DNA of 64,000 nucleotides from positions 744,001 to 808,000 of the forward strand of contig NZ_JAVTSS010000001.1 in assembly GCF_032678705.1 (NCBI RefSeq). The letters are read 5' to 3'. Each line of letters begins with the position of its first letter. Positions within the stretch are counted from its first letter, which is position 1. The notes below the pieces were generated by a model that saw nothing but the letters and a program-made list of their open reading frames with translations, was not told the DNA's origin and made no database searches. A program made the position numbers and the translations under genes. Of this stretch, positions 1 to 64,000 are shown in pieces. The DNA comes from Pedobacter frigiditerrae. Lineage in GTDB: Bacteria; Bacteroidota; Bacteroidia; Sphingobacteriales; Sphingobacteriaceae.

Positions 1-27
1 TTTTAATTTGAAATTTGATATACAATA

Positions 28-1527
28 ATGATTCTATCTAAAGCAAATCTTAACCTTATCACTAAGGAAGATGTGATTGTGCCATCTGCAAATATTTTCG
101 AACTTCCAGAAAAAGTATTGCAATTCGGAACTGGAGTTTTACTACGTGGCTTACCCGATTATTTTATAGATAAAGCAAATAAACAAGGTGTTTTTAACGG
201 GAGAGTTGCTGTTGTAAAATCAACAAGTGGCGCTACAACCGAATTTGATGAACAAGATTCATTATATACGCTTTGCGTTAGAGGTATAGAAAATGGTCAA
301 CCAGTTTCTCAAAATATCATTTCATCAGCAATAAGTAGGGTAATTTCTGCTAACGATGACTGGAATGCCATTCTTGAAATTGCAAAATCAAAAGACTTAT
401 CGATTATTGTTTCAAATACTACCGAAGTTGGTATCCAGTTAGTAAACGAAAGTATTGACCAGAATCCGCCTGTTTCTTTTCCTGCTAAAGTATTGGCTGT
501 TTTACACGAGAGATTTAAAGCTTTAGGTGCGATAAATAGTGGCTTAGTTATCGTTGCAACAGAGTTGATACCAGATAACGGTAAAAAATTGGGTTCAATA
601 GTACTAGAGTTAGCTAAATTTAATAATCTAGGGGATGATTTCATTTTATGGTTACAAAATGAAAATAAGTTCTGTAATTCATTGGTTGATAGAATTGTAC
701 CGGGTAAACCTGATGCTGCAACCTTAGCTAACTTACAAGATGAACTGGGCTATACAGATAATTTATTATCTATGAGCGAGCCTTATAGTTTATGGGCAAT
801 CGAAGGTGGTGCTAAAGTAGCAGAAGCATTATCTTTTGCTAAAGTAGATAGTGGTGTTGTTATTGCTGAAGACATAGAAATTTATAGAGAATTAAAAGTT
901 CGCTTATTAAACGGAACACATACTTTAAGTTCAGGAATTGCATTTCTATCAGGTATAGATACTGTTAAAAAAGCAATGACAAATGAGCAAATTAAAACTT
1001 ACATAGAGGTTTTAATGAGAAACGAAATTGGTCCGGCTATTCCTTACCAAGTTACAGAAGAGCAAACTACAGCATTTGCAGGTACTGTTAAAGACCGTTT
1101 CGCCAATCCTTCAATCGAACATTTGTGGATTAATATCACTTTTCAGTATACAATGAAAATGAAAATCCGCATTTTGCCATTGTTGCTTAATCATTATAAA
1201 TTGTTCAACAATGTTCCAGAAAATATCGCCTTTGGCTTTGCAGCCTACTTAACTTTTATGAAAGTAGCTAACGAAAAAGATGGTAAATATTATGGTTCTT
1301 ATAATGGTATCGATTATTTAATTACTGATGATAGTGCAAGTTATTTAAACAATATCTTATCATCAGATAGTTCAGATTATCCATCGGCTGTGCTAAGCGA
1401 TGTAGATTTCTGGAAAACAGATTTAAATTCATTGCCTTGTTTTACCCAAGCTGTAAGCGAAAAATACGAAGCAATTGCCAAAATCGGCATTGCAGATGCT
1501 CTAGTGAAATTAAACTCTTCTAATTAA
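28..1527 (+). CDS. uxaB: Tagaturonate reductase (altronate oxidoreductase)
   Basis: A 499-residue cytosolic NAD-dependent oxidoreductase of the polyol-specific long-chain dehydrogenase family. It reduces D-tagaturonate to D-altronate in galacturonate catabolism. The nucleotide-binding segment FGTGVLLRG lies near residues 33-41, and the family motif LNGTHT is near residue 295. Length matches UxaB enzymes (about 480-500). It opens the hexuronate cluster; uxaA follows after 43 bases, so the two are probably co-transcribed. Only 27 bases upstream are visible, so the promoter and any regulator gene lie outside. The related fructuronate reductase of the same family (E. coli UxuB type) is the main alternative, but the uxaA and uxaC neighbours favour UxaB. 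Confidence 0.9.
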   Translation: MILSKANLNLITKEDVIVPSANIFELPEKVLQFGTGVLLRGLPDYFIDKANKQGVFNGRVAVVKSTSGATTEFDEQDSLYTLCVRGIENGQPVSQNIISSAISRVISANDDWNAILEIAKSKDLSIIVSNTTEVGIQLVNESIDQNPPVSFPAKVLAVLHERFKALGAINSGLVIVATELIPDNGKKLGSIVLELAKFNNLGDDFILWLQNENKFCNSLVDRIVPGKPDAATLANLQDELGYTDNLLSMSEPYSLWAIEGGAKVAEALSFAKVDSGVVIAEDIEIYRELKVRLLNGTHTLSSGIAFLSGIDTVKKAMTNEQIKTYIEVLMRNEIGPAIPYQVTEEQTTAFAGTVKDRFANPSIEHLWINITFQYTMKMKIRILPLLLNHYKLFNNVPENIAFGFAAYLTFMKVANEKDGKYYGSYNGIDYLITDDSASYLNNILSSDSSDYPSAVLSDVDFWKTDLNSLPCFTQAVSEKYEAIAKIGIADALVKLNSSN

Positions 1528-1570
1528 TTTAACTAACTTAAACCTTTCAAAAAAAGAAAGTAGAATAGAT

Positions 1571-3214
1571 ATGAAACAACAGGTTCTAAAAGTCCATCCA
1601 CAAGATAATGTGCTTGTCGCTTTAACCGATTTAAAAGCTGGTCAAACAGTAAACTACCAAGGAGTCGATTATGTTTTAGTAGATGATATCGACGCTAAAC
1701 ATAAGTTTTACATGACCGATATGAATGCGGGCGATGAAGTAAGTATGTACGGAACTTTAGTTGGTAAAGTACAATTTACGGTAAGAGCTGGTTCTGTAAT
1801 GAATACTGATAATTTAAAACACGCCGCTGCTCCTTATGAGTTTCGACCTTATCATTACAGTTGGCAAGCTCCAGATGTTTCGAAATTTGAAGGAAGAACT
1901 TTTAATGGTTACCATCGCTCAGATGGCAAAGTTGGAACGGCTAATTACTGGTTATTTATTCCAACCGTATTCTGCGAAAATCGCAACTTAGATGTAATTC
2001 GTGAAGCTTTACATAATGAACTTGGTTATGCAGTAACCGAAAAATACAAATCTTATACACACCAATTAGTTGAAGCTTTTCAAAATGGAGTTGATATTTC
2101 GACTTTAGATGCTCCACTATCTTTTGAGGGTGTAAGACATAATAGGCCATTTAAAAATATCGATGGGATTAAATTTTTAAACCATCAAGGTGGATGTGGC
2201 GGCATTAGACAAGATGCTGCTGTTTTAAGTAAGTTGTTAGCAGCTTATGCAGACCATCCTAATGTGGCTGGAGTTACTGTTTTAAGTTTAGGCTGCCAAA
2301 ATTTACAAGTTCAAGATTTTACCAAAGATTTAAAAGAGCGCAATCCAAATTTCGATAAACCTCTTTTCATATTTGAGCAACAACAATCGCAAAGCGAAGA
2401 GAATATGATTGCGTTGGCCATCAAAAAAACTTTTGAAGGTTTAGTAGAAGCTAATAAAATTGAACGTCAACCTGCTCCTTTGAGCAAAATGAATGTTGGT
2501 GTTAAATGTGGTGGTAGCGATGGATTTAGTGGTATTTCTGCAAATCCAGCAGTTGGCTATTGCTCAGATTTATTGGTAGGCTTAGGTGCAACAGTTTTGT
2601 TGGCTGAGTTTCCAGAATTATGCGGTGCAGAGCAAGACTTAATTGATAGAACTAAAGATGAAGCTGCTGCGAAGAAATTCATTAGTTTGATGGGTGCGTA
2701 TAGTCAAGCAGCAGAAAATGCTGGTTCTGGTTTTCACATGAACCCATCTCCAGGAAACATCAAAGACGGTTTAATTACTGATGCGATAAAAAGTAATGGT
2801 GCAGCAAAAAAAGGTGGAACATCTCCGGTAGAAGATGTTTTAGACTATACTGAACCAAGTACAAAACACGGTTTAAATTTAGTTTGTACGCCAGGTAATG
2901 ATGTAGAAGCTACTACGGGTAAAGCTGCAAGTGGTGCAACTTTAATTTTGTTTACTACAGGATTGGGAACGCCAACAGGAAACCCAGTTTGTCCGGTAAT
3001 TAAAGTTTCTACCAATAATGCTTTAACCAAAAGAATGGGCGATATTATCGATATTAATACAGGGCCAGTAATTGAAGGCGAAAAAACCATTGAAGAAATG
3101 GGCGAAGATATTTTAGAATATTGTATTAAAGCTGCCAGTGGCGAAGTAATCCCTAAATCAGTTTTACTAAATCAAGATGATTTTATTCCTTGGAAAAGAG
3201 GGGTTTCTTTATAG
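1571..3214 (+). CDS. uxaA: Altronate dehydratase
   Basis: A 547-residue cytosolic enzyme that dehydrates D-altronate to 2-keto-3-deoxygluconate (KDG). The N-terminal 95 residues form a SAF-type domain and the rest is the altronate/galactarate dehydratase catalytic domain, so both parts that are sometimes separate are fused here. Conserved stretches include GGCGGIRQDAA near residue 208 and KCGGSDGFSG near residue 313, with cysteines likely to bind the catalytic metal. It is the second gene of the cluster, and a REP-like element separates it from kduI. Galactarate dehydratase is the nearest alternative, disfavoured by the context. Confidence 0.93.
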   Translation: MKQQVLKVHPQDNVLVALTDLKAGQTVNYQGVDYVLVDDIDAKHKFYMTDMNAGDEVSMYGTLVGKVQFTVRAGSVMNTDNLKHAAAPYEFRPYHYSWQAPDVSKFEGRTFNGYHRSDGKVGTANYWLFIPTVFCENRNLDVIREALHNELGYAVTEKYKSYTHQLVEAFQNGVDISTLDAPLSFEGVRHNRPFKNIDGIKFLNHQGGCGGIRQDAAVLSKLLAAYADHPNVAGVTVLSLGCQNLQVQDFTKDLKERNPNFDKPLFIFEQQQSQSEENMIALAIKKTFEGLVEANKIERQPAPLSKMNVGVKCGGSDGFSGISANPAVGYCSDLLVGLGATVLLAEFPELCGAEQDLIDRTKDEAAAKKFISLMGAYSQAAENAGSGFHMNPSPGNIKDGLITDAIKSNGAAKKGGTSPVEDVLDYTEPSTKHGLNLVCTPGNDVEATTGKAASGATLILFTTGLGTPTGNPVCPVIKVSTNNALTKRMGDIIDINTGPVIEGEKTIEEMGEDILEYCIKAASGEVIPKSVLLNQDDFIPWKRGVSL

Positions 3215-3223
3215 TACATAAAC

Positions 3224-3319
3224 CGTCATATCGAACGCAGCGAAGCGAGGAGATATCTGGTCTGACAATGCACAGAACAAAAGAGATTTCTCTCGATGAA
3301 TTATCGGTTCGAAATGACG
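3224..3319. repeat. REP/MITE-like intergenic element
   Basis: A 96-base segment bounded by a 12-base inverted repeat with one mismatch (CGTCATATCGAA at 3224-3235 and TTCGAAATGACG at 3308-3319). It contains GAAGCGAGGAGATATC and GAGATTTCTC phrases typical of dispersed palindromic elements. An open frame runs through it into kduI, but that N-terminal extension is explained by the repeat rather than by coding. Confidence 0.6.
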
Positions 3320-3382
3320 AATAAAAAACAGAATGAAACCTGCGAAGCAAGCTTCATAACCGCTAAAAGCAATACAAACAAA

Positions 3383-4213
3383 ATGAAAATTATACAACAC
3401 GTACACTCAGAAGATTTTAAAACCTACGGAACTGATAAAATCAGAGAAAGATTTTTATTAGATGGATTGAAAGAGAAAAACAAAACCAATTTTGTTTATG
3501 CTCATTACGATAGAATGGTTACTGGTTTAATTACGCCAACAACCGAAATAGTGCCTTTAGGTACATATGATATTTTACGTGCAGATTTCTTTTTAGAAAG
3601 AAGAGAAATGGGCGTAATTAATGTGGGCGGTCCTGGAACAATTGAAGCAGATGGTACAACATACAATTTAGCTAAACTAGATTGTTTATATATGGGTAAA
3701 GGTGTAAAAGATGTAAAGTTCAGTAGCAAAAATGCTGATGAACCTGCTGTGTTTTACATTTTATCTGCGCCAGCTCACGCTACTTATCCAACAACTTTCT
3801 TAAAAAATGCTGATGCTTTTTCTGCACAATTAGGAAGTGTAGAAACTGCTAACGAACGTAGAATTATTCGTTACATTCACAAAGATGGAATTCAGAGTTG
3901 CCAACTAGTAATGGGATTAACCATTCTTTCTACTGGAAGTGTTTGGAATACTATTCCACCTCATACTCATGATCGTAGAATGGAAGTTTATTTCTATTTT
4001 GATGTTGATGAAGAACACAGAGTTTTCCATTACATGGGCGAGCCACAAGAAACTCGTCACATCATTGTAGCTAATCACGAAGCGGTTTTATCTCCAACTT
4101 GGAGCATTCACGCAGGTAGTGGAACTAAAAATTACAGCTTTATTTGGGGTATGGCAGGAGAAAACCTTGACTATGCCGATATGGATACATTTGGAGTAAA
4201 AGAACTTAAATAG
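3383..4213 (+). CDS. kduI: 5-keto-4-deoxyuronate isomerase
   Basis: A 276-residue cupin-type metalloenzyme that converts 5-keto-4-deoxyuronate (DKI) to 2,5-diketo-3-deoxygluconate (DKII), a step in the use of unsaturated uronates from pectin or other uronic polymers. Likely metal ligands are His194, His196, Glu201 and His243; they sit two residues earlier than the E. coli KduI ligands as I remember them, which supports this start. An upstream ATG at 3296 in the same frame would add 29 residues encoded by a REP-like repeat, so I rejected it. A KduD-type or UxuB-type dehydrogenase follows, so it links polysaccharide lyase products to the KDG pathway. Confidence 0.93.
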   Translation: MKIIQHVHSEDFKTYGTDKIRERFLLDGLKEKNKTNFVYAHYDRMVTGLITPTTEIVPLGTYDILRADFFLERREMGVINVGGPGTIEADGTTYNLAKLDCLYMGKGVKDVKFSSKNADEPAVFYILSAPAHATYPTTFLKNADAFSAQLGSVETANERRIIRYIHKDGIQSCQLVMGLTILSTGSVWNTIPPHTHDRRMEVYFYFDVDEEHRVFHYMGEPQETRHIIVANHEAVLSPTWSIHAGSGTKNYSFIWGMAGENLDYADMDTFGVKELK

Positions 4214-4221
4214 AACACGTG

Positions 4222-4253
4222 CGTCATTGCGAGGAGGCACGACGAAGCAATCT
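4222..4253. repeat. REP-like half element
   Basis: The sequence CGTCATTGCGAGGAGGCACG followed by ACGAAGCAATCT is a dispersed bacterial intergenic repeat type. Only one arm is seen here, in the gap between kduI and the SDR gene, so it is probably a decayed copy. Confidence 0.45.
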
Positions 4254-4371
4254 GCTTAGAGGGGTGGGCAATTGATAATTTAGTAATAATGTTTCGTGGA
4301 AACACGAACCAAGGCGTAGAATAGAATAGATGCATTGGTTTGTGTCTTCACGAACCAAAAAATAAACAAAA

Positions 4372-5187
4372 ATGGAACAATCATTTTCTTTAGAAGGAAA
4401 AGTAATCGTAGTAACAGGCGGAACAGGAATTTTAGGTAATTCTTTCGTTAACGCAATTGTTGAAGCTGGTGGTGCAGTTGGTATTTTAGGTAGAAATGCT
4501 GATATCGCAAACGAAAGAGCTGATGCAATTAACAAAAATGGTGGAAAAGCAATCGCTTTAATTGCTGATGCTATGGATGAAGAGCAGTTAATTGCTGCCA
4601 GAGAAAAAATTATTGCTGCTTTTGGTAAAATTGATGGTTTAGTAAATGCGGCTGGTGGTAATATGCCAGATGGTGTTTTACAACCAGAAGAAAGCGTTTT
4701 CAAAATGAAAATGGATGGAATGAAAAAAGTGTTAGACCTAAATTTATGGGGAACACTTATCCCAACTCAAATTTTTGGAGAAGCAATTGCAGAAACTGGA
4801 AGAGGAAGTATTGTAAATATTTCTTCAATGAATTCTAAAAAAGCAGTAACCAAGGTATTAGGTTATAACATGGGTAAAGCTGCTGTTGATTGTTACACAC
4901 AATGGTTTGCTGTAGAATTGGCAAATCGTTATGGCGATAAAATTAGAATGAATGCTTTAGCTCCAGGCTTTTTCTTAACTGAACAAAATAGAAATCTATT
5001 AACTACACCAGATGGTGGTTTTACACCTCGCGGCCAGTCGGTAATTAAACAAACTCCTTTCAAACGTTTCGGCGACCCAGATGAATTAAAAGGTGCTTTA
5101 GTTTGGCTATTGAGCGATGCATCTCAGTTTGTTACTGGCGCAATGATTTGCGTAGATGGTGGCTTCTCTATTTTTAGTGGGGTATAA
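4372..5187 (+). CDS. SDR oxidoreductase, mannonate (UxuB-type) or KduD-like
   Basis: A 271-residue short-chain dehydrogenase. The Rossmann motif TGGTGILG is near residues 16-23, NAAG near 90, the catalytic Ser in NISSMNS near 144-150 and YNMGK carries the Tyr and Lys. The segment APGFFLTEQNR resembles the SDR-type D-mannonate oxidoreductases (fructuronate reductase, Bacillus UxuB/YjmF type, about 278 residues). However, it directly follows kduI, and KduD (2-deoxy-gluconate/DKII dehydrogenase) is also an SDR. Both roles are plausible: DKII to KDG, or fructuronate to mannonate. No uxuA lies in the window to consume mannonate, which leaves the choice open. Cytosolic. Confidence 0.8.
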   Translation: MEQSFSLEGKVIVVTGGTGILGNSFVNAIVEAGGAVGILGRNADIANERADAINKNGGKAIALIADAMDEEQLIAAREKIIAAFGKIDGLVNAAGGNMPDGVLQPEESVFKMKMDGMKKVLDLNLWGTLIPTQIFGEAIAETGRGSIVNISSMNSKKAVTKVLGYNMGKAAVDCYTQWFAVELANRYGDKIRMNALAPGFFLTEQNRNLLTTPDGGFTPRGQSVIKQTPFKRFGDPDELKGALVWLLSDASQFVTGAMICVDGGFSIFSGV

Positions 5188-5192
5188 AAAGC

Positions 5193-5240
5193 TAATGGTC
5201 AATGGTTAATAGCTATGTCTATTAACCATCAACTATTAAC
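5193..5240. repeat. Intergenic word repeat with 11-bp inverted arms
   Basis: ATGGTTAATAG (5202-5212) pairs perfectly with CTATTAACCAT (5219-5229) around a 6-base loop. The phrase 'atggt(c/t)aat' is repeated on each arm. There is no T-run, so it may be an mRNA hairpin between cistrons rather than a terminator. The same vocabulary recurs at 37935-37993. Confidence 0.6.
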
Positions 5241-5281
5241 TCGAAAAACAAAGAACATAAATTAAAAAATATAATCACCCA

Positions 5282-6682
5282 GTGAAAAACTTTTTAGACG
5301 AGAACTTTTTATTGCAAACAGAAACAGCACAAACGTTGTACCACGAGTTTGCAAAGGATATGCCGATTATTGATTACCATAATCACTTAATGCCAGACCA
5401 AATTGCGCAAGACAAAAACTTTGAGAACATTACTCAAGTTTGGCTTTACGGCGACCATTACAAATGGAGAGCAATGCGATCTAACGGTGTTGATGAATAT
5501 TACATCACTGGTGCTGCTTCTGATTGGGAGAAATTTGAAAAATGGGCAGAAACCGTTCCGTATACATTAAGAAATCCACTTTATCACTGGACACATTTAG
5601 AGTTGCAACGTTATTTCGGCATTCACGAAGTATTATCTTCCGCCAATGCGAAAAAAATATACGATGAGTGTAATGCCAAATTACAAACCAAAGAGTATAG
5701 CGTACAAGGTTTATTGCGCAAAATGAACGTGAAAACTTTATGTACAACTGATGACCCTTTGGATAATTTGGAATATCATCAACAAATAAAAAATAGCAAT
5801 GCTGATGTAGTTGTTTTGCCAGCCTTTAGGCCAGACAAAGCAATGAACGCTGATGATGTTGCAGGTTTAAATACTTACATAGATAAATTGGCTGCCTTAA
5901 CGGGAACAGCAATTGCTGATTATGATACTTATTTGTCAGCGTTAAAATCTCGTCACGATTACTTTGCCGAAAATGGCGCATCAGTTTCTGACCATGGCCT
6001 AGAGCAAATTTATGCTGAAGATTTTACGGATGAAGAAATCAAATCTATTTTCTTAAAGATTAGAAATAAGGAAGCGATAAGTTTAGAAGAGAATTTGAAA
6101 TTCAAATCGGCTATGCTTTTTCAATTTGCACTTTGGGACCACGAAAAAGGATGGGTTCAACAATTTCATTTAGGTGCAATTCGTAATAATAACGATCGTT
6201 TATTAACTTCTCTAGGCCCAGATACAGGATTTGATTCTATAGGAGATTTCCCACAAGGAAAAGCATTATCTAAATTTTTAAACAAATTGGATTTGGATAA
6301 TAAATTGGCAAAAACCATTTTATATAACTTAAATCCGGCAGATAATGAATTATTTGCAACAATGATTGGTAATTACCAAGATGGTACCGTTGCTGGTAAA
6401 GTACAATGGGGTTCTGGATGGTGGTTTTTAGACCAAAAGCAAGGGATGATTAACCAAATTAATGCCTTATCTAATTTAGGTTTATTGAGCCAGTTTGTGG
6501 GGATGTTAACTGACTCTAGAAGTTTCCTTTCTTACCCTCGTCACGAATATTTTAGACGTATTTTATGTGATTTATTCGGTACTGATGTAGAAAACGGAGA
6601 ATTGCCTTACGATAAAGAATGGTTAGGAAAAGTAATCCAGAATATCTGTTTTAATAATGCTAAAACCTATTTCAATTTCTAA
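5282..6682 (+). CDS. uxaC: Glucuronate/galacturonate isomerase
   Basis: A 466-residue amidohydrolase-superfamily isomerase. It converts D-glucuronate to fructuronate and D-galacturonate to tagaturonate, the entry step of the pathway. The metal-binding motif DYHNHL places His33 and His35 near the N-terminus, and length fits the family (about 470). The start codon is GTG; the N-terminus KNFLDENFLLQTETAQTLYH aligns well with the E. coli protein, so no later ATG is needed. kdgK begins 2 bases after the stop, consistent with tight coupling. Confidence 0.95.
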   Translation: MKNFLDENFLLQTETAQTLYHEFAKDMPIIDYHNHLMPDQIAQDKNFENITQVWLYGDHYKWRAMRSNGVDEYYITGAASDWEKFEKWAETVPYTLRNPLYHWTHLELQRYFGIHEVLSSANAKKIYDECNAKLQTKEYSVQGLLRKMNVKTLCTTDDPLDNLEYHQQIKNSNADVVVLPAFRPDKAMNADDVAGLNTYIDKLAALTGTAIADYDTYLSALKSRHDYFAENGASVSDHGLEQIYAEDFTDEEIKSIFLKIRNKEAISLEENLKFKSAMLFQFALWDHEKGWVQQFHLGAIRNNNDRLLTSLGPDTGFDSIGDFPQGKALSKFLNKLDLDNKLAKTILYNLNPADNELFATMIGNYQDGTVAGKVQWGSGWWFLDQKQGMINQINALSNLGLLSQFVGMLTDSRSFLSYPRHEYFRRILCDLFGTDVENGELPYDKEWLGKVIQNICFNNAKTYFNF

Positions 6683-6684
6683 TT

Positions 6685-7701
6685 ATGGGTAAAGTTTTAA
6701 GTTTTGGTGAGCTTTTATTGCGTATTTGTCCAGATGGAGATGGAGAATGGCTAGCGGAAAATAAATTGCCTTTTTATGTTGGTGGAGCAGAATTAAATGT
6801 TGCAACAGCATTGGCTTTGTGGGATATCCCTTCAGCATATTTTACCGCTTTACCTGAGAATTTTATGTCTGAGCAAATCATCAGTTATATGGATGCTCGA
6901 GATATTGACACTTCTAAAATTCATCACGGAGGCGATAGAATAGGTTTATATTATTTGCCAAAAGGAAAAGACTTAAAAAATGCAGGTGTAATTTACGATA
7001 GGGCAAATTCTGCTTTTGCAACGTTGCAAACTGGAGCTATCGACTGGGATAAAGTATTAGATGGTGTAACTTGGTTTCATTTCAGTGCCATTTGTCCAGC
7101 TTTAAATCAGGCAGCTGCCGATGTTTGTTTGGAAGCTGTAAAAGCAGCAAGTGAAAAGGGAATTACCATTTCTATCGACTTAAATTTCCGTGCTAAATTG
7201 TGGCAATATGGAAAACAACCTTCAGAAATTGTGCCTCAATTAGCTCAGTATTGCGATTTAATCATGGGTAATATTTGGGCAGCTGAAAAGATGTTGAACA
7301 TCCCTGTGCCAGAAGGTATTGTAGAAGCTGATGATAAAAATACTTATATTGAGCAAGCAAAAAAGACTTCGGAAGAAATTATAAAACAATATCCTAAATG
7401 TAAGTGGGTGGCAAATACTTTCCGCTTCGATTACAACCAAGGAATTAGATATTATACAGCACTTTATACAGCTAACGAACTATTAGTCTCAAAAGAATAT
7501 CTTTCTGAGAAAATTTTAGATAAAGTGGGTAGTGGCGACTGTTTCATGGCAGGTTTAATTTATGGTTTTTATCAAGGTAATAATCCTTTAGATACACTAG
7601 ACTTCGCCACAGCAGCAGCTTATAATAAATTATATATACCAAGCGATGCAACAACAGCAACAGTTGCAGACGTTAAAAAAACATTAGCAGAAAATGACTA
7701 A
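6685..7701 (+). CDS. kdgK: 2-keto-3-deoxygluconate kinase (PfkB family)
   Basis: A 338-residue sugar kinase of the PfkB/ribokinase family that phosphorylates KDG to KDPG. GGAELNVATALA near residue 33 is the family's N-terminal sugar-binding signature. The C-terminal motif DKVGSGDCFMAG carries the catalytic base at about Asp285 (GSGD instead of the common GAGD). It sits between uxaC and eda and overlaps eda by 8 bases, so translation is probably coupled. Another PfkB substrate is possible, but the context makes KDG very likely. Confidence 0.93.
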   Translation: MGKVLSFGELLLRICPDGDGEWLAENKLPFYVGGAELNVATALALWDIPSAYFTALPENFMSEQIISYMDARDIDTSKIHHGGDRIGLYYLPKGKDLKNAGVIYDRANSAFATLQTGAIDWDKVLDGVTWFHFSAICPALNQAAADVCLEAVKAASEKGITISIDLNFRAKLWQYGKQPSEIVPQLAQYCDLIMGNIWAAEKMLNIPVPEGIVEADDKNTYIEQAKKTSEEIIKQYPKCKWVANTFRFDYNQGIRYYTALYTANELLVSKEYLSEKILDKVGSGDCFMAGLIYGFYQGNNPLDTLDFATAAAYNKLYIPSDATTATVADVKKTLAEND

Positions 7702-8359
7702 GAATAAAGAAACTACAATTGCAGCAATTAAAACTCAGGGAATGTTGCCTCTTTTTTATTATGAAGATGCACAGGTAAGTTTAGAGATTGTTCGTGCTTT
7801 ATATAAAGGCGGTGTTCGTGTTTTCGAATATACAAATAGGGGCAAAGCTGCATTAGAAAATTTTCAGTTTTTAAAAGAAGCCTTAAAAACTGAAATGCAA
7901 GATTTATTTTTAGGAATTGGAACAATTAAAAATACAACAGAGGTTAAGGAGTTTTTAGCAGCTGGAGCAGATTTTATTGTTTGTCCGGTAGTAGATTTAG
8001 AAGTAGGTAAATTAACTCATGATGCTGGTTTATTATGGATTCCTGGATGTATGACACCTACAGAGATTAATATAGCTCATCAGTTTGGAGCAGGAATTAT
8101 TAAATTGTTTCCAGCTAATATTTTAGGGCCAGAATATCTATCATCAATTAAAGAGCTTTTCCAAGGTCAATTATTTGTGCCAACTGGCGGAGTAGAAATC
8201 GATGAAACCAATATTGACAACTGGTTTAAAGCCGGCGTTTGTGCAGTTGGAATGGGCAGTAAACTAGTAAGTAAAAAAATATTAGAAAATAAAGCTTATG
8301 ATGAATTACAGACTTTAACCACGAAAGCATTTGAAATCATCAATAAAGTAAAACCTTAA
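7694..8359 (+). CDS. eda: KDPG aldolase
   Basis: A 221-residue class I aldolase that splits 2-keto-3-deoxy-6-phosphogluconate into pyruvate and glyceraldehyde-3-phosphate. Schiff-base Lys137 lies in IIKLFPA and the acid/base Glu45 in VFEYTNRG, both at the expected spacing for Eda. PTGGVEIDETN near the C-terminus is the phosphate-binding loop region. It starts inside the end of kdgK. Some family members also act on 4-hydroxy-2-oxoglutarate, which the sequence alone cannot exclude. Confidence 0.95.
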   Translation: MTKNKETTIAAIKTQGMLPLFYYEDAQVSLEIVRALYKGGVRVFEYTNRGKAALENFQFLKEALKTEMQDLFLGIGTIKNTTEVKEFLAAGADFIVCPVVDLEVGKLTHDAGLLWIPGCMTPTEINIAHQFGAGIIKLFPANILGPEYLSSIKELFQGQLFVPTGGVEIDETNIDNWFKAGVCAVGMGSKLVSKKILENKAYDELQTLTTKAFEIINKVKP

Positions 8360-8428
8360 ACACAAATTTAACCAAATATTAAATCCTCCAATGTTCTGAG
8401 AAAGAATGTAGGGGTTAAACTAAAAATT

Positions 8429-10000
8429 ATGAACCAAACTAAAATCGGCAATTACAGATGGACCATTTGCGCCCTTTTGTTTTTTGCAACCACAGTAAAC
8501 TACCTGGATAGACAGGTACTGAGTTTACTGAAGCCAACATTGGAAGAACAATTCGGTTGGTCTAACAGTGACTATGCAGATATTGCTGCAGTATTCCAAT
8601 TTACATATGCAATTGCAATGCTTTTTGCAGGTCGTTTTGTAGATAAATTAGGTACAAAATGGGGATATGGAATCGCTATTATTGTTTGGTCTATCGGAGC
8701 AATCATCCACGCTTATTCAATTTCAATCGGTACAGGAGTTGCATCTATTTTAACAACTTTTGGTATTGCTGCATTACCAGTGTCTATTCTCGGTTTTATG
8801 TTTTCTCGAGCCGTCTTGGCAATTGGTGAATCAGGGAATTTTCCTGCTGCAATTAAAGCTACGGCAGAATATCATCCAAAAAAGGAACGCTCATTTGCAA
8901 CAGGTATCTTTAATTCTGGTGCAAACGTAGGAGCAATTTTAGCACCAATTACCGTTCCATGGATTGCAAAACATTGGGGTTGGGAAAGAGCTTTTGAGTT
9001 AGTTGGTGCCGTTGGATTTTTATGGTTATTCTTTTGGTTAATTTTCTATGAATCTCCAGAAAAGCAAAAACGTTTAAAAGCTGCAGAATTAGCTTACATC
9101 AATAGTGATGAAGATGAGGTTGCCGATAAAGCAAATGTTGAAAAAGTTAAGTGGTTTAAATTGTTAGGGTTTAGACAAACTTGGGCATTCACTTTTGGTA
9201 AGTTCATGACTGATGGTGTTTGGTGGTTCTTTTTGTTTTGGTTACCAGGTTTTTTAAAGGACCAATATGCAATGACTAGTGATGACATTCGTTGGCCATT
9301 AGCTGTTTTATATAGCATGACCATGATAGGAAGTATTGGTGGTGGTTGGTTGCCAAAATACTTTGCAGATAAAGGTTATGCTGTTTATGATGGAAGAATG
9401 AGAGCAATGTTTGTTATTGCACTTTTCCCATTAATTGTTTTGTTTGCGCAACCTTTTGGTCATTATTCTTTCTGGATTCCAGTTATATTAATTGGAGTAG
9501 GAGCGTCTGCTCACCAAGCTTGGTCGGCAAATATTTTCACAACGGTTTCAGATATGTTTCCTAAAAGAGCAATTGGTTCGGTAGTTGGAATTGGTGGTTT
9601 TGCTGGTGGTATGGGCGGTGTGTTGGTAACTAAAATTGGCGGTTGGATTTTCGATAGCTATGCCAATAAAGGTATCTCAGAATCATTTGCAAAATTCAAC
9701 GAAATGGGTAACAGTTCGTTCGTAAATCAAATTACTTCTATGGATTTGGCTAGCAAATATGGCGACAAAGTAAACTTGAATATCATGTCATTGAATAAGT
9801 TACCAGTTGAAGTAGCTGATAAATTAAAAGCTGTTGATGCAAATCTATTTACCCAATTGCTAGAAATTCAAAAGCCATTAGTTCAATCAAATATGACTGT
9901 TGCTTACACCATTATGTTCGCCTTTTGTGCAGTCGCTTATTTAATTGCTTGGTCTGTCATGAAGTTATTAGTTCCAAAATATAAAAAGATTACGCTATAA
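8429..10000 (+). CDS. exuT: Hexuronate transporter, ExuT-like MFS permease
   Basis: A 523-residue inner-membrane major facilitator permease of the anion:cation symporter (ExuT/phthalate permease) group, recognised by NYLDRQVLS in helix 1 and RFVDKLGTKWG in the first cytoplasmic loop. Its place in the cluster makes hexuronate uptake the likely job. It is about 90 residues longer than usual. Extra polar sequence lies between the last two helices (about residues 418-490, rich in Lys, Asn and Ser), a loop I do not recognise from E. coli ExuT. The GapN-like gene begins 3 bases after the stop. Confidence 0.88.
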   Translation: MNQTKIGNYRWTICALLFFATTVNYLDRQVLSLLKPTLEEQFGWSNSDYADIAAVFQFTYAIAMLFAGRFVDKLGTKWGYGIAIIVWSIGAIIHAYSISIGTGVASILTTFGIAALPVSILGFMFSRAVLAIGESGNFPAAIKATAEYHPKKERSFATGIFNSGANVGAILAPITVPWIAKHWGWERAFELVGAVGFLWLFFWLIFYESPEKQKRLKAAELAYINSDEDEVADKANVEKVKWFKLLGFRQTWAFTFGKFMTDGVWWFFLFWLPGFLKDQYAMTSDDIRWPLAVLYSMTMIGSIGGGWLPKYFADKGYAVYDGRMRAMFVIALFPLIVLFAQPFGHYSFWIPVILIGVGASAHQAWSANIFTTVSDMFPKRAIGSVVGIGGFAGGMGGVLVTKIGGWIFDSYANKGISESFAKFNEMGNSSFVNQITSMDLASKYGDKVNLNIMSLNKLPVEVADKLKAVDANLFTQLLEIQKPLVQSNMTVAYTIMFAFCAVAYLIAWSVMKLLVPKYKKITL

Positions 10001-10003
10001 ATT

Positions 10004-11629
10004 ATGAACTTTCAAGAAGAATTGGATTCACTCTTTTTAACAGAAGAGCAGATTCCTACTGCCTTTAAATTGGCAGCAGAAGTTAACCAACGCGAATATT
10101 TATCCAATGGAGAAATGTTGCCTTGGAGTGGTGATGTTCACACTGTGTTATCGCCAATTTGTATCAAAACTGAAAAAGGTTTAGAGCGAAAGGTTATTGG
10201 AACTTATCCACTTTGTGATGCTGCAGAAGCTACAGCTTCTCTTGATGCAGCAGTAGCAGCCTATAACAATGGTAGGGGTGAATGGCCAACAATGGGCGTT
10301 GCGCAAAGAATAGAATGTGTAGAGCGATTTACCCATGCCATTATTGAAAAAAAACAAGAAGTTGTAAAGTTAATCATGTGGGAGATAGGTAAAACATTTG
10401 CTGATTCTACTAAAGAATTTGACCGTACAATTGAATATATTCAAGCTACAATTGATGCATTAAAAGATTTAGACCGTCAATCATCTGGCTTCACAATGGA
10501 GCAAGGAATTGTAGCTCAAATTCGTCGCTCTCCATTGGGTGTGGTTTTATGTATGGGTCCGTTTAACTATCCATTAAATGAAACTTTTACAACATTAATT
10601 CCTGCGTTGATAATGGGTAACACTATTTTATTTAAACCACCTAAACACGGAACATTATTATTTTATCCATTATTAGAAGCATTTAAAAACTGTTTTCCTA
10701 AAGGTGTGGTTAACACGATTTATGGTCGTGGAAATAAAATCATTCCAGGTTTAATGGAGTCGGGTAAAATCAATGTTTTAACTTTGATTGGCTCTAGTAA
10801 GGTAGCTAACGAATTGAAAAAGATGCACCCAAAAGTAAATCGTTTACGTGCTATTTTGGGTTTAGATGCAAAAAATGCAGCTATTATTACAGCAAAGGCA
10901 GATTTAAAACTTGCTGTTCAAGAAACTGTACTTGGTTCGCTTTCATTTAACGGACAAAGGTGTACTGCCTTGAAGATTATTTTTGTTCACCGTAGCTTAG
11001 CTGATGAGTTTTTGAAACAACTTTCAGAGTCAGTTAATAAATTAAAGTTTGGTATGCCTTGGGTTGATGGCGTTTCTTTAACACCATTGCCAGAGCCTCA
11101 TAAACCCGCTTATTTGAAAGAAGTTATAGATGATGCAATTTCAAAAGGAGCAAAAGTGATGAATGAAAATGGTGGAGCAACAAATGAGTCGTTTGTTTTT
11201 CCAGCTGTTGTTTATCCAGTTAATGCACAAATGAAATTATATACAGAAGAACAATTTGGTCCAGTTGTACCAGTTGTGCCTTTTGATGATTTAGAGGAAA
11301 CGATTCAATACCTAATCGATTCTACCCACGGTCAGCAAGTAAGTATTTTCAGTAACGATGAGCAAGAAGTAGCTGCTTTGATTGATCCTTTGGTTAATCA
11401 GGTTAGTAGAGTAAATATTAACTGCCAATGCCAACGTGGACCAGATGTTTTCCCTTTTACAGGTAGAAAAGATAGTGCTGAAGGTACACTTTCGGTTGTT
11501 GATGCTTTGCGTTCGTTTTCTATTAGGTCGCTTGTGGCAACGAAACTAAACGAAAACAATAAACACTTATTAAATGAAATTATTGATAGCAATAGTTCAA
11601 ACTTTTTAAGTACCAAATACTTGTTTTAA
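10004..11629 (+). CDS. GapN-like aldehyde dehydrogenase lacking the usual general-base Glu
   Basis: A 541-residue aldehyde dehydrogenase, most like non-phosphorylating NADP-dependent glyceraldehyde-3-phosphate dehydrogenase (GapN). That role would oxidise the glyceraldehyde-3-phosphate released by Eda to 3-phosphoglycerate and give NADPH. The nucleophile is Cys320 in FNGQRCTALK, and GPFNYPLNE near residue 185 is the oxyanion/cofactor loop. The stretch that normally reads ELGGK reads GLDAK (residues 286-290), so the residue 34 positions before the Cys, the usual Glu, is Gly286. It is the last gene of the cluster, 3 bases after exuT. An aldehyde intermediate of sugar degradation is an alternative substrate. 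Confidence 0.75.
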   Translation: MNFQEELDSLFLTEEQIPTAFKLAAEVNQREYLSNGEMLPWSGDVHTVLSPICIKTEKGLERKVIGTYPLCDAAEATASLDAAVAAYNNGRGEWPTMGVAQRIECVERFTHAIIEKKQEVVKLIMWEIGKTFADSTKEFDRTIEYIQATIDALKDLDRQSSGFTMEQGIVAQIRRSPLGVVLCMGPFNYPLNETFTTLIPALIMGNTILFKPPKHGTLLFYPLLEAFKNCFPKGVVNTIYGRGNKIIPGLMESGKINVLTLIGSSKVANELKKMHPKVNRLRAILGLDAKNAAIITAKADLKLAVQETVLGSLSFNGQRCTALKIIFVHRSLADEFLKQLSESVNKLKFGMPWVDGVSLTPLPEPHKPAYLKEVIDDAISKGAKVMNENGGATNESFVFPAVVYPVNAQMKLYTEEQFGPVVPVVPFDDLEETIQYLIDSTHGQQVSIFSNDEQEVAALIDPLVNQVSRVNINCQCQRGPDVFPFTGRKDSAEGTLSVVDALRSFSIRSLVATKLNENNKHLLNEIIDSNSSNFLSTKYLF

Positions 11630-11735
11630 AAGCGATGAGACCTTTTTTAGAGCTTTCAAAAAAGAGATTTTGTGTCACATTTACACTATAATAAAAAAAA
11701 GAGTGTTTAAACTTTCTTTTATTTATAAAATTAGT

Positions 11736-11743
11736 TACATTTG
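11736..11743 (+). promoter_or_regulatory. TAnnTTTG promoter of a possible small RNA
   Basis: TACATTTG is an exact match to the Bacteroidota -7 consensus. It sits about 42 bases before a strong terminator hairpin, with no open frame between. No clear TTG -33 element is seen at the usual distance upstream. Confidence 0.4.
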
Positions 11744-11748
11744 AGCTT

Positions 11749-11816
11749 ACCCTTTCGGGGGTATGTTTTTCATAGGTAGATGTAGGGTCTGAAACTTGTT
11801 TCAGGCCCTTTTTTAT
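11749..11816 (+). ncRNA. Candidate small RNA of about 65-70 nt
   Basis: Between the TAnnTTTG box and an intrinsic terminator lies a short segment with two hairpins: TACCC...GGGTA near 11748-11763 and the terminator stem at 11785-11808. It holds no ORF. It might be an independent sRNA, or the leader and attenuator of something lost; I do not recognise the family. The start is approximate, placed 5-7 bases after the promoter box. Confidence 0.3.
11785..11816 (+). terminator. Intrinsic terminator
   Basis: GGGTCTGAAAC and GTTTCAGGCCC form an 11-bp stem with one G-T wobble, followed by TTTTTTATT. It lies 155 bases after the GapN-like gene and ends either the hexuronate transcript or the small RNA candidate. 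Confidence 0.8.
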
Positions 11817-11818
11817 TC

Positions 11819-11852
11819 CCCTCCACTGGAGGGGTGCCCAAAGGGTGGGGTG
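11819..11852. repeat. GC-rich intergenic repeat
   Basis: CCCCTCCACTGGAGGGG forms a near-palindrome and is followed by a GGGTGGGGTGG tail. This phrase type is widespread between Bacteroidota genes. It is much richer in G and C than its surroundings. Confidence 0.45.
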
Positions 11853-11914
11853 GTTTATTGTTTATAATAGCTTTTGACTCTATTTCTTCACCATCCAAAA
11901 AACTATAACAATCG

Positions 11915-11922
11915 TATATTTG
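11915..11922 (+). promoter_or_regulatory. TAnnTTTG promoter of ubiX
   Basis: TATATTTG is an exact consensus match ending 8 bases before the ubiX ATG. Transcription would start only a few bases before the start codon, giving an almost leaderless mRNA. Confidence 0.55.
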
Positions 11923-11930
11923 CTTAGATT

Positions 11931-12500
11931 ATGGTCAAAAAGAAAAAAATAATTGTTGCCATTACAGGTGCTAGCGGTTCTGTGTATGCAAAGCTATTAT
12001 TAGATAATTTGATGAAACTTTCATCTCAAATCGATAAAGTAGGCGTTGTAATGTCTGATAACGCAAAGGAAGTGTGGCGCTTTGAATTGGGAAATGAAGA
12101 TTATGACAATTATCCATTTACTTTTTATCATAAAATGGATTTTAATGCGCCATTTGCCTCCGGCTCTGCAAAATATGATACAATGATTATCATTCCTTGC
12201 TCAATGGGAACATTAGGCCGTATCGCCCACGGCATATCTAACGATTTAATTTCTCGTGCCGCTGATGTAATTTTAAAAGAACGTAGAAAATTAATTGCAG
12301 TTGTTCGCGATACTCCGTTTAGTTTAATCCACATCAATAATTTAAAAGCCGTAACAGAAGCTGGAGGGATTATTTGCCCTGCTAATCCATCATTTTATAG
12401 CTTACCAAAAACAATAGAGGATGTAGCGCAAACAGTAGTTAACCGCGTAATCGATTTAGCTGGGTTAGAATCTGAAAGTTATAGATGGAATGAGGATTAA
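11931..12500 (+). CDS. ubiX: Flavin prenyltransferase UbiX
   Basis: A 189-residue flavoprotein that joins dimethylallyl phosphate to FMN to make prenylated FMN, the cofactor of UbiD-type decarboxylases. The N-terminal FMN-binding motif TGASGSVYAK is at about residues 12-21, and IPCSMGTLGRIAHG near residue 85 and the RDTPFSLIH segment near 125 are family hallmarks. A UbiD homologue that would need this cofactor lies at 40946-42778. Bacteroidota use menaquinone and not ubiquinone, so the substrate decarboxylated by the pair is open. Confidence 0.95.
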   Translation: MVKKKKIIVAITGASGSVYAKLLLDNLMKLSSQIDKVGVVMSDNAKEVWRFELGNEDYDNYPFTFYHKMDFNAPFASGSAKYDTMIIIPCSMGTLGRIAHGISNDLISRAADVILKERRKLIAVVRDTPFSLIHINNLKAVTEAGGIICPANPSFYSLPKTIEDVAQTVVNRVIDLAGLESESYRWNED

Positions 12501-12576
12501 ATTTCATTGATAATTAATGCATAACTAGATTAGAAAAGCCGAAATTTTAATTTTATTTTTAGGAAATTTAATCAAG

Positions 12577-13158
12577 ATGCAACGTCTCATTTTATACTTT
12601 TTATTCTTTAGTTTAATTTTCTTTAGTTCCCTTTCATTTGCTCAGAAAGATTACATCGTAAATAATGCTGGTGATACCACAAAAGGACAATTTAAAAAGC
12701 AATTAATATCTGGTCTTAAATTTAAACCTGATGGGAATTCGCAATACGAAGATTTGAATTACGACGATTTGTCCGCCTATTACAAAAGTAAGGACAGTTC
12801 TTCGTATGTCTTAAAAGTTATTCCTACAGGTAAAAAACCAATATTTTTAGAGCGTTTGCAAAACGGCAAGATAAAACTTTATGAGCGTTTTATAGCTGGA
12901 ACCTATGGTTATATGGGTGGGGGCTCCCCAAGCCAAACTATTTGGTATGCGAGCAAGGATGACGGAGAACTCTTGGAAATTAAAACCAATAACGTTTTAG
13001 GGACTAGGGAGGATAGGAAAAATAATTTTTTCAATCTAATTGGAGATTACAAAGAACTTTGGGATGATTTTATTGCTGAAAAGAATTTCAGTTATGAAAT
13101 GATTGAATCTTATATTAAGAAATATAACTATTATCATAAATACTTATTAAAAAAGTAG
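12577..13158 (+). CDS. Exported protein of unknown function
   Basis: A 193-residue protein with a clear signal peptide (about 22 residues, ending at SFAQ), so it is probably periplasmic or outer-membrane associated. The mature part starts with DYIVNNAGDTTKGQ, a theme seen in many exported Bacteroidota proteins of unknown role, and is rich in Lys, Tyr and Asp. I recognise no enzyme motif. It stands alone between ubiX and mtaB. Confidence 0.75.
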   Translation: MQRLILYFLFFSLIFFSSLSFAQKDYIVNNAGDTTKGQFKKQLISGLKFKPDGNSQYEDLNYDDLSAYYKSKDSSSYVLKVIPTGKKPIFLERLQNGKIKLYERFIAGTYGYMGGGSPSQTIWYASKDDGELLEIKTNNVLGTREDRKNNFFNLIGDYKELWDDFIAEKNFSYEMIESYIKKYNYYHKYLLKK

Positions 13159-13187
13159 TCCTATTGTTAGGTAGTTGTAAGGTTTCC

Positions 13188-13226
13188 AACTAGTCGCAAT
13201 ACGCAATACGCAAATCTCAATACTAA
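13188..13226. repeat. Intergenic word repeat (CGCAATA)
   Basis: A short direct repeat CGCAATACGCAATACGCAA lies immediately upstream of the mtaB promoter. It belongs to the word-repeat class found at many gene borders in this window. Confidence 0.45.
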
Positions 13227-13230
13227 TAAT

Positions 13231-13238
13231 TATCTTTG
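13231..13238 (+). promoter_or_regulatory. TAnnTTTG promoter of mtaB
   Basis: TATCTTTG matches the consensus exactly and ends 8 bases before the ATG, the same near-leaderless spacing as at ubiX. No TTG -33 box is obvious. Confidence 0.55.
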
Positions 13239-13246
13239 CAACCTCA

Positions 13247-14566
13247 ATGAAAAAAGTTGCATTTTATACTCTTGGCTGTAAGCTAAACTTCTCAGAAACC
13301 TCAACCATTGGTCGTTTATTTACTGATGCGGGTTATGCTGTGGTTGAATTTACTGATGCAGCTGATGTATATGTAATCAATACTTGCTCAGTTACTGAAC
13401 ACGCCGATAAAAAATGTCGTAAAGTAGTAAAGGAAGCTTTAAAGTATTCTCCAAATGCTTATGTAACTATTGTTGGTTGTTATGCACAATTAAAACCTAC
13501 AGAAATTGCCGAAATTGAGGGTGTTGATATGGTTTTAGGAGCTGCTGAAAAATTTAGGATAGTAGAATTTATTTCAGACTTAACAAAAAATCCTAAGGCA
13601 GTTGTTCATCAGCAAAACATCGAAAAAGTAAACCATAATTTTATTGCAGCTTATTCAATTGGGGATAGAACTCGTACTTTTTTAAAAGTTCAAGATGGTT
13701 GCGATTATCCTTGTACTTATTGCACAATTCCTTTGGCACGCGGTGGAAGTAGGAGTGACACCATTGAAAATGTAGTTAATCGTGCTACTCAAATTGCGGC
13801 CGGTGGCGTTAAAGAAATCGTGCTTACAGGTGTAAATTTAGGCGATTTTGGTATTCGTGATGGACAAAGACAAGATAAATTCTTCGACCTTGTTAAAGCA
13901 TTAGATGAAGTTGATGGAATTGAACGTATTCGTATTTCTTCAATCGAGCCTAACTTGTTAAGCAATGAGATTATAGAATTTGTTGCTACCTCAAAACGTT
14001 TTGTTCCTCATTTTCACATTCCATTACAATCTGGCTCTAATAAGATTTTAGGTTTGATGAAAAGACGTTATCAACGTGAGTTATATACGGAACGCGTAGC
14101 GAAAATTAAGGCAGTAATGCCAAATTGCTGTATTGGTGTTGATGTAATTGTTGGTTTTCCTGGAGAAACTCACTATGATTTTTTAGACACTTATCAATTC
14201 TTAAATGAATTGGATATTTCATATTTACACGTATTTACCTACTCTGAACGTGAGCAAACTGAAGCTGCTACCATGAAAGGTAAAGTTACTGGCAGCACTC
14301 GTTTTGATAGAAATAAAATGTTGCACATTCTTTCAGATAAAAAAAGAAGAGCTTTCTATCAATCTCAAATCGGTTCTACGGCTCAAGTGCTTTTTGAAGA
14401 CGACCAGAAAAACGGTTTTATGCATGGGTTTACTAAAAATTATGTAAAGGTTAAAGCTAAATACGACCCTGTAATGGTTAACGAGATTAAAAACGTTAAA
14501 TTAATAGAGCTTTTAGCAGATGGCGAAGTAGAAGTAGCTGAAGCAGAGGAAGTCTTAGCTCATTAA
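13247..14566 (+). CDS. mtaB: tRNA t6A37 methylthiotransferase MtaB
   Basis: A 439-residue radical-SAM enzyme that adds a methylthio group to N6-threonylcarbamoyladenosine at tRNA position 37. The N-terminal UPF0004 domain supplies three cluster-binding cysteines in LGCKLN, NTCSVT and VGCYAQ. The radical SAM cluster cysteines are 152, 156 and 159 (GCDYPCTYC). A TRAM-like RNA-binding tail follows from about residue 375. The LGCKLN start and moderate length favour MtaB over RimO or MiaB. Confidence 0.93.
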   Translation: MKKVAFYTLGCKLNFSETSTIGRLFTDAGYAVVEFTDAADVYVINTCSVTEHADKKCRKVVKEALKYSPNAYVTIVGCYAQLKPTEIAEIEGVDMVLGAAEKFRIVEFISDLTKNPKAVVHQQNIEKVNHNFIAAYSIGDRTRTFLKVQDGCDYPCTYCTIPLARGGSRSDTIENVVNRATQIAAGGVKEIVLTGVNLGDFGIRDGQRQDKFFDLVKALDEVDGIERIRISSIEPNLLSNEIIEFVATSKRFVPHFHIPLQSGSNKILGLMKRRYQRELYTERVAKIKAVMPNCCIGVDVIVGFPGETHYDFLDTYQFLNELDISYLHVFTYSEREQTEAATMKGKVTGSTRFDRNKMLHILSDKKRRAFYQSQIGSTAQVLFEDDQKNGFMHGFTKNYVKVKAKYDPVMVNEIKNVKLIELLADGEVEVAEAEEVLAH

Positions 14567-14663
14567 ATCCCTAAAATTTTCTCTTTAAAATACCCAGTTG
14601 TGGGTATATAGCACTAGTTTTTATATTGTAATATTGTGTGTGTAATGCTCACAAAATTGCCTT

Positions 14664-17600
14664 ATGAAAAATTTATCGTTTTCTGCTATAAAAGGATTTC
14701 TAGTTTTAACGCTTATAATTCTTTCTATTTCTACAAAGGCTCAGGTTGCTAAAACTGTTGTTAGAAATTTTAACTTTAAGGTAGATTACGTTTATTACGG
14801 CAAGGCCGATAGTGTTTACCTTTTTATTTATGAGGGAGGTAAATTAGGTGTAAAGGTTGGTCAGCAAGGTAAAGTGTTCGGAACTTATTCTTCTGCTAAA
14901 CCAAATCGCTCACAAAAAGAGCTAGGTTTTAGTACAATTGTTAAAGTAATGGGCGATACTATAATTGCTAAAACAACACTGTATAAGCCCAATATTGCCG
15001 ATGAAAGAGCAATGGCAAATGATTATTTGAGTTTAGATATTAATCTGCCTCAAAACAATTATAATAGTCTATTTTATGACTTAGCATTAATGCAAATCAC
15101 GTTTCTAGATAACTCTAGGGACAAATTATATTCATTAAAGCAAATCCTTACAAAAGATTCAAAGCCTCTTGAAGATTCTATCATTACCAGAAGCATAGTT
15201 GATATTAAATCAATTTATGATATGGTTAAGGATGATGACAAGTATAAGAGTCTTAAGGTGAAAATGACAGATGGGAGGTATAAAGGGAGAACAGTTTTGG
15301 ATGTTATGGCTAAAACAAACAAAACGGATATCATTGGATTCTTGAAATTTGTTAAATCTTATCCTGGTAAATACATTGGAACTAGCTGGAAAATGGGTGA
15401 AGTTTTTGCCACTTGGGTTATCAATAATGCGCCATTAAATAATCAAGAAGTGCTAGATTCTGTAAAACACTATGCAACAGATAAAATAAGGTATGAAAAG
15501 TTCCTTGTAGCAAACAGAAGTATAATTGTTAAAGACGAATATTTAAAATCTTGGGTAGTAATAGCATTGGATAAAACAAATGATGGCAAGAATTTAGAAG
15601 CAGATAACTTATTAAAAGAAACCCTTAAAGCAGGAACGTTTCTAAAAGATACTTCAGGGTTAGGGTTTTATCATTATATACAGGCTCAAATTTATCAAGA
15701 TAAGCAACAATATTTACAGGCTATTGTACATACCAACAAGGCTATTGAGTTTTTTAGGCAATCAAAATATTGGGAATATTATATCAAACTAAAACTTAAA
15801 AGAATTTACATTGAAGTTATGCTTAGTGATTTTGTAGCTGCAACAAAAACTTACAATGAGCTCGAAAATGATTTTAAAGATTACAAAACACAACTTGAAC
15901 CAACTCTATTTACGAGTTTATTGGCACAACATTATGGTTATTATGGTTATTCTCTAAAAAGAAAAGGAGATTTAAATGAAGCTAAAATCTATTATGGAAA
16001 ATCTGCAGATGAATATCAAAAACTCGAAGACTTTTCCAGTAAAGTAGCAAATGCCTTGGCGAGAGAAAATGTTGCCGATATTTTAACGAATCAAAATAAT
16101 TACGAAGAAGCTGTTTCTGTTTACGACTCATTAATAGTGGTTTACAAGACTTTAAATCAATCTGATAAACGCTCGTATGCCATAAATAGTAAAGCTTATG
16201 CTTATAGTAAAATGGGCAAATATGATAAAAACATCGAGTTTGCAAATGAAGCTTTAGCGATTCAATTAAAAACTGAAGATTGGAATAAAGCAGGTTATAG
16301 TTACTCGCAAATAGGTCAATCTCAATGGAGCTTAGGTAAATTTAATGAAGCTGTTGCAGCACATAAACAATCAATTTTATACAGAAAAAAAGGGAATAAT
16401 TTTGAAGGGATGGGTTATTCCTATTCTAAATTAGGTAGTCTGTATATTGAAATTGGCGATAAAGTAAAAGCCATTGCCGCTTTAGATAGTGCTAAAATAT
16501 CCTATACAAAAGCTGGATTAAAAGATAAATTGGCAGAAATAGATGGCTCTATTGGAGATATCTATATAAAAGATAAAAATATTCCAAAAGCAATTGTACA
16601 TTATTTAGCAGCTTATGAAAGCTTAAAAGCACTTGGGCTAAAACAAGAAATGGCAAAGCAATTGTATAATATAGCAGATGCAGCTTATTGGGATGATATG
16701 GTGCAATCTCGTAAATATTATACCTTATCTTATGATTTGTACAAGGCGATTGGTATAAAAGACCAAATGTTATACTGCTTGTTGAATCTTGGGAATTTAG
16801 ATACTAGAGAAAAGAAATATGATAGTGCAGAAAAGTATTTTATTCAGGCATTAGCCATCTCAAAAGAGATTAATGGTAAAAGAGAACAAGCTATAACATA
16901 CAGAAAGTTAGCTGATGCCGCAAATACAAGACTTAATTTAGTGGATGCAATTTCTAAATATGAACAGTCACTAGCTATTTTTAAAGAGATTGACGAGAAA
17001 TCAGAGCAGTCTAGTGTTTTATTATCAATTGGTTACGCTAATGTTTCTTTAGGTAAGTTTAACAATGCTGAAACTGTAATGCAACAAGCGTTGGACATAT
17101 CTAAATCAACAAATAATTATGCCGGCAAGGCCGATGCCTTCGCAGCATTATCAGATTTACATCAGTTAAAAGGAGAATTCACAGAATCTAAAGTGTTGAT
17201 TGATAGTTGTTTTAAAATTTACAAACAGTTGAATAACGCTTATCAAATTGCTAATACACATATTCTTGCTGGTAATTATTACAATAGAATTTCAGATAAT
17301 ATCAATGCCATTAAAAGCTATACAGCAGCAGATAGTCTTTTTAAAGTAGAGAAATCGCCAGATAGTCGCTTTACAACTTTAAACAATATTGGAACGATTT
17401 ATTTTTATCAAGCAGATTATCCACAAGCCTTAAATTATTTTAATCAAGCAAATGCAATTATAAAAGCTCAACCTGTGGTAACAGAAAACACATTGTTGGT
17501 TACTACTAATTTGGGCGAGGTTTATTATCATCAGAAGAACTACATAGAGGCAGAAAAGATTTTGTTATTGTCTTTAAAGCTTTGCAACGAGAAGAATGCA

Positions 17601-19466
17601 GTACGTTCAAAATCTAGTGCTACAATGGTTTTAGGTAAGTTGTATTATGATAAAAAAGATTATGCTAACGCTATTATTAATCTGCAGAATACTTATCAAT
17701 ACTCAAAATCAACAAAAGAAAATAGCCAATTGATAGAATCATCTTTATACTTAGGTAAAGTTGCAATGGCTCAAAAGAAAGATGCAGAAGCTGCTAAATA
17801 TTTTGATGAAGCAATTGTAAATTCGGTTAGGGTAGGAGAAAGCAAAAATTTATGGGAAGCACTTTACAGTCGAGGATTAATGTTTTATAATGAGAATAAA
17901 CTCGATTCTGCCACGGTATATTTTAAAAGAGCAGTAACTAGTGTAGAAGGTACTGGCAAAAATATATTTGGTGGTGCTGCTGCCAAAAAAATCTTTGCTG
18001 CTGATGAGAAAAAAGTAAGTCTTTATAATAATTTAATTTCTACACTCATAAAAGTTGGTAAAACCGATGAGGCATTGGAGTATACAAGTAGAAGTAACAT
18101 TCAAGCCATTAAAGAGAAGATGAATGGAGTTGTTGCCATGAGTAATAATACAGAGAAATCTGCTGCCATAAAACAACAAACTCAATTAACTAATACTGTT
18201 GCATCAGTAGAAGAAAACATAGCCAAAGAAAAGGCAAAACCAGCAGCAGAACAGAATAAAGAAAAAATCGTTTCGCTACAAAAAGTTCAACAATTTGCCC
18301 AGAAGCAATTACTTAACTTTTTAGATAGTATGGTTAAGGTGCATAAAGATTTTAATGATAATTTTACTAAAAGCGTTAATCCAGAGCAGCTTAAAGAATT
18401 TAAGTCTTCTATTCCACCGGAAATGGCGGTATTGCTATACGTAGTTCAAGGCGACCAGCTTATTATTTTTACCTTAACAAACGAAAGTACTAAAGCCAAG
18501 GTGGTGAGTATTAATGGAACAGATTTTTCTGCTCAGGTTAAAGATTTTAGCGTAGCCTTAAAACAGCCATTTAAAGATAAAAATGCGGCTCCATTAAACT
18601 TAAGAGGAGTTAAAGTCACCAATTCAGCACAATCATCTCGTTCTATTGCAGAAACTGGAACTAGTTTATACGAAGCGCTTATCGACCCAATAACAGCAGA
18701 TATTGCTAATAAAACTCAGCTTTGTATTATTAATAATGGCGAATTGAGCAGTATTCCATTTCAAGCTATTGGTAAGAAAAATGACAAGGGAACTTTCAGA
18801 TATTTGGTAGAAGACTATACGATTTTTTACACTAACAGTTTATCAATCTTTACAAAGAAAAAACCTGATTCAATTAAAGGGATGAGTTTTGTTGCTTACG
18901 GCAATCCTGACCATAGCTTGCCAAATGCAGAAAACGAGGTTAAGGAAATCAATAAAATCATAACAACTGCTAAGGTTTACATTGGCGATTCTGCCACAGA
19001 AGATATGGCTCAAGAAAGCCTTGGCTCAAAAAAAATCATCCATTTTGCTACCCATGGTATTTTAGATTACAGTGATTTTTCTAAAACCTTTTTAAAGTTC
19101 GCAAAATCAACTAATAATGATGGTAAATTAACTATACAAGAAATTAAAGGGCTCGAAATTTCAGATTGTGATTTAGTTACCTTATCAGCTTGTGAAACGG
19201 CAGTAACACAAACAGTGAATAAAGGATGGTATGTTTCTCCTGCAAATTCACTTTTAGTAAGTGGGGTAAAATCTGTAGTAGCATCGCTTTGGTCTGTAGA
19301 TGATGAAGCAACAAGTTTGCTAATGAGTGCATTTTACGAAAACATGGGCAAATCTATGCCAAAAGCGCAAGCATTGAGGAAAGCTCAGGAAACCTTAAGT
19401 CACAATCCAAAATTTGCACATCCATTTTATTGGGGAGCATTTATTTTGTACGGAGAGTGGCGTTAA
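14664..19466 (+). CDS. Exported TPR-CHAT protein, putative caspase-like protease
   Basis: A 1600-residue protein with a signal peptide of about 27 residues (ending STKAQ), so it is predicted to leave the cytoplasm. Residues from about 330 to 1100 are a long solenoid of tetratricopeptide repeats (recurring Y, A and G spacing such as ANALAREN and YSKLGSLY). A coiled-coil-rich stretch covers about 1150-1215. A CHAT domain (caspase HetF-associated with TPRs) fills about 1290-1600. The catalytic dyad is predicted at His1464 (HFATHG) and Cys1510 (LSACETA). Soluble CHAT proteins are caspase-like proteases; no substrate or partner gene is recognisable beside it. A weak promoter-like TAATATTG lies shortly upstream. 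Confidence 0.88.
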   Translation: MKNLSFSAIKGFLVLTLIILSISTKAQVAKTVVRNFNFKVDYVYYGKADSVYLFIYEGGKLGVKVGQQGKVFGTYSSAKPNRSQKELGFSTIVKVMGDTIIAKTTLYKPNIADERAMANDYLSLDINLPQNNYNSLFYDLALMQITFLDNSRDKLYSLKQILTKDSKPLEDSIITRSIVDIKSIYDMVKDDDKYKSLKVKMTDGRYKGRTVLDVMAKTNKTDIIGFLKFVKSYPGKYIGTSWKMGEVFATWVINNAPLNNQEVLDSVKHYATDKIRYEKFLVANRSIIVKDEYLKSWVVIALDKTNDGKNLEADNLLKETLKAGTFLKDTSGLGFYHYIQAQIYQDKQQYLQAIVHTNKAIEFFRQSKYWEYYIKLKLKRIYIEVMLSDFVAATKTYNELENDFKDYKTQLEPTLFTSLLAQHYGYYGYSLKRKGDLNEAKIYYGKSADEYQKLEDFSSKVANALARENVADILTNQNNYEEAVSVYDSLIVVYKTLNQSDKRSYAINSKAYAYSKMGKYDKNIEFANEALAIQLKTEDWNKAGYSYSQIGQSQWSLGKFNEAVAAHKQSILYRKKGNNFEGMGYSYSKLGSLYIEIGDKVKAIAALDSAKISYTKAGLKDKLAEIDGSIGDIYIKDKNIPKAIVHYLAAYESLKALGLKQEMAKQLYNIADAAYWDDMVQSRKYYTLSYDLYKAIGIKDQMLYCLLNLGNLDTREKKYDSAEKYFIQALAISKEINGKREQAITYRKLADAANTRLNLVDAISKYEQSLAIFKEIDEKSEQSSVLLSIGYANVSLGKFNNAETVMQQALDISKSTNNYAGKADAFAALSDLHQLKGEFTESKVLIDSCFKIYKQLNNAYQIANTHILAGNYYNRISDNINAIKSYTAADSLFKVEKSPDSRFTTLNNIGTIYFYQADYPQALNYFNQANAIIKAQPVVTENTLLVTTNLGEVYYHQKNYIEAEKILLLSLKLCNEKNAVRSKSSATMVLGKLYYDKKDYANAIINLQNTYQYSKSTKENSQLIESSLYLGKVAMAQKKDAEAAKYFDEAIVNSVRVGESKNLWEALYSRGLMFYNENKLDSATVYFKRAVTSVEGTGKNIFGGAAAKKIFAADEKKVSLYNNLISTLIKVGKTDEALEYTSRSNIQAIKEKMNGVVAMSNNTEKSAAIKQQTQLTNTVASVEENIAKEKAKPAAEQNKEKIVSLQKVQQFAQKQLLNFLDSMVKVHKDFNDNFTKSVNPEQLKEFKSSIPPEMAVLLYVVQGDQLIIFTLTNESTKAKVVSINGTDFSAQVKDFSVALKQPFKDKNAAPLNLRGVKVTNSAQSSRSIAETGTSLYEALIDPITADIANKTQLCIINNGELSSIPFQAIGKKNDKGTFRYLVEDYTIFYTNSLSIFTKKKPDSIKGMSFVAYGNPDHSLPNAENEVKEINKIITTAKVYIGDSATEDMAQESLGSKKIIHFATHGILDYSDFSKTFLKFAKSTNNDGKLTIQEIKGLEISDCDLVTLSACETAVTQTVNKGWYVSPANSLLVSGVKSVVASLWSVDDEATSLLMSAFYENMGKSMPKAQALRKAQETLSHNPKFAHPFYWGAFILYGEWR

Positions 19467-19479
19467 AAGAGTAAGGAGT

Positions 19480-19570
19480 CCTAAGTCTTTAGTCTAGAGT
19501 TTAATTGAGCAATAAAATTACTCAAGACTTTAGACTAATGACTCAAGACTTTCTTTAGTCTTTCAGCTTT
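19480..19570. repeat. Intergenic word repeat (AGTCTTTAGTCT)
   Basis: AAGTCTTTAGTCTAGAG on the left and CTCAAGACTTTAGACT on the right form an imperfect inverted repeat, with further copies of the word 'AAGACTTTAGAC'. The same word occurs at 22380-22409 and 32246-32282. Confidence 0.5.
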
Positions 19571-19601
19571 CTTTGCTATCTTCGCTTAAACTAATTTTTG
19601 T

Positions 19602-20759
19602 ATGTTTCCAACCGTTTCGCATTTCATATCTTACCTTTTTGGTGTGGATATTCCTCTTCCATTTAACACTTTCGGCGTTTTTGTAGCATTGGCATTTGTT
19701 GCTGGCTATTGGGCATTTACAAAAGAATTGAAGCGAAAAGAAGCTTTAGGCTTAATTCATCCAACCAAAAGGATAATTACTGTCGGAGAACCAGCAAGTA
19801 TCTCAGATATCTTATTGAATGCATTTTTTGGCTTTCTAATTGGTTATAAAATTGTTTATGCCATCATTAATTATAAACTATTTGTAAACGACCAGCAAGG
19901 AGTTTTACTTTCAGCCAAAGGAAATATAATTGGGGGTATAATTTTAGCCATCGTATTTGCCTACTGGGATTATAGCGAGAAACAAAAAACAAAATTGCCT
20001 AAACCAAAAAAAGTTGAAGTGACCGTGCATCCTCACGAAGTGATGAGCAGTATGGTAGTTTGGGCAGCAGTTTGGGGTTTTTTAGGCGCAAAGATTTTCG
20101 ATAATTTAGAACATTGGGATACTTTTATTAAAGACCCAATTGGCGGATTATTCTCTTTTACAGGTTTAACCTTCTACGGTGGCTTAATTTGTGGTGGTGC
20201 CGCAGTATTGTACATTGCTCGTAAAAATGGTATCAAACCATTACACATGTTAGATGTTGGCGGACCAGGAATGATGTTGGCTTATAGCGTTGGTCGTATT
20301 GGCTGTCATTTATCAGGAGATGGGGATTGGGGAATTCCAAACTTAAATCCTAAGCCATTTACTTGGTTGCCTGATTGGGCATGGGCATACACTTACCCAA
20401 ATAACGTAGCTAGAGAAGGCAATCATATTGCTGGCTGTATTGGTAATTATTGTAATGAATTAGCTCAGCCTGTTTATCCAACTCCAATTTATGAAGTTGT
20501 TTTAGCTTTTATTTTATTCATCATTTTATGGAAAATTCGTGAACGCATTAAATTACCTGGAATGATGTTTGGAATTTATTTGATTTTAAATGGCATCGAG
20601 CGCTTTAGCATTGAACTCATCAGGGTAAATAAAAAATTAGGAACGATTGCTGGATTTTCATTTACACAAGCAGAATTAATTGCGGCTTTACTATTTATCG
20701 GTGGCTGGTTGTTAGTTATCTATTCCATTAAAAACAAAGAGAAAAACGCAAATTATTAA
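19602..20759 (+). CDS. lgt: Prolipoprotein diacylglyceryl transferase
   Basis: A 385-residue polytopic inner-membrane enzyme that transfers diacylglycerol to the lipobox cysteine of prolipoproteins, the first step in lipoprotein maturation. The signature region reads GRIGCHLSGDGDWG near residues 229-242, and PTPIYEV near 290 is the conserved HPTPLYE-like loop. At 385 residues it is longer than the about 290 of E. coli Lgt; the extra length is in cytoplasmic loops (for example about residues 120-150, Lys-rich). The stop codon overlaps the next ATG. A TATCTTCG box, one base off the promoter consensus, lies at 19579-19586. Confidence 0.93.
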   Translation: MFPTVSHFISYLFGVDIPLPFNTFGVFVALAFVAGYWAFTKELKRKEALGLIHPTKRIITVGEPASISDILLNAFFGFLIGYKIVYAIINYKLFVNDQQGVLLSAKGNIIGGIILAIVFAYWDYSEKQKTKLPKPKKVEVTVHPHEVMSSMVVWAAVWGFLGAKIFDNLEHWDTFIKDPIGGLFSFTGLTFYGGLICGGAAVLYIARKNGIKPLHMLDVGGPGMMLAYSVGRIGCHLSGDGDWGIPNLNPKPFTWLPDWAWAYTYPNNVAREGNHIAGCIGNYCNELAQPVYPTPIYEVVLAFILFIILWKIRERIKLPGMMFGIYLILNGIERFSIELIRVNKKLGTIAGFSFTQAELIAALLFIGGWLLVIYSIKNKEKNANY

Positions 20760-21550
20760 TGATGAATTACGAATTATTATGCTCAAAGGTTGTCGCTGCA
20801 ACGCGATTAACAGGTAATTTTATCCGTAAAGAGTCTATGGCTTTTGATTCAAATTCGATTGAATATAAAGGCTTAAACGATATGGTTTCTTATGTGGATA
20901 AAAATGCAGAGAAACAGCTGGTTAAAAATTTATCTAAAATATTGCCAGGTTCTGGTTTTATAACTGAAGAAGATACAGAGAATATAACCGACAGAACTTT
21001 TACTTGGATAATTGACCCTTTAGATGGAACAACTAACTTCATCCATGGCATTCCTACTTATTCGGTTAGTGTTGCGCTTTATGAAGAAGATAAACCTATT
21101 ATTGGTGTAGTTTATGAAATTAATAGGGGTGAAATGTTTGCTACTTATAAAGGCGGACCAGCCCTATTAAACAATAAAGAAATAAGAGTATCCAAAGCTG
21201 AAAACCTTACACAAAGTTTATTGGCAACTGGATTTCCATATTATCAGTTTGACAAGCAACCACAATACATTCAACTTTTTACAGATATGATGCAGAAATG
21301 CCATGGCTTAAGAAGAATAGGTTCTGCAGCTGTAGATTTAGCTTACGTTGCCTGTGGAAGATTTGATGCTTATTTTGAATATAATCTTAACTCTTATGAT
21401 GTTGCTGCAGGAGCTTACCTGGTTCAGCAAGCCGGCGGTCAAATCATGAACTTTACTGGTGGAGATGAGTTTTTACAAACTAGAGAAGTTTTAGCTACTA
21501 ATGGTTTGTTAACGGAAGAGATTTTAGCTACGATTAAGAAATATTTTTAA
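20759..21550 (+). CDS. suhB: Inositol monophosphatase family protein
   Basis: A 263-residue Mg-dependent phosphatase of the IMPase/FIG family. The metal site is seen as EEDTENI and then DPLDGTTNF (Asp86, Asp89), with the C-terminal YDVAAG segment completing it. It starts within the lgt stop (ATG shares two bases), so it is translationally coupled; the ATG one codon later is equally possible. The physiological substrate could be inositol phosphate or another phosphomonoester such as PAP or histidinol phosphate, and suhB is used here as the family name. Confidence 0.85.
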   Translation: MMNYELLCSKVVAATRLTGNFIRKESMAFDSNSIEYKGLNDMVSYVDKNAEKQLVKNLSKILPGSGFITEEDTENITDRTFTWIIDPLDGTTNFIHGIPTYSVSVALYEEDKPIIGVVYEINRGEMFATYKGGPALLNNKEIRVSKAENLTQSLLATGFPYYQFDKQPQYIQLFTDMMQKCHGLRRIGSAAVDLAYVACGRFDAYFEYNLNSYDVAAGAYLVQQAGGQIMNFTGGDEFLQTREVLATNGLLTEEILATIKKYF

Positions 21551-21557
21551 GCGTAAT

Positions 21558-21653
21558 CTGTAGGGGCTGGGCTTGCCCCTGCCCATTTTAAAAAATAAAC
21601 CTCCAATACAAAATTAATTAGCTAATGGGCAACCGCAAGGGTTGCCCCTACAG
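21558..21653. repeat. Palindromic intergenic element, 96 bp
   Basis: Perfect 10-base inverted ends CTGTAGGGGC and GCCCCTACAG bound the element, with inner arms GGGCTTGCCCC and GGGCAACCGCAAGGG. It is GC-rich against an AT-rich background and resembles a class of dispersed bacterial REP elements carrying the GTAGGGGC/GCCCCTAC ends. Confidence 0.6.
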
Positions 21654-21662
21654 TTTAATCAT

Positions 21663-21697
21663 AAAAAGAGTCCAAACTTCAAGTTTGGACTCTTTTT
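21663..21697. terminator. Bidirectional intrinsic terminator
   Basis: GAGTCCAAACTT and AAGTTTGGACTC form a perfect 12-bp stem flanked by A5 and T5, so it can end both suhB on the plus strand and nfu on the minus strand. Confidence 0.9.
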
Positions 21698-21742
21698 ATA
21701 TGCTCTTAATCAAATGAACCATTGAATTAATGAACCAATTCC

Positions 21743-22294
21743 CTATAATGCCATCGAAACAACTTCCTTAACCTCAGGAACCATTCTCTGTAATAAGTTC
21801 TGGATTCCAGATTTTAAAGTAATTGTAGATGATGGACAACCACTGCAAGAACCTCTCAATTCTACAGTAACAACGCCTTCATCAAATGATTTATAACTAA
21901 TTGCGCCACCATCTTGCTCTACAGCCGGACGAACGTAATCATGTAATATTTGTTGAATTTTAATTTCTAGTTCACTTCCTTCAAAAGCTGGTGCTTCTTC
22001 GGCGGTGTTTTCTTTTATCTTAAGTTCTGATTCTACTGCGCCTTTAACAAATTCTTTTAAGATAGCTTCGATATCAGCCCATTCAGCGTCTTCGGTTTTA
22101 GTGATAGTTACAAAGTTACTTGCAAAAAATACACCACTCACAAAGTTAAACTTGAACAATTCTTTAGCAAAAGGAGAATGCTCAGCACTTTCTTTTGTTG
22201 CAAAATCTTCGCTACCGTTAATTAAAAGTTTATTAACCATAAACTTCATTGTAGCTGGATTTGGGGTTTGCTCTGTATATACGTTAATAGTCAT
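21743..22294 (-). CDS. NifU/Nfu-type iron-sulfur scaffold or carrier
   Basis: A 183-residue cytosolic Fe-S protein. The N-terminal Nfu domain begins EQTPNPATMKFMVN, and the C-terminal NifU-like domain carries the cluster-binding pair in GSCSGCPSS near residues 150-158. Such proteins carry 4Fe-4S clusters to target enzymes. It is monocistronic and convergent with suhB. Confidence 0.9.
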   Translation of the reverse strand: MTINVYTEQTPNPATMKFMVNKLLINGSEDFATKESAEHSPFAKELFKFNFVSGVFFASNFVTITKTEDAEWADIEAILKEFVKGAVESELKIKENTAEEAPAFEGSELEIKIQQILHDYVRPAVEQDGGAISYKSFDEGVVTVELRGSCSGCPSSTITLKSGIQNLLQRMVPEVKEVVSMAL

Positions 22295-22313
22295 GTCTTT
22301 AAATATTATGCTA

Positions 22314-22321
22314 CAAAAATA
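22314..22321 (-). promoter_or_regulatory. TAnnTTTG promoter of the nfu gene
   Basis: Read on the minus strand, TATTTTTG matches the consensus exactly, 19 bases before the start codon. Confidence 0.5.
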
Positions 22322-22379
22322 ATTAATTCTAATTCTAAATAGTTGATGTTGATGTCTATTTTAGGTCATTTGTTAAGAG

Positions 22380-22409
22380 AGCTTAAAGTCTAAAGCTTAA
22401 AGACTAAAG
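22380..22409. repeat. Intergenic word repeat (TTAAAGTCTAAAGC)
   Basis: TTAAAGTCTAAAGC is followed directly by TTAAAGACTAAAGC, a tandem pair one base apart in sequence. It lies downstream of purB and belongs to the word class at 19480 and 32246. Confidence 0.5.
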
Positions 22410-22450
22410 CGAAATAACCGAACTCTTCACTCTCAACTCAAAACTCCCAA

Positions 22451-23797
22451 CTAGAATATCCCTGTATAATTAAATGGCGTAATTAACTTCAATTCAGCTT
22501 TGATAACATCATTTACATCTAACTCATCAATAAATACTGCCATTGTTTGAGCGGTAATCTTTTGGTTAGTGCGTGTTAAAGCCTTTAATGCTTCATAAGG
22601 ATTTGGATAAGCTTCGCGTCTTAAAACTGTTTGTATAGCCTCGGCAACAACTGCCCAGTTATTTTCTAAATCAGCTTCAATTGCATCATTATTAAGGATG
22701 ATTTTGTTCAATCCTTTTAAAGTAGAACTAATGGCAATAATTGTGTGAGCCATTGGAACGCCAATGTTTCTCAAAACAGTAGAATCGGTTAAATCTCTTT
22801 GTAAACGAGAGATAGGTAGTTTTGCTGCAAAAAATTCGAATAAAGCATTAGCTAAACCAGCGTTACCTTCTGCATTTTCAAAATCGATTGGGTTTACTTT
22901 ATGTGGCATGGCCGATGAACCAACTTCTCCCTCCTTAATTTTTTGCTTAAAATAATTTTTAGAAATGTAGGCCCAAATGTCCCTGTCTAAATCGATAATG
23001 ATATTGTTAATGCGTTTCAAAGCATCACATTGTGCAGCAAATTGGTCGTAATGTTCTATTTGAGTGGTGTATTGAGCTCTGTTTAATCCCAATATTTTAT
23101 TCACGAAGTTATTAGAAAAGTCTACCCAATTTGTTTTTGGATAAGCAATATGATGAGCATTAAAGTTTCCTGTTGCGCCACCGAACTTTGCGCTATTTGG
23201 AATTACCTTTAAGTTTTGCAATTGGATGTTTAATCTTTCTGCAAAAACCATAAACTCTTTACCTAATTTGGTAGGAGAGGCAGGTTGTCCGTGAGTATGA
23301 GCTAATAAAGGAACATTTTCCCATTCCTTAGCTAAAGCAATTATTTTCTCAATTAATTCAGCAATAGCTGGATAATAAGACTCTTCTAATGCTAATTTAA
23401 AAGTATATGGAATAGCAGTATTATTAATGTCTTGAGAAGTTAAGCCAAAATGGATAAACTCTTTATACGGTTGTAAGTTAAGCTCATCAAACTTAGTTTT
23501 AATGAAATACTCAACAGCTTTTACATCATGGTTGGTAATACTTTCGGTATCTTTTACTTGTTGAGCATCTACATCATTAAAGTTTTGATGTATAGCTTTT
23601 AGTTTTGGATAAAGCGAGGTGTCAAAATTTTCTAGGCCAGGAATTTTAGCTTCAACTAATGCGATAAAATATTCTATCTCTACAAAAACACGATATTTGA
23701 TTAAAGCAGATTCAGAAAAATAGTCGGCAAGTTTTGCGGTGGTTTTTCTATAACGGCCATCTACTGGAGATATAGCTTGAAGCGAAGATAAAGTCAT
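22451..23797 (-). CDS. purB: Adenylosuccinate lyase
   Basis: A 448-residue cytosolic enzyme of the fumarase/aspartase superfamily. It acts twice in purine synthesis, cleaving SAICAR and adenylosuccinate with release of fumarate. The superfamily signature GSSAMPHKVNPIDFENAEG near residues 290-308 holds the catalytic Ser in the flexible loop, and LTSQDINNTA near 122 and THGQPASP near 170 form the rest of the active site. Length is normal. It is transcribed alone. Confidence 0.96.
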   Translation of the reverse strand: MTLSSLQAISPVDGRYRKTTAKLADYFSESALIKYRVFVEIEYFIALVEAKIPGLENFDTSLYPKLKAIHQNFNDVDAQQVKDTESITNHDVKAVEYFIKTKFDELNLQPYKEFIHFGLTSQDINNTAIPYTFKLALEESYYPAIAELIEKIIALAKEWENVPLLAHTHGQPASPTKLGKEFMVFAERLNIQLQNLKVIPNSAKFGGATGNFNAHHIAYPKTNWVDFSNNFVNKILGLNRAQYTTQIEHYDQFAAQCDALKRINNIIIDLDRDIWAYISKNYFKQKIKEGEVGSSAMPHKVNPIDFENAEGNAGLANALFEFFAAKLPISRLQRDLTDSTVLRNIGVPMAHTIIAISSTLKGLNKIILNNDAIEADLENNWAVVAEAIQTVLRREAYPNPYEALKALTRTNQKITAQTMAVFIDELDVNDVIKAELKLITPFNYTGIF

Positions 23798-23823
23798 TAT
23801 GCGTCAGAATTTTGATAATTCCG

Positions 23824-23831
23824 CAAAGTTA
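23824..23831 (-). promoter_or_regulatory. TAnnTTTG promoter of purB
   Basis: TAACTTTG on the minus strand matches exactly and ends 26 bases before the purB start codon. Confidence 0.55.
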
Positions 23832-23883
23832 ACATTTATCTTTATTTATGGTGTTTATCAAACAGATAAAATGGGCTAGAATC

Positions 23884-23920
23884 AAAAAAGGTCTTAACAA
23901 ATTTTGTTAAGACCTTTTTA
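23884..23920 (-). terminator. Intrinsic terminator of the first DSP lipoprotein gene
   Basis: AAGGTCTTAACAAA and TTTGTTAAGACCTT pair perfectly and are flanked by A and T runs. It lies 17 bases past the lipoprotein stop on the minus strand. Confidence 0.85.
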
Positions 23921-23936
23921 TAAGCTTTACTATTGA

Positions 23937-24125
23937 CTAGTGAGCTACAGCTGGAGAATCAACTTTTGGTGAATCAACAACTGGTGAATCAACAACTGGT
24001 GAATCAACAACTGGAGAATCAACTGCTGGTGAATCAGTAGCATCTGCTTTTTTCTCAGAGTTACAAGCAGCAACACCTAAAGATAATGCTAAAGCTAAAA
24101 AGCCAAATTTGAATAAGTTTTTCAT
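23937..24125 (-). CDS. Small DSP-repeat lipoprotein
   Basis: A 62-residue predicted lipoprotein. A hydrophobic signal (MKNLFKFGFLALALSLGVAA) ends at lipobox Cys21. The mature 42 residues are almost entirely acidic DSP repeats (six DSP units, four of the five-residue form VVDSP or close to it) encoded by 15-base tandem repeats. Function unknown; the extended repeat suggests a surface or periplasmic spacer, or a highly expressed stress product. Its paralogue lies 96 bases upstream, and both share an unusual promoter motif with the ECF sigma gene. Confidence 0.8.
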   Translation of the reverse strand: MKNLFKFGFLALALSLGVAACNSEKKADATDSPAVDSPVVDSPVVDSPVVDSPKVDSPAVAH

Positions 24126-24160
24126 TTTAATTCTGTTTAAATAATTAATTAATTTACATG

Positions 24161-24188
24161 TTAATACTGCAAAGTTAAAAAGGTAACC
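24161..24188 (-). promoter_or_regulatory. Putative ECF promoter of the first DSP lipoprotein
   Basis: On the minus strand the sequence reads GGTTACC (24188-24182), 14 bases, GTATTAA (24167-24161), 35 bases before the ATG. It has the same spacing as the motifs of the sister lipoprotein and the sigma gene. The spacer also contains TAACTTTG, an exact housekeeping -7 box, so dual control or an operator role is possible. Confidence 0.55.
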
Positions 24189-24221
24189 CGCAATTCTGAA
24201 AAAAAATGAAATTATTTTTAT

Positions 24222-24425
24222 TTAATGCTTAATCTTCTCCGAATCGGGGTTTGTTTTTGGTGAATCTATGGCTGGAGAATCAATTTTTGGTGAATCTACG
24301 GTAGGAGAGTCAGTTTTGTTTGGATCTTTTGGCGCAGAATCAGAAGAATTTGTAAACCAACTGCAAGATGTTAAGGATAAGGACAATGCGAAGGCTAAAA
24401 AGCCAAATTTGAATAGATTTTTCAT
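24222..24425 (-). CDS. Small DSP-repeat lipoprotein, paralogue
   Basis: A 67-residue predicted lipoprotein whose signal (MKNLFKFGFLAFALSLSLTS, Cys21) is nearly the same as that of the gene at 23937-24125. The mature part holds five DSP units in a less regular order with Lys and Asn. The near-identical signal peptides with diverged tails point to tandem duplication. Function unknown. It has its own GGTCACC promoter-like motif upstream. Confidence 0.78.
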   Translation of the reverse strand: MKNLFKFGFLAFALSLSLTSCSWFTNSSDSAPKDPNKTDSPTVDSPKIDSPAIDSPKTNPDSEKIKH

Positions 24426-24466
24426 TGTTAATTTTGTTTAAAGGTTAAAATTTTTGGGTTTTTACC

Positions 24467-24494
24467 TTAATGCAAATATTTTTAAAAGGTGACC
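24467..24494 (-). promoter_or_regulatory. Putative ECF promoter of the second DSP lipoprotein
   Basis: On the minus strand: GGTCACC (24494-24488), 14 bases, GCATTAA (24473-24467), 41 bases before the start codon. Each half differs by one base from the motifs of its neighbours; the spacing is identical. Confidence 0.55.
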
Positions 24495-24528
24495 TGCAAA
24501 AACGTGAAATATATTTTTATTTTTTTGG

Positions 24529-24557
24529 GGTTACCATTGTTTATTTTTGGGTATTAA
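24529..24557 (+). promoter_or_regulatory. Distal putative ECF promoter toward the sigma gene
   Basis: GGTTACC (24529-24535), 15 bases, GTATTAA (24551-24557) on the plus strand, about 220 bases before the sigma start. The gap to the proximal copy holds a repeat-like segment with CTGAAAGCGAAGCGAG. A transcript from here would carry a leader of about 215 bases. TATTTTTG within the spacer also fits the housekeeping box. Confidence 0.45.
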
Positions 24558-24589
24558 CGTGTGATATTTTGCACAGAAGATTGTTTTAT

Positions 24590-24665
24590 AAACCTGATGG
24601 AAGTGATATTGAGCAAAGCTGAAAGCGAAGCGAGATTTAACGAACAGCAGGACTAACCTTAATAA
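24590..24665. repeat. Dispersed intergenic repeat fragment
   Basis: The segment around GAAAGCGAAGCGAGATTTAA resembles REP-like phrases elsewhere in the window (3240, 40790, 56760). It separates two copies of the GGTTACC promoter motif. The 353-base gap 24426-24778 holds this, three motif copies and nothing else I can identify. Confidence 0.35.
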
Positions 24666-24750
24666 GATTCACTGTCCTTGCTTTTCTAATCAAAAAAATA
24701 GCTTAAGGATTGTCATTTTATAATTAAAAATTTTTTTTTGTCTATCATTG

Positions 24751-24778
24751 GGTTACCATTCACGTTTAAATGTATTAA
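24751..24778 (+). promoter_or_regulatory. Proximal putative ECF promoter of the sigma gene
   Basis: GGTTACC (24751-24757), 14 bases, GTATTAA (24772-24778), matching the lipoprotein promoters in sequence and spacing. This is the arrangement expected of an autoregulated ECF sigma factor. The predicted transcription start (about 24785) falls at the GTG start codon, so the transcript would be leaderless or begin just inside the frame. Confidence 0.5.
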
Positions 24779-24781
24779 TTG

Positions 24782-25348
24782 GTGAGTTTTAAGTTAAATA
24801 GTTCAGTTCCAACAGATAGAGAGGTAGTATTAGGTATACTTAACAACTCGGAAGAAGCGCTAAATAAGTTGTATGCAGGGTATTATCCGATGGTCTTACA
24901 ATTTATTTTAAACAATAATGGCGATGAAGATGATGCGAAAGATGTGTATCAGGAAGCAATTATTGTTTTATATAACAAAATCAAAACTGGCAACTTTGAG
25001 CTAAGTAGTAAGCTAAAGACGTACATATATTCGGTTAGTCGCCGAATATGGTTAAAGAAACTAGCACAGCATAGCAAAAAGACAAATAACATAGCCGATT
25101 TTGAAGATGTTTTAGTAGTTGATGAAGATGTAGAACAGCATGAACAAAAAGACATGCAGTTTGATAAGATGAAAGTTGCCTTGGAAAGTTTAGGCGAACC
25201 TTGCAAAACGATTATTCAGGATTTTTATATCAATAGTTTATCGATGCAGGATATTTGTGAGAAGTTTGGTTATACCAATACAGATAACGCCAAAACACAG
25301 AAGTATAAATGTTTACAAAGGTTAAAAAAGTTATTTTTTCAATCATAA
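24782..25348 (+). CDS. ECF-type RNA polymerase sigma factor
   Basis: A 188-residue sigma-70 family factor of the extracytoplasmic function group. Region 2 covers about residues 20-90 (DEDDAKDVYQEAIIVLYNKI is the core-binding helix) and region 4 about 125-185, with the helix-turn-helix SMQDICEKFGYTNTDNAKT. An acidic linker (DVLVVDEDVEQHEQ) joins them. The start is GTG at 24782, or TTG one codon earlier; no ATG fits. The membrane anti-sigma-like protease gene begins 1 base after the stop. Upstream motifs suggest autoregulation. Confidence 0.88.
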   Translation: MSFKLNSSVPTDREVVLGILNNSEEALNKLYAGYYPMVLQFILNNNGDEDDAKDVYQEAIIVLYNKIKTGNFELSSKLKTYIYSVSRRIWLKKLAQHSKKTNNIADFEDVLVVDEDVEQHEQKDMQFDKMKVALESLGEPCKTIIQDFYINSLSMQDICEKFGYTNTDNAKTQKYKCLQRLKKLFFQS

Positions 25349-25349
25349 A

Positions 25350-26432
25350 ATGAGGAACGAGATAGAATTAGAAGCGATTATTGAAGATTACTTAAATGGT
25401 AAGCTAACAGCTGATGAGCATAAAGCTTTTGAGCAATTGAGAAATAATGACCCAATTGTTGACCATAAAGTTGTTGCACACAAGGTTTTTTTAGAATCGA
25501 TGAAACAGTATGCTGATGTTTTATTATTGAAACAGCAATTAGATGCTGCCCATGATAAAATTGATGTTGCTGCTATTAGTGCTAAAGTGGCGCCACATCC
25601 ATCTAAAATTGTAAGAATATTTAGAAACAACAAATCTGCAATTGCAGTTGCCGCTTCATTTTTAATATTGGCGATGATTATGTTGTATTCTATACAAAGC
25701 CAAAAAGATGTTGGTTTGCAACAGGTGAAAAGAGATGTTAATGATATTAAAAACGCTCAAGATATTTTAATTAGAAATATTAATAAAACCAAGCCAACAA
25801 CAACTAATACTCAACCAGCTAAATTCGGTGGTACTGGTTTCGCCATTTCAAGTAATGGTTATATTTTAACTAGTTTCCATGTTATAAATGGCAAAGGGTC
25901 TATATATGTTCAAAATAATAAAGGTGAAACTTTTAAAGTTGAACGTGTTTATACTGATATGGTTAATGATATTGCCATTTTAAAAATTAGAGATGATGCA
26001 TTTAAAAACTTAGGAGCTATGCCTTATAGTATCAAAAGAGGTTCGGCTGGTATTGGTGATGCTGTTTATACCTTAGGATATCCGAAAGATGATGTGGTTT
26101 TAGGTGATGGTTATGTGAGTTCTAGAACTGGTTTAAATGGCGATACTGTTGCTTATCAAGTTGCAATTCCTGTTAATCCAGGTAATAGTGGTGGTCCATT
26201 ACTAGATAATAGCGGAAACGTTGTAGGCGTAATTAATGGAAAAGAAACAAAGACTGATGGAGCAGCATTTGCTGTAAAATCTAAATATATAATGGAAGCT
26301 TTAAATGCAATTCCACAAGATTCTTTAAGTAGAAGAGTGGCTTATGGCAAAAGAAGTTCATTACAAGGCTTAAAGCGTAATCAGCAAGTGCAAAAAATAC
26401 AAGATTATGTTTTTATGATTAAAGTGTATTAA
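25350..26432 (+). CDS. Membrane anti-sigma-like protein fused to trypsin-like protease
   Basis: A 360-residue protein with three parts. The cytoplasmic N-terminus (about 1-90, starting MRNEIELEAIIEDYLNGKLT) looks like the short helical anti-sigma segments of Bacteroidota ECF partners. One membrane helix lies at about 96-114. The periplasmic C-terminus (about 155-340) is a trypsin-like (S1C/HtrA-type) protease with an intact triad His177 (TSFHVIN), Asp207 (NDIAILK) and Ser280 (GNSGGP). No PDZ domain is seen. It lies 1 base after the sigma gene. I infer that it holds the sigma factor at the membrane and couples release to its own periplasmic domain; this is not a family statement. Confidence 0.82.
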   Translation: MRNEIELEAIIEDYLNGKLTADEHKAFEQLRNNDPIVDHKVVAHKVFLESMKQYADVLLLKQQLDAAHDKIDVAAISAKVAPHPSKIVRIFRNNKSAIAVAASFLILAMIMLYSIQSQKDVGLQQVKRDVNDIKNAQDILIRNINKTKPTTTNTQPAKFGGTGFAISSNGYILTSFHVINGKGSIYVQNNKGETFKVERVYTDMVNDIAILKIRDDAFKNLGAMPYSIKRGSAGIGDAVYTLGYPKDDVVLGDGYVSSRTGLNGDTVAYQVAIPVNPGNSGGPLLDNSGNVVGVINGKETKTDGAAFAVKSKYIMEALNAIPQDSLSRRVAYGKRSSLQGLKRNQQVQKIQDYVFMIKVY

Positions 26433-26457
26433 TATTTCCCAAAATATTAACTTTGAG

Positions 26458-26492
26458 AACCGTCACGATTATTTATCGTGACGGTTTTTGTT
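26458..26492 (+). terminator. Intrinsic terminator of the sigma-protease operon
   Basis: AACCGTCACGAT and ATCGTGACGGTT form a perfect 12-bp stem with a 5-base loop, followed by TTTTG. It lies 25 bases after the protease stop, so the operon is two genes. Confidence 0.9.
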
Positions 26493-26508
26493 TTATAAAT
26501 GATTTGTT

Positions 26509-27432
26509 ATGGAATTTGGAAGAGTTGCAGAAGAAGAAGTGTTAAATGTTGATTTTACTTTGCCAGTAGACGGAGAACAAACCATCCTTACTTTAAAAGA
26601 TAATAAGCCACTCGCTAATCCTGCGTTTTTTGTGGGTTGCGCTAAATGGGGAAGAAAGGAATGGAAAGATTTAATCTATACAAAGAAAACCAAAGAAGCG
26701 GATTTTTTAGGGGAATATGTTAAGCATTTTAACTCTATTGAATTAAATGCTGTTTTCTATAGCATCCCTAAGGAAGAACAAATTGTAAAGTGGGCAGAAA
26801 TGGTGAAGGCAAATACGAATGAAGATTTTATTTTTTGTCCGAAATTTTCTAGAAGCATAACCCATATTAAAAGGTTAAAAGACACTGATTTTTTAACAGA
26901 TGAATATATAAAAGCAATATCTGCCTTTGGCAAATACTTAGGACCTTGCTTTTTGCAGGTAAGTGATAATTTTGGTCCAAATAATATTGGTGTGCTTGAA
27001 GATTACCTACAAAAATTACCAAAAGACTTAAAGGTATTTGTAGAGGTAAGGCATAAAGATTGGTTTGTTGGGGATGCTAAAAATCAATTGTTTGCTATGT
27101 TGGCTAGACAGCAAAAAGGTGCTGCAATTACTGATGCTAGTGGGCGAAGAGATTGTTTACACATGGAATTGCCCACTCCTGAAGCTTTTATAAGATTTGT
27201 TGGTAATGGTGGAGAGTTTATTAAATCTGATGAGGCTAGGGTTGATGAATGGGTAGTGAGGATTAAACATTGGTTGGATAATGGTTTAGAGAAAGTTTAT
27301 TTCTTTTTGCACCAGCATGATGAAGCCGATACACCATTAATTGCAGATTATACAATTGAGCAGTTCAACAAACATTTAGGTAGCGATTTGTCACGGATAA
27401 ATTTTATTCCAAAAAGTAATCTACTACTTTAA
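26509..27432 (+). CDS. DUF72 family protein (YecE-like)
   Basis: A 307-residue cytosolic protein of the DUF72 family, a TIM-barrel fold of unknown biochemical role. Typical segments are VGCAKWGRKEW near residue 43, FNSIELNAVFYSIP near 78, and FCPKFSRSITH near 106. The C-terminal VYFFLHQHDEADTP matches the family's FNN/Hxxxxa region. No neighbour suggests a partner. Confidence 0.85.
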   Translation: MEFGRVAEEEVLNVDFTLPVDGEQTILTLKDNKPLANPAFFVGCAKWGRKEWKDLIYTKKTKEADFLGEYVKHFNSIELNAVFYSIPKEEQIVKWAEMVKANTNEDFIFCPKFSRSITHIKRLKDTDFLTDEYIKAISAFGKYLGPCFLQVSDNFGPNNIGVLEDYLQKLPKDLKVFVEVRHKDWFVGDAKNQLFAMLARQQKGAAITDASGRRDCLHMELPTPEAFIRFVGNGGEFIKSDEARVDEWVVRIKHWLDNGLEKVYFFLHQHDEADTPLIADYTIEQFNKHLGSDLSRINFIPKSNLLL

Positions 27433-27487
27433 TAGACTTTTTGTAACTTCAACTCATTAAAGATTTTATTAATTTAAATTAAATACA

Positions 27488-28123
27488 ATGAGTTTAAGAC
27501 TAGGAGATGCAGCACCAAATTTTAAAGCAACAACATCTATCGGTGAAATTGATTTTTACGAATATTTAGGCGATAGTTGGGGAGTTTTATTTTCTCACCC
27601 AGCAGATTACACACCTGTTTGTACTACAGAGCTTGGCAGAACAGCTTCTTTAAAACCAGAGTTCGAGAAAAGAAATGTTAAGGTTTTGGCTTTAAGTGTT
27701 GATTCGGCAGAATCTCATAAAGGCTGGATAAGTGATATTAACGAAACTCAAAATACTAATGTGGAGTTTCCAATTATTGCAGACCAAGACAAAAAAATAG
27801 CTGATGCTTATGATATGATTCATCCAAATGCATCTGAGACAATGACAGTTCGTTCTTTATTTGTGATTTCTCCTGATAAAAAAGTAAAATTGATGATAAC
27901 TTACCCAGCTTCTACAGGAAGAAATTTCACAGAAGTTTTAAGGGTTATCGATTCTTTACAACTAACTGCTCAATATAGTGTGGCTACGCCAGCAGATTGG
28001 AAAGATGGTGAAGATGTTATTGTAATGAATAGCATTAAAACTGAGGATATTCCTTCAAAATTCCCTAAAGGACATCAAGTTATTAAGCCTTATTTGAGAA
28101 CTACCCCTCAACCCAACAAATAA
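27488..28123 (+). CDS. 1-Cys peroxiredoxin (Prx6 type)
   Basis: A 211-residue thiol peroxidase that reduces hydrogen peroxide and organic hydroperoxides in the cytosol. The peroxidatic cysteine is Cys45 in HPADYTPVCTTELG, and it is the only cysteine in the protein, so no resolving cysteine exists and an external reductant is required. The long C-terminal domain (about 165-211) and the PVCTTE motif place it in the Prx6 subfamily and not among the 2-Cys AhpC enzymes. It appears monocistronic. Confidence 0.93.
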   Translation: MSLRLGDAAPNFKATTSIGEIDFYEYLGDSWGVLFSHPADYTPVCTTELGRTASLKPEFEKRNVKVLALSVDSAESHKGWISDINETQNTNVEFPIIADQDKKIADAYDMIHPNASETMTVRSLFVISPDKKVKLMITYPASTGRNFTEVLRVIDSLQLTAQYSVATPADWKDGEDVIVMNSIKTEDIPSKFPKGHQVIKPYLRTTPQPNK

Positions 28124-28209
28124 TTTTACAATATTTATTTCTTTTTGAAACTTTTGTAACTAAATTAGGTTTAAATACTTAAATAACTTATCAATACAAT
28201 CTAATTTTT

Positions 28210-28407
28210 ATGAATACTGGAAAAGTAAAGTGGTTTAATACCCAAAAAGGCTATGGATTTATCGTTTATGATGGCAATAAAGAAATTTTTGTTCACTTTA
28301 AAGATGTTGTTGGAGGAATAGATAGCATTAAAGAGAATGATGAAGTAGAATTTGAAATTACTGAAGGTAAAAAGGGCTTACAAGCCGTTAGCGTTAAAAA
28401 GGTTTAA
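28210..28407 (+). CDS. Cold-shock domain protein
   Basis: A 65-residue single OB-fold cold-shock protein that binds single-stranded nucleic acid. RNP-1 reads KGYGFI (about 14-19) and RNP-2 reads IFVHF (about 27-31). The 86-base upstream region has TAGGTTTA, one base off the promoter consensus. A strong terminator follows. Confidence 0.95.
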   Translation: MNTGKVKWFNTQKGYGFIVYDGNKEIFVHFKDVVGGIDSIKENDEVEFEITEGKKGLQAVSVKKV

Positions 28408-28429
28408 ACTTATATTATATTTAGTCTAT

Positions 28430-28460
28430 CGGTCGGTGTCTCACCGACCGAAGTCTTTTT
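28430..28460 (+). terminator. Intrinsic terminator of the cold-shock gene
   Basis: CGGTCGGTG and CACCGACCG form a perfect 9-bp stem with a 3-base loop, followed by AAGTCTTTTT. It lies 22 bases after the stop. Confidence 0.85.
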
Positions 28461-29637
28461 AATAATGCTGAATAATTTTAGCTTTAATGACTAAATAACC
28501 TTTGTTACTTTGAGTAAATATAAGGAAGTCATCGTGGGTTGATTCTATCTTATACTTTTTAACTAAGTTTTCTGCTTTTTCAGGAAAATTCCTCACAATA
28601 ACATTTCCTTTCAATTCTTTTTCCTTTTTTAATTCATTTAAACTTAATAACGAATTAATCTCGAAAATTCTTCCCAGAAAATCTGTTTTAATTTCATCAC
28701 TAAAATATAATTGACTTTGCTGATGAAGTTTTTTCAACCCAAACCTTTCTGCAATTAAGTTAAAGGCACCACCTTTTAAAAGCGCAACATCTGGTTCGTA
28801 TAAATAGCCTGCTGGTTCACTTTGTGCCATTTCTGTCTTTACTTGCAAATCGCTAATTGGAAATTGAAAAACCTTGTCTTTTTCATTTAAGGTAACACAA
28901 AGAACTTTTGTTTCTCTTGTAAAGTTTCTGTCAATTATCCAAAGCAACTCCTTGCATTCATTTTTTACGCTAATGATATGAATTTCACTTACATTTTTCA
29001 ATTCACTTAAACCAGCCGAAATATCTAATAAAGGCGCAGTTTTTATAATGATGCGCTGTGATTTACTAAGTAAAAAATCTAAGTTTTCAGTTACGTCTGG
29101 CGTGCAATCTTTTAATTTGAAAACCTTATTACTATTGCTCCTTCTAGCAGGGTCGATATAAATGGTGTCGAAATCTTTATCAGTTTTTTTTAGAAATTCT
29201 ACTCCATCACCACTGATAACTGAAAGGTTATTTGCGCCAAGTATTTTTGCATTATGTGCTGTAATTTCTGCTAATTCAGGATTGATTTCACAACTAAAAA
29301 CTTCATCAAGTTGCTTCGAGAAAAAATAACTATCAATGCCGAAACCAGACGTTAAATCTAATAACGTTTTACCAATAGCCAAATTAGCTTTATATGCTGC
29401 TGTAGTTTCTGAGGAAGTTTGTTCAATTGATAATAGAGCAGGGTAATAAATATCAGCAGTGCTAAACCAAGTAGGAAGTTTGTTTTTAGCTTTCTTTTTT
29501 GCTGCAATTTGTCCAGCTAGTTCTGCCGAACTTACATTTTTAAACATAGGTTTAGCTAATGCAATTTTATTTACATCTGTTAGCAAGTTTGAGTTAATAA
29601 ACTGCTGTATTTCCTTATCTAAAATGTGCTTGTTCAT
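28459..29637 (-). CDS. Class I SAM methyltransferase with THUMP-like domain
   Basis: A 392-residue protein of a Bacteroidota-typical family (PG_1098-like). Motif I LLDLTSGFGIDS (about 93-104) binds SAM and DTIYIDPARR (about 155-164) is motif IV. An N-terminal helical part and a C-terminal THUMP-like domain (about 310-392) suggest an RNA substrate, by analogy with THUMP proteins. It follows aspartate kinase by 12 bases on the minus strand and is probably the last gene of that operon. Confidence 0.85.
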   Translation of the reverse strand: MNKHILDKEIQQFINSNLLTDVNKIALAKPMFKNVSSAELAGQIAAKKKAKNKLPTWFSTADIYYPALLSIEQTSSETTAAYKANLAIGKTLLDLTSGFGIDSYFFSKQLDEVFSCEINPELAEITAHNAKILGANNLSVISGDGVEFLKKTDKDFDTIYIDPARRSNSNKVFKLKDCTPDVTENLDFLLSKSQRIIIKTAPLLDISAGLSELKNVSEIHIISVKNECKELLWIIDRNFTRETKVLCVTLNEKDKVFQFPISDLQVKTEMAQSEPAGYLYEPDVALLKGGAFNLIAERFGLKKLHQQSQLYFSDEIKTDFLGRIFEINSLLSLNELKKEKELKGNVIVRNFPEKAENLVKKYKIESTHDDFLIFTQSNKGYLVIKAKIIQHY

Positions 29638-29649
29638 TATGAAGCCCCT

Positions 29650-30927
29650 TTAGGGGTTTGGGGTGACTTTATCTTTCATCACTATCTGGCAAGTATGTCT
29701 GCTTTTCACTTCTAGCAAAACATCTTTGTTAACAATAACCCTATCAATGGTTTGCTGGTTGTAATAACGGATGGTAACTAACTCTAAACCTTTATTGTAT
29801 TTCACTTTAAAGGTTTCAGATAAGTCTTTAATCAATTGCTCGATTTTCACATCATCATTATCTACACTTACAGAAAAACTAATAGCAGAGTTCAACATCG
29901 TGTTAACCTTTACTTTGTTTTTGTGTAGAATGTTAAAAATCTGACTTAAATTCTCTTCAATAATAAAGGAGAAATCTTTAGGGAAAATAGAGATTAAAAC
30001 TTGATTTACTTTAAATATAAAAGATGCAACTGGCAGGGGAGAAGCCAAACCTGTAATTGCTGTTCCTACAGCTTCGGGTTCAATAAATGAACGAACATAT
30101 AATGGAATTCCTTTATTCTGAATAGGTTTTATCGTTTTCGGGTGAATAACTGTAGCGCCATAATAAGTTAGCTCTATTGCATCATGGTAGGAGAGTTGAG
30201 GAATTTTCTCAGTTTCATCGAACCATTTTGGGTCGGCGTTTAAAACTCCTGGTACATCCTTCCAAATCGTCATCGATTCTGCATTTAAGCAAGCGCAAAA
30301 TATAGCGGCAGAATAATCAGAACCTTCTCTGCCCAAAGTACTCGTGAAATTTTCACTAGTGGCACCAATAAAGCCTTGGGTAACTACAACTCCTTTATCT
30401 AAAAAAGTAGGTAAATGTTTTTGAATTTCTTGCTCGGTTTTATCCCAAATTACAGTGGCTTCACGGTAATTATTGTCTGTTTTGATGTAATTTCTCGCAT
30501 CTGTCCAAATGGTAAAAGTACCAGCCAAATTTAAATAAGCCGCCACAATTTTGGTAGAAACCACTTCGCCAATAGAAACAATTTGGTCATATAAATAATC
30601 TGCACTATCGCTTGCCTCTTCTTCTAAAAGCCATTCAATTTCTACAAAAGTATTTGCTACATCATCATAAACAGGGTTTTTGGTGTCTTCAAACAAAGTT
30701 GATATCATATCGAAATGGAAAGCTTTAATCTCATCAAATAGTTGATGCGCTTTTTCATCTCCCTTAACATAAGCCCAAGTCAATTCTTCCAATTTATTGG
30801 TCATTTTTCCCATTGCCGAGATAACGATTAATAATTGAGTAGATGGGTATCTTTGTACTATTTTAGCCAGATTTTTAACACCCTCTGCGTCTTTTACAGA
30901 AGCTCCTCCGAATTTAAATACTTGCAT
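29650..30927 (-). CDS. Aspartate kinase
   Basis: A 425-residue monofunctional aspartokinase, the first step towards lysine, threonine and methionine. The N-terminal kinase domain opens VFKFGGASVKDAEG, with FIGATSENFTSTLGREGSDY near residue 190 as the Asp-binding loop. Two ACT regulatory domains follow from about 290 and would sense pathway amino acids. The last residues (VTPNP) and the stop codon are encoded by a GC-rich intergenic repeat (CCCCTTTAGGGG). The start codon overlaps the stop of the preceding lipoprotein gene. Confidence 0.93.
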   Translation of the reverse strand: MQVFKFGGASVKDAEGVKNLAKIVQRYPSTQLLIVISAMGKMTNKLEELTWAYVKGDEKAHQLFDEIKAFHFDMISTLFEDTKNPVYDDVANTFVEIEWLLEEEASDSADYLYDQIVSIGEVVSTKIVAAYLNLAGTFTIWTDARNYIKTDNNYREATVIWDKTEQEIQKHLPTFLDKGVVVTQGFIGATSENFTSTLGREGSDYSAAIFCACLNAESMTIWKDVPGVLNADPKWFDETEKIPQLSYHDAIELTYYGATVIHPKTIKPIQNKGIPLYVRSFIEPEAVGTAITGLASPLPVASFIFKVNQVLISIFPKDFSFIIEENLSQIFNILHKNKVKVNTMLNSAISFSVSVDNDDVKIEQLIKDLSETFKVKYNKGLELVTIRYYNQQTIDRVIVNKDVLLEVKSRHTCQIVMKDKVTPNP

Positions 30928-31724
30928 TAATTTGTTGTGGTTAAAATGGTATTTGGTTTAGCTATTTGTTTTAAAGCAGCAAATGGAATGGTTATTTCAG
31001 TTGTTCCAAATGCGTAGGCTTTAATTTCATAAGGATTATAGAAAAATACTAATCCTTTATTGCTCACATAAAAATTATCGGGCAATGTGAATTTCCCATC
31101 ACTAAAAAAGTATTTTCCTGCTAATGGTTCAGTTGATGATAATTTTTCATCCTTCCTAAAAATACCTTCAGCTACGCTGGTTAACTTAGCTTTATTGCCC
31201 TTGTCTATTAAAGAATCTAAAGTTAAAGGCTGATTTGTTTTCGGATTGTAATTGATAAATGAGAAATTGGTGTTTGGATGAGCACCACCAGAATAATCAG
31301 AATGGATATACTCCAACGCAATATAATTTGCAGTCTGGTGAATTACGTGAACATCTATATTTAAAAACCAAGCCTGTTGTGTGTCTTTATTTTTATTGTA
31401 AAAGCTATCATAACCAGTAATAAAACTTTTTGCAATATCCTGATAAGCAATCACAGCTTTGTCTTCTTCTGAGAAATAATTAAGTATTTGTCTTTGGATA
31501 TATTTATTCAGTTCCTCGTTTTTAAAAATCGGATATTGAATCAATGCTTTTGCAGTGTCAGTAACAGAGTCTATCTTAACGATGTTTTTACTGTAAACCT
31601 TTACAGAATCATAGTCGTAGGTCAGAGAATCTACTCTTGTTTCGCTAGTTTCAGTTTTACTTTTATCATTGCGACAAGCCGCTAGAATGCAAATAAAAAC
31701 AAAAAATAATGCTAATTTTTTCAT
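30927..31724 (-). CDS. DUF3298/DUF4163 lipoprotein (RsiV-like fold)
   Basis: A 265-residue predicted lipoprotein: signal MKKLALFFVFICILAAC with lipobox Cys17. The mature part is a PdaC/RsiV-like region with DUF4163 (about 50-140) and DUF3298 (about 160-245), seen as HVIHQTANYIALEYIHSDYSGGAHPN, split by a GGAHP turn typical of the family. Function unknown; related domains bind lysozyme or peptidoglycan fragments. It overlaps both neighbours by one base (TAATG junctions). Confidence 0.82.
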   Translation of the reverse strand: MKKLALFFVFICILAACRNDKSKTETSETRVDSLTYDYDSVKVYSKNIVKIDSVTDTAKALIQYPIFKNEELNKYIQRQILNYFSEEDKAVIAYQDIAKSFITGYDSFYNKNKDTQQAWFLNIDVHVIHQTANYIALEYIHSDYSGGAHPNTNFSFINYNPKTNQPLTLDSLIDKGNKAKLTSVAEGIFRKDEKLSSTEPLAGKYFFSDGKFTLPDNFYVSNKGLVFFYNPYEIKAYAFGTTEITIPFAALKQIAKPNTILTTTN

Positions 31725-32191
31725 TATGAATTGTGAGTTTGCGCTTTAGAGAAAGATGCATTTAGCCAGCCAGTTTCTATTTGAGCTTTATATTTATTGT
31801 AAAAGTTGATAGCAGGTTCATTCCAATCTAAAACTTGCCAAGTCATTCCGTTATAATTACCATTTTTTGCTTCTGTAATAACAGTTTCAAATAACAGTTT
31901 TCCTATGCCTTTTCCTCGTGCTTCTTCAGTAACTAAAAAGTCTTCTAAATATAAACGGCAACCTTTCCAAGTTGAGTATCTGGTGTAAAATAAAGCGAAG
32001 CCCAAAATTACATTCTCCTCTTCTGCTACATAAGCTTTCCAAACTGGTTTTTCTCCAAAACCTGCATCAATAAATTCCTCAATAGTTACCGTAACTTCTT
32101 CAGGTGCCTTTTCGTAAACAGCCAATTCATTAATTAATTCTAATAACCTTGTGCAGTCTTCCTTTACTGCAACTCTTATGTTTATAATCAT
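31724..32191 (-). CDS. GNAT family N-acetyltransferase
   Basis: A 155-residue cytosolic acetyltransferase. The acetyl-CoA motif A reads VTEEARGKGIGKLLFE (about 88-103), and DWNEPAINFYNKYKA is motif B. Overall it resembles the diamine/spermidine acetyltransferase branch (SSAT-like: EDFLVTEEARGKGIG and the WKGCRLYLED lead-in), so a polyamine or thialysine substrate is plausible. Its stop overlaps the lipoprotein start. Confidence 0.88.
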   Translation of the reverse strand: MIINIRVAVKEDCTRLLELINELAVYEKAPEEVTVTIEEFIDAGFGEKPVWKAYVAEEENVILGFALFYTRYSTWKGCRLYLEDFLVTEEARGKGIGKLLFETVITEAKNGNYNGMTWQVLDWNEPAINFYNKYKAQIETGWLNASFSKAQTHNS

Positions 32192-32245
32192 TTTTTGTCT
32201 TTTCCTTCGGTTGATTACACTGATTGAAGTGATTTTACCGATTTT

Positions 32246-32282
32246 AGTTTTTACTCTTTAGTCTTTAAGCTTTAGTCTTTAT
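32246..32282. repeat. Intergenic word repeat (CTTTAGTCTTTA)
   Basis: CTCTTTAGTCTTTAAGC and CTTTAGTCTTTATTC are tandem versions of one word, immediately after the YggS stop. It is the same vocabulary as 19480-19570 and 22380-22409. Confidence 0.5.
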
Positions 32283-32974
32283 TCTTTCTCAGCTTTCCAA
32301 TGTTTAATTACTCTTTTGCCAAAAATGTTGCTCCCAATTCTAACCATTGTACTTCCTTGTTCAATAGCCAGTTTATAGTCTGAAGACATTCCCATAGAAA
32401 TTTCTTTAAAGCTATCTTCTTTTCTAAAAAAGCTAACTTTGATGCCGTCAAAAAGCACTTTTAATTCTTGAAACTCAGCTTTAGTCTGTCCTTCTAATGC
32501 TGTGTTTGTCGCAATTCCCATTAAGCCGACAATCCTTACGTTTTTAAAGGTTTGAAATTCCTCAGACCTTAATAATTCAATGGCTTCATCAAATCCCAAA
32601 CCAAATTTTGTGTCTTCATCGGCGATGTAAATCTGTAAAAGGCAATCAATAATGCGGTTGTTTTTTGCGGCTTGTTTATCTATTTCTTTCAATAGTTTAA
32701 GGCTATCTACAGATTCTATCAGTTTCACAAAAGGTGCAATGTATTTTACCTTGTTGGTTTGTAAATGGCCAATTAAATGCCATTCTATATTTTGTGGTAG
32801 TTGAGCTTGTTTCTCAACCATTTCTTGCACCAAATTCTCCCCAAAAACTCTTTGTCCGGCATTGTAAGCTTCTAATGCGGCATCTGCCGGATGGTTTTTA
32901 GAAACAGCTACTAATTTAACTCCAACCGAGTCTAATTCATTTTTATATTTCAATAAGTTATCTGCAATGCTCAT
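32279..32974 (-). CDS. YggS/PLPBP family PLP homeostasis protein
   Basis: A 231-residue fold-type III PLP-binding protein that buffers free pyridoxal phosphate and affects amino-acid pools. The PLP lysine sits in LVAVSKNHPADA (about Lys26). GQRVFGENLVQE near residue 40, WHLIGHLQTNK near 66 and SMGMSSDYKLAIEQGSTMVRIG near 194-215 are the family's conserved blocks. It lies 87 bases upstream of the GNAT gene and could start that minus-strand group. Confidence 0.94.
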   Translation of the reverse strand: MSIADNLLKYKNELDSVGVKLVAVSKNHPADAALEAYNAGQRVFGENLVQEMVEKQAQLPQNIEWHLIGHLQTNKVKYIAPFVKLIESVDSLKLLKEIDKQAAKNNRIIDCLLQIYIADEDTKFGLGFDEAIELLRSEEFQTFKNVRIVGLMGIATNTALEGQTKAEFQELKVLFDGIKVSFFRKEDSFKEISMGMSSDYKLAIEQGSTMVRIGSNIFGKRVIKHWKAEKE

Positions 32975-33045
32975 TTATCAGTATTTTTGGTAAAATTAAC
33001 ATCCTTAGTCCAATTTGACTAAGAAATAAGAAGGTTTTACAAATA

Positions 33046-33636
33046 ATGAAACGATTTTTTACCCTTATCATACTTTGTTTATTCATTTACGCTTGTAAAC
33101 CAGGTGTTCCAAAGGATATAATTCAGCCAGATAAAATGGAGAAAGTATTAATTGATATTCATATTGTTGATGGTTATCTATCTACTTTAAACTTGCCTAG
33201 TCAAGATACTTCTAAGAAAGTGGCAGCTCCTTTATATAATGGTGTTTACAAGAAGTTTGAAATAGATTCTGCCTTGTATAATAGAAGTTTGGATTACTAT
33301 TACAATCATCCAGACGTTATGAAAAAGATGTATGATAGCATTAGTGTTAAACTTACGATTTTAAAAGAACAGGTTACAAAAGAAGACTTATTGGCGCTAG
33401 AGTATTCGTTTAAAGGTATTTTTGATGCAAGTGCAAAAGACAGCACTCAATATGACCCAACTTTAGATAGAAGATACAATTACAGGTATTTAATTAAACA
33501 ACGCTATGGTAATTTTGGCAATGTACTATCTGTATCTATGCCCCCACCTATTGCAATGCCAACACCTGTACCCACAGAAGTAAAACCTGCTTTAGATACT
33601 TTGTCAGCAAAAAAAACAAAATTCCCCGTTCAGTAA
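33046..33636 (+). CDS. DUF4296 lipoprotein
   Basis: A 196-residue predicted lipoprotein with lipobox Cys17 (LFIYACKPG). The DUF4296 domain (about 22-110) includes the usual IIQPDKMEKVLIDIHIVDGY start. The C-terminal 40 residues are rich in Pro and Thr. mutS2 begins 1 base after the stop, so the two are co-transcribed, though no functional link is obvious. Confidence 0.85.
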   Translation: MKRFFTLIILCLFIYACKPGVPKDIIQPDKMEKVLIDIHIVDGYLSTLNLPSQDTSKKVAAPLYNGVYKKFEIDSALYNRSLDYYYNHPDVMKKMYDSISVKLTILKEQVTKEDLLALEYSFKGIFDASAKDSTQYDPTLDRRYNYRYLIKQRYGNFGNVLSVSMPPPIAMPTPVPTEVKPALDTLSAKKTKFPVQ

Positions 33637-33637
33637 T

Positions 33638-36007
33638 ATGTTATATCCCGAAAATTGCCAGGAGCGTTTAGGCTTTAATGAGGTGCGACAAATGGTTCAT
33701 CAACATTGTTTAAGTACAATGGGGCAGGCATTAGTTGCTAAAATGCAAGTGATGACCAAATTTGACCAGATTAATAAGTTTCTTCGTCAAACGAGTGAGT
33801 TCAAAAATATATTAGAAAATCAAGAGCCGCTACAAATCAGTTCATTTTTTGACATTAAAATACTGGCGGATAAAATAAGAGTAGAAAGCACTTATTTAAT
33901 AGAGGATGAATTATTTCAAATCTATTCTTCCTTACAAACGGTTTTTTCTGTAATTCGATTTTTCGACGAAAGGAAAGAAATTTATCCAAATTTAGAAGCG
34001 CTGTTTGAGCATTTACCCATTGAAAAAAATATCCTTAAAAAGATAGAAACGGTTTTAGACCCGAAGGGAAAATTAAAACCAAATGCTTCTGCTGAGCTAC
34101 AAGAAATTACATCGGCCATTGCCAAAGGCGAACAAGAAGTTCGTAAACGAATGGATTCTATCTATAAAATGGCTGTTGGCAAAAACTGGGTTGCTGATGG
34201 AAGTTTAACCGTTAGAGACGGAAGAATTTGTATTCCCATTTTGGCTGAGAATAAAAGAAAACTGAAGGGTTTTATTCACGATGAGTCTGCAAGTGGACAA
34301 ACGGTTTATTTAGAGCCCGAAGAAGTTTTTACGTTAAACAACAAACTAAGGGATTTAGAATTTGATAAACGAAGAGAGATTATCAAAATTTTAATTGCCA
34401 TTACCACAGAATTACGACCGTTTACGCCATTACTTCTTTCTTATCACGGGTTTTTAACCAAACTAGATTTTGTTAGAGCTAAGGCGTTGTTTGCAATAGA
34501 TATTCAAGCTAATATGCCTGTTTTACTAAAAGAGGCAAAAACGAAGTTGATAAATGCTCGTCACCCTTTATTATTACTTTCTTTTGCCACAGAGAAAAAA
34601 ACAGTTGTGCCTTTAAATATTCATATCAATGAGAATTTAAGGATTGTTTTAGTGTCTGGACCAAATGCTGGAGGAAAATCGGTTTGTATGAAAACTGTTG
34701 GTTTGTTGCAAATGATGTTGCAAACTGGCTTATTGGTTCCTGTTGATGAAAGTAGTGAAATGGGAATCTTCGACCAGATTTTTGCAGATATTGGCGATGA
34801 CCAGTCTATTGAATCAGACTTAAGTACTTACAGTGCGCATTTAACCAAAATGAGGTATTTTGTAGAACATGCTTCTCCAAAAACCTTGGTTTTAATTGAT
34901 GAGTTTGGCACAGGAACAGACCCACAATTTGGTGGGCCAATGGCAGAAGCTGTTCTAGAAGTTTTAAACAAGAAAAAAGTTAGAGGCGTAATTACAACTC
35001 ATTATTCGAACTTAAAGCTATTTGCAGGTAATACAGATGGTTTAGAAAACGCATCAATGTTATTTGATAATAGTAAAATGAAGCCTTTATATATTTTAGA
35101 TCTAGGTAAACCTGGAAGTTCTTATGCTTTTGAAATTGCCCAGAATATCGGCTTACAAAGAGAAGTTTTAGAATTAGCAAGACAAAAAATAGGAACCAAC
35201 CAAAATAGCATAGATAGCTTATTGGTCGATTTAGAAAAAGAAAAACGACAAATTCACGAAACTAAAATCACCCTCGCCAATCAGCAGAATAAGGTTAAAA
35301 ACCTAGTTGCAGAAAATGAAAAGCTTAAACTCTTTTTAGAGGAGAACAAAAAGGTTTTAATTAAAGAGGCCAAATTAGAAGCTCAAAATATTATAAGAGA
35401 TGCCAACAAACTGGTAGAGAATACCATTGCAGAAATTAAAGAAAAACAAGCCGATAAAGTTGTAACGAAAGAATTAAGACAGAACCTGCAGAAGAGTTTA
35501 GTTAAGAACGAAGTAAAGGAAGAGAAAAAACCTGTTGTTAAAATTGATAATTCTGCAATTGAAGTAGGGGATTGGGTTCAGTTGGTAAATTCAGAAACCA
35601 GTGGGCAAGTATTAGAAATTAATAGAGACAACTTTGTGTTGGCATTAGGTGATTTACGTTCTGTTGTTAAACGCAATAGGGTTCAAAAGATTAGCAATCG
35701 CCAAGCTAAAAAAGTAGTTCAAAGTAATTCATATTCAGGCAGAATGTCTGAAGCTGTTATGAACTTTAGACCGGAATTAGATTTACGAGGGATGCGTGGT
35801 GAAAATGCCATTCAGGAGGTAGAAAATTACATGGATAAAGCAATTATGCTTGGCTTTCCATCAATTAAACTAATTCATGGTAAAGGTGATGGGATTTTAA
35901 GGAAGTTAGTGAGAGAACACTTAAAGAAATATAAAGAAGTGAAAAGTTTAGAAGATGAACACGCTGATAGAGGTGGAGATGGGATTACTTATGTTAACTT
36001 GAAATAA
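33638..36007 (+). CDS. mutS2: MutS2, Smr-domain ATPase
   Basis: A 789-residue MutS homologue without the mismatch-recognition domain. An N-terminal helical region is followed by the ABC-type ATPase with Walker A GPNAGGKSV (residues 341-349) and Walker B LVLIDEFGTGTDP (about 425-437). A long coiled coil (about 515-620) carries the clamp. The C-terminal Smr nuclease domain (about 712-789) reads LDLRGMRGENA and LIHGKGDGILR. MutS2 acts in anti-recombination and, in some bacteria, in rescue of collided ribosomes. Length is normal. Confidence 0.95.
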   Translation: MLYPENCQERLGFNEVRQMVHQHCLSTMGQALVAKMQVMTKFDQINKFLRQTSEFKNILENQEPLQISSFFDIKILADKIRVESTYLIEDELFQIYSSLQTVFSVIRFFDERKEIYPNLEALFEHLPIEKNILKKIETVLDPKGKLKPNASAELQEITSAIAKGEQEVRKRMDSIYKMAVGKNWVADGSLTVRDGRICIPILAENKRKLKGFIHDESASGQTVYLEPEEVFTLNNKLRDLEFDKRREIIKILIAITTELRPFTPLLLSYHGFLTKLDFVRAKALFAIDIQANMPVLLKEAKTKLINARHPLLLLSFATEKKTVVPLNIHINENLRIVLVSGPNAGGKSVCMKTVGLLQMMLQTGLLVPVDESSEMGIFDQIFADIGDDQSIESDLSTYSAHLTKMRYFVEHASPKTLVLIDEFGTGTDPQFGGPMAEAVLEVLNKKKVRGVITTHYSNLKLFAGNTDGLENASMLFDNSKMKPLYILDLGKPGSSYAFEIAQNIGLQREVLELARQKIGTNQNSIDSLLVDLEKEKRQIHETKITLANQQNKVKNLVAENEKLKLFLEENKKVLIKEAKLEAQNIIRDANKLVENTIAEIKEKQADKVVTKELRQNLQKSLVKNEVKEEKKPVVKIDNSAIEVGDWVQLVNSETSGQVLEINRDNFVLALGDLRSVVKRNRVQKISNRQAKKVVQSNSYSGRMSEAVMNFRPELDLRGMRGENAIQEVENYMDKAIMLGFPSIKLIHGKGDGILRKLVREHLKKYKEVKSLEDEHADRGGDGITYVNLK

Positions 36008-36067
36008 TATTTTAACGCAAACAATTTAGCATTCATTAAAACTGATTACTACTCTTAGCAATATTCA

Positions 36068-36183
36068 GACCTCAGAGAGGTCATATATTTATAGATATTG
36101 GTATTATGATGTACGACCCCAGATGGGGTCAAATATTTCTCTATGTAACCAGTATAAATGTTTTATCCCCCGAAATTTCGGGG
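36068..36183. repeat. Tandem hairpin repeat array
   Basis: Two units of 47 bases begin GACCTC-AGA-GAGGTC (36068-36082) and GACCCC-AGAT-GGGGTC (36115-36130), each followed by a similar ATATTT-rich tail. A third palindrome CCCCGAAATTTCGGGG closes the array near 36183. The rest of the 441-base gap 36008-36448 is AT-rich with no gene I can support. Confidence 0.55.
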
Positions 36184-36448
36184 CAGGCTCTCTGGGATAT
36201 TTTGAGATGCCATTTGTTAGAGGTGTATTATCTCTTTGGCAAATTTAATGTGAAGGTCATTATCAACAATGGCCTAGCTTATAAACAAGAAAATTTCTAA
36301 AATATTTTCTAATTTTTTTAATCACATTAAAAACATCTTTATTTTGTCTATTAGCAAGGTTTATCAGCTTTGCTTAGTGTAAAATTTACATCTACTCCCA
36401 TTTTAAAAAGCGCTATATTAATTCTAATTTAGCCACAAAACGTAATAT

Positions 36449-37150
36449 ATGATTAACAAAGTTGTATCTGGAGCAGATGATGCTATCAAGGATATAAAAG
36501 ATGGAGATACCTTAATGTTAGGCGGATTTGGCTTATGTGGTATTCCTGAAAATTGCATTACTGCACTCGTTAAAAAAGGTGTTAAAAACCTAACCTGTAT
36601 TGCAAACAATGCAGGTGTAGACGATTTTGGAATTGGTCTAATGCTACAAACCAGACAGGTTAAAAAAATGATATCCTCTTATGTTGGCGAAAATGCCGAG
36701 TTTGAAAGGCAATTGTTAAGTGGCGAACTGGAGGTGGAACTAATTCCGCAAGGTACATTGGCCACTCGTTGTATGGCTGCAGGTTACGGAATGCCAGCAA
36801 TTTTTACGCCTGCAGGTGTAGGTACAGAGGTAGCAGAAGGTAAAGAAATCAGAAATTTTAATGGCAAGGATTACTTGATGGAATATGCCTTTGATGCAGA
36901 TTTTGCCTTGGTTAAAGCTTGGAAAGGTGATACTGCTGGTAATCTAATCTTCCGTTCTACCAGTAGAAACTTTAATCCTGTAATGGCCATGGCTGGAAAA
37001 ATTACAATTGCCGAAGTAGAACATTTAGTAGAGGCTGGAGAATTAGACCCCGACCATATTCATACGCCTGGCGTATATGTTCATCGCATATTCCAAGGAA
37101 AAGATTACGAAAAAAGAATTGAACAAAGAACGGTAAGGAAGAAGGATTAA
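36449..37150 (+). CDS. scoA: 3-oxoacid CoA-transferase subunit A
   Basis: A 233-residue alpha subunit of succinyl-CoA:3-ketoacid CoA-transferase. [13 protein letters not shown] near residues 31-43 is the CoA-binding signature, and [14 protein letters not shown] near 62 is typical. Together with ScoB it moves CoA between succinate and acetoacetate in ketone body use. scoB follows after 120 bases, a gap that contains a word-repeat rather than a promoter I can name. Confidence 0.93.
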
Positions 37151-37164
37151 AGAGCAGTAACGTC

Positions 37165-37225
37165 TTTCGTTCATAGTCTATCGTCCTTCGGTTAACGAAA
37201 AACGACCAACGAAAAACGGATAAAC
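37165..37225. repeat. Intergenic word repeat (CGAAAAACGACC)
   Basis: AACGAAAAACGACC and AACGAAAAACGG are direct copies; an opposing CTTTCGTTC and CCTTCGGTT lie upstream. The same word appears at 52688-52758. Confidence 0.45.
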
Positions 37226-37270
37226 ATTATCTCAAATTTACTTAGTGCCTTTGTGGTCAAAAAATAGAAT

Positions 37271-37930
37271 ATGCTTGATAAAAACGGAATTGCTAAACGT
37301 ATAGCAAAAGAAATAAAAGATGGTTACTACGTTAATTTGGGGATAGGTATCCCAACGTTAGTAGCAAATTATATCCCAGAGGGAATTAATGTTGTACTAC
37401 AATCTGAAAATGGCTTGTTGGGTATGGGACCATTTCCTTTTGAGGGAGAGGAAGACCCTGATTTGATAAACGCTGGTAAACAAACCATCACCACTTTAGC
37501 CGGTTCATCTATATTTGATTCGGCAATGAGTTTCGGAATGATAAGGGCTCAGAAAATAGATTTAACCATTTTAGGGGCAATGGAAGTCTCCGAAAATGGG
37601 GATATTGCCAACTGGAAAATTCCAGGTAAAATGGTTAAAGGAATGGGAGGAGCAATGGATTTGGTAGCTTCGGCCAAAAATATAATCGTTGCCATGCAGC
37701 ATATTAACAAGGCAGGAGAAAGTAAGTTATTACCTAATTGCACTTTGCCTTTAACTGGTGTTAAGTGCATCAAAAAGGTGGTCACAGAGTTAGCGGTATT
37801 GGATATTTTACCAGAAGGAGGCTTTAGATTGTTAGAAAGAGCACCTGGTGTTAGTGTTGATTTTATTAAGCAATCTACCTTAGGTAAACTTTACGCGGAT
37901 GACAATGTGCCTGAAATGGTTTTGGATTAA
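37271..37930 (+). CDS. scoB: 3-oxoacid CoA-transferase subunit B
   Basis: A 219-residue beta subunit. The catalytic glutamate that forms the enzyme-CoA thioester is in LQSENGLLGMGP (about Glu46), and GGAMDLVASAKNIIVAMQH near 125-143 is a family block. It partners ScoA. A thiolase at 55472-56650 could complete acetoacetate metabolism, but it is far away and on the other strand. Confidence 0.94.
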   Translation: MLDKNGIAKRIAKEIKDGYYVNLGIGIPTLVANYIPEGINVVLQSENGLLGMGPFPFEGEEDPDLINAGKQTITTLAGSSIFDSAMSFGMIRAQKIDLTILGAMEVSENGDIANWKIPGKMVKGMGGAMDLVASAKNIIVAMQHINKAGESKLLPNCTLPLTGVKCIKKVVTELAVLDILPEGGFRLLERAPGVSVDFIKQSTLGKLYADDNVPEMVLD

Positions 37931-37934
37931 GCTT

Positions 37935-37993
37935 ATGGTCAATGGCTATGGGTTAATGGCTATTTGCACCATCAACTATGAACCATTGACCAT
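37935..37993. repeat. Intergenic word repeat with perfect 11-bp inverted arms
   Basis: ATGGTCAATGG (37935-37945) and CCATTGACCAT (37983-37993) pair perfectly. Between them the words GGTTAATGG and CATCAACTATGAACC repeat the theme. It lies between convergent genes and may act as a shared terminator, though it has no T-run. Confidence 0.6.
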
Positions 37994-38001
37994 CAACTAA
38001 A

Positions 38002-38643
38002 TTACTTACAATACTTAGTCTTCAACTCATCAGATATCTCTTCAGTAATTCTGATGATATCATCTGGGGTATCGTTATTGTTGATTACAATTTTATTGCA
38101 GGCATCACGGTAAGGAAGTAAAAACTCTTTATACGCTGGTACAACATGGTTATCCCATTTATAAAGCACATCATCTTCAGGATAGCCTCTTTCCATTCCA
38201 TCGCGTTTAATGCGACGTTGTAAAGCTACATCTTCATCCGCTTCGATAAATATGCGTAAGTCTAATAAGTCAGAAATTTCTGTAAAATGAAGAATGAATA
38301 ACCCTTCTACTATTAAAATGGGTGCAGGGTTTATTTCTAAAATTTTAACAACCGCTAGCGGATTGTTGAAATTATATTCCTTTTTGTAAACAACATCTCC
38401 TTTAATTAATTTTTTGATGTCGATTAAAAATTGTTCATCATCAATAGTAGATGGTAAATCAAAATTATAGAGTTTGTTTTCCTCTTGGGTCATTTCTCCG
38501 GCAGGAATGTAATAATCATCCTGTGAAAGCAATGTGACTTCATCATTTTTAAAATGATGTAAAAAACTATTTAAAAAGAAGGTCTTACCAGAACCACTTC
38601 CACCTGCAATACCAATTATTAAAGGTTTATTTTTGTTGTTCAT
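38002..38643 (-). CDS. udk: Uridine kinase
   Basis: A 213-residue P-loop kinase that phosphorylates uridine and cytidine in pyrimidine salvage. Walker A is GGSGSGKT (about 15-22), and LLSQDDYYIPA and RRIKRDGMERGYPEDDV are the nucleoside-binding and lid segments. It overlaps the end of the LysM gene by 17 bases, so its translation is likely coupled. A phosphoribulokinase-like activity is unlikely at this length. Confidence 0.92.
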   Translation of the reverse strand: MNNKNKPLIIGIAGGSGSGKTFFLNSFLHHFKNDEVTLLSQDDYYIPAGEMTQEENKLYNFDLPSTIDDEQFLIDIKKLIKGDVVYKKEYNFNNPLAVVKILEINPAPILIVEGLFILHFTEISDLLDLRIFIEADEDVALQRRIKRDGMERGYPEDDVLYKWDNHVVPAYKEFLLPYRDACNKIVINNNDTPDDIIRITEEISDELKTKYCK

Positions 38644-39964
38644 TCTCTTGAGCGCCGTAGGTTATATTACAAAAAAAGCGTTTATCTAAAGCACCAACAG
38701 CATCTGCTACTGCTTTTGTCATTACAATTATAACATCTTTTGTTGATTCGTTCTCTGTAAATTTACCAACAACCTTTGCATAGGTGGTTCGGTTGCTCAT
38801 TGGGTTTGTAATTTTTATAACGGTTCCTACTGGCGCAGTGCGATGTAAAACCAACATTTTAGAAGCATCTAAGTCTTGGTCGGCAATCCAAACTGCAGTT
38901 CCTTTTTCTTCAAATTGAGTTAACCCATATTTGCTTGGCGCATACTTTAAGGTTGGGTCTTTAATCGTATTTGGACTTCCAGTACTTTCTTCATCATCAT
39001 CACCAGTTGTTGCAGCAGGTTTAGCACCTTTTATAATTAATTTCTGCCCTACAGTAACATCTGTTGAAGTAAGATTATTGAAAGTCTTTAATTGATAAGT
39101 GGTTAAGCTGTATTTTTGTGCGATAGAATAAATGGTTTCACCAGCTACAACTGTATGCTCAAAACTTGCATCTGAAGTGGTTTTAGCTGTAACAACTTCT
39201 TTTTTTGCATTGCTTTTTGGCTCGGCTTGTGTGACGGTTTCAACTACTGGAGCTTGTGTGCCATTCACCGAAGGAATTTTTAAAATCTGACCAATCCTCA
39301 AATTATTTGAAGAAAGACCGTTCAATCGCTTTATCTCATCAACTGTGGTGCCATACTTTTCAGCAAGCATATTTAGGTTTTCTTTTGCTTTTATGCTATG
39401 TTCTACAACTGCTGCGGGGTTTTCATTGGTTACAACTTTATTATCAACTACTGTTTTTGAGGCAGGTGGTGTAACAACAGTTTTCGGTTCTGGCTGTGTG
39501 ACCGTTTCACTTACATTGGTAGCATTAGGAATTTTTAAAACTTGGCCAATTTGTAAATTGATTGATTTTAATCCATTAACCCTTTTAATTTCATCAACGG
39601 TTGTCCCATACTTTTCAGCAAGCATATTTAAATTATCCTTCGCTTTAATGGTATATTCAACAGTATTGGCATTGTTATCTTTTGCTGCAGCAGCAACATT
39701 AACTGGTGCAAAATCTATTGTTGTAGGTACTTTAATAATTACACCAATTTGTAAAAACTTGCTGTCGTTAAAAGTCATGATGTCTTTAAAATTGACATTG
39801 TATTTTTTAGCAAGTGAATAATAAGTTTCCTTGGCTTCAACTCTATGAAGAATCAGTTTTTTGCCTTTGTTATTCTCAACGCCAATAGAATCAACCTTAT
39901 AGTTGGCAAAAGTAATGGAAGAGCTGAGCGTAAGGAAGGTGAGGAGTATATATAGTTTCTGCAT
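38627..39964 (-). CDS. LysM protein with RlpA-like C-terminal domain
   Basis: A 445-residue exported protein with a signal peptide (about 20 residues, ending ITFA). It contains four LysM peptidoglycan-binding modules at about 32-75, 98-142, 190-233 and 273-313; the second and third are close copies sharing NLNMLAEKYGTTVDEIKR. A C-terminal double-psi beta-barrel-like domain (about 345-440, GTAVWIADQD and NPMSNRTTYAKVVG) resembles RlpA lytic transglycosylases. It probably acts in cell wall remodelling in the periplasm. Linkers are rich in Val, Thr and Pro. Confidence 0.87.
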   Translation of the reverse strand: MQKLYILLTFLTLSSSITFANYKVDSIGVENNKGKKLILHRVEAKETYYSLAKKYNVNFKDIMTFNDSKFLQIGVIIKVPTTIDFAPVNVAAAAKDNNANTVEYTIKAKDNLNMLAEKYGTTVDEIKRVNGLKSINLQIGQVLKIPNATNVSETVTQPEPKTVVTPPASKTVVDNKVVTNENPAAVVEHSIKAKENLNMLAEKYGTTVDEIKRLNGLSSNNLRIGQILKIPSVNGTQAPVVETVTQAEPKSNAKKEVVTAKTTSDASFEHTVVAGETIYSIAQKYSLTTYQLKTFNNLTSTDVTVGQKLIIKGAKPAATTGDDDEESTGSPNTIKDPTLKYAPSKYGLTQFEEKGTAVWIADQDLDASKMLVLHRTAPVGTVIKITNPMSNRTTYAKVVGKFTENESTKDVIIVMTKAVADAVGALDKRFFCNITYGAQENEQQK

Positions 39965-40134
39965 TAATTTTCTTGAAAGTATTTGGTTGACAATTATACG
40001 AAAATAATTTTTAGGGTAAATGATGTAGCTAAAACGTTATTATGACATATCTATTGTGCTTTTTTCCTAATTTTAGCCAAACCAATCTCAATATTGATTG
40101 TTTTATAATTGAAATTAAAATCATCTAAATTATC

Positions 40135-40614
40135 ATGGACGCAAAAGAAATTAGTTTAAGCGAGAAAAAAGTTAAACCAGTAGTAGATATGTTAAATGAC
40201 TACTTAGCCAATTACCATATTCATTATCAAAAGCTAAGAGGTTGCCATTGGAACATCAAAGGTCAGAATTTTTTCACCTTACACATCAAGTTTGAAGAAT
40301 TATATACCAACGCTCAATTAACAATTGATGAAATTGCTGAGCGTGTTTTAACATTGGGAAAACCACCTCATAGTCGTTTTGCAGATTACATTAAGGAAGC
40401 AACCATTAAAGAAATTGATACCATTGGTATGAAAGATTTAGATATGGTTGATGCAGTTTTAGAAGATATGGCCAAATTAATTGAACTAGAACGTGAATTA
40501 TTAGAAGCATCTGACATAGCTGGTGATGACGGAACCAATGATATGGTTAACCGTTTTATGCAGTTTAAAGAAAAAACAACTTGGATGTTACGCTCTTTCG
40601 CTGGAAAGAAATAA
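40135..40614 (+). CDS. dps: Dps family ferritin-like protein
   Basis: A 159-residue four-helix ferritin-like protein that stores iron and protects DNA during starvation or oxidative stress. The intersubunit ferroxidase site is seen as CHWNIKGQNFFTLHIKFEELY (split His, Asp/Glu pattern; about residues 38-58). No long Lys-rich N-terminus is present, so DNA binding may be weak. A TAATTTTA box, one base off consensus, lies about 60 bases upstream. Confidence 0.9.
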   Translation: MDAKEISLSEKKVKPVVDMLNDYLANYHIHYQKLRGCHWNIKGQNFFTLHIKFEELYTNAQLTIDEIAERVLTLGKPPHSRFADYIKEATIKEIDTIGMKDLDMVDAVLEDMAKLIELERELLEASDIAGDDGTNDMVNRFMQFKEKTTWMLRSFAGKK

Positions 40615-40629
40615 ACTAACTTAGTTTTT

Positions 40630-40672
40630 AAGCCGTAGATTCGCAGATTTTTCTGTTAACTGCGGCTTTTTT
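40630..40672 (+). terminator. Intrinsic terminator of dps
   Basis: AAGCCGTAG and CTGCGGCTT form a 9-bp stem with one wobble, with an inner CAGA/TCTG stem, followed by TTTTTTG. It begins 15 bases after the dps stop. Confidence 0.8.
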
Positions 40673-40780
40673 GTGTAAGATATTTTCCATTAATAGAAGT
40701 TGTTTTTAAGTTTTTGAGATTTTGAAATAGAGTTATTGAAGGGTCAAACTTTAAAAAGAACCACTGTTTTCTGTTAAATA

Positions 40781-40845
40781 AACCCGACTTAGCGAGATGC
40801 CGTTTTTTCGGCAGAAGCGAGGGCGGGGCTGAAATAACAAAAGGA
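40781..40845. repeat. Dispersed intergenic repeat
   Basis: CCCGACTTAGCGAGATGCCG and the following GGCAGAAGCGAGGGCGGGG form a GC-rich segment of the REP-like type. The remaining part of the 331-base gap 40615-40945 holds the dps terminator and the ubiD promoter. Confidence 0.4.
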
Positions 40846-40932
40846 TTACTGACGTTGATTTTCAATTTTTTTCTGAATATCCATAACCGGAAATAGGGAA
40901 TTATAATTTTCAGTTTTCTCAATATCAAACCT

Positions 40933-40940
40933 TATTTTTG
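40933..40940 (+). promoter_or_regulatory. TAnnTTTG promoter of ubiD-like gene
   Basis: TATTTTTG ends only 5 bases before the ATG at 40946. It is the third case in this window where the consensus box almost touches the start codon. Confidence 0.5.
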
Positions 40941-40945
40941 CATTG

Positions 40946-42778
40946 ATGGGATACAAAAATTTAGCCGACTGCATTGCAGACCTAGAAAAAAACGGTCATT
41001 TAATTCGTATAAAAGAAGAGGTTGATCCTTATTTAGAAATGGCCGCCATTCATTTAAGGGTGTATGAAAAACAAGGTCCGGCCTTATTGTTTGAAAACGT
41101 AAAAGGAAGTAAATTCCCCGCTGTTTCTAATCTTTTTGGAACCCTAGAACGTTCGAAATTTATGTTTCGCGATAGCTTGCCAAAGGTAGAACAATTGGTA
41201 GGTTTACGTTCAGATCCCATAAAAGCATTAAAAAATCCTTTGAAATATGCAGGTTCTGCATTAACTGCTCTATCGGCATTACCCTTAAAACAATCGCTTT
41301 TTAAAAGTACTTTCCAAAAAACCACCATTAGTGCATTACCACAAATTGTAAATTGGCCAATGGATGGTGGACCATTTATTACCATGCCCCAAGTTTTTAC
41401 AGAAGATATAGATAAACCAGGGGTGATGAATGGGAATTTGGGGATGTACAGAATTCAACTAGCAGGAAACGATTATATTACTGACAAGGAAATAGGGTTA
41501 CACTATCAAATTCATAGAGGGATAGGGGTGCACCAAACGAAGGCAAATGCAAAAGGCCAACCTTTAAAAGTGAGTATTTTTGTCGGCGGCCCACCATCAC
41601 ATCCTCTAGCTGCGGTAATGCCATTGCCAGAGGGATTATCAGAATTAACGTTTGCAGGAGCTATGGGCAATAGGCGTTTTAGGTATTTTTATGACGAGGA
41701 AGGTTTCTGTATTTCTGCAGATGCTGATTTTGTAATTACGGGAACGGTTTATCCAAAAGAAAATAAACCTGAAGGGCCATTTGGTGATCATCTAGGCTAT
41801 TATAGTTTAACACATCCTTTTCCATTGATGAAGGTTCATAACGTTTATCATAAAAAAAATGCTGTTTGGTCTTTCACGGTTGTGGGTAGACCACCACAGG
41901 AAGACACGAGTTTTGGTGCGCTTATTCACGAAATTACTGGCTCTGCGATTCCGAAAGAAATCTCGGGTTTAAAAGAAGTAAACGCAGTTGATGCTGCGGG
42001 CGTTCATCCACTTTTGTTTGCTATCGGTAGTGAGAGATATACACCTTATTTAAAGGATAGGAAACCTCAAGAAATTTTAACCATTGCCAATCATATTTTA
42101 GGTAAAAATCAATTGAGCTTGGCAAAATATCTTTTTATAGCAGCAAGAGAGGATGATGAAAATTTAAGTACCAATCACATAGAGCATTTTCTTCATCACA
42201 TGCTGGAAAGAATTGACTTAAAAAAGGATTTGCATTTCCATACCAATACTACAATTGATACCTTAGATTATTCTGGCGAGGGATTAAATGCTGGTTCTAA
42301 AGTTGTTTTTGCAGCAGCAGGAGAAAAGAAAAGAGATTTAATAACATCATTGCCTGCTAACTTTAGCTTGCCAGAAGGATTTAATACGCCAAAAATGGCT
42401 ATACCAGGGGTGCTAGTTATTAAGGGAAATGATTATCAATATGACAGTGCTAAAACACAAATAGAATCCTTAAAATCTCATTTAAAAAGCGAAGATTTAT
42501 CTTCACTACCTTTAATTGTTGTATGTGATGATGCGGAGTTTACAGCTGCAAATATTAATAATTTAGTTTGGGTGACTTTTACAAGAAGCAATCCCGCTAC
42601 TGATATAGATGGTGCTAATGACTTTACTACAAACAAGCATTGGGGTTGCAATGGACCATTAATTATTGATGCCAGAAAGAAACCACATCATGCTCCAGAA
42701 CTGATCAAAGACCCAACAGTTGAAAAGAAGATAGATAGGATGGGTGAAAAGGGTGGTAGTTTGTGTGGGGTTATATAA
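40946..42778 (+). CDS. ubiD: UbiD family decarboxylase
   Basis: A 610-residue prenyl-FMN-dependent (de)carboxylase. The conserved block KPEGPFGDHLGYY (about 274-286) carries catalytic Glu residues, and GGPPSHPLAAVMPLPEG near 213 is typical. Start at ATG 40946; an in-frame TTG one codon earlier lies just outside the promoter box. It needs the cofactor made by UbiX (11931-12500). Because these bacteria use menaquinone, the substrate may be a menaquinone precursor or an aromatic acid; the long C-terminal part (about 480-610) is as in large UbiD enzymes. Confidence 0.9.
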   Translation: MGYKNLADCIADLEKNGHLIRIKEEVDPYLEMAAIHLRVYEKQGPALLFENVKGSKFPAVSNLFGTLERSKFMFRDSLPKVEQLVGLRSDPIKALKNPLKYAGSALTALSALPLKQSLFKSTFQKTTISALPQIVNWPMDGGPFITMPQVFTEDIDKPGVMNGNLGMYRIQLAGNDYITDKEIGLHYQIHRGIGVHQTKANAKGQPLKVSIFVGGPPSHPLAAVMPLPEGLSELTFAGAMGNRRFRYFYDEEGFCISADADFVITGTVYPKENKPEGPFGDHLGYYSLTHPFPLMKVHNVYHKKNAVWSFTVVGRPPQEDTSFGALIHEITGSAIPKEISGLKEVNAVDAAGVHPLLFAIGSERYTPYLKDRKPQEILTIANHILGKNQLSLAKYLFIAAREDDENLSTNHIEHFLHHMLERIDLKKDLHFHTNTTIDTLDYSGEGLNAGSKVVFAAAGEKKRDLITSLPANFSLPEGFNTPKMAIPGVLVIKGNDYQYDSAKTQIESLKSHLKSEDLSSLPLIVVCDDAEFTAANINNLVWVTFTRSNPATDIDGANDFTTNKHWGCNGPLIIDARKKPHHAPELIKDPTVEKKIDRMGEKGGSLCGVI

Positions 42779-43440
42779 CAAAGGACGATATTTTTTTAAT
42801 GTATCTCTTCGATGCTTAGATCATTGTTAAGTGTCAACTCGTTTACTCCTTCCTATTTCTAGATTTTTTGCAAATTCCTATTATTACCAAAATGGTAAAA
42901 TTTAACAAGGTTTTTATAGGGAAAATTCTTTGCAAACCTGCGTTTAAAAATGTCCAGATAAAAAGGTATGTCTCGCCTGAAATATTTTTATAACAACCTT
43001 TTGGCTAAATACCGCTATTATCTAAATGATACTTTATCGTTTAGTGTTCATTTTATCCTGTAATAGCTTTAATTGTAAGTTAAGCGAAATTCACAAGTGT
43101 TTAATTAGGAGTTAACTAGGTTAATAACCTTATTATGACCCTGTTTGCACCGTGTTATCACCCTTTAAACACCTTGTGAAGCTAAAACAAAAATAGCAGG
43201 AGCAATTTACTGGGATTGAATAATAAATTAACTATACGTTAATGTCTATTATCAAATGAATAAAGAACAAACGTTTGTGCAGTCTTAAACTCTTCCATTT
43301 ATTCAAGTATTCATAGTTTAGAGCAAAAGATTTAGCTATTTGTATTTGGTCATGTGTTATATTTCTAATTTCTAAAATTTTTATAGAACTGAAAGAGCAA
43401 CAAATTACAATGAGCAGGTTAAAATTTTAAGGGTAAAGCA
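42779..43440. other. Gene-free AT-rich region
   Basis: This is most of a 768-base gap with no ORF of usable length on either strand. It contains short palindromes (GGTTAATAACC near 43120) and a segment TTATCACCCTTTAAACACC that might be decayed regulatory DNA. I recognise no RNA gene. It ends at the promoter of the next gene. Confidence 0.4.
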
Positions 43441-43467
43441 TTGTCAGCAGGGTGGCTAGTATATTTG
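43441..43467 (+). promoter_or_regulatory. Complete TTG / TAnnTTTG promoter
   Basis: TTG (43441-43443), 16 bases, TATATTTG (43460-43467). Both elements of the Bacteroidota housekeeping promoter are present, 79 bases before the ATG of the exported protein gene. Confidence 0.55.
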
Positions 43468-43546
43468 GTAGATTTCTTGTGCTCTTGCTGGCATGTAATG
43501 CCTTTAATCACTTACCTTTATGTTTATAATCTCAAATAACAATACA

Positions 43547-44335
43547 ATGAATAAATTTTCTAAAAGCATATTGATGATTTGCCTGATAACTTTTGTTGGG
43601 TTTAGGATAAATGCGCAAACTGTTATCATAGATAATTATTATAATCAAGAAACTAAAAAAGACAAGTCGGGTAATATGGTTACCTTTCATTACCAATGGA
43701 ATGAAACTGAAATGTCTGGCTTTTCAATTTTTGGTGAGGCTTTTAAAAAGAATGGTGCAAAGGAATTGAAAACTTTAAGTGCCGCTCCAGATGAGGCTAA
43801 ATTAAAAGGTACCGATATTTTTATCATTGTAGATCCAGATAATTTAAAAGACAATGCAAAGCCCAACTATGTTAACGAAGCGGAAGCATCAGCAATTGCC
43901 AAATGGGTAAAAGCAGGTGGTGTTTTGTTGTTGATGGCCAACGATGAGGTAAATGCAGATCTTGAACATTTGAATATACTTACCTCTAAATTTGGCTTTA
44001 CCTTCAATAAAGATTTAATTTTACATGTAACCGACGACCAGCATTTTGCAGATGGTGAAATCAGTATTGAAAACAACCCAATATTTAAAACAGCAAAGCA
44101 CGTTTTTATTAAAGACGCATCTTCCATAAAAATTAATCATTCAGCAAAACCTGTATTAAAAACAACTGACGGGAAAAATGTGATGGTAAGTGTAAAGTAT
44201 GGTAAAGGTACGGTACTTGCAGTAGGAGACCCATGGTTGTACAATGAGTATGTAAATGGAAGGTTGCCTGTTAAGTATGATAATGATAAAGCGGCCAATG
44301 ATATTGCAAGTTGGTTGATTAAGCAAATCCCTTAA
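43547..44335 (+). CDS. Exported DUF4350-like protein
   Basis: A 262-residue protein with a signal peptide of about 23 residues (ending RINAQ). The in-frame ATG nine codons earlier would spoil the signal peptide, so I chose 43547. The mature part has a class I glutamine amidotransferase-like fold pattern (TDIFIIVDPD, WVKAGGVLLLMANDE, GKGTVLAVGDPWLYNEYV). It resembles the domain found attached to GH88/GH105 unsaturated glycuronyl hydrolases, so it may act in extracellular polysaccharide use. No enzyme motif is clear. Confidence 0.75.
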   Translation: MNKFSKSILMICLITFVGFRINAQTVIIDNYYNQETKKDKSGNMVTFHYQWNETEMSGFSIFGEAFKKNGAKELKTLSAAPDEAKLKGTDIFIIVDPDNLKDNAKPNYVNEAEASAIAKWVKAGGVLLLMANDEVNADLEHLNILTSKFGFTFNKDLILHVTDDQHFADGEISIENNPIFKTAKHVFIKDASSIKINHSAKPVLKTTDGKNVMVSVKYGKGTVLAVGDPWLYNEYVNGRLPVKYDNDKAANDIASWLIKQIP

Positions 44336-44354
44336 TAGGAATGTCTAGAGTGAT

Positions 44355-44400
44355 AAAACAAAAAAGACTTCCCCGTAAATAGGGAAGTCTTTTTTGTTTT
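44355..44400. terminator. Bidirectional intrinsic terminator
   Basis: AAAACAAAAAAGACTTCCC pairs perfectly with its complement on the right (44382-44400) around an 8-base loop. It lies between convergent genes and has A and T runs on both sides. Confidence 0.92.
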
Positions 44401-44413
44401 AACTTATGTTTTC

Positions 44414-45925
44414 TTAAAACCTTAATCCTAATGTTAAGAAAACATTGTTTTTAGTACTTTTAGCTATAGCTGTTGGCTCAGAGAAATTACTTAAAGTATA
44501 TGGGCTATATGTATTGTTAGCCTCAACTCTTTGGTAAGCTAAATCTATATAGTAGTTGTTTACTCTATAGCCTAAGCCTCCACTATACATTTTGGTGTCA
44601 AAGAATTTGTCTTCATCACTTTTGTATGGGCTTCCGTTTAGACCGTAGCCAGCTCTTAAGCTAATGTTATTAATTTTATATTCGGCACCAACCCTGTAGT
44701 TTACTGCGCTCTGGTAATTATCTCTTACAGCTTTATTGTTGGTTGTAATTGTAGAGCTTGCACCACTTCCGTTGTTACTTGAAAATTTAATACTTGCATA
44801 ATCAATATAATCAATGTCAGCAGAGATGATGGCTTGACCAGCAATGATATAACTAGCTCCGAAAGACCCCTTTAATGGTGTTCTTAAGTTATAAGTGTAA
44901 TCATAAGTTTGCTCGTCGGTTGTGCCTCTTAGCGTTCCCCTGTTATCTAAACCTTCAGTATAGCTATCGTCAATAACAAACCAAGTAGGGGTTTGAACAG
45001 TTGCTCCTAATCTTAGGTTGTCAACTGGTCTAACAATGATACCAATACGTCCATTTACACCAGAACCTTTAGTTACCTGGTTTTGGTTGAAAAGTAATTT
45101 GTAAGGTGTGTTAGCACCTGTTAAAACTCCAGCTGAGTTGTATTCTCTAGCTTTTCCACTTTCTTCATATTGTGCGTCGGTGTTGTATTTAAGGTCAACT
45201 AATCCAATACTAGCTCCAATATATACCTTGTTGCCGATGTTAGCGGCTCCTGAAAAATTAAATTCAGATACTGAACCTGATCTTATTTCATTTTTGCGCT
45301 GTAGGTTTGGATTAGCAGTTTCTGCAAAAGTTTCTGGAAAATAATTATTAGCAACATTGTCATAACTGATTAAGTAATTGTCATAAGCCATTCGCTCCAA
45401 ACTTCCTTCAGCTAAATTATTAGGAACACCTGATCCAGCAAGTTCTGCAAAATAGTCTGCAATAGAGTTTTTATTATTAGATCCTCCATAATTAATCTCA
45501 GTGCTGTAATCATTGTTTCTGGTATAACCTAAACCAAAAACACCACTAATCAATCCTTTTTTAGTGTCTTGGCCTTTTTGTTTATAAACTGGAACATAGA
45601 ATACGCCACCAATTTGGTTAATATTCAATTGACCTTTTGTTGTATTGGTATTTTGATTAAGATAGTTTGCATTAACTCCACTACTATTAAATTCAGGTGT
45701 TAAACTGAACTCTGATTTAGTAAACAAGCCCAGTCCAGCAGGGTTTCCACCTAAAGAACTCATATCCCCCCCAACTCCAATTTGAGCATTACCCATTGCT
45801 TTAAAACGAGCGGTACTACCATAATTTGTTTGAGAAAAGCGAAGAGCGTCGCTCGAATATTGAGCGTAAGTATTGCTTGTGATAGCTACTATAGCTACCA
45901 CAAACATTAATATCATTTTTTTCAT
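44414..45925 (-). CDS. OmpP1/FadL family outer-membrane protein
   Basis: A 503-residue predicted outer-membrane beta-barrel with a 21-residue signal peptide (ending NTYA). The N-terminal hatch begins DALRFSQTNYGSTARFKAMG followed by the NPAGLGLF motif of the FadL/TodX group. Alternating aromatic strands continue to the terminal LGLRF, a typical barrel end with Phe. It probably takes up long-chain fatty acids or other hydrophobic compounds. It lies 22 bases after the Gly/Tyr-rich lipoprotein gene and is likely in the same operon. Confidence 0.88.
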   Translation of the reverse strand: MKKMILMFVVAIVAITSNTYAQYSSDALRFSQTNYGSTARFKAMGNAQIGVGGDMSSLGGNPAGLGLFTKSEFSLTPEFNSSGVNANYLNQNTNTTKGQLNINQIGGVFYVPVYKQKGQDTKKGLISGVFGLGYTRNNDYSTEINYGGSNNKNSIADYFAELAGSGVPNNLAEGSLERMAYDNYLISYDNVANNYFPETFAETANPNLQRKNEIRSGSVSEFNFSGAANIGNKVYIGASIGLVDLKYNTDAQYEESGKAREYNSAGVLTGANTPYKLLFNQNQVTKGSGVNGRIGIIVRPVDNLRLGATVQTPTWFVIDDSYTEGLDNRGTLRGTTDEQTYDYTYNLRTPLKGSFGASYIIAGQAIISADIDYIDYASIKFSSNNGSGASSTITTNNKAVRDNYQSAVNYRVGAEYKINNISLRAGYGLNGSPYKSDEDKFFDTKMYSGGLGYRVNNYYIDLAYQRVEANNTYSPYTLSNFSEPTAIAKSTKNNVFLTLGLRF

Positions 45926-45947
45926 CTGTGTTGAATGTTAATTTAGA

Positions 45948-46925
45948 TTATCTACCACCTCTGCCTGGTCTGCCACCACCGCCACCGCCACTACTGCTGC
46001 TTCCAGAAGAGCTACTGCTTCCTGAACTTTCGGCTCTTGAAGGAGGAGAGCTAGATTGAGTTGGTGGAGGACTATAAGTTGGTGCTGGTCTTGACGGAGC
46101 TTCGCTAGTCCTAGTTGGTCTAGAGTCTGATGTTGTAGTTGTTCTACTCGGTCTGTCGTAAGAGCCTGAAGTATTGCTTGTTGAACTAGGTCTAGTTGCT
46201 GTTCCACTTGGGCCTGCAGGATTATACATTTCTGCCCTGCTTCTTGTAACTGTATTTCCAGAGCCAGCTCCAGTGTTTGATCTAGTAGGTATGCCATTCG
46301 CTGCACCACCATAAGTAGTGCCGTTGCCTCTACCTACGCCATTCTCACCACCTCTATTTGGTCTTGCTCCATAATTAGGATTATAGGTATTTCTTCCAGC
46401 ATAATATCCACCACCGTAATACCCGCCACCAAAGCCGCCATAATATCCAGTTCCATAATAATTATAGTTCGAATATATTCCCCAATAAGGATTGTAGTTA
46501 TATCCACCATAAAATCCCCAGTTATTAAAAGGATTGTTAAAATAGCTGCCATAATATAGTCCTAATCCGCCATAACCTAATCCATAACCAAAAGCATAAG
46601 GATTATAGTAAGAGTTGTAACCGTAATAGTTATAGTATGGATCATAATAACCTCTATATTGGTTTCCATAGTAAAATCTATCAATACGAGAATAATAATC
46701 CATATCATAGTTCGGATTAGTTCTTCCGTAATAATCAGCATTAGATTGTGTTTCTGTTTGTGTAGCTTGAACTGGCTCCGAAGGTTTGTACTCCTTAGCT
46801 TGTGCAGTTGTGTTGTACACGTCGTCCTGTATGGCAGCATTTTGTGCCATTTTTGGAGTAGAGCAAGAGGCAACCAACAAGGCAGTTACCGCGAGCAAAC
46901 TGGTGAATAAATGGTTAGGTTTCAT
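45948..46925 (-). CDS. Gly/Tyr/Ser-rich surface lipoprotein
   Basis: A 325-residue predicted lipoprotein with lipobox Cys21 (ALLVASCST). Residues about 65-185 are extremely rich in Tyr, Gly and Asn, with many YYGGYY-type repeats. Residues about 190-325 are rich in Ser, Thr, Pro and Arg and end in a poly-Gly/Arg tail. No fold is recognised; such low-complexity lipoproteins are common on Bacteroidota surfaces. Other frames stay open across the gene only because of its skewed composition. It is upstream of the FadL-like gene and divergent from proS. Confidence 0.78.
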   Translation of the reverse strand: MKPNHLFTSLLAVTALLVASCSTPKMAQNAAIQDDVYNTTAQAKEYKPSEPVQATQTETQSNADYYGRTNPNYDMDYYSRIDRFYYGNQYRGYYDPYYNYYGYNSYYNPYAFGYGLGYGGLGLYYGSYFNNPFNNWGFYGGYNYNPYWGIYSNYNYYGTGYYGGFGGGYYGGGYYAGRNTYNPNYGARPNRGGENGVGRGNGTTYGGAANGIPTRSNTGAGSGNTVTRSRAEMYNPAGPSGTATRPSSTSNTSGSYDRPSRTTTTSDSRPTRTSEAPSRPAPTYSPPPTQSSSPPSRAESSGSSSSSGSSSSGGGGGGRPGRGGR

Positions 46926-46976
46926 GTTGTATGTGTTTTGTTTGTGTGCTCAACAAAAATTGTAGCTATAAATTTA

Positions 46977-46984
46977 TAGATTTG
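46977..46984 (+). promoter_or_regulatory. TAnnTTTG promoter of proS
   Basis: TAGATTTG matches the consensus exactly, 47 bases before the proS ATG. A TTG lies upstream at 46960, slightly closer than ideal. Confidence 0.5.
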
Positions 46985-47031
46985 TAAACTACTTTACAAG
47001 AAATTTAACACAAAAAACGTTCCAATTAGTT

Positions 47032-48504
47032 ATGAGCAAAGGTATTACGAGTAAAAATGATGATTATTCTCAATGGTATAACGATATTGTTATAAAAGCC
47101 GACCTTGCCGAGCATTCATCGGTTAAGGGTTGTATGGTAATTAAGCCATACGGTTATTCAATTTGGGAGAAAATTCAGGCTGTTTTAGACCAAAAATTTA
47201 AAGACACAGGTCACAGTAACGCATATTTTCCTTTGTTCATCCCTAAGTCATATTTTTCTAAGGAAGCAGCACACGTAGAAGGTTTTGCGACAGAGTGTGC
47301 TGTTGTGACACATTACCGTCTTAAAAATGATGGAAATGGGAACATAGTAGTAGATGAAACTGCAAAATTAGAAGAAGAACTAATAGTTCGTCCAACTTCA
47401 GAAACTATTATTTGGAACACCTACAGAGGTTGGATTGAATCTTATCGCGATCTACCTTTATTGATTAACCAATGGGCAAATGTAGTGCGTTGGGAAATGA
47501 GAACTCGTTTGTTTTTACGTACAACTGAGTTTTTATGGCAAGAAGGACATACTGCTCATGCCACTTCACAAGAAGCTGTTGAAGAAACAGAAAGAATGTT
47601 AGATGTTTATGCAGATTTTGCAGAAAACTGGATGGCGGTTCCTGTTGTAAAAGGTAAAAAGACACCAACTGAGCGTTTTGCAGGAGCTTTAGAAACTTAT
47701 TGTATCGAAGCATTAATGCAAGATGGAAAAGCCTTACAAGCTGGAACATCACACTTTTTAGGTCAGAATTTTGCCAAAGCTTTTGATGTAAAGTTTACAA
47801 GTAAAGAAGGTAAACAGGAGCACGTTTGGGCTACTTCATGGGGAGTTTCAACTCGTTTAATGGGGGCTTTAATTATGGCACATAGTGATGATGCAGGTTT
47901 AGTATTGCCTCCAAAATTAGCACCAATCCAAGTTGTAATTGTTCCAATTTATAGAGGAGAAGAAGATTTAGCTAAAATTTCAACCTTTGTTGATGAATTA
48001 ATGCTGAAATTAAAAGGAATGGGAATCTCAGTGAAATACGACAGTAGGGATAGTCAACGTCCAGGATTTAAATTTGCAGAATATGAGCTAAAAGGAGTTC
48101 CTGTTCGTTTAGCTATTGGTGGTAGAGACATGGAGAATGGTACAGTAGAATTAGCACGTAGAGATACAAGAGAGAAAGCTACAGTTCCACAAGAGGCATT
48201 AGATATTTACATTGCTAACTTATTAAACGAAATTCAAGAAAATATTTACAACAGGGCACATGAGTTTAGGGAAGAGCACATTACTGAAGCTAACTCTTAT
48301 GATGAATTTAAAGAATTGTTAGACGGCAAAACTGGCTTTATCTCTGCACATTGGGATGGTACAGCAGAAACTGAAAAACAAATTAAAGAAGAAACAAAAG
48401 CAACAATTAGATGTATTCCTTTAAACAATAAACAAGAAGATGGTGTTTGTATTGTTACGGGTAAACCATCTACGCAAAGAGTGTTGTTTGCAAGGGCTTA
48501 TTAA
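47032..48504 (+). CDS. proS: Prolyl-tRNA synthetase (archaeal/eukaryotic type)
   Basis: A 490-residue class II aminoacyl-tRNA synthetase without the editing insertion, as in ProS type 3. Motif 2 is in [26 protein letters not shown] (about 148-175), seen here in parts, and motif 3 in the [17 protein letters not shown] stretch (about 277-293). An anticodon-binding domain and a C-terminal zinc-binding-like domain follow, ending in the usual tyrosine (FARAY). Confidence 0.95.
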
Positions 48505-48511
48505 ATTAGAT

Positions 48512-48593
48512 TTGAGTAGTGAGATGTGAGATTTGAGACTGAATGTAGGCTAAAAATATCTCACATCTCACATCTCATATCTCATATCTCACT
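48512..48593. repeat. Intergenic word repeat (GTGAGATGTGAGA)
   Basis: AGTGAGATGTGAGATTTGAG on the left is answered by TCTCACATCTCACATCTCAT on the right, giving a long imperfect inverted repeat just before the start codon of the next gene. The word GAGATGTGA occurs several times in each orientation. Confidence 0.6.
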
Positions 48594-49283
48594 ATGGAAG
48601 ATAACTATAAAGAAATACTCAGTAAATTAGAAAGCACGGCTTCCTTAAAACAAGCTATTTATCGCAGCACGGCTGAAGTATTTGGCTTAACTAAAACGAT
48701 TCTTTCTAAAATTGCAGCGAAGTTACATAGCGACTATACAACTAAGGACCCATCTGTTGAGGTAAATTATAAGGAAAATAATCTATTCGAGGCACAACTG
48801 AAATTTTCTGGTGATATGCTGATGATTTCAATGCATAGCAACGTTTTTAATTTTGAGGAAGGACATTCAATTTTTCAGACTAGTTATGTGAAAGCAGATC
48901 AGAGCCTAAGTTATTGTGGTGTAATCTATGTTCATAATTTTTTAGCAGATTCCATTAAATACAATAGGTTAGCAGATGAAGGTTCACTAATCGCCAGAAT
49001 ACTGATTAACAAGGAAAAACATTTTCTAGTAGAGGGCGATGGTTCATTAGGATTTTTATACGAAGACTTTGAAGCCAATGTGATCACCGAGGAAAACTTA
49101 ACGGATATTTTAGAAAGGTCGATACTTTTGTGCTTAAACACAGACTTATTGCTTTCTCCATTTGCAAAGATAAAAGATGTAACCTTACATCAAAAACAAT
49201 CATTAATAGCTGCTAGCGGTTATCCTACAGGTAAACGTTTAGGTTATTTATTCAGTTCAGAAATACAGCAAAATAATCCATAA
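48594..49283 (+). CDS. Conserved hypothetical protein
   Basis: A 229-residue protein without signal peptide or membrane helix, so probably cytosolic. It is mixed alpha/beta with a Leu-rich N-terminal helix (SKLESTASLKQAIYRSTAEVF broken into heptads). I recognise no domain. It ends 1 base before the cystathionine gene, so the two are co-transcribed, which may hint at a role in sulfur amino-acid metabolism, but nothing in the sequence proves it. Confidence 0.75.
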   Translation: MEDNYKEILSKLESTASLKQAIYRSTAEVFGLTKTILSKIAAKLHSDYTTKDPSVEVNYKENNLFEAQLKFSGDMLMISMHSNVFNFEEGHSIFQTSYVKADQSLSYCGVIYVHNFLADSIKYNRLADEGSLIARILINKEKHFLVEGDGSLGFLYEDFEANVITEENLTDILERSILLCLNTDLLLSPFAKIKDVTLHQKQSLIAASGYPTGKRLGYLFSSEIQQNNP

Positions 49284-49284
49284 T

Positions 49285-50424
49285 ATGAAGTTTGCAACAA
49301 AAGCTATACACGCTGGTCAGGAACCAGATCCAACAACGGGTGCTGTTATGACACCAATTTATCAAACCTCAACCTATTGGCAAAAATCACCTGGAGAACA
49401 CAAGGGGTATGAATATTCAAGGGGTACAAATCCAACTCGTAAGGCTTTGGAAGATTGTTTGGCAGCCTTGGAGAATTGTAAATTTGGTTTAGCTTTTAGT
49501 AGTGGAATGGGTGCTACTGATTGTGTGTTGAGGTTGTTAAAGCCTGGCGATGAAGTGATTACTGGAAACGATTTATACGGTGGTTCTTATCGTATTTTCA
49601 CTAAAGTTTATCAGAAATATGGAATTAAGTTTCATTTTTTGGATTTATCTAAACCTGAAAATATCATTCCCTATGTAAATGAAAATACAAAATTAGTTTG
49701 GATAGAAACACCAACTAATCCAACAATGCGAATTATTGATATTGAAGGGGTTGCAAAAATAACAAAAGAAAATAATTTGCTGTTAGCGGTTGATAATACT
49801 TTCGCATCGCCATATTTACAAAACCCAGCAGATTTGGGCGCTGATATTGTCATGCATTCGGTTACAAAATATATTGGCGGTCACTCTGATGTGGTGATGG
49901 GTGCACTTTTAGTTAACGATGAGCAATTGTATAAAGATTTGTTCTTTATTTATAATGCTTGTGGGGCAACACCTGGTCCACAAGATTCTTTCTTAGTTTT
50001 AAGAGGTATTAAGACTTTGCATTTGCGTATGAAAGCGCATTGCGAAAACGGAGAGAAAGTTGCTCATTATTTAAAAAAACATCCAAAAATCGATAAAATT
50101 TATTGGCCAGGTTTTGAAGACCATCCTAATCATGGTATTGCTAAAAAACAAATGCGTGGTTTCGGTGGAATGGTTTCAATTACTTTGAAAGACGCTGATT
50201 TGCAAGAAACATTTAGGATTGCATCAAGATTTAAGGTTTTCTCCTTGGCAGAATCTTTAGGGGGTGTAGAGTCCTTAATTAATCACCCAACAACGATGAC
50301 GCATGGCTCTATTCCAAAAGAAGAACGTGAAAAAGTTGGCGTAACTGATAACCTATTGCGTTTAAGTGTTGGAGTAGAAGATATTGATGATTTATTGGCA
50401 GATTTGGAGCAAGCTCTTTCTTAG
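49285..50424 (+). CDS. Cystathionine gamma-synthase/lyase family enzyme
   Basis: A 379-residue PLP-dependent enzyme of the Cys/Met metabolism family. The PLP lysine is in SVTKYIGGHSDVVMG (about Lys199), and YSRGTNPTR near 47 and GMGATDCVLRLLKPGD near 74 are the phosphate and ring contacts. It either makes cystathionine from acyl-homoserine and cysteine (MetB) or splits it (CGL/MccB); the residues I can see do not decide. Cytosolic, tetrameric family. Confidence 0.9.
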   Translation: MKFATKAIHAGQEPDPTTGAVMTPIYQTSTYWQKSPGEHKGYEYSRGTNPTRKALEDCLAALENCKFGLAFSSGMGATDCVLRLLKPGDEVITGNDLYGGSYRIFTKVYQKYGIKFHFLDLSKPENIIPYVNENTKLVWIETPTNPTMRIIDIEGVAKITKENNLLLAVDNTFASPYLQNPADLGADIVMHSVTKYIGGHSDVVMGALLVNDEQLYKDLFFIYNACGATPGPQDSFLVLRGIKTLHLRMKAHCENGEKVAHYLKKHPKIDKIYWPGFEDHPNHGIAKKQMRGFGGMVSITLKDADLQETFRIASRFKVFSLAESLGGVESLINHPTTMTHGSIPKEEREKVGVTDNLLRLSVGVEDIDDLLADLEQALS

Positions 50425-50460
50425 TATTGAATATTGAGTATTGAGAAGTGAGAATTGAGA
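50425..50460. repeat. Intergenic word repeat (TATTGAGTATTGAGA)
   Basis: TTGAATATTGAGTATTGAGA and AGTGAGAATTGAGA are direct repeats of one word between two plus-strand genes. Confidence 0.45.
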
Positions 50461-50477
50461 CGGGATTTAAAAACAAC

Positions 50478-51341
50478 ATGGAATTTAATGAACTTAAGGA
50501 TTTTTTAGATTTTAAAGTAAGGCAGTATAATCAGCCTAACTTTATTGCTAATGATCCAATTTGTATTCCTCATCAATACACTAAAAAACAAGACATTGAA
50601 ATTGCTGCATTTTTTGCGGCAATTTTAGCTTGGGGCCAGCGTAAAACGATTATCAATAAGTGTAACGAGCTTTTTTTGAGGATGGATAACCAGCCTTATG
50701 AATTTATGCTCAATCATAGCGATGATGATTTAAAAAGGCTGTTAGGTTTTAAACACCGTACTTTTAATGATACCGATTTACTTTATTTTGTATCATTTTT
50801 CAAACATCATTACTTGCAATCTGATACACTAGAAACAGCTTTTTTACCTCATAAACAAATTTTTAATCCTGATTATTTACCTGAAAAATATAATGATGAA
50901 AATTATATTGAGCTTGCTTCTTCGCCCTGCTCATTAAATGACTTTGTAGCAGATGATTTTACGGCCGAGAAAGCATTAAATCATTTTAGGAGTTATTTTT
51001 TTAGCTTACCAGATTTTCCCAGAAGAACTTTTAAACACATTTCATCGCCTTTGCAAAAATCTACATGTAAACGTTTAAATATGTTTTTGAGGTGGATGGT
51101 TCGGAAGGATGATTGTGGTGTAGATTTTGGACTTTGGAATACAATTCCTGTTTCAGCACTAGTTTGTCCTTGTGATGTACACGTGGATAGGGTGGGTAGG
51201 AGACTAGGGTTAATCAATCGTAAACAAACAGATTGGCTAACTGCAGTTGAGCTAACCAATAAATTAAAAGAGTTTGATCCCAAAGACCCTGTTAAATATG
51301 ATTTTGCGCTGTTTGGCTTAGGAGTGGAGGAGAAGTTTTAA
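50478..51341 (+). CDS. TIGR02757/DUF2400 family protein
   Basis: A 287-residue cytosolic protein of a conserved family of unknown function. Blocks include FFAAILAWGQRKTIINKC near residue 48 and PCDVHVDRVGRRLGLI near 230-245, which resembles a helix-hairpin-helix/DNA glycosylase-like region. Start at ATG 50478; the in-frame GTG at 50448 falls in the word-repeat and is rejected. Confidence 0.85.
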   Translation: MEFNELKDFLDFKVRQYNQPNFIANDPICIPHQYTKKQDIEIAAFFAAILAWGQRKTIINKCNELFLRMDNQPYEFMLNHSDDDLKRLLGFKHRTFNDTDLLYFVSFFKHHYLQSDTLETAFLPHKQIFNPDYLPEKYNDENYIELASSPCSLNDFVADDFTAEKALNHFRSYFFSLPDFPRRTFKHISSPLQKSTCKRLNMFLRWMVRKDDCGVDFGLWNTIPVSALVCPCDVHVDRVGRRLGLINRKQTDWLTAVELTNKLKEFDPKDPVKYDFALFGLGVEEKF

Positions 51342-51393
51342 TTTAAAATTCATTATAGTTCTTCTTTAATCCTTGTTCCTTTATCTTTAGAAA

Positions 51394-51897
51394 ATGGTTA
51401 ACCTAAAAGCAGAAATAGAACGGTTCTCAACCAATGGTGAAAAAACGGGTTGGAGTTATGTTTTTATTCCTCAAGATATAGCAGACCAAATTAAACCTAA
51501 TTCACGTATTGGTTTTAGGGTAAGAGGTTTGATAGATCAAGTAGCTGTGAAAGGGATGAGTGTAATGCCAGTTAAAGATGAAGGTTTTATTTTGCCATTA
51601 AATAAACCATTAAGGAAGGCATTAAGAAAAGAAGAAGGTGCGGTAATTAACTTGAATCTGGAATTTGATGTAGATTTTAAAATTGAAATGCCTGATGATT
51701 TAGAGATTTGCTTGGCTGATGAAGAATCATTGCTTGAACAATTTCTATCAATGCCTAAATCACATCAAAATTATTTCATCAATTGGTTAAATACAGCTAA
51801 AACTGAACCTACTCGCACAAAAAGATTGGTTATGATTGTTAATGCAATGTACCATAAACAAGATTTTGGAGCAATGATAAGGGCTAATAAGTCTTGA
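51394..51897 (+). CDS. YdeI/OmpD-associated family protein with DUF1905
   Basis: A 167-residue cytosolic protein. The N-terminal DUF1905 beta-barrel domain (about 1-90) contains TGWSYVFIPQDIADQI. The C-terminal part (about 110-165) reads FLSMPKSHQNYFINWLNTAKT followed by the basic TRTKRL stretch, typical of the YdeI bacteriocin-protection-like family. Molecular role unknown. Confidence 0.85.
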   Translation: MVNLKAEIERFSTNGEKTGWSYVFIPQDIADQIKPNSRIGFRVRGLIDQVAVKGMSVMPVKDEGFILPLNKPLRKALRKEEGAVINLNLEFDVDFKIEMPDDLEICLADEESLLEQFLSMPKSHQNYFINWLNTAKTEPTRTKRLVMIVNAMYHKQDFGAMIRANKS

Positions 51898-51955
51898 GTT
51901 GTGAGTCATAAGTTGGGAGTTGACATTACTCCAAACTTCCAACTCCAAACTAAAT
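51895..51955. repeat. Intergenic word repeat (AAGTTGGGAGTT)
   Basis: CATAAGTTGGGAGTTG and the opposing AAACTTCCAACTCCAAACT form an imperfect inverted repeat between convergent genes. It may double as a terminator. Confidence 0.5.
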
Positions 51956-52683
51956 TATCGATTGTAGTTACGAAACCAACTATTAACCTTCATCTGTATT
52001 ACGCCTAAAAAAGCTTCCCTAAATATTCTGGTACTCATTTTAGATGTTCCTTCTGTTCTATCTGTAAAAATGATGGGAACTTCAACTACGTTAAAACCAT
52101 ATTTAATAGCGGTAAATTTCATTTCAATTTGAAAGGCATAACCTACAAATTTGATTTTATGCATTGGGATGGTTTCCAGTACTATTCTTCTATAACATTT
52201 AAATCCTGCAGTTGCGTCTTGAATATTGATTCTAGTGATGATACGAACATACATAGATGCAAAATAAGACATTAAAACCCTGCCCATTGGCCAGTTTACT
52301 ACATTTACACCTTTCACATACCTAGAGCCTATTGAAACATCAGCGCCATTAACACATGCATCTCTCAACTTAATTAAGTCTTTTGGGTTGTGTGAAAAGT
52401 CAGCATCCATTTCGAAAATATATTCGTAATTTCTTGCTAATGCCCATTTAAAACCGTGTATATAAGCCGTGCCTAAACCAAGTTTTCCTTTGCGTTCTTC
52501 TATATGTAATTGTTTCGGGAATTCTAATTGTAAATTCTTGACAATACTTGCTGTACCATCAGGAGAACCATCATCAATAATTAAAACCTCAAATGCATAG
52601 TCTAACGAAAACACTTTTCGAATGATTTTCTCTATGTTTTCTTTTTCGTTATAAGTTGGAATAATGACTAGGCTATCAGACAC
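51955..52683 (-). CDS. Polyprenol-phosphate mannosyltransferase (DPM1-like GT2)
   Basis: A 242-residue family 2 glycosyltransferase that probably moves mannose or another hexose from a nucleotide sugar to polyprenyl phosphate at the cytoplasmic face. Motifs: IIPTYNEKENI (about 7-17), DDGSPDGTA (about 37-45), MDADFSHNP (about 94-102, the metal-binding DXD-like site) and GSRYVKGVNVVNWP (about 127-140). It has no C-terminal membrane helices, as in short DPM1 enzymes. Confidence 0.9.
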   Translation of the reverse strand: MSDSLVIIPTYNEKENIEKIIRKVFSLDYAFEVLIIDDGSPDGTASIVKNLQLEFPKQLHIEERKGKLGLGTAYIHGFKWALARNYEYIFEMDADFSHNPKDLIKLRDACVNGADVSIGSRYVKGVNVVNWPMGRVLMSYFASMYVRIITRINIQDATAGFKCYRRIVLETIPMHKIKFVGYAFQIEMKFTAIKYGFNVVEVPIIFTDRTEGTSKMSTRIFREAFLGVIQMKVNSWFRNYNR

Positions 52684-52687
52684 TTTT

Positions 52688-52758
52688 TAATCGTTTTTCG
52701 TTATTGGTTTTTCGTTTTTGCATAGCGAATAACGATCGACGCAAAACGAAAGACGAAA
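52688..52758. repeat. Intergenic word repeat (CGTTTTTCGTTA)
   Basis: CGTTTTTCGTTATTGG and GGTTTTTCGTTTTTGC are direct copies, and GCGAATAACGATCGACGC and AAAACGAAAGACGAAAA run in the opposite sense. The word also occurs at 37165-37225. Confidence 0.5.
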
Positions 52759-52770
52759 ATAGCTATTAAA

Positions 52771-52807
52771 AACCAAAAGCCCGAAATTTCTTTGCGGGCT
52801 TTTGGTT
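52771..52807 (-). terminator. Intrinsic terminator of the POT transporter gene
   Basis: AACCAAAAGCCCG and CGGGCTTTTGGTT form a perfect 13-bp stem, with TTTTTAA following on the minus strand. It lies 20 bases past the transporter stop. Confidence 0.9.
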
Positions 52808-52826
52808 AAATGATGTTAAAAATAGC

Positions 52827-54422
52827 TTAATGAACGCCATGCATCCATTTACGCAATTTTGGTGATAGAGCAAGCATACCTAAACCTGCTACAACAGGAA
52901 TTGCCGTAAAAATTAAAAAGAAAGTAGATATAGAATAGGTATTGCTAATTGAAGTAATTAAACTACCTGATAAACCTGCTAATAAATTCCCGATAAAGGT
53001 GCAAACAAACCAAACACCAAACATTAAACCAACCAATTTTGCAGGAGCTAATTTACTTACGTAAGATAGCCCAACTGGTGAAACGCACAATTCGCCAACA
53101 GTGTGAAAGAAATAAGCGAAGACTAACCAAAACATACTAACTTGAGCAACTTTAGCACCTGAAGCAATATCCATTCCTCCATAAGCAAGTCCTGCAAAAC
53201 CAACTCCCAAGAAGATTAATCCAATTGCAAACTTTACAGGTCCGCTAGGATTAAATTTACTTTCCCATATTTTGGAAAAAAATGGTGCTAATAAAACAAT
53301 AAAGAAAGAGTTTAGTATTCCGAACCATGATGCTGGTACTTCCGTCTTTTCGGCCGAAAACACATTTTGTACTTTCCAAATTCCTAAACACCAAATGATT
53401 ATGAAACTTAGTGCTGTGAAAATTATTGTCGCTGGATATTTCTTAAATATTCGTTTTCCGAGCGCAACTAGAACAACAGTCACCGCAATTAATGGAAAAA
53501 TTGTCAAGATTGAGTCGACCCATCTAAAAGCTGTCCCCGCGGATCCTGTTAAATCTCTTAGCGTATAATTTTTTGCGAATAAGGTCATTGAACCCCCAGC
53601 TTGTTCGAAAACCATCCAAAAGAAAATAGTGAACAATGAAAATACACCTATTACCCAAAGTCTTTGTTTGGTAATAATACCAGCTGCTTCTTCTTTTGGG
53701 AGATCTTCAGTTTTAGGTACAACAATTTCAGCTTTATCAATCTTTTGACCTAGTATTCCAAATATTTTTTGAGCAAAATAGAATTGAATGGTTCCAAAAA
53801 GCATAAAAATTCCAGCTAAACCAAATCCCCAATGCCAGCCTTGTGTTTCACCTACATATCCACACATTAATATTCCAAGGAAAGCACCAGAATTTATGCC
53901 CATATAAAAAATGGCATATGCAGAGTCTTTCTTGTCGCTAATTGGAGGGTATAATTGCCCGACAATTGAAGAAATATTAGGCTTGAACATTCCGTTTCCA
54001 GTAATCATAAGTAATAGTCCGAGGTAGAAGAAAATATTAGATAAACCTTCCATTGCCATAGATGCATGGCCTAATGTCATAATTAATCCGCCGATGATTA
54101 CAGCTTTGCGATAACCCGTTAAACGGTCAGCAATTAAACCACCAATGATTGGTGTGAAATATACTAGACCTGTGTACCATCCATAAAGCCTCAAAGCTTC
54201 AGCATCTGTCCAATGCCATCCGCCTTTACTAATTTCACTTACTAAAAATAGTGTTAGTAGGGCTCTCATTCCATAGTAGCTAAATCTTTCCCACATTTCG
54301 GTTAGGAAAAGAACGAATAATCCAACTGGATGATTGAGTAGTTTTTGTTTTTCTACGCCACTTTTCTCTAGGTGTAAATCGAGTGCCTCGTCTTGGCTTA
54401 GGCTAATAGTTTCAGATGCCAT
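52827..54422 (-). CDS. Proton-dependent oligopeptide transporter (POT/PTR)
   Basis: A 531-residue inner-membrane permease of the POT branch of the major facilitator superfamily, importing di- and tripeptides with protons. The hallmark EMWERFSYYGMRALL (helix 1, about 42-56) contains the ExxERFxYY motif, and GGLIADRLTGYRKAVI is the helix 2-3 loop. About 12-14 helices are visible. A long intracellular loop with acidic and Lys residues at about 222-250 separates the two halves. Confidence 0.93.
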   Translation of the reverse strand: MASETISLSQDEALDLHLEKSGVEKQKLLNHPVGLFVLFLTEMWERFSYYGMRALLTLFLVSEISKGGWHWTDAEALRLYGWYTGLVYFTPIIGGLIADRLTGYRKAVIIGGLIMTLGHASMAMEGLSNIFFYLGLLLMITGNGMFKPNISSIVGQLYPPISDKKDSAYAIFYMGINSGAFLGILMCGYVGETQGWHWGFGLAGIFMLFGTIQFYFAQKIFGILGQKIDKAEIVVPKTEDLPKEEAAGIITKQRLWVIGVFSLFTIFFWMVFEQAGGSMTLFAKNYTLRDLTGSAGTAFRWVDSILTIFPLIAVTVVLVALGKRIFKKYPATIIFTALSFIIIWCLGIWKVQNVFSAEKTEVPASWFGILNSFFIVLLAPFFSKIWESKFNPSGPVKFAIGLIFLGVGFAGLAYGGMDIASGAKVAQVSMFWLVFAYFFHTVGELCVSPVGLSYVSKLAPAKLVGLMFGVWFVCTFIGNLLAGLSGSLITSISNTYSISTFFLIFTAIPVVAGLGMLALSPKLRKWMHGVH

Positions 54423-54541
54423 ATTCGTTAGTTAAGTTTAATATTTCAGTTTTATATGTGTGTAATATTGTCATTTTAAAATGCAATATAGGCACATGTA
54501 TGCACAGTAGCAAATTTTAAAATGTAACGTAATTATGCTTA

Positions 54542-55465
54542 TTAATTTGTTTTAGTAATGATAGTGGATGCTTTTACAGGCTTGCCATAAAAATCGTCAT
54601 TAGGCGAAGGATCGTTTTTCAGTTCTAGGTTTTCTGATAATAATAATTTACCCCAATTTAATTTATAGCCATCAAAGCTACCGTCTCCAACGTAAAATTC
54701 AAATTTGCCAGCCATTTTTGGGTCGTATGGCGCTAAGTGATCAAACACAATCATATTCACCTTACTTTCAACAGTTAAAGTCATGGTGTTTGCCTTATTG
54801 TATTCGAATATTACCCTGTTTTTTAAAGGTTGATTTTTTGCCGTTTCGAAAATATTTTTACCAAAAACAGGCTCACCCTTCTCAAAAGATAATACTTCAA
54901 TTACTTTTTTATTGGTTGTGGCATTGTTTCCTTTCCATCCCAAAAAAATCCAATAAGGTTGTTTTCCATTTACCATTACAGGTATCATCTCGTAATATCT
55001 AGCTCCAAACCAATTTTTATTAGAAGTTAAGGAATAAGCATCAGTAAGCTTATCTGAACCGTCGGTTAATGGAAAAAGTTTTAAGCTCCCGTCTGATGTT
55101 CCCATTTGTATCGTTCCATAATAACGATAAGTACCTTCTTCTGTTGGCACAAACCAAGTGATGATGCGAAATGAATTGTCTGGTGATTTTAAAATAGAAA
55201 TGCGTTTTAAAGAGTCGAAAGCAAAGTTAAAAGAGCCGTTTACTTTCAAAGCGCTAATAAACTTCTTTACAAATTGAGAGTTTTTCTCAACACGTTCTAA
55301 ATTGGTTTTGGCCGCAAAAGTCTCTTCACTTAAAATTACAAGGGAATCTTGTATCTTATTTAATTTTGGAGTATTGCTTAAATTAAAAGTATGCTGCGCA
55401 CTTAATTGAGTAAGGGAACAGCATAAAACGAAAAGGAATAAGTAAAACTTAAACGGTTTAAACAT
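54542..55465 (-). CDS. Exported protein of unknown function
   Basis: A 307-residue protein with a signal peptide of about 23 residues (ending TQLSAQ). The mature part is a beta-rich pattern with repeated Trp and Tyr motifs (RIITWFVPTEEGTYRYYGTIQ, YYEMIPVMVNGKQPYWIFLGWKG). I do not recognise a family. The thiolase ends 6 bases upstream, so they share a transcript, probably without functional relation. Confidence 0.75.
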   Translation of the reverse strand: MFKPFKFYLFLFVLCCSLTQLSAQHTFNLSNTPKLNKIQDSLVILSEETFAAKTNLERVEKNSQFVKKFISALKVNGSFNFAFDSLKRISILKSPDNSFRIITWFVPTEEGTYRYYGTIQMGTSDGSLKLFPLTDGSDKLTDAYSLTSNKNWFGARYYEMIPVMVNGKQPYWIFLGWKGNNATTNKKVIEVLSFEKGEPVFGKNIFETAKNQPLKNRVIFEYNKANTMTLTVESKVNMIVFDHLAPYDPKMAGKFEFYVGDGSFDGYKLNWGKLLLSENLELKNDPSPNDDFYGKPVKASTIITKTN

Positions 55466-55471
55466 AGTTGA

Positions 55472-56650
55472 TTAACGTAGATTTTCTATAACTATTGCAC
55501 TTGCACCACCACCACCGTTACAAATTCCGGCAACACCAATTTTGCCGTTGTTTTGTGCTAAAACAGAAAGTAAGGTGACAACAATTCTCGCTCCAGATGC
55601 ACCTAGTGGATGACCAATGGCAACTGCGCCTCCATTTACATTCACTTTGGCTGGGTTTAAGTCTAATTCTTTGTTGTTTGCCAATGAAACAACAGAAAAT
55701 GCTTCGTTTATTTCAAAGAAATCTACATCTGTAGTTTTTAAATTCGCTTTACTTAAAGCTAATGGAATTGCCTTTGATGGAGCTGTGGTAAACCATTCTG
55801 GAGCTTGTTGTGCATCGGCATACGCTAAAATTTTAGCTAGTGGTTTAATGCCCATTTCTTTTGCTTTTTCTGCACTCATTAACACTAAAGCTGCGGCTCC
55901 ATCATTTAAGGTTGATGCATTGGCGGCTGTAACAGTGCCTTCCTTTTTAAAAACTGGTTTAAGTCCTGGTATTTTATCAAATTTTACAGCAGCAGGTTCT
56001 TCATCATTACTAAATAAAGTGATTTCTCCTTTTCTGTCTTTTATTTCTATAGGAGCTATTTCTTCCGCAAATTTGCCTCCAGCTTGTGCTGCTTGCGCTC
56101 TTTTGTAAGATTCAATGGCGAAGTTATCTTGGTCTTCACGAGTAATGTTGCAAGTTTCAGCACATAATTCTGCTGCAGAACCCATGTGATAATCGTTGTA
56201 AACATCCCATAAGCCATCTTTTACCAAGCCATCAGTAATTTGACCGTGACCTAAACGATAACCGTTTCTAGCCTTATCTAAATAATAAGGAACATTGCTC
56301 ATACTTTCCATTCCACCTGCAATTACTATTTCATTGTTGCCAAGGGCGATGCTTTGTGCAGCTAACATGATAGCTTTAGTTCCTGAGGCACAAACTTTAT
56401 TGATGGTTGTTGCTGGTAAATCTGGTAGGCCTGCAAATTTAGCGGCTTGTGTTGCTGGTGCTTGACCAAGGTTTGCAGAAAGCACATTGCCCATGTAAAC
56501 TTCTTGTATGTCTGCGGGTTTTAAACCTGCTTTTTCTACAGCTGCTTTGATGGCAAAGCCACCTAATTGAGTAGCCGAAAATCCAGCTAATGAACCACCG
56601 AAACTACCAACAGGCGTTCTTACGGCAGCAACAATTACTACTTCTCTCAT
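55472..56650 (-). CDS. Acetyl-CoA C-acyltransferase (thiolase)
   Basis: A 392-residue thiolase II. The acyl-accepting cysteine is in INKVCASGTKAI (about Cys87), the catalytic His in GHPLGASGARI (about His348) and the second cysteine in CNGGGGASA (about Cys378). It condenses two acetyl-CoA to acetoacetyl-CoA or cleaves the reverse way, supplying or consuming the substrate of the CoA-transferase encoded at 36449-37930. Length is standard. Confidence 0.94.
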   Translation of the reverse strand: MREVVIVAAVRTPVGSFGGSLAGFSATQLGGFAIKAAVEKAGLKPADIQEVYMGNVLSANLGQAPATQAAKFAGLPDLPATTINKVCASGTKAIMLAAQSIALGNNEIVIAGGMESMSNVPYYLDKARNGYRLGHGQITDGLVKDGLWDVYNDYHMGSAAELCAETCNITREDQDNFAIESYKRAQAAQAGGKFAEEIAPIEIKDRKGEITLFSNDEEPAAVKFDKIPGLKPVFKKEGTVTAANASTLNDGAAALVLMSAEKAKEMGIKPLAKILAYADAQQAPEWFTTAPSKAIPLALSKANLKTTDVDFFEINEAFSVVSLANNKELDLNPAKVNVNGGAVAIGHPLGASGARIVVTLLSVLAQNNGKIGVAGICNGGGGASAIVIENLR

Positions 56651-56752
56651 ATGATATTTTTAAAATATTTGGTGGCGCAATTTAGTCAATCGCAGAGAGA
56701 TTCTTGCACAAATGTTCGATTTTGACTTATGGCTGTGACATTGTTATATAAA

Positions 56753-56814
56753 CCTGACCGTCAGCGGTTCCCAATTTTTCATTGGGATTAGCAAAGGGCA
56801 GGGCTTCAATTGCT
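56753..56814. repeat. Dispersed intergenic repeat
   Basis: CCTGACCGTCAGCGG followed by the palindromic TCCCAATTTTTCATTGGGA and AAGGGCAGGGCTTC forms a GC-richer segment of the REP-like type between thiolase and the Arc-type gene. Confidence 0.4.
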
Positions 56815-56843
56815 ATGAAATACTGACACTGTTTTTCTGATGT

Positions 56844-57023
56844 TTAATCTTCAGTATCTGATTTTTTGGATTTTGATTTTTTCTTCGCCTTAATAGCCTC
56901 ACTTAATAAATATTCAATCTGTCCGTTTGTACTACGGAATTCATTAGCGGCCCATTGCTCTATTTCTTTAAGTAAAGCTGGGTTTATTCTCAACACAAAG
57001 GCTTTTTTATCTTTCTCTGACAT
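56844..57023 (-). CDS. Arc-type ribbon-helix-helix DNA-binding protein
   Basis: A 59-residue protein. It has the ribbon-helix-helix pattern KKAFVLRINPALLKEIEQWA (beta strand, then helix A) and a second helix NGQIEYLLSEAIKAK, followed by a very basic tail KKKSKSKKSD. Its start overlaps the end of the preceding membrane-protein gene by 17 bases, so translation is coupled. As the third gene of an SPFH operon it may repress that operon or tether DNA; the first is usual for Arc-type proteins. Family assignment is by pattern only. Confidence 0.8.
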   Translation of the reverse strand: MSEKDKKAFVLRINPALLKEIEQWAANEFRSTNGQIEYLLSEAIKAKKKSKSKKSDTED

Positions 57024-57543
57024 CGGTTTCTATAGCTCCTATGTTGTATTTTGTTTTTAGGTTGATTAAAAAAAGCCCTAGTTCTTCAGCTTTGGCTGTG
57101 CTGAAAAGTAATCTTTTGCGATTGCCTAATTCAAGTTGTAAGCCTATACTATTGTCATTAAAAATATAGGCTTTATCATAAAATTTAAACCACAGTTTAG
57201 TTCTCCATCCCCAGCCACCATATTCTCCAAGCGCACTATATTTTCTAATGTATATTTTATCAATTTTTGTCCATGAGATTGATTTTTCATTAGCAAAGGG
57301 CCAATAATGATAGTTAATTCCACACTGGTCTATTTTAATCGTGAGTTTGTTTTTGGTAACTAGGTAGATAACGAAAAAAGGTATCAATACTGCAAAAAAT
57401 GGCAGGAAATAAATATTTTTCAAATCTTGCCAACTCATACCGCCTTTGTCGTAAATAGTAATAACAGTAATTATAGTGGCTTCTACACCCAAAAGGATGT
57501 AAAGCCACCATAATTTTAATTTCTGTATTTCTAAAAATTCCAT
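57007..57543 (-). CDS. Two-helix membrane protein with PH-like domain
   Basis: A 178-residue protein. Two transmembrane helices (about 11-30 and 46-64) are followed by a cytoplasmic beta-rich domain (about 68-165) that looks like a bacterial PH domain, with Trp- and Tyr-rich strands (YHYWPFANEKSISW, YGGWGWRTKLWFKF). Function unknown. Its stop and start overlap those of its neighbours (one shared base with the SPFH gene, 17 with the Arc gene), so the three genes form a tightly coupled operon. Confidence 0.8.
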   Translation of the reverse strand: MEFLEIQKLKLWWLYILLGVEATIITVITIYDKGGMSWQDLKNIYFLPFFAVLIPFFVIYLVTKNKLTIKIDQCGINYHYWPFANEKSISWTKIDKIYIRKYSALGEYGGWGWRTKLWFKFYDKAYIFNDNSIGLQLELGNRKRLLFSTAKAEELGLFLINLKTKYNIGAIETDVRER

Positions 57544-58400
57544 TAGTTGTATAATGTGCCAGTATTTACAACAGGTTGAACGTGTCTATCTCCACATAAA
57601 ACCACCAAAAGATTGCTAACCATTGCAGCTTTGCGTTCTTCATCAAGCTCTACAATTCCTTTTTGTGAAAGTTTTTCTAAAGCCATTTCTACCATACCAA
57701 CAGCACCTTCAACAATTAACCTTCTAGCGGCAATAACCGCAGTAGCTTGCTGACGTTGCAACATGGCGCTAGCAATTTCTTGTGCATAAGCCAAGTGAGA
57801 AATACGAGCTTCAATTACATCAATTCCAGCTCTAGATAAGCGTTCATTCAATTCTTGCTCTAATAAAATGCTTACCTTTTCTGCGCCATCTTTCAAGGTG
57901 ATTTCAGCACTTTCATCTTCCATATTATCATAAGCGAAACTATTCGCTAAATGCCTAACTGCTGCTTCACTCTGTATATTAACGTATTGTAAATAATTTT
58001 CTACCGCAAAAGTTGCTTTAGCGGTTTCATTAACTTGCCAAACAATTACAGCAGCAATCTCAATCGGATTACCCATTTTGTCGTTTACCTTTAATTGCTG
58101 TCCGTTTAAGTTGCGGGCTCTTAATGATAATTTCTTTTTGCTAGTTAATGGATTTACCCAGAAAAACCCATCAGATTTAACGGTTCCAATGTATTTTCCA
58201 AAAAGAGTTAGCACTTTAGATTCATTTGGGTTCACAATAATTAATCCTGGTAACACCAAAATGAAATTTACTGTCAGGATTGCTGCGCCAGTAAAAAAAT
58301 ACTCGTTTGAGAGGGCTACGATGCCACCAATCAATAATACTAAAAACAAAGCCAAGGTTAAATAACCTGAAGGTGGTTTGATGATTTTTTCTGTATACAT
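57543..58400 (-). CDS. SPFH/Band 7 domain protein
   Basis: A 285-residue membrane protein. Two N-terminal hydrophobic helices (about 12-30 and 32-54) are followed by the SPFH domain (about 55-215), which includes [28 protein letters not shown] and ends with the [20 protein letters not shown] coiled-coil start. SPFH proteins form large membrane microdomain assemblies and are related to HflK/C and stomatin. The C-terminus is short. It heads the operon with a PH-like protein and an Arc-type protein. Confidence 0.9.
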
Positions 58401-58529
58401 AATGATATTAATTTGATATCACAAATGGAAACATAAAATTTCATATTTGCAAATAAAACGTTGTAAATATTTATGTTATGGGCTATTAAGAAATTAATCT
58501 TAATTTTGGGTTAATCAATTCGAACTATT

Positions 58530-60605
58530 TTGGCTAAAATCAGAAACAATCCTAAGGTTCTTTACCGCAAATATTCGTCAAACATTAAATATGTAATGAT
58601 GGTAGTTTGTGTTTTTGTAATCACGCTTTATTTACCTAAACAACCTCGATTTAGATATGAATTTGAAAAAGGAAAAGTTTGGGATAACAAGGATTTAATA
58701 TCTCCATTTAGTTTTGCAATTTTAAAAACCACCAGTCAAGTAGCTACAGATAAAAAAGAGGCATTAAATAATGTTTTGCCAATTTATAAGTATGATGTTG
58801 AAGTGTTTAAGGCACAAGGCGAAGCATTTTTGAATGAGTTTGATGTAAAGTGGAAGTCTAATGCTTTTGCAGAAAACGAAAAAGAAGTAAATAAGCAAAA
58901 TGCATACAAAATGCTTCAATCAGTATACAAAAGAGGCATTATCGAATTAACTGTAAAACATCAAAATGATGGGAAACATTACGATTTTTCATTGTTAGAC
59001 AATAATATTTCTACAAAATCGAACTCTCAAGATGTTTTTACAACAGAAAGTGCGCTAAATTTTTTCAAATCTAACTTTAAGTCTATTAATGATAGAGTTA
59101 ATGATGTTGTTATTGACCTAGTTGAAAGTCATTTAAAGCCAAATATTATTTTTGATGAAGGTTTGACCTTGGTTGTTCAGGATAATACAATAAATAGTTT
59201 GTCTACCACCAAAGGGATGGTCCAAAAAGGAGAACTAATTGTTGCCAAAGGGAGTACAGTAGATGATGAGGTATTTCAAAAGCTATTATCATTTAAAGAG
59301 GCTTATGAAGCTCAAACAAAAACCATAGGTGACAATAAGCTCGTTTACCTTGGGCAAGTCTTTTTAGTTGGTTTTATCATTACACTTTTGATGGTTTTCC
59401 TTTTTCTTTTCAGGAAAGATATTTTTGCAGATAACAGACAGCTTTTATTGCTTTTATTGGTAATAACTTCTATGTTATTGGCACTAACATGGGCCATTAA
59501 ATTGGATTTAAATAGCTTGTATTACATCCCATTCTGTATAGTGCCAATCATCATCAGGATATTATTTGATACTCGTCTTGCTTTAAACCTTCACCTGTTG
59601 GTTATTTTAATAGCTGGATTTTTTGTGCCAAGTAGTTTTGAGTTTGTTTTTTATCAAACTACTGCTGGTATGGTGGCAATTTACAGCATCAAAAATCTAA
59701 TTAAAAGAGAGCAACTGCTGATATCTGCTTCATTTATTTTGGCATCATACTTTGTTTCATTTGTTGGTATTTCTTTGCTAAGAAATGGCTCGTTTGAGCA
59801 GATAGAATGGATTCATTTTTTACCTTTTGTTTTTAGTGTATTGCTTTCGTTGTTGGCATATCCCTTAATTTATGCTTTTGAAAGGGTATTTGGAATTACC
59901 TCTGATGTAGCTTTAATAGAGTTGACAAACACAAATAATAAATTGCTTCGAGAACTGGCATTTAAAGCTCCTGGAACGTTTCAACATTCATTGCAAGTTG
60001 CAAACCTTGCCGAAGCTGCTATTTTTAAAATAGGAGGAAATTCTTTGCTAGTTAGGGCAGGAGCACTTTACCATGATATTGGTAAAATGGAAAATCCTCA
60101 ATATTTTATCGAAAATCAAAATACAGCTGTTAGTCCACATGATAAGTTGCCGTATGAGCAAAGTGCACAGATAATTATTAAACACGTTCATAAAGGCATA
60201 GAAATTACTAGAAAGCATAAATTGCCAGAAAATGTAATTGATTTTATTAGAACGCACCATGGTAACACAAGGGTGGATTATTTTTATCAATCATTTTTGA
60301 AAAATTCTCCAGAAAAGTTCGTCGACGAAAATATTTTCCGTTATCCTGGACCAATTCCTTTTTCTAAGGAAACTGGTGTTTTAATGTTGGCAGATTCTGT
60401 TGAAGCAGCATCAAGAAGTCTCAAAAATCCAGACGCTCAAAGTATAAATGACTTGGTTGAAAGGATAATTAACTACAAATTGGAACAAGACCAGTTAGAT
60501 AATTGCGATTTAACGTTAAAAGATTTAGAAACTATAAAGCTGATATTCAAGACAATGCTGATGAGCATCTATCATGTACGAATAGATTATTTACAAACTA
60601 CGTAA
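58530..60605 (+). CDS. PgpH-type 7TM HD hydrolase, c-di-AMP phosphodiesterase
   Basis: A 691-residue membrane protein of the 7TMR-HDED family. After a short basic N-terminus and one membrane helix (about 20-38), an extracytoplasmic region (about 40-270) precedes seven helices (about 275-460) and a cytoplasmic HD domain. Key residues are His and Asp of YHDIGK (His515, Asp516) and THHGN near 574. Enzymes of this type degrade c-di-AMP. The start is TTG, as the first ATG lies inside the membrane helix; the TTG also forms part of a TATTTTGG promoter-like box, so the exact start is uncertain. Confidence 0.88.
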   Translation: MAKIRNNPKVLYRKYSSNIKYVMMVVCVFVITLYLPKQPRFRYEFEKGKVWDNKDLISPFSFAILKTTSQVATDKKEALNNVLPIYKYDVEVFKAQGEAFLNEFDVKWKSNAFAENEKEVNKQNAYKMLQSVYKRGIIELTVKHQNDGKHYDFSLLDNNISTKSNSQDVFTTESALNFFKSNFKSINDRVNDVVIDLVESHLKPNIIFDEGLTLVVQDNTINSLSTTKGMVQKGELIVAKGSTVDDEVFQKLLSFKEAYEAQTKTIGDNKLVYLGQVFLVGFIITLLMVFLFLFRKDIFADNRQLLLLLLVITSMLLALTWAIKLDLNSLYYIPFCIVPIIIRILFDTRLALNLHLLVILIAGFFVPSSFEFVFYQTTAGMVAIYSIKNLIKREQLLISASFILASYFVSFVGISLLRNGSFEQIEWIHFLPFVFSVLLSLLAYPLIYAFERVFGITSDVALIELTNTNNKLLRELAFKAPGTFQHSLQVANLAEAAIFKIGGNSLLVRAGALYHDIGKMENPQYFIENQNTAVSPHDKLPYEQSAQIIIKHVHKGIEITRKHKLPENVIDFIRTHHGNTRVDYFYQSFLKNSPEKFVDENIFRYPGPIPFSKETGVLMLADSVEAASRSLKNPDAQSINDLVERIINYKLEQDQLDNCDLTLKDLETIKLIFKTMLMSIYHVRIDYLQTT

Positions 60606-60612
60606 TTTTTTT

Positions 60613-60641
60613 TTGTAAACATGAATGAATTGCTATATTTG
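60613..60641 (+). promoter_or_regulatory. Complete TTG / TAnnTTTG promoter of tRNA-Ser
   Basis: TTG (60613-60615), 18 bases, TATATTTG (60634-60641), 28 bases before the tRNA. Both elements are exact. Confidence 0.6.
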
Positions 60642-60669
60642 CAACCTCAAAACGGATATTTTGAAAATC

Positions 60670-60756
60670 GGAGGGATGCCTGAGTGGCCGAAAGGAACAG
60701 TTTGCTAAACTGTCGTACTGGCAACGGTACCGAGGGTTCGAATCCCTCTTCCTCCG
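60670..60756 (+). tRNA. tRNA-Ser (anticodon GCT)
   Basis: An 87-base class II tRNA. The acceptor stem pairs GGAGGGA with TTCCTCC, the anticodon loop TTGCTAA gives GCT (60704-60706), and the long variable arm and GGTTCGAATCC T-arm are clear. It reads AGC and AGT codons. CCA is not encoded. Confidence 0.95.
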
Positions 60757-60852
60757 CATAAATTTAAACGTCAAATTAGTGGTTTTTGTAATTTAAAAAT
60801 CGTTTCTTTGCAATCCCTTCGCAAAAGGGTCTAAAAAAAGTGATACCAAGTT

Positions 60853-60926
60853 CGGGATGTAGCGTAGCCCGGTATCGCGCCTGCTTTGGGAGCAGGAGGT
60901 CGTAGGTTCGAATCCTGCCATCCCGA
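60853..60926 (+). tRNA. tRNA-Pro (anticodon TGG), copy 1
   Basis: A 74-base tRNA with acceptor pair CGGGATG/CATCCCG, anticodon loop TTTGGGA (TGG at 60887-60889) and T-arm GGTTCGAATCC. An identical copy lies 126 bases downstream. CCA is not encoded. Confidence 0.95.
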
Positions 60927-60978
60927 CAAAAAGTAAGATTCCACTTTCACAAAAGGGTCAAAAAGGTGATACCAAGTT

Positions 60979-61052
60979 CGGGATGTAGCGTAGCCCGGTA
61001 TCGCGCCTGCTTTGGGAGCAGGAGGTCGTAGGTTCGAATCCTGCCATCCCGA
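60979..61052 (+). tRNA. tRNA-Pro (anticodon TGG), copy 2
   Basis: Identical to the copy at 60853-60926, with the flank AAAAGGGTC and GTGATACCAAGTT also duplicated. The pair is a recent tandem duplication with a period of 126 bases. The anticodon is at 61013-61015. Confidence 0.95.
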
Positions 61053-61058
61053 CAAATG

Positions 61059-61092
61059 AAAGCCTTTCTTGCATAGCAAGAAAGGCTTTTTT
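61059..61092 (+). terminator. Intrinsic terminator of the tRNA operon
   Basis: AAAGCCTTTCTTGC and GCAAGAAAGGCTTT form a perfect 14-bp stem with an ATA loop, followed by T6. It begins 6 bases after the second tRNA-Pro. Confidence 0.92.
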
Positions 61093-61405
61093 AATTTACA
61101 CAAAGTCCAAGCTTGCTTGAAGGCGAGGCTGTAAAAAAAAGCAAGCTTCGACAACGGAGAAACGAAGGCTTTGAGTTTAAATCCGCCCCCAGCAGGAAAA
61201 CCGGAGCATCGCGGAGGTTTCTCTGAATCCCGAACGAACAATTAAAAAACGAAAAACGCCAAACTACTCAGTTACAAAAGTTGTTAATACTGGTCATAAT
61301 CATTGTAACCTAAAAAGGATATAACCTCTTCGTAATACTCCTTCGATTAACCTTCATTATAGAAATATATAAAATCTGTACAAAGTCCACGTTTTACTTG
61401 TAATA

Positions 61406-61449
61406 TATGGACTTAGTATGGACTATATATGGGCTTATTATGGAATTAT
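61406..61449. repeat. Four tandem 11-bp repeats (TATGG...)
   Basis: TATGGACTTAG, TATGGACTATA, TATGGGCTTAT and TATGGAATTAT start at 61406, 61417, 61428 and 61439, exactly 11 bases apart. The reverse complement of TGGAC also occurs at 61386. The surrounding 565-base gap 61093-61657 also holds a GC-rich repeat fragment near 61130-61230 and no gene. Confidence 0.6.
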
Positions 61450-61657
61450 GTAGAAGAAGTACTATACCTGTCATATTAATTGACGAAGTAACCTATTCAG
61501 ATATTATTATAATTTTCAAAGATTATGTAAAGCGGTGGGCATTTGGAATAAAAAGTCATCGACACCATATGATTGTTTCATAGAGAGCATGCAATAAAAA
61601 ATTCTATTTTATTTATTTCTCTTTGCGAATAGAAAAATTAGATTGGCTTATCATATT

Positions 61658-62125
61658 CTACAGCTTCGCATCATTCACTTCAATCCAATGCCCATCGGGG
61701 TCTTGTAAGTAGAGTTGGTGAACACCATCTGGGCGAAGGGTAACTTCACTAATTACCTTGTTGAAGCTCATATAGGTTATCTTTTGCGCTTTCAGCTTTT
61801 TGATAAAGATCTCAATGGATGGGGTGCTAAAACATAAATGTTCTTCAATGAAATAATTGCCCTTGGTTTTGGCGCCTGATATAATGTGGAGAGCTGAATT
61901 TAGGCCTAGGCTAAACCAAGTATGTTTTTGGTCGTTAAAGGGATTAGGTATTTCTTTTAGGTCAAAAAAATCACGATAGAAGGTTGAGGCTATTTTGAGG
62001 TCGGCCACATAAAAAGCAATATGGTTTAAGCTTGCAGGTTTTGCTTGGGCATTGTCTTGAGCAAAAGAAGTAAAGGGAAAGCTAAGACAGCAGGTAATGG
62101 CAATAAGGAAGTGGCTTGATTTCAT
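61658..62125 (-). CDS. Exported VOC (glyoxalase/bleomycin resistance) family protein
   Basis: A 155-residue protein with a signal peptide of about 22 residues (ending TSFAQ), unusual for this normally cytosolic superfamily. The mature part is one vicinal-oxygen-chelate module pair: SLNHIAFYVADLKIASTFYRD with His35 as a probable metal ligand, then EHLCFSTPS and the end PDGHWIEVND with a Glu ligand. Substrate unknown. It is preceded on its minus strand by a 406-base gene-free stretch. Confidence 0.85.
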   Translation of the reverse strand: MKSSHFLIAITCCLSFPFTSFAQDNAQAKPASLNHIAFYVADLKIASTFYRDFFDLKEIPNPFNDQKHTWFSLGLNSALHIISGAKTKGNYFIEEHLCFSTPSIEIFIKKLKAQKITYMSFNKVISEVTLRPDGVHQLYLQDPDGHWIEVNDAKL

Positions 62126-62531
62126 ATGAGATTTTAAATGCTTTGGGAATAAATATAGTTAAATCTTAAATGATATCTGCCCAATTATTATCAGGACAGG
62201 CTCTCGCTGGCTGCGTTATATGACGATTCTTGTTTGAATTAAGAAATCCTTCGACAGGGTTAGGATGAAAAAACTACTTTAAGGTTAATTCTAAGGAGCT
62301 CTTTGTGTTCTAAGGTGGTAGAAAAGAATGTAAGATGGGAAATCTAATACGGAAAATGGAAAAATAACTATCATGTAAAACAAGCCATCATCACCTTAAT
62401 TAATAAAATTTCAACTGCTAAGATGTTCTTAGATGGTAAATTAGACGTATTTTCCTCATAACAGTACAGTACAGTTTTTTTAGATAAAATGGTCAGATTT
62501 AAGCTCAAAACCAAATAACCTAAGGACTACA
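62126..62531. other. Gene-free region before the GH2 gene
   Basis: A 406-base gap between divergent genes. It contains a short repeat CAGTACAGTACAGT near 62463 and a REP-like phrase GGACAGGCTCTCGCTGG near 62191. I found no consensus TAnnTTTG box close to the GH2 start and no RNA gene. Confidence 0.4.
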
Positions 62532-64000
62532 ATGATTACTTTAAAAAAGTCAATTTTCAGCGCTGTAATATTTATTTCGGTAAGCTTTTTTCCTCTACTA
62601 TCCTCGGCACAATTAACTAAATCTATTTTATTGGAAAATGGATGGAAGTTTTCAAAAGGAGATTTTCCTAGTGCTGCTCAAATTAATTTTAATGATAAAG
62701 CTTGGCAAACTGTAACTGTGCCACACGATTGGGCAATTTATGGGCCGTTTGATGAAAATAACGACTTGCAAATCACTAAGATTACTCAAAATAACGAAAC
62801 CAAGGAAACCAGAAAAACCGGTAGGACAGGTGCTTTACCTTATATGGGCATTGGCTGGTATCGTACCACATTTACAGTTCCTACAGTATCTAGTAATGAT
62901 GAAGTAACGCTAATGTTTGATGGGGTAATGAGCAATTCCTCCATCTATGTTAACGGTAAGGAAGTTGGCAATTGGCCTTATGGATATAGCTCTTTTCAAT
63001 TTAATATCTCGTCTTACATCATTAAGGGAAAGCCAAATACTTTAAGTGTTAGGGTTGATAATAAACCATTGTCATCTAGATGGTATCCTGGAGCAGGAAT
63101 TTATAGAAATGTACATTTGATTGTTAAAAATAAGACCAATCTTAAAACCTGGGGTACATTTGTCACAACACCAGAAATATCAGCCAATGCTGCAAAAGTA
63201 TATGTGAAAACGAAGTTATCTGATAGTTTGGTTAAAGGTTTTAAATTGGTTTATAATGTACTTGGCTCAAAAGGAGCATTGTTAATTAGTGGTTCTGCTG
63301 TAGATAAAAATGAAATAGATTTAAATCTTAAAAACCCGAAATTATGGTCGCCAGAAAGCCCAACGCTTTACACCTTGGTTACTAAATTATATTTAAACAA
63401 TGTATTAACCGATCAACAACAAACCAAGTTCGGTGTTAGAAAAGCTGAGTTTAAGCGTGAAACTGGCTTTTGGTTAAATGATAAAAATGTAAAGTTCAAA
63501 GGCGTTTGTTTACATCATGATTTAGGCCCACTGGGTACAGCGGTAAATGTTTCCGCCATGCGCCGACAATTAATTTTATTAAAAGATTTAGGCTGTAATT
63601 CGATTCGCACCTCACACAATCCGGTAGCACCTGAGTTTTTAGATTTATGCGATGAAATGGGATTTCTAGTAATCGAAGAGACATTTGATGAGTGGAAAAG
63701 AGGGAAAATGAAAAATGGTTATCATAACTTTTTCGATAAGTGGGCGGAGAAGGACGTAACCAATATGATTGAAAGAGACCGAAATCATCCAAGTATTATC
63801 ATGTGGAGTATCGGCAATGAAGTGCCTGACCAAGACAATAAAGAAGGTTATAAAATCATTACCTATCTTCAAGATATTTGCCACAAAGCAGACCCAACCA
63901 GATTGGTAACAGCTGGAATGGACCGTATTAATTCTGCATTAAAAAACAATTTTGCGGCTACTTTAGATGTTCCTGGATTTAATTACAAACCGAAACAATA
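62532..64000 (+). CDS. Glycoside hydrolase family 2 enzyme, 5' part (truncated by window)
   Basis: At least 489 residues, continuing beyond the window. A signal peptide of about 26 residues (ending SSAQ) predicts export. The order is a sugar-binding-like jelly-roll domain (about 34-215, with VPHDWAIYGPFD and SRWYPGAGIYRNVHL), an immunoglobulin-like domain (about 220-310) and the start of the TIM barrel. The acid/base Glu430 is in MWSIGNEVPD; the nucleophile must lie past the end. The set fits beta-galactosidase or beta-glucuronidase; the SHNP segment (RTSHNPVAPEF) is typical of both. A polysaccharide-use role is likely. Confidence 0.9.
   Translation, partial: MITLKKSIFSAVIFISVSFFPLLSSAQLTKSILLENGWKFSKGDFPSAAQINFNDKAWQTVTVPHDWAIYGPFDENNDLQITKITQNNETKETRKTGRTGALPYMGIGWYRTTFTVPTVSSNDEVTLMFDGVMSNSSIYVNGKEVGNWPYGYSSFQFNISSYIIKGKPNTLSVRVDNKPLSSRWYPGAGIYRNVHLIVKNKTNLKTWGTFVTTPEISANAAKVYVKTKLSDSLVKGFKLVYNVLGSKGALLISGSAVDKNEIDLNLKNPKLWSPESPTLYTLVTKLYLNNVLTDQQQTKFGVRKAEFKRETGFWLNDKNVKFKGVCLHHDLGPLGTAVNVSAMRRQLILLKDLGCNSIRTSHNPVAPEFLDLCDEMGFLVIEETFDEWKRGKMKNGYHNFFDKWAEKDVTNMIERDRNHPSIIMWSIGNEVPDQDNKEGYKIITYLQDICHKADPTRLVTAGMDRINSALKNNFAATLDVPGFNYKPKQ

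Follow-up and report, generated by a model that had tools for sequence, protein, structure and literature searches.

A compact, apparently self-activating ECF sigma factor regulon with small lipoprotein genes in Sphingobacteriaceae and at least some Chitinophagaceae

Why does one promoter-like motif occur four times around an ECF sigma factor gene and two small lipoprotein genes? In the window, the stretch of 64,000 nucleotides of Pedobacter frigiditerrae DNA analysed here, the pattern GGTYACC-N14/15-GYATTAA is found in four copies, all inside 618 bp. A preliminary description of this DNA had placed the motif before the sigma gene and before both genes for lipoproteins with D-S-P repeats, and had proposed a small autoregulated ECF regulon with its products encoded next door. 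All four copies were confirmed at the given coordinates and strands, three of them with the same 14-base spacing, and one position could be refined, as the site at 24751-24778 sits at the sigma start codon itself. We consider it likely, with a probability of about 0.87, that the product of the sigma gene at 24782-25348 uses all four as promoters and so would drive its own operon and the lipoprotein genes. The proposed regulon is supported by the near-constant spacing of the sites, their single orientation, their recurrence upstream of sigma and of lipoprotein genes from many genera, the joint presence or absence of sites and sigma gene, and targets unlinked from the locus. The features of the locus are as follows.

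23937-24125, minus strand: lipoprotein A, PG1828 family (NF050142), with D-S-P repeats
24161-24188, minus strand: promoter-like site of lipoprotein gene A, GGTTACC-N14-GTATTAA, 35 nt to the ATG
24222-24425, minus strand: lipoprotein B, PG1828-like (NF050142 score below the family cut-off), with D-S-P repeats
24467-24494, minus strand: promoter-like site of lipoprotein gene B, GGTCACC-N14-GCATTAA, 41 nt to the ATG
24529-24557, plus strand: distal sigma promoter-like site P2, N15, with P1 222 bp downstream
24751-24778, plus strand: proximal sigma promoter-like site P1, N14, with the GTG start 3 nt past the site end
24782-25348, plus strand: ECF sigma factor gene, probably starting with the GTG at 24782 in a frame that opens at TTG 24779
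25350-26432, plus strand: gene of a 360-aa membrane protein with a trypsin/HtrA domain (from profile matches, alignment and a structure model)

The sigma protein matches the sigma70-ECF profile TIGR02937 with 83.1 bits (cut-off 42.9) and PF04542 (Sigma70_r2) with 35.4 bits (cut-off 24), identifying it as an ECF sigma factor. Among the best 25 of the 37 NCBIfam families that it matched at E 0.001 or better, the superfamily model was the only one above its cut-off. Lipoprotein A falls within the Porphyromonas gingivalis PG1828 family NF050142 (57 bits, cut-off 50), whereas lipoprotein B, at 31.5 bits, lies below the same cut-off. On its two sides the locus is bordered by a frame at 22451-23797, which by eye resembles adenylosuccinate lyase, and by another at 26509. 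Elsewhere in the window, a protein of 1600 aa encoded at 14664-19466 contains many TPR-like repeats, and its C-terminal part resembles a CHAT caspase-like domain (by eye).

The motif is commoner in the window than chance would make it. Sixty simulated 64-kb windows, generated with a third-order Markov model fitted to the real sequence, contained one exact match in total (~0.017 per window), compared with four in the real one. A genome-wide scan, which the preliminary description had suggested as a check, showed the pattern to be largely restricted to this locus: the whole genome (4.85 Mb) contains five exact matches, four of them at the sigma locus, and the reversed-pattern control gave two. 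The fifth match (C1:399146-399174) was rejected as a chance occurrence because it lies within an open frame of 636 aa on its own strand. When one mismatch was allowed in the N14 form, three of four genome matches were at the sigma locus and the reversed control returned nine, so a one-mismatch match proves nothing by itself. With bases 7 and 8 left free (GGTTACNNTT-N11/12-GTATTAA), all three genome matches were at the sigma locus and the control returned none. Across the genus, the pattern is present in 99 of 99 genomes, with 436 matches compared with 48 in the reversed control.

The architecture of the sites was analysed in 136 loci that had been fetched by protein similarity and not by the motif, to limit circularity. 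Allowing GGTTAC and GTATTAA to lie anywhere between 2 and 39 bases apart gave 279 pairs, which fell at N15 (224), N16 (44) or elsewhere (11), the spacings here being measured from GGTTAC. Thus 268 pairs occupy two adjacent spacings. In the same loci, 167 of 180 MKN-type lipoprotein genes have a forward site within 80 bp, none has a reversed one, and 13 have neither. Such near-constant spacing and orientation toward the gene are characteristic of ECF promoters. In the consensus built from 220 lipoprotein sites and 88 sigma sites, T is also enriched ~10-17 bases upstream; this set mixes loci fetched by motif and by protein, and 112 unique sites belong to neither class. The regular expressions used for individual loci permitted base variants absent from the first-stage pattern. 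Taken together, spacing, orientation and consensus have the look of a sigma factor promoter.

A different function for the motif deserves consideration. It could be an operator for another regulator, with the housekeeping sigma-A factor transcribing from TAnnTTTG boxes inside the spacers. The preliminary description had raised this possibility as a caveat, and both boxes that it pointed to were confirmed, TAACTTTG within 24161-24188 and TATTTTTG within 24529-24557. GGTTACC is also near-palindromic, and by eye TAnnTTTG occurs in the 95 bp upstream of six of seven motif-less lipoprotein genes. A Pedobacter sub-form of the site, which includes the one at 24161, keeps TAnnTTTG in its spacer, adding up to 46 of the 220 lipoprotein sites compared with 12 expected from shuffled spacers. 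Counted over unique sites, however, the box occurs in just 13 of 177 lipoprotein sites and in none of the 88 sigma sites, and TTTG at a distance of about -33 was seen only once. The comparison with close relatives gives a mixed picture. In L174, whose sigma factor is 99% identical, both boxes of the window are changed and GGTTACC and GTATTAA are retained. The box of site 24529 is also absent in L008, and the box of site 24161 is conserved in L008 and L012. The near-constant spacing and single orientation suit a promoter better than an operator, and within ~1.5 kb the sigma gene is the only frame that resembles a DNA-binding regulator (by eye). The caveat is therefore weakened by the counts and by L174, and it keeps some force through the conserved box at 24161. 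We regard an operator as unlikely. The kept box and the one-mismatch control tell mildly against the promoter reading and slightly lowered our confidence in it. Since the Pedobacter sub-form retains TAnnTTTG, its promoters may be dual, which does not appear to be a general rule.

If the sigma factor reads the sites, the two should occur in the same genomes. A sigma orthologue (E 1e-30 or better) is present in 136 of 151 family genomes. The exact motif was found in 123 of these 136 and in one of the 15 sigma-lacking genomes (Fisher p 1.4e-11, a value that ignores relatedness). Restricting the comparison to genomes with a completeness of 90% or more and a contamination of 5% or less gave 117 of 130 with the sigma gene and one of eight without; seven of the 15 sigma-lacking genomes are less than 90% complete. 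The lone sigma-lacking genome with an exact motif (G023) has the N15 form. All 13 sigma-bearing genomes without an exact motif have a variant site, either upstream of sigma (L096, L098, L099, L103, L104, L105 and L033) or upstream of a lipoprotein gene (L198, L201, L202, L205, L207 and L209); the patterns with base variants were applied to fetched loci, and the sigma-lacking genomes were scanned genome-wide with the exact pattern. The sigma regions had been chosen to span distant genera and motif-negative genomes. All 18 sigma-bearing genomes that were tested gave a match to a lipoprotein model with E 1.5e-12 or better. In the 15 sigma-lacking genomes the model matched once at that level, in a protein running into a contig end, and gave 11 weak matches (E 4.9e-6 to 4.5e-4) and three genomes with none. 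The alignment behind the model held rows from three of the 33 genomes searched (G000, G065 and G066). In two sigma-lacking genomes (L213 and L214), the weakly matching homologue, of 68 aa, lacks GGTTACC within 95 bp. The sigma gene, the motif and the lipoproteins thus seem to be kept or lost as one module. Outside the family, Chitinophagaceae (e.g., Niabella and Taibaiella) also carry the protease gene together with site pairs, some of which have a variant -10 box, and the system is therefore older than the Sphingobacteriaceae family. Among 247 genomes across the phylum, a sigma homologue (E 1e-25 or better) was found in 30; four such homologues that were inspected (L120-L123, 33-35% identity) lack the site.

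The same distribution bears on whether the sites are read by another ECF sigma factor of this genome that has the neighbouring sigma gene as just one of its targets. The initial sigma search of the genome returned 28 candidate places, and overlapping ECF regulons have been suggested for flavobacteria in the part of that work consulted (PMC9723704). The absence of the exact motif from 14 of the 15 genomes without this sigma gene, and the sigma gene's constant position next to the sites, make such an arrangement very unlikely.

Sites away from the sigma locus provide a further line of evidence that the neighbouring sigma factor controls a regulon. Twenty regions were picked by eye from motif listings, nine from genus g4 and 11 from elsewhere. 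In genus g4, all nine fetched regions keep the site before a lipoprotein gene of the same type that is unlinked from sigma, eight on a different contig and one ~544 kb away on sigma's contig. In the other 11, the site precedes DUF4349-like lipoprotein genes (seven), a small lipoprotein gene (one), a DUF2459 gene (one) and other genes (two). A DUF4349-like lipoprotein gene is preceded by an exact site in eight other genomes; one of these proteins was identified by Pfam and the others by eye. The orthologue in this genome (C2:273576-274424, 63% identical) is also unlinked from sigma, and a one-mismatch N14 copy lies 117 bp upstream of it in an intergenic stretch. This copy is supported by its position and not by its rarity, given the reversed one-mismatch control (9 vs 4). 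The gene is likely a further target of the regulon.

These unlinked sites also speak to the weakest alternative. The two lipoproteins are paralogous and their upstream sequences related, so the sites could be functionless by-products of gene duplication, copied along with upstream regions; the sigma-side sites belong to no lipoprotein gene, the spacers vary freely between constant outer boxes, and the site recurs upstream of DUF4349 genes, which makes this explanation hardly credible.

Lipoprotein genes that lack the site, such as the 13 of 180 above, count against the promoter reading. In one inspected set, seven of 16 lipoprotein genes lack the site. The genome encodes a third DSP lipoprotein homologue (L223, G000:C1:1347493-1347681), and by eye its gene has no GGTTACC site upstream. 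In genus g18, three sigma-unlinked lipoprotein paralogues (L224, L225 and L226) lack the site and have TAnnTTTG upstream (by eye), as if they had shifted to the housekeeping sigma factor. Three relatives (L039, L055 and L083) have an N15 site before the gene of a 225-aa protein, which in L083 is a DUF2459 protein; a search for the DUF2459 protein in this genome found no match, which is weak evidence of absence. Of 210 unique small lipoproteins, 164 have a lysine at one of their three C-terminal positions, which is only suggestive of a role like that of Braun's lipoprotein.

The position of P1 provides insight into how the sigma gene may be expressed. The last three bases of the site are an in-frame TAA; sigma can therefore start only at TTG 24779 or GTG 24782. 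A proximal site was found upstream of sigma in 116 of 122 unique loci, Chitinophagaceae included, the 122 being what remained of 136 after removal of 13 duplicate contexts and one locus without a sigma match; two of the six loci counted as site-less (L105 and L192) do show the site in separate readings. Among the 87 closer homologues (at least 55% identity), 86 have the proximal site, 81 have 2-3 bases between the site end and the first in-frame ATG or GTG, and 45 have at least two sites within ~330 bp upstream of sigma. The first in-frame codon is GTG in 82 of the 86 with a site. In the 35 distant sigma loci, the site is present in 30, at offsets of 3 (nine loci), 4 (one), 10-14 (17) and 24 (one), with two left unresolved. 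Because the site ends 2-3 bases from the start codon, the P1 mRNA is possibly leaderless: if transcription starts a few bases past GTATTAA, the message may begin at or next to the GTG. The same proximity counts against this reading, since a start 6-7 bases past GTATTAA would leave the transcript without the GTG. In Flavobacterium johnsoniae, 4-5 nt separate the -7 element from the start at probable promoters, and 87% of the leader sequences are longer than 10 nt (PMC6847099). Leaderless mRNAs account for 5.5% in F. psychrophilum (PMC9723704), and leaderless genes were reported in one of 37 Bacteroidetes/Chlorobi genomes surveyed (PMC3160421), as far as the excerpts of these three papers go. 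A leaderless GTG message, if true, would be unusual. Between P2 and P1 (24560-24750), the segment AGCGAAGCGAGATTTAACG... occurs once in the window and is also present in L174. A structured leader RNA in 24560-24785 was considered and rejected, as the region folds no better than its shuffles (z 0.56).

The protein encoded directly downstream could connect the sigma factor to the envelope. Its gene adjoins sigma in 50 of 50 loci examined. The protein has an N-terminal helical domain (residues 1-80), a hydrophobic helix at ~97-118 (by eye; 86-117 in the model) and a trypsin/HtrA domain, which matches Trypsin_2 with 84.8 bits (cut-off 27.6). The HtrA-type triad H177, D207 and S280 is invariant among 34 aligned sequences, which include partial ones. 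In a model of the full-length protein (mean pLDDT 77.6, pTM 0.55), four helices at the N-terminus are followed by a long one that covers the hydrophobic stretch and then by a protease barrel. The best 50 matches to the model in the PDB (E 9e-13 to 7e-11) include MucD, HtrA1, DegS without PDZ, and AlgW. No PDZ family was among the protein's profile matches, and ~50 residues follow the last barrel strand at 306-310. The conserved C-terminus DYVFMIKVY stands where other HtrA proteases carry their PDZ domain and is modelled as the final strand. The idea that it is a free peptide resembling those of outer membrane proteins was set aside, because residues 354-359 lie in a strand of the model.

The N-terminal 90 residues modelled alone reached a pLDDT of 88.9. 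A fold search with this model returned 13 matches, none significant, with RslA-SigL in the first two places (E 1.6 and 4.0) and MucA-AlgU in the seventh. On re-alignment, RslA (Z 5.8) and MucA (Z 5.4) lead, which may mean little for helices. Pfam gave a single weak and unrelated match to the domain (E 0.09), and a profile search against PDB sequences gave a best E of 0.025 with unrelated names. The gene order, the topology and the weak fold matches make an anti-sigma function our best guess for this candidate domain.

The observations can be combined into a tentative mechanism. GGTTACC would be the -35 element and GTATTAA the -10 element, with 14, sometimes 15, bases between them. The sigma factor would drive its own operon from P2 and P1, as well as the two divergent lipoprotein genes. 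The second protein of the operon would probably tether sigma at the membrane via its N-terminal domain. An envelope signal would lead the DegS-like protease domain, presumably periplasmic, to cleave, and sigma would be released. Release would constitute a positive loop that raises the lipoproteins. Comparison of sequences underlies the architecture and conservation of the sites, their joint presence and absence with sigma, the unlinked sites, the intact triad and the position of the start codon; from these we infer the reading of the sites by sigma, the anti-sigma role, the protease-driven release, the signal and the leaderless translation.

An ECF sigma factor, a membrane partner and an HtrA-type protease make up the sigma-E/RseA/DegS system of E. 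coli and the AlgU/MucA/AlgW system of P. aeruginosa. The present locus has the same kinds of components; its protease model resembles DegS (without PDZ) and AlgW, and the model of its N-terminal domain weakly resembles MucA bound to AlgU, which has the second-best Z score. It is most likely an envelope-stress ECF system of this type with the RseA- and DegS-like parts fused. Unlike sigma-E/RseA/DegS, which has a separate anti-sigma factor and a PDZ protease, it combines the putative anti-sigma domain and the protease in a single 360-aa protein in which PDZ was not found; the promoter boxes also differ, and the exact sites here are confined to the sigma locus.

Among Bacteroidota, the described features of EcfO-Reo of Bacteroides/Phocaeicola are similar in that a sigma/anti-sigma pair has surface lipoproteins (NigD) in its regulon, and different in that Reo spans from the cytoplasm to the cell surface and that the available account mentions no protease (PMC13114119). 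The sigma-ECF class SM6 of Flavobacterium psychrophilum is likewise an ECF-type promoter class of this phylum; from the part of that report seen, its -10 region carries a CGT box, and it targets one sigma/anti-sigma operon and, unlike here, several type IX secretion genes (PMC9723704). Our search of the literature, by titles and abstract openings, found no description of the present system, which we do not claim to be unpublished. A text search for GGTTACC listed matches with unrelated titles.

Our analysis suggests that in Sphingobacteriaceae, and in at least some Chitinophagaceae, the ECF sigma factor activates itself and a compact set of small lipoprotein genes, and the motif is precise enough for sequence-based prediction of targets across genera. 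The full picture is more speculative: a widespread envelope-sensing system of these two families in which the anti-sigma factor and the DegS-like release protease are one chain, the sigma mRNA is leaderless, GTG-started and self-driven, and the lipoproteins are the output and possibly part of what is sensed is conceivable, although we would not bet on all its parts together. The putative fusion and the leaderless start, both inferred, are its most interesting points. With the start codon at such a conserved position, leaderless GTG translation in this phylum is open to direct testing. Class I anti-sigma domains lie beside 6% of Bacteroidetes ECF sigma factors, compared with 32% on average, and the sections of that survey at hand suggest broken synteny or other modes of control (PMC7406223). 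The seeming fusion of an anti-sigma domain with a DegS-like protease would be a concrete candidate for one such other mode of ECF control.
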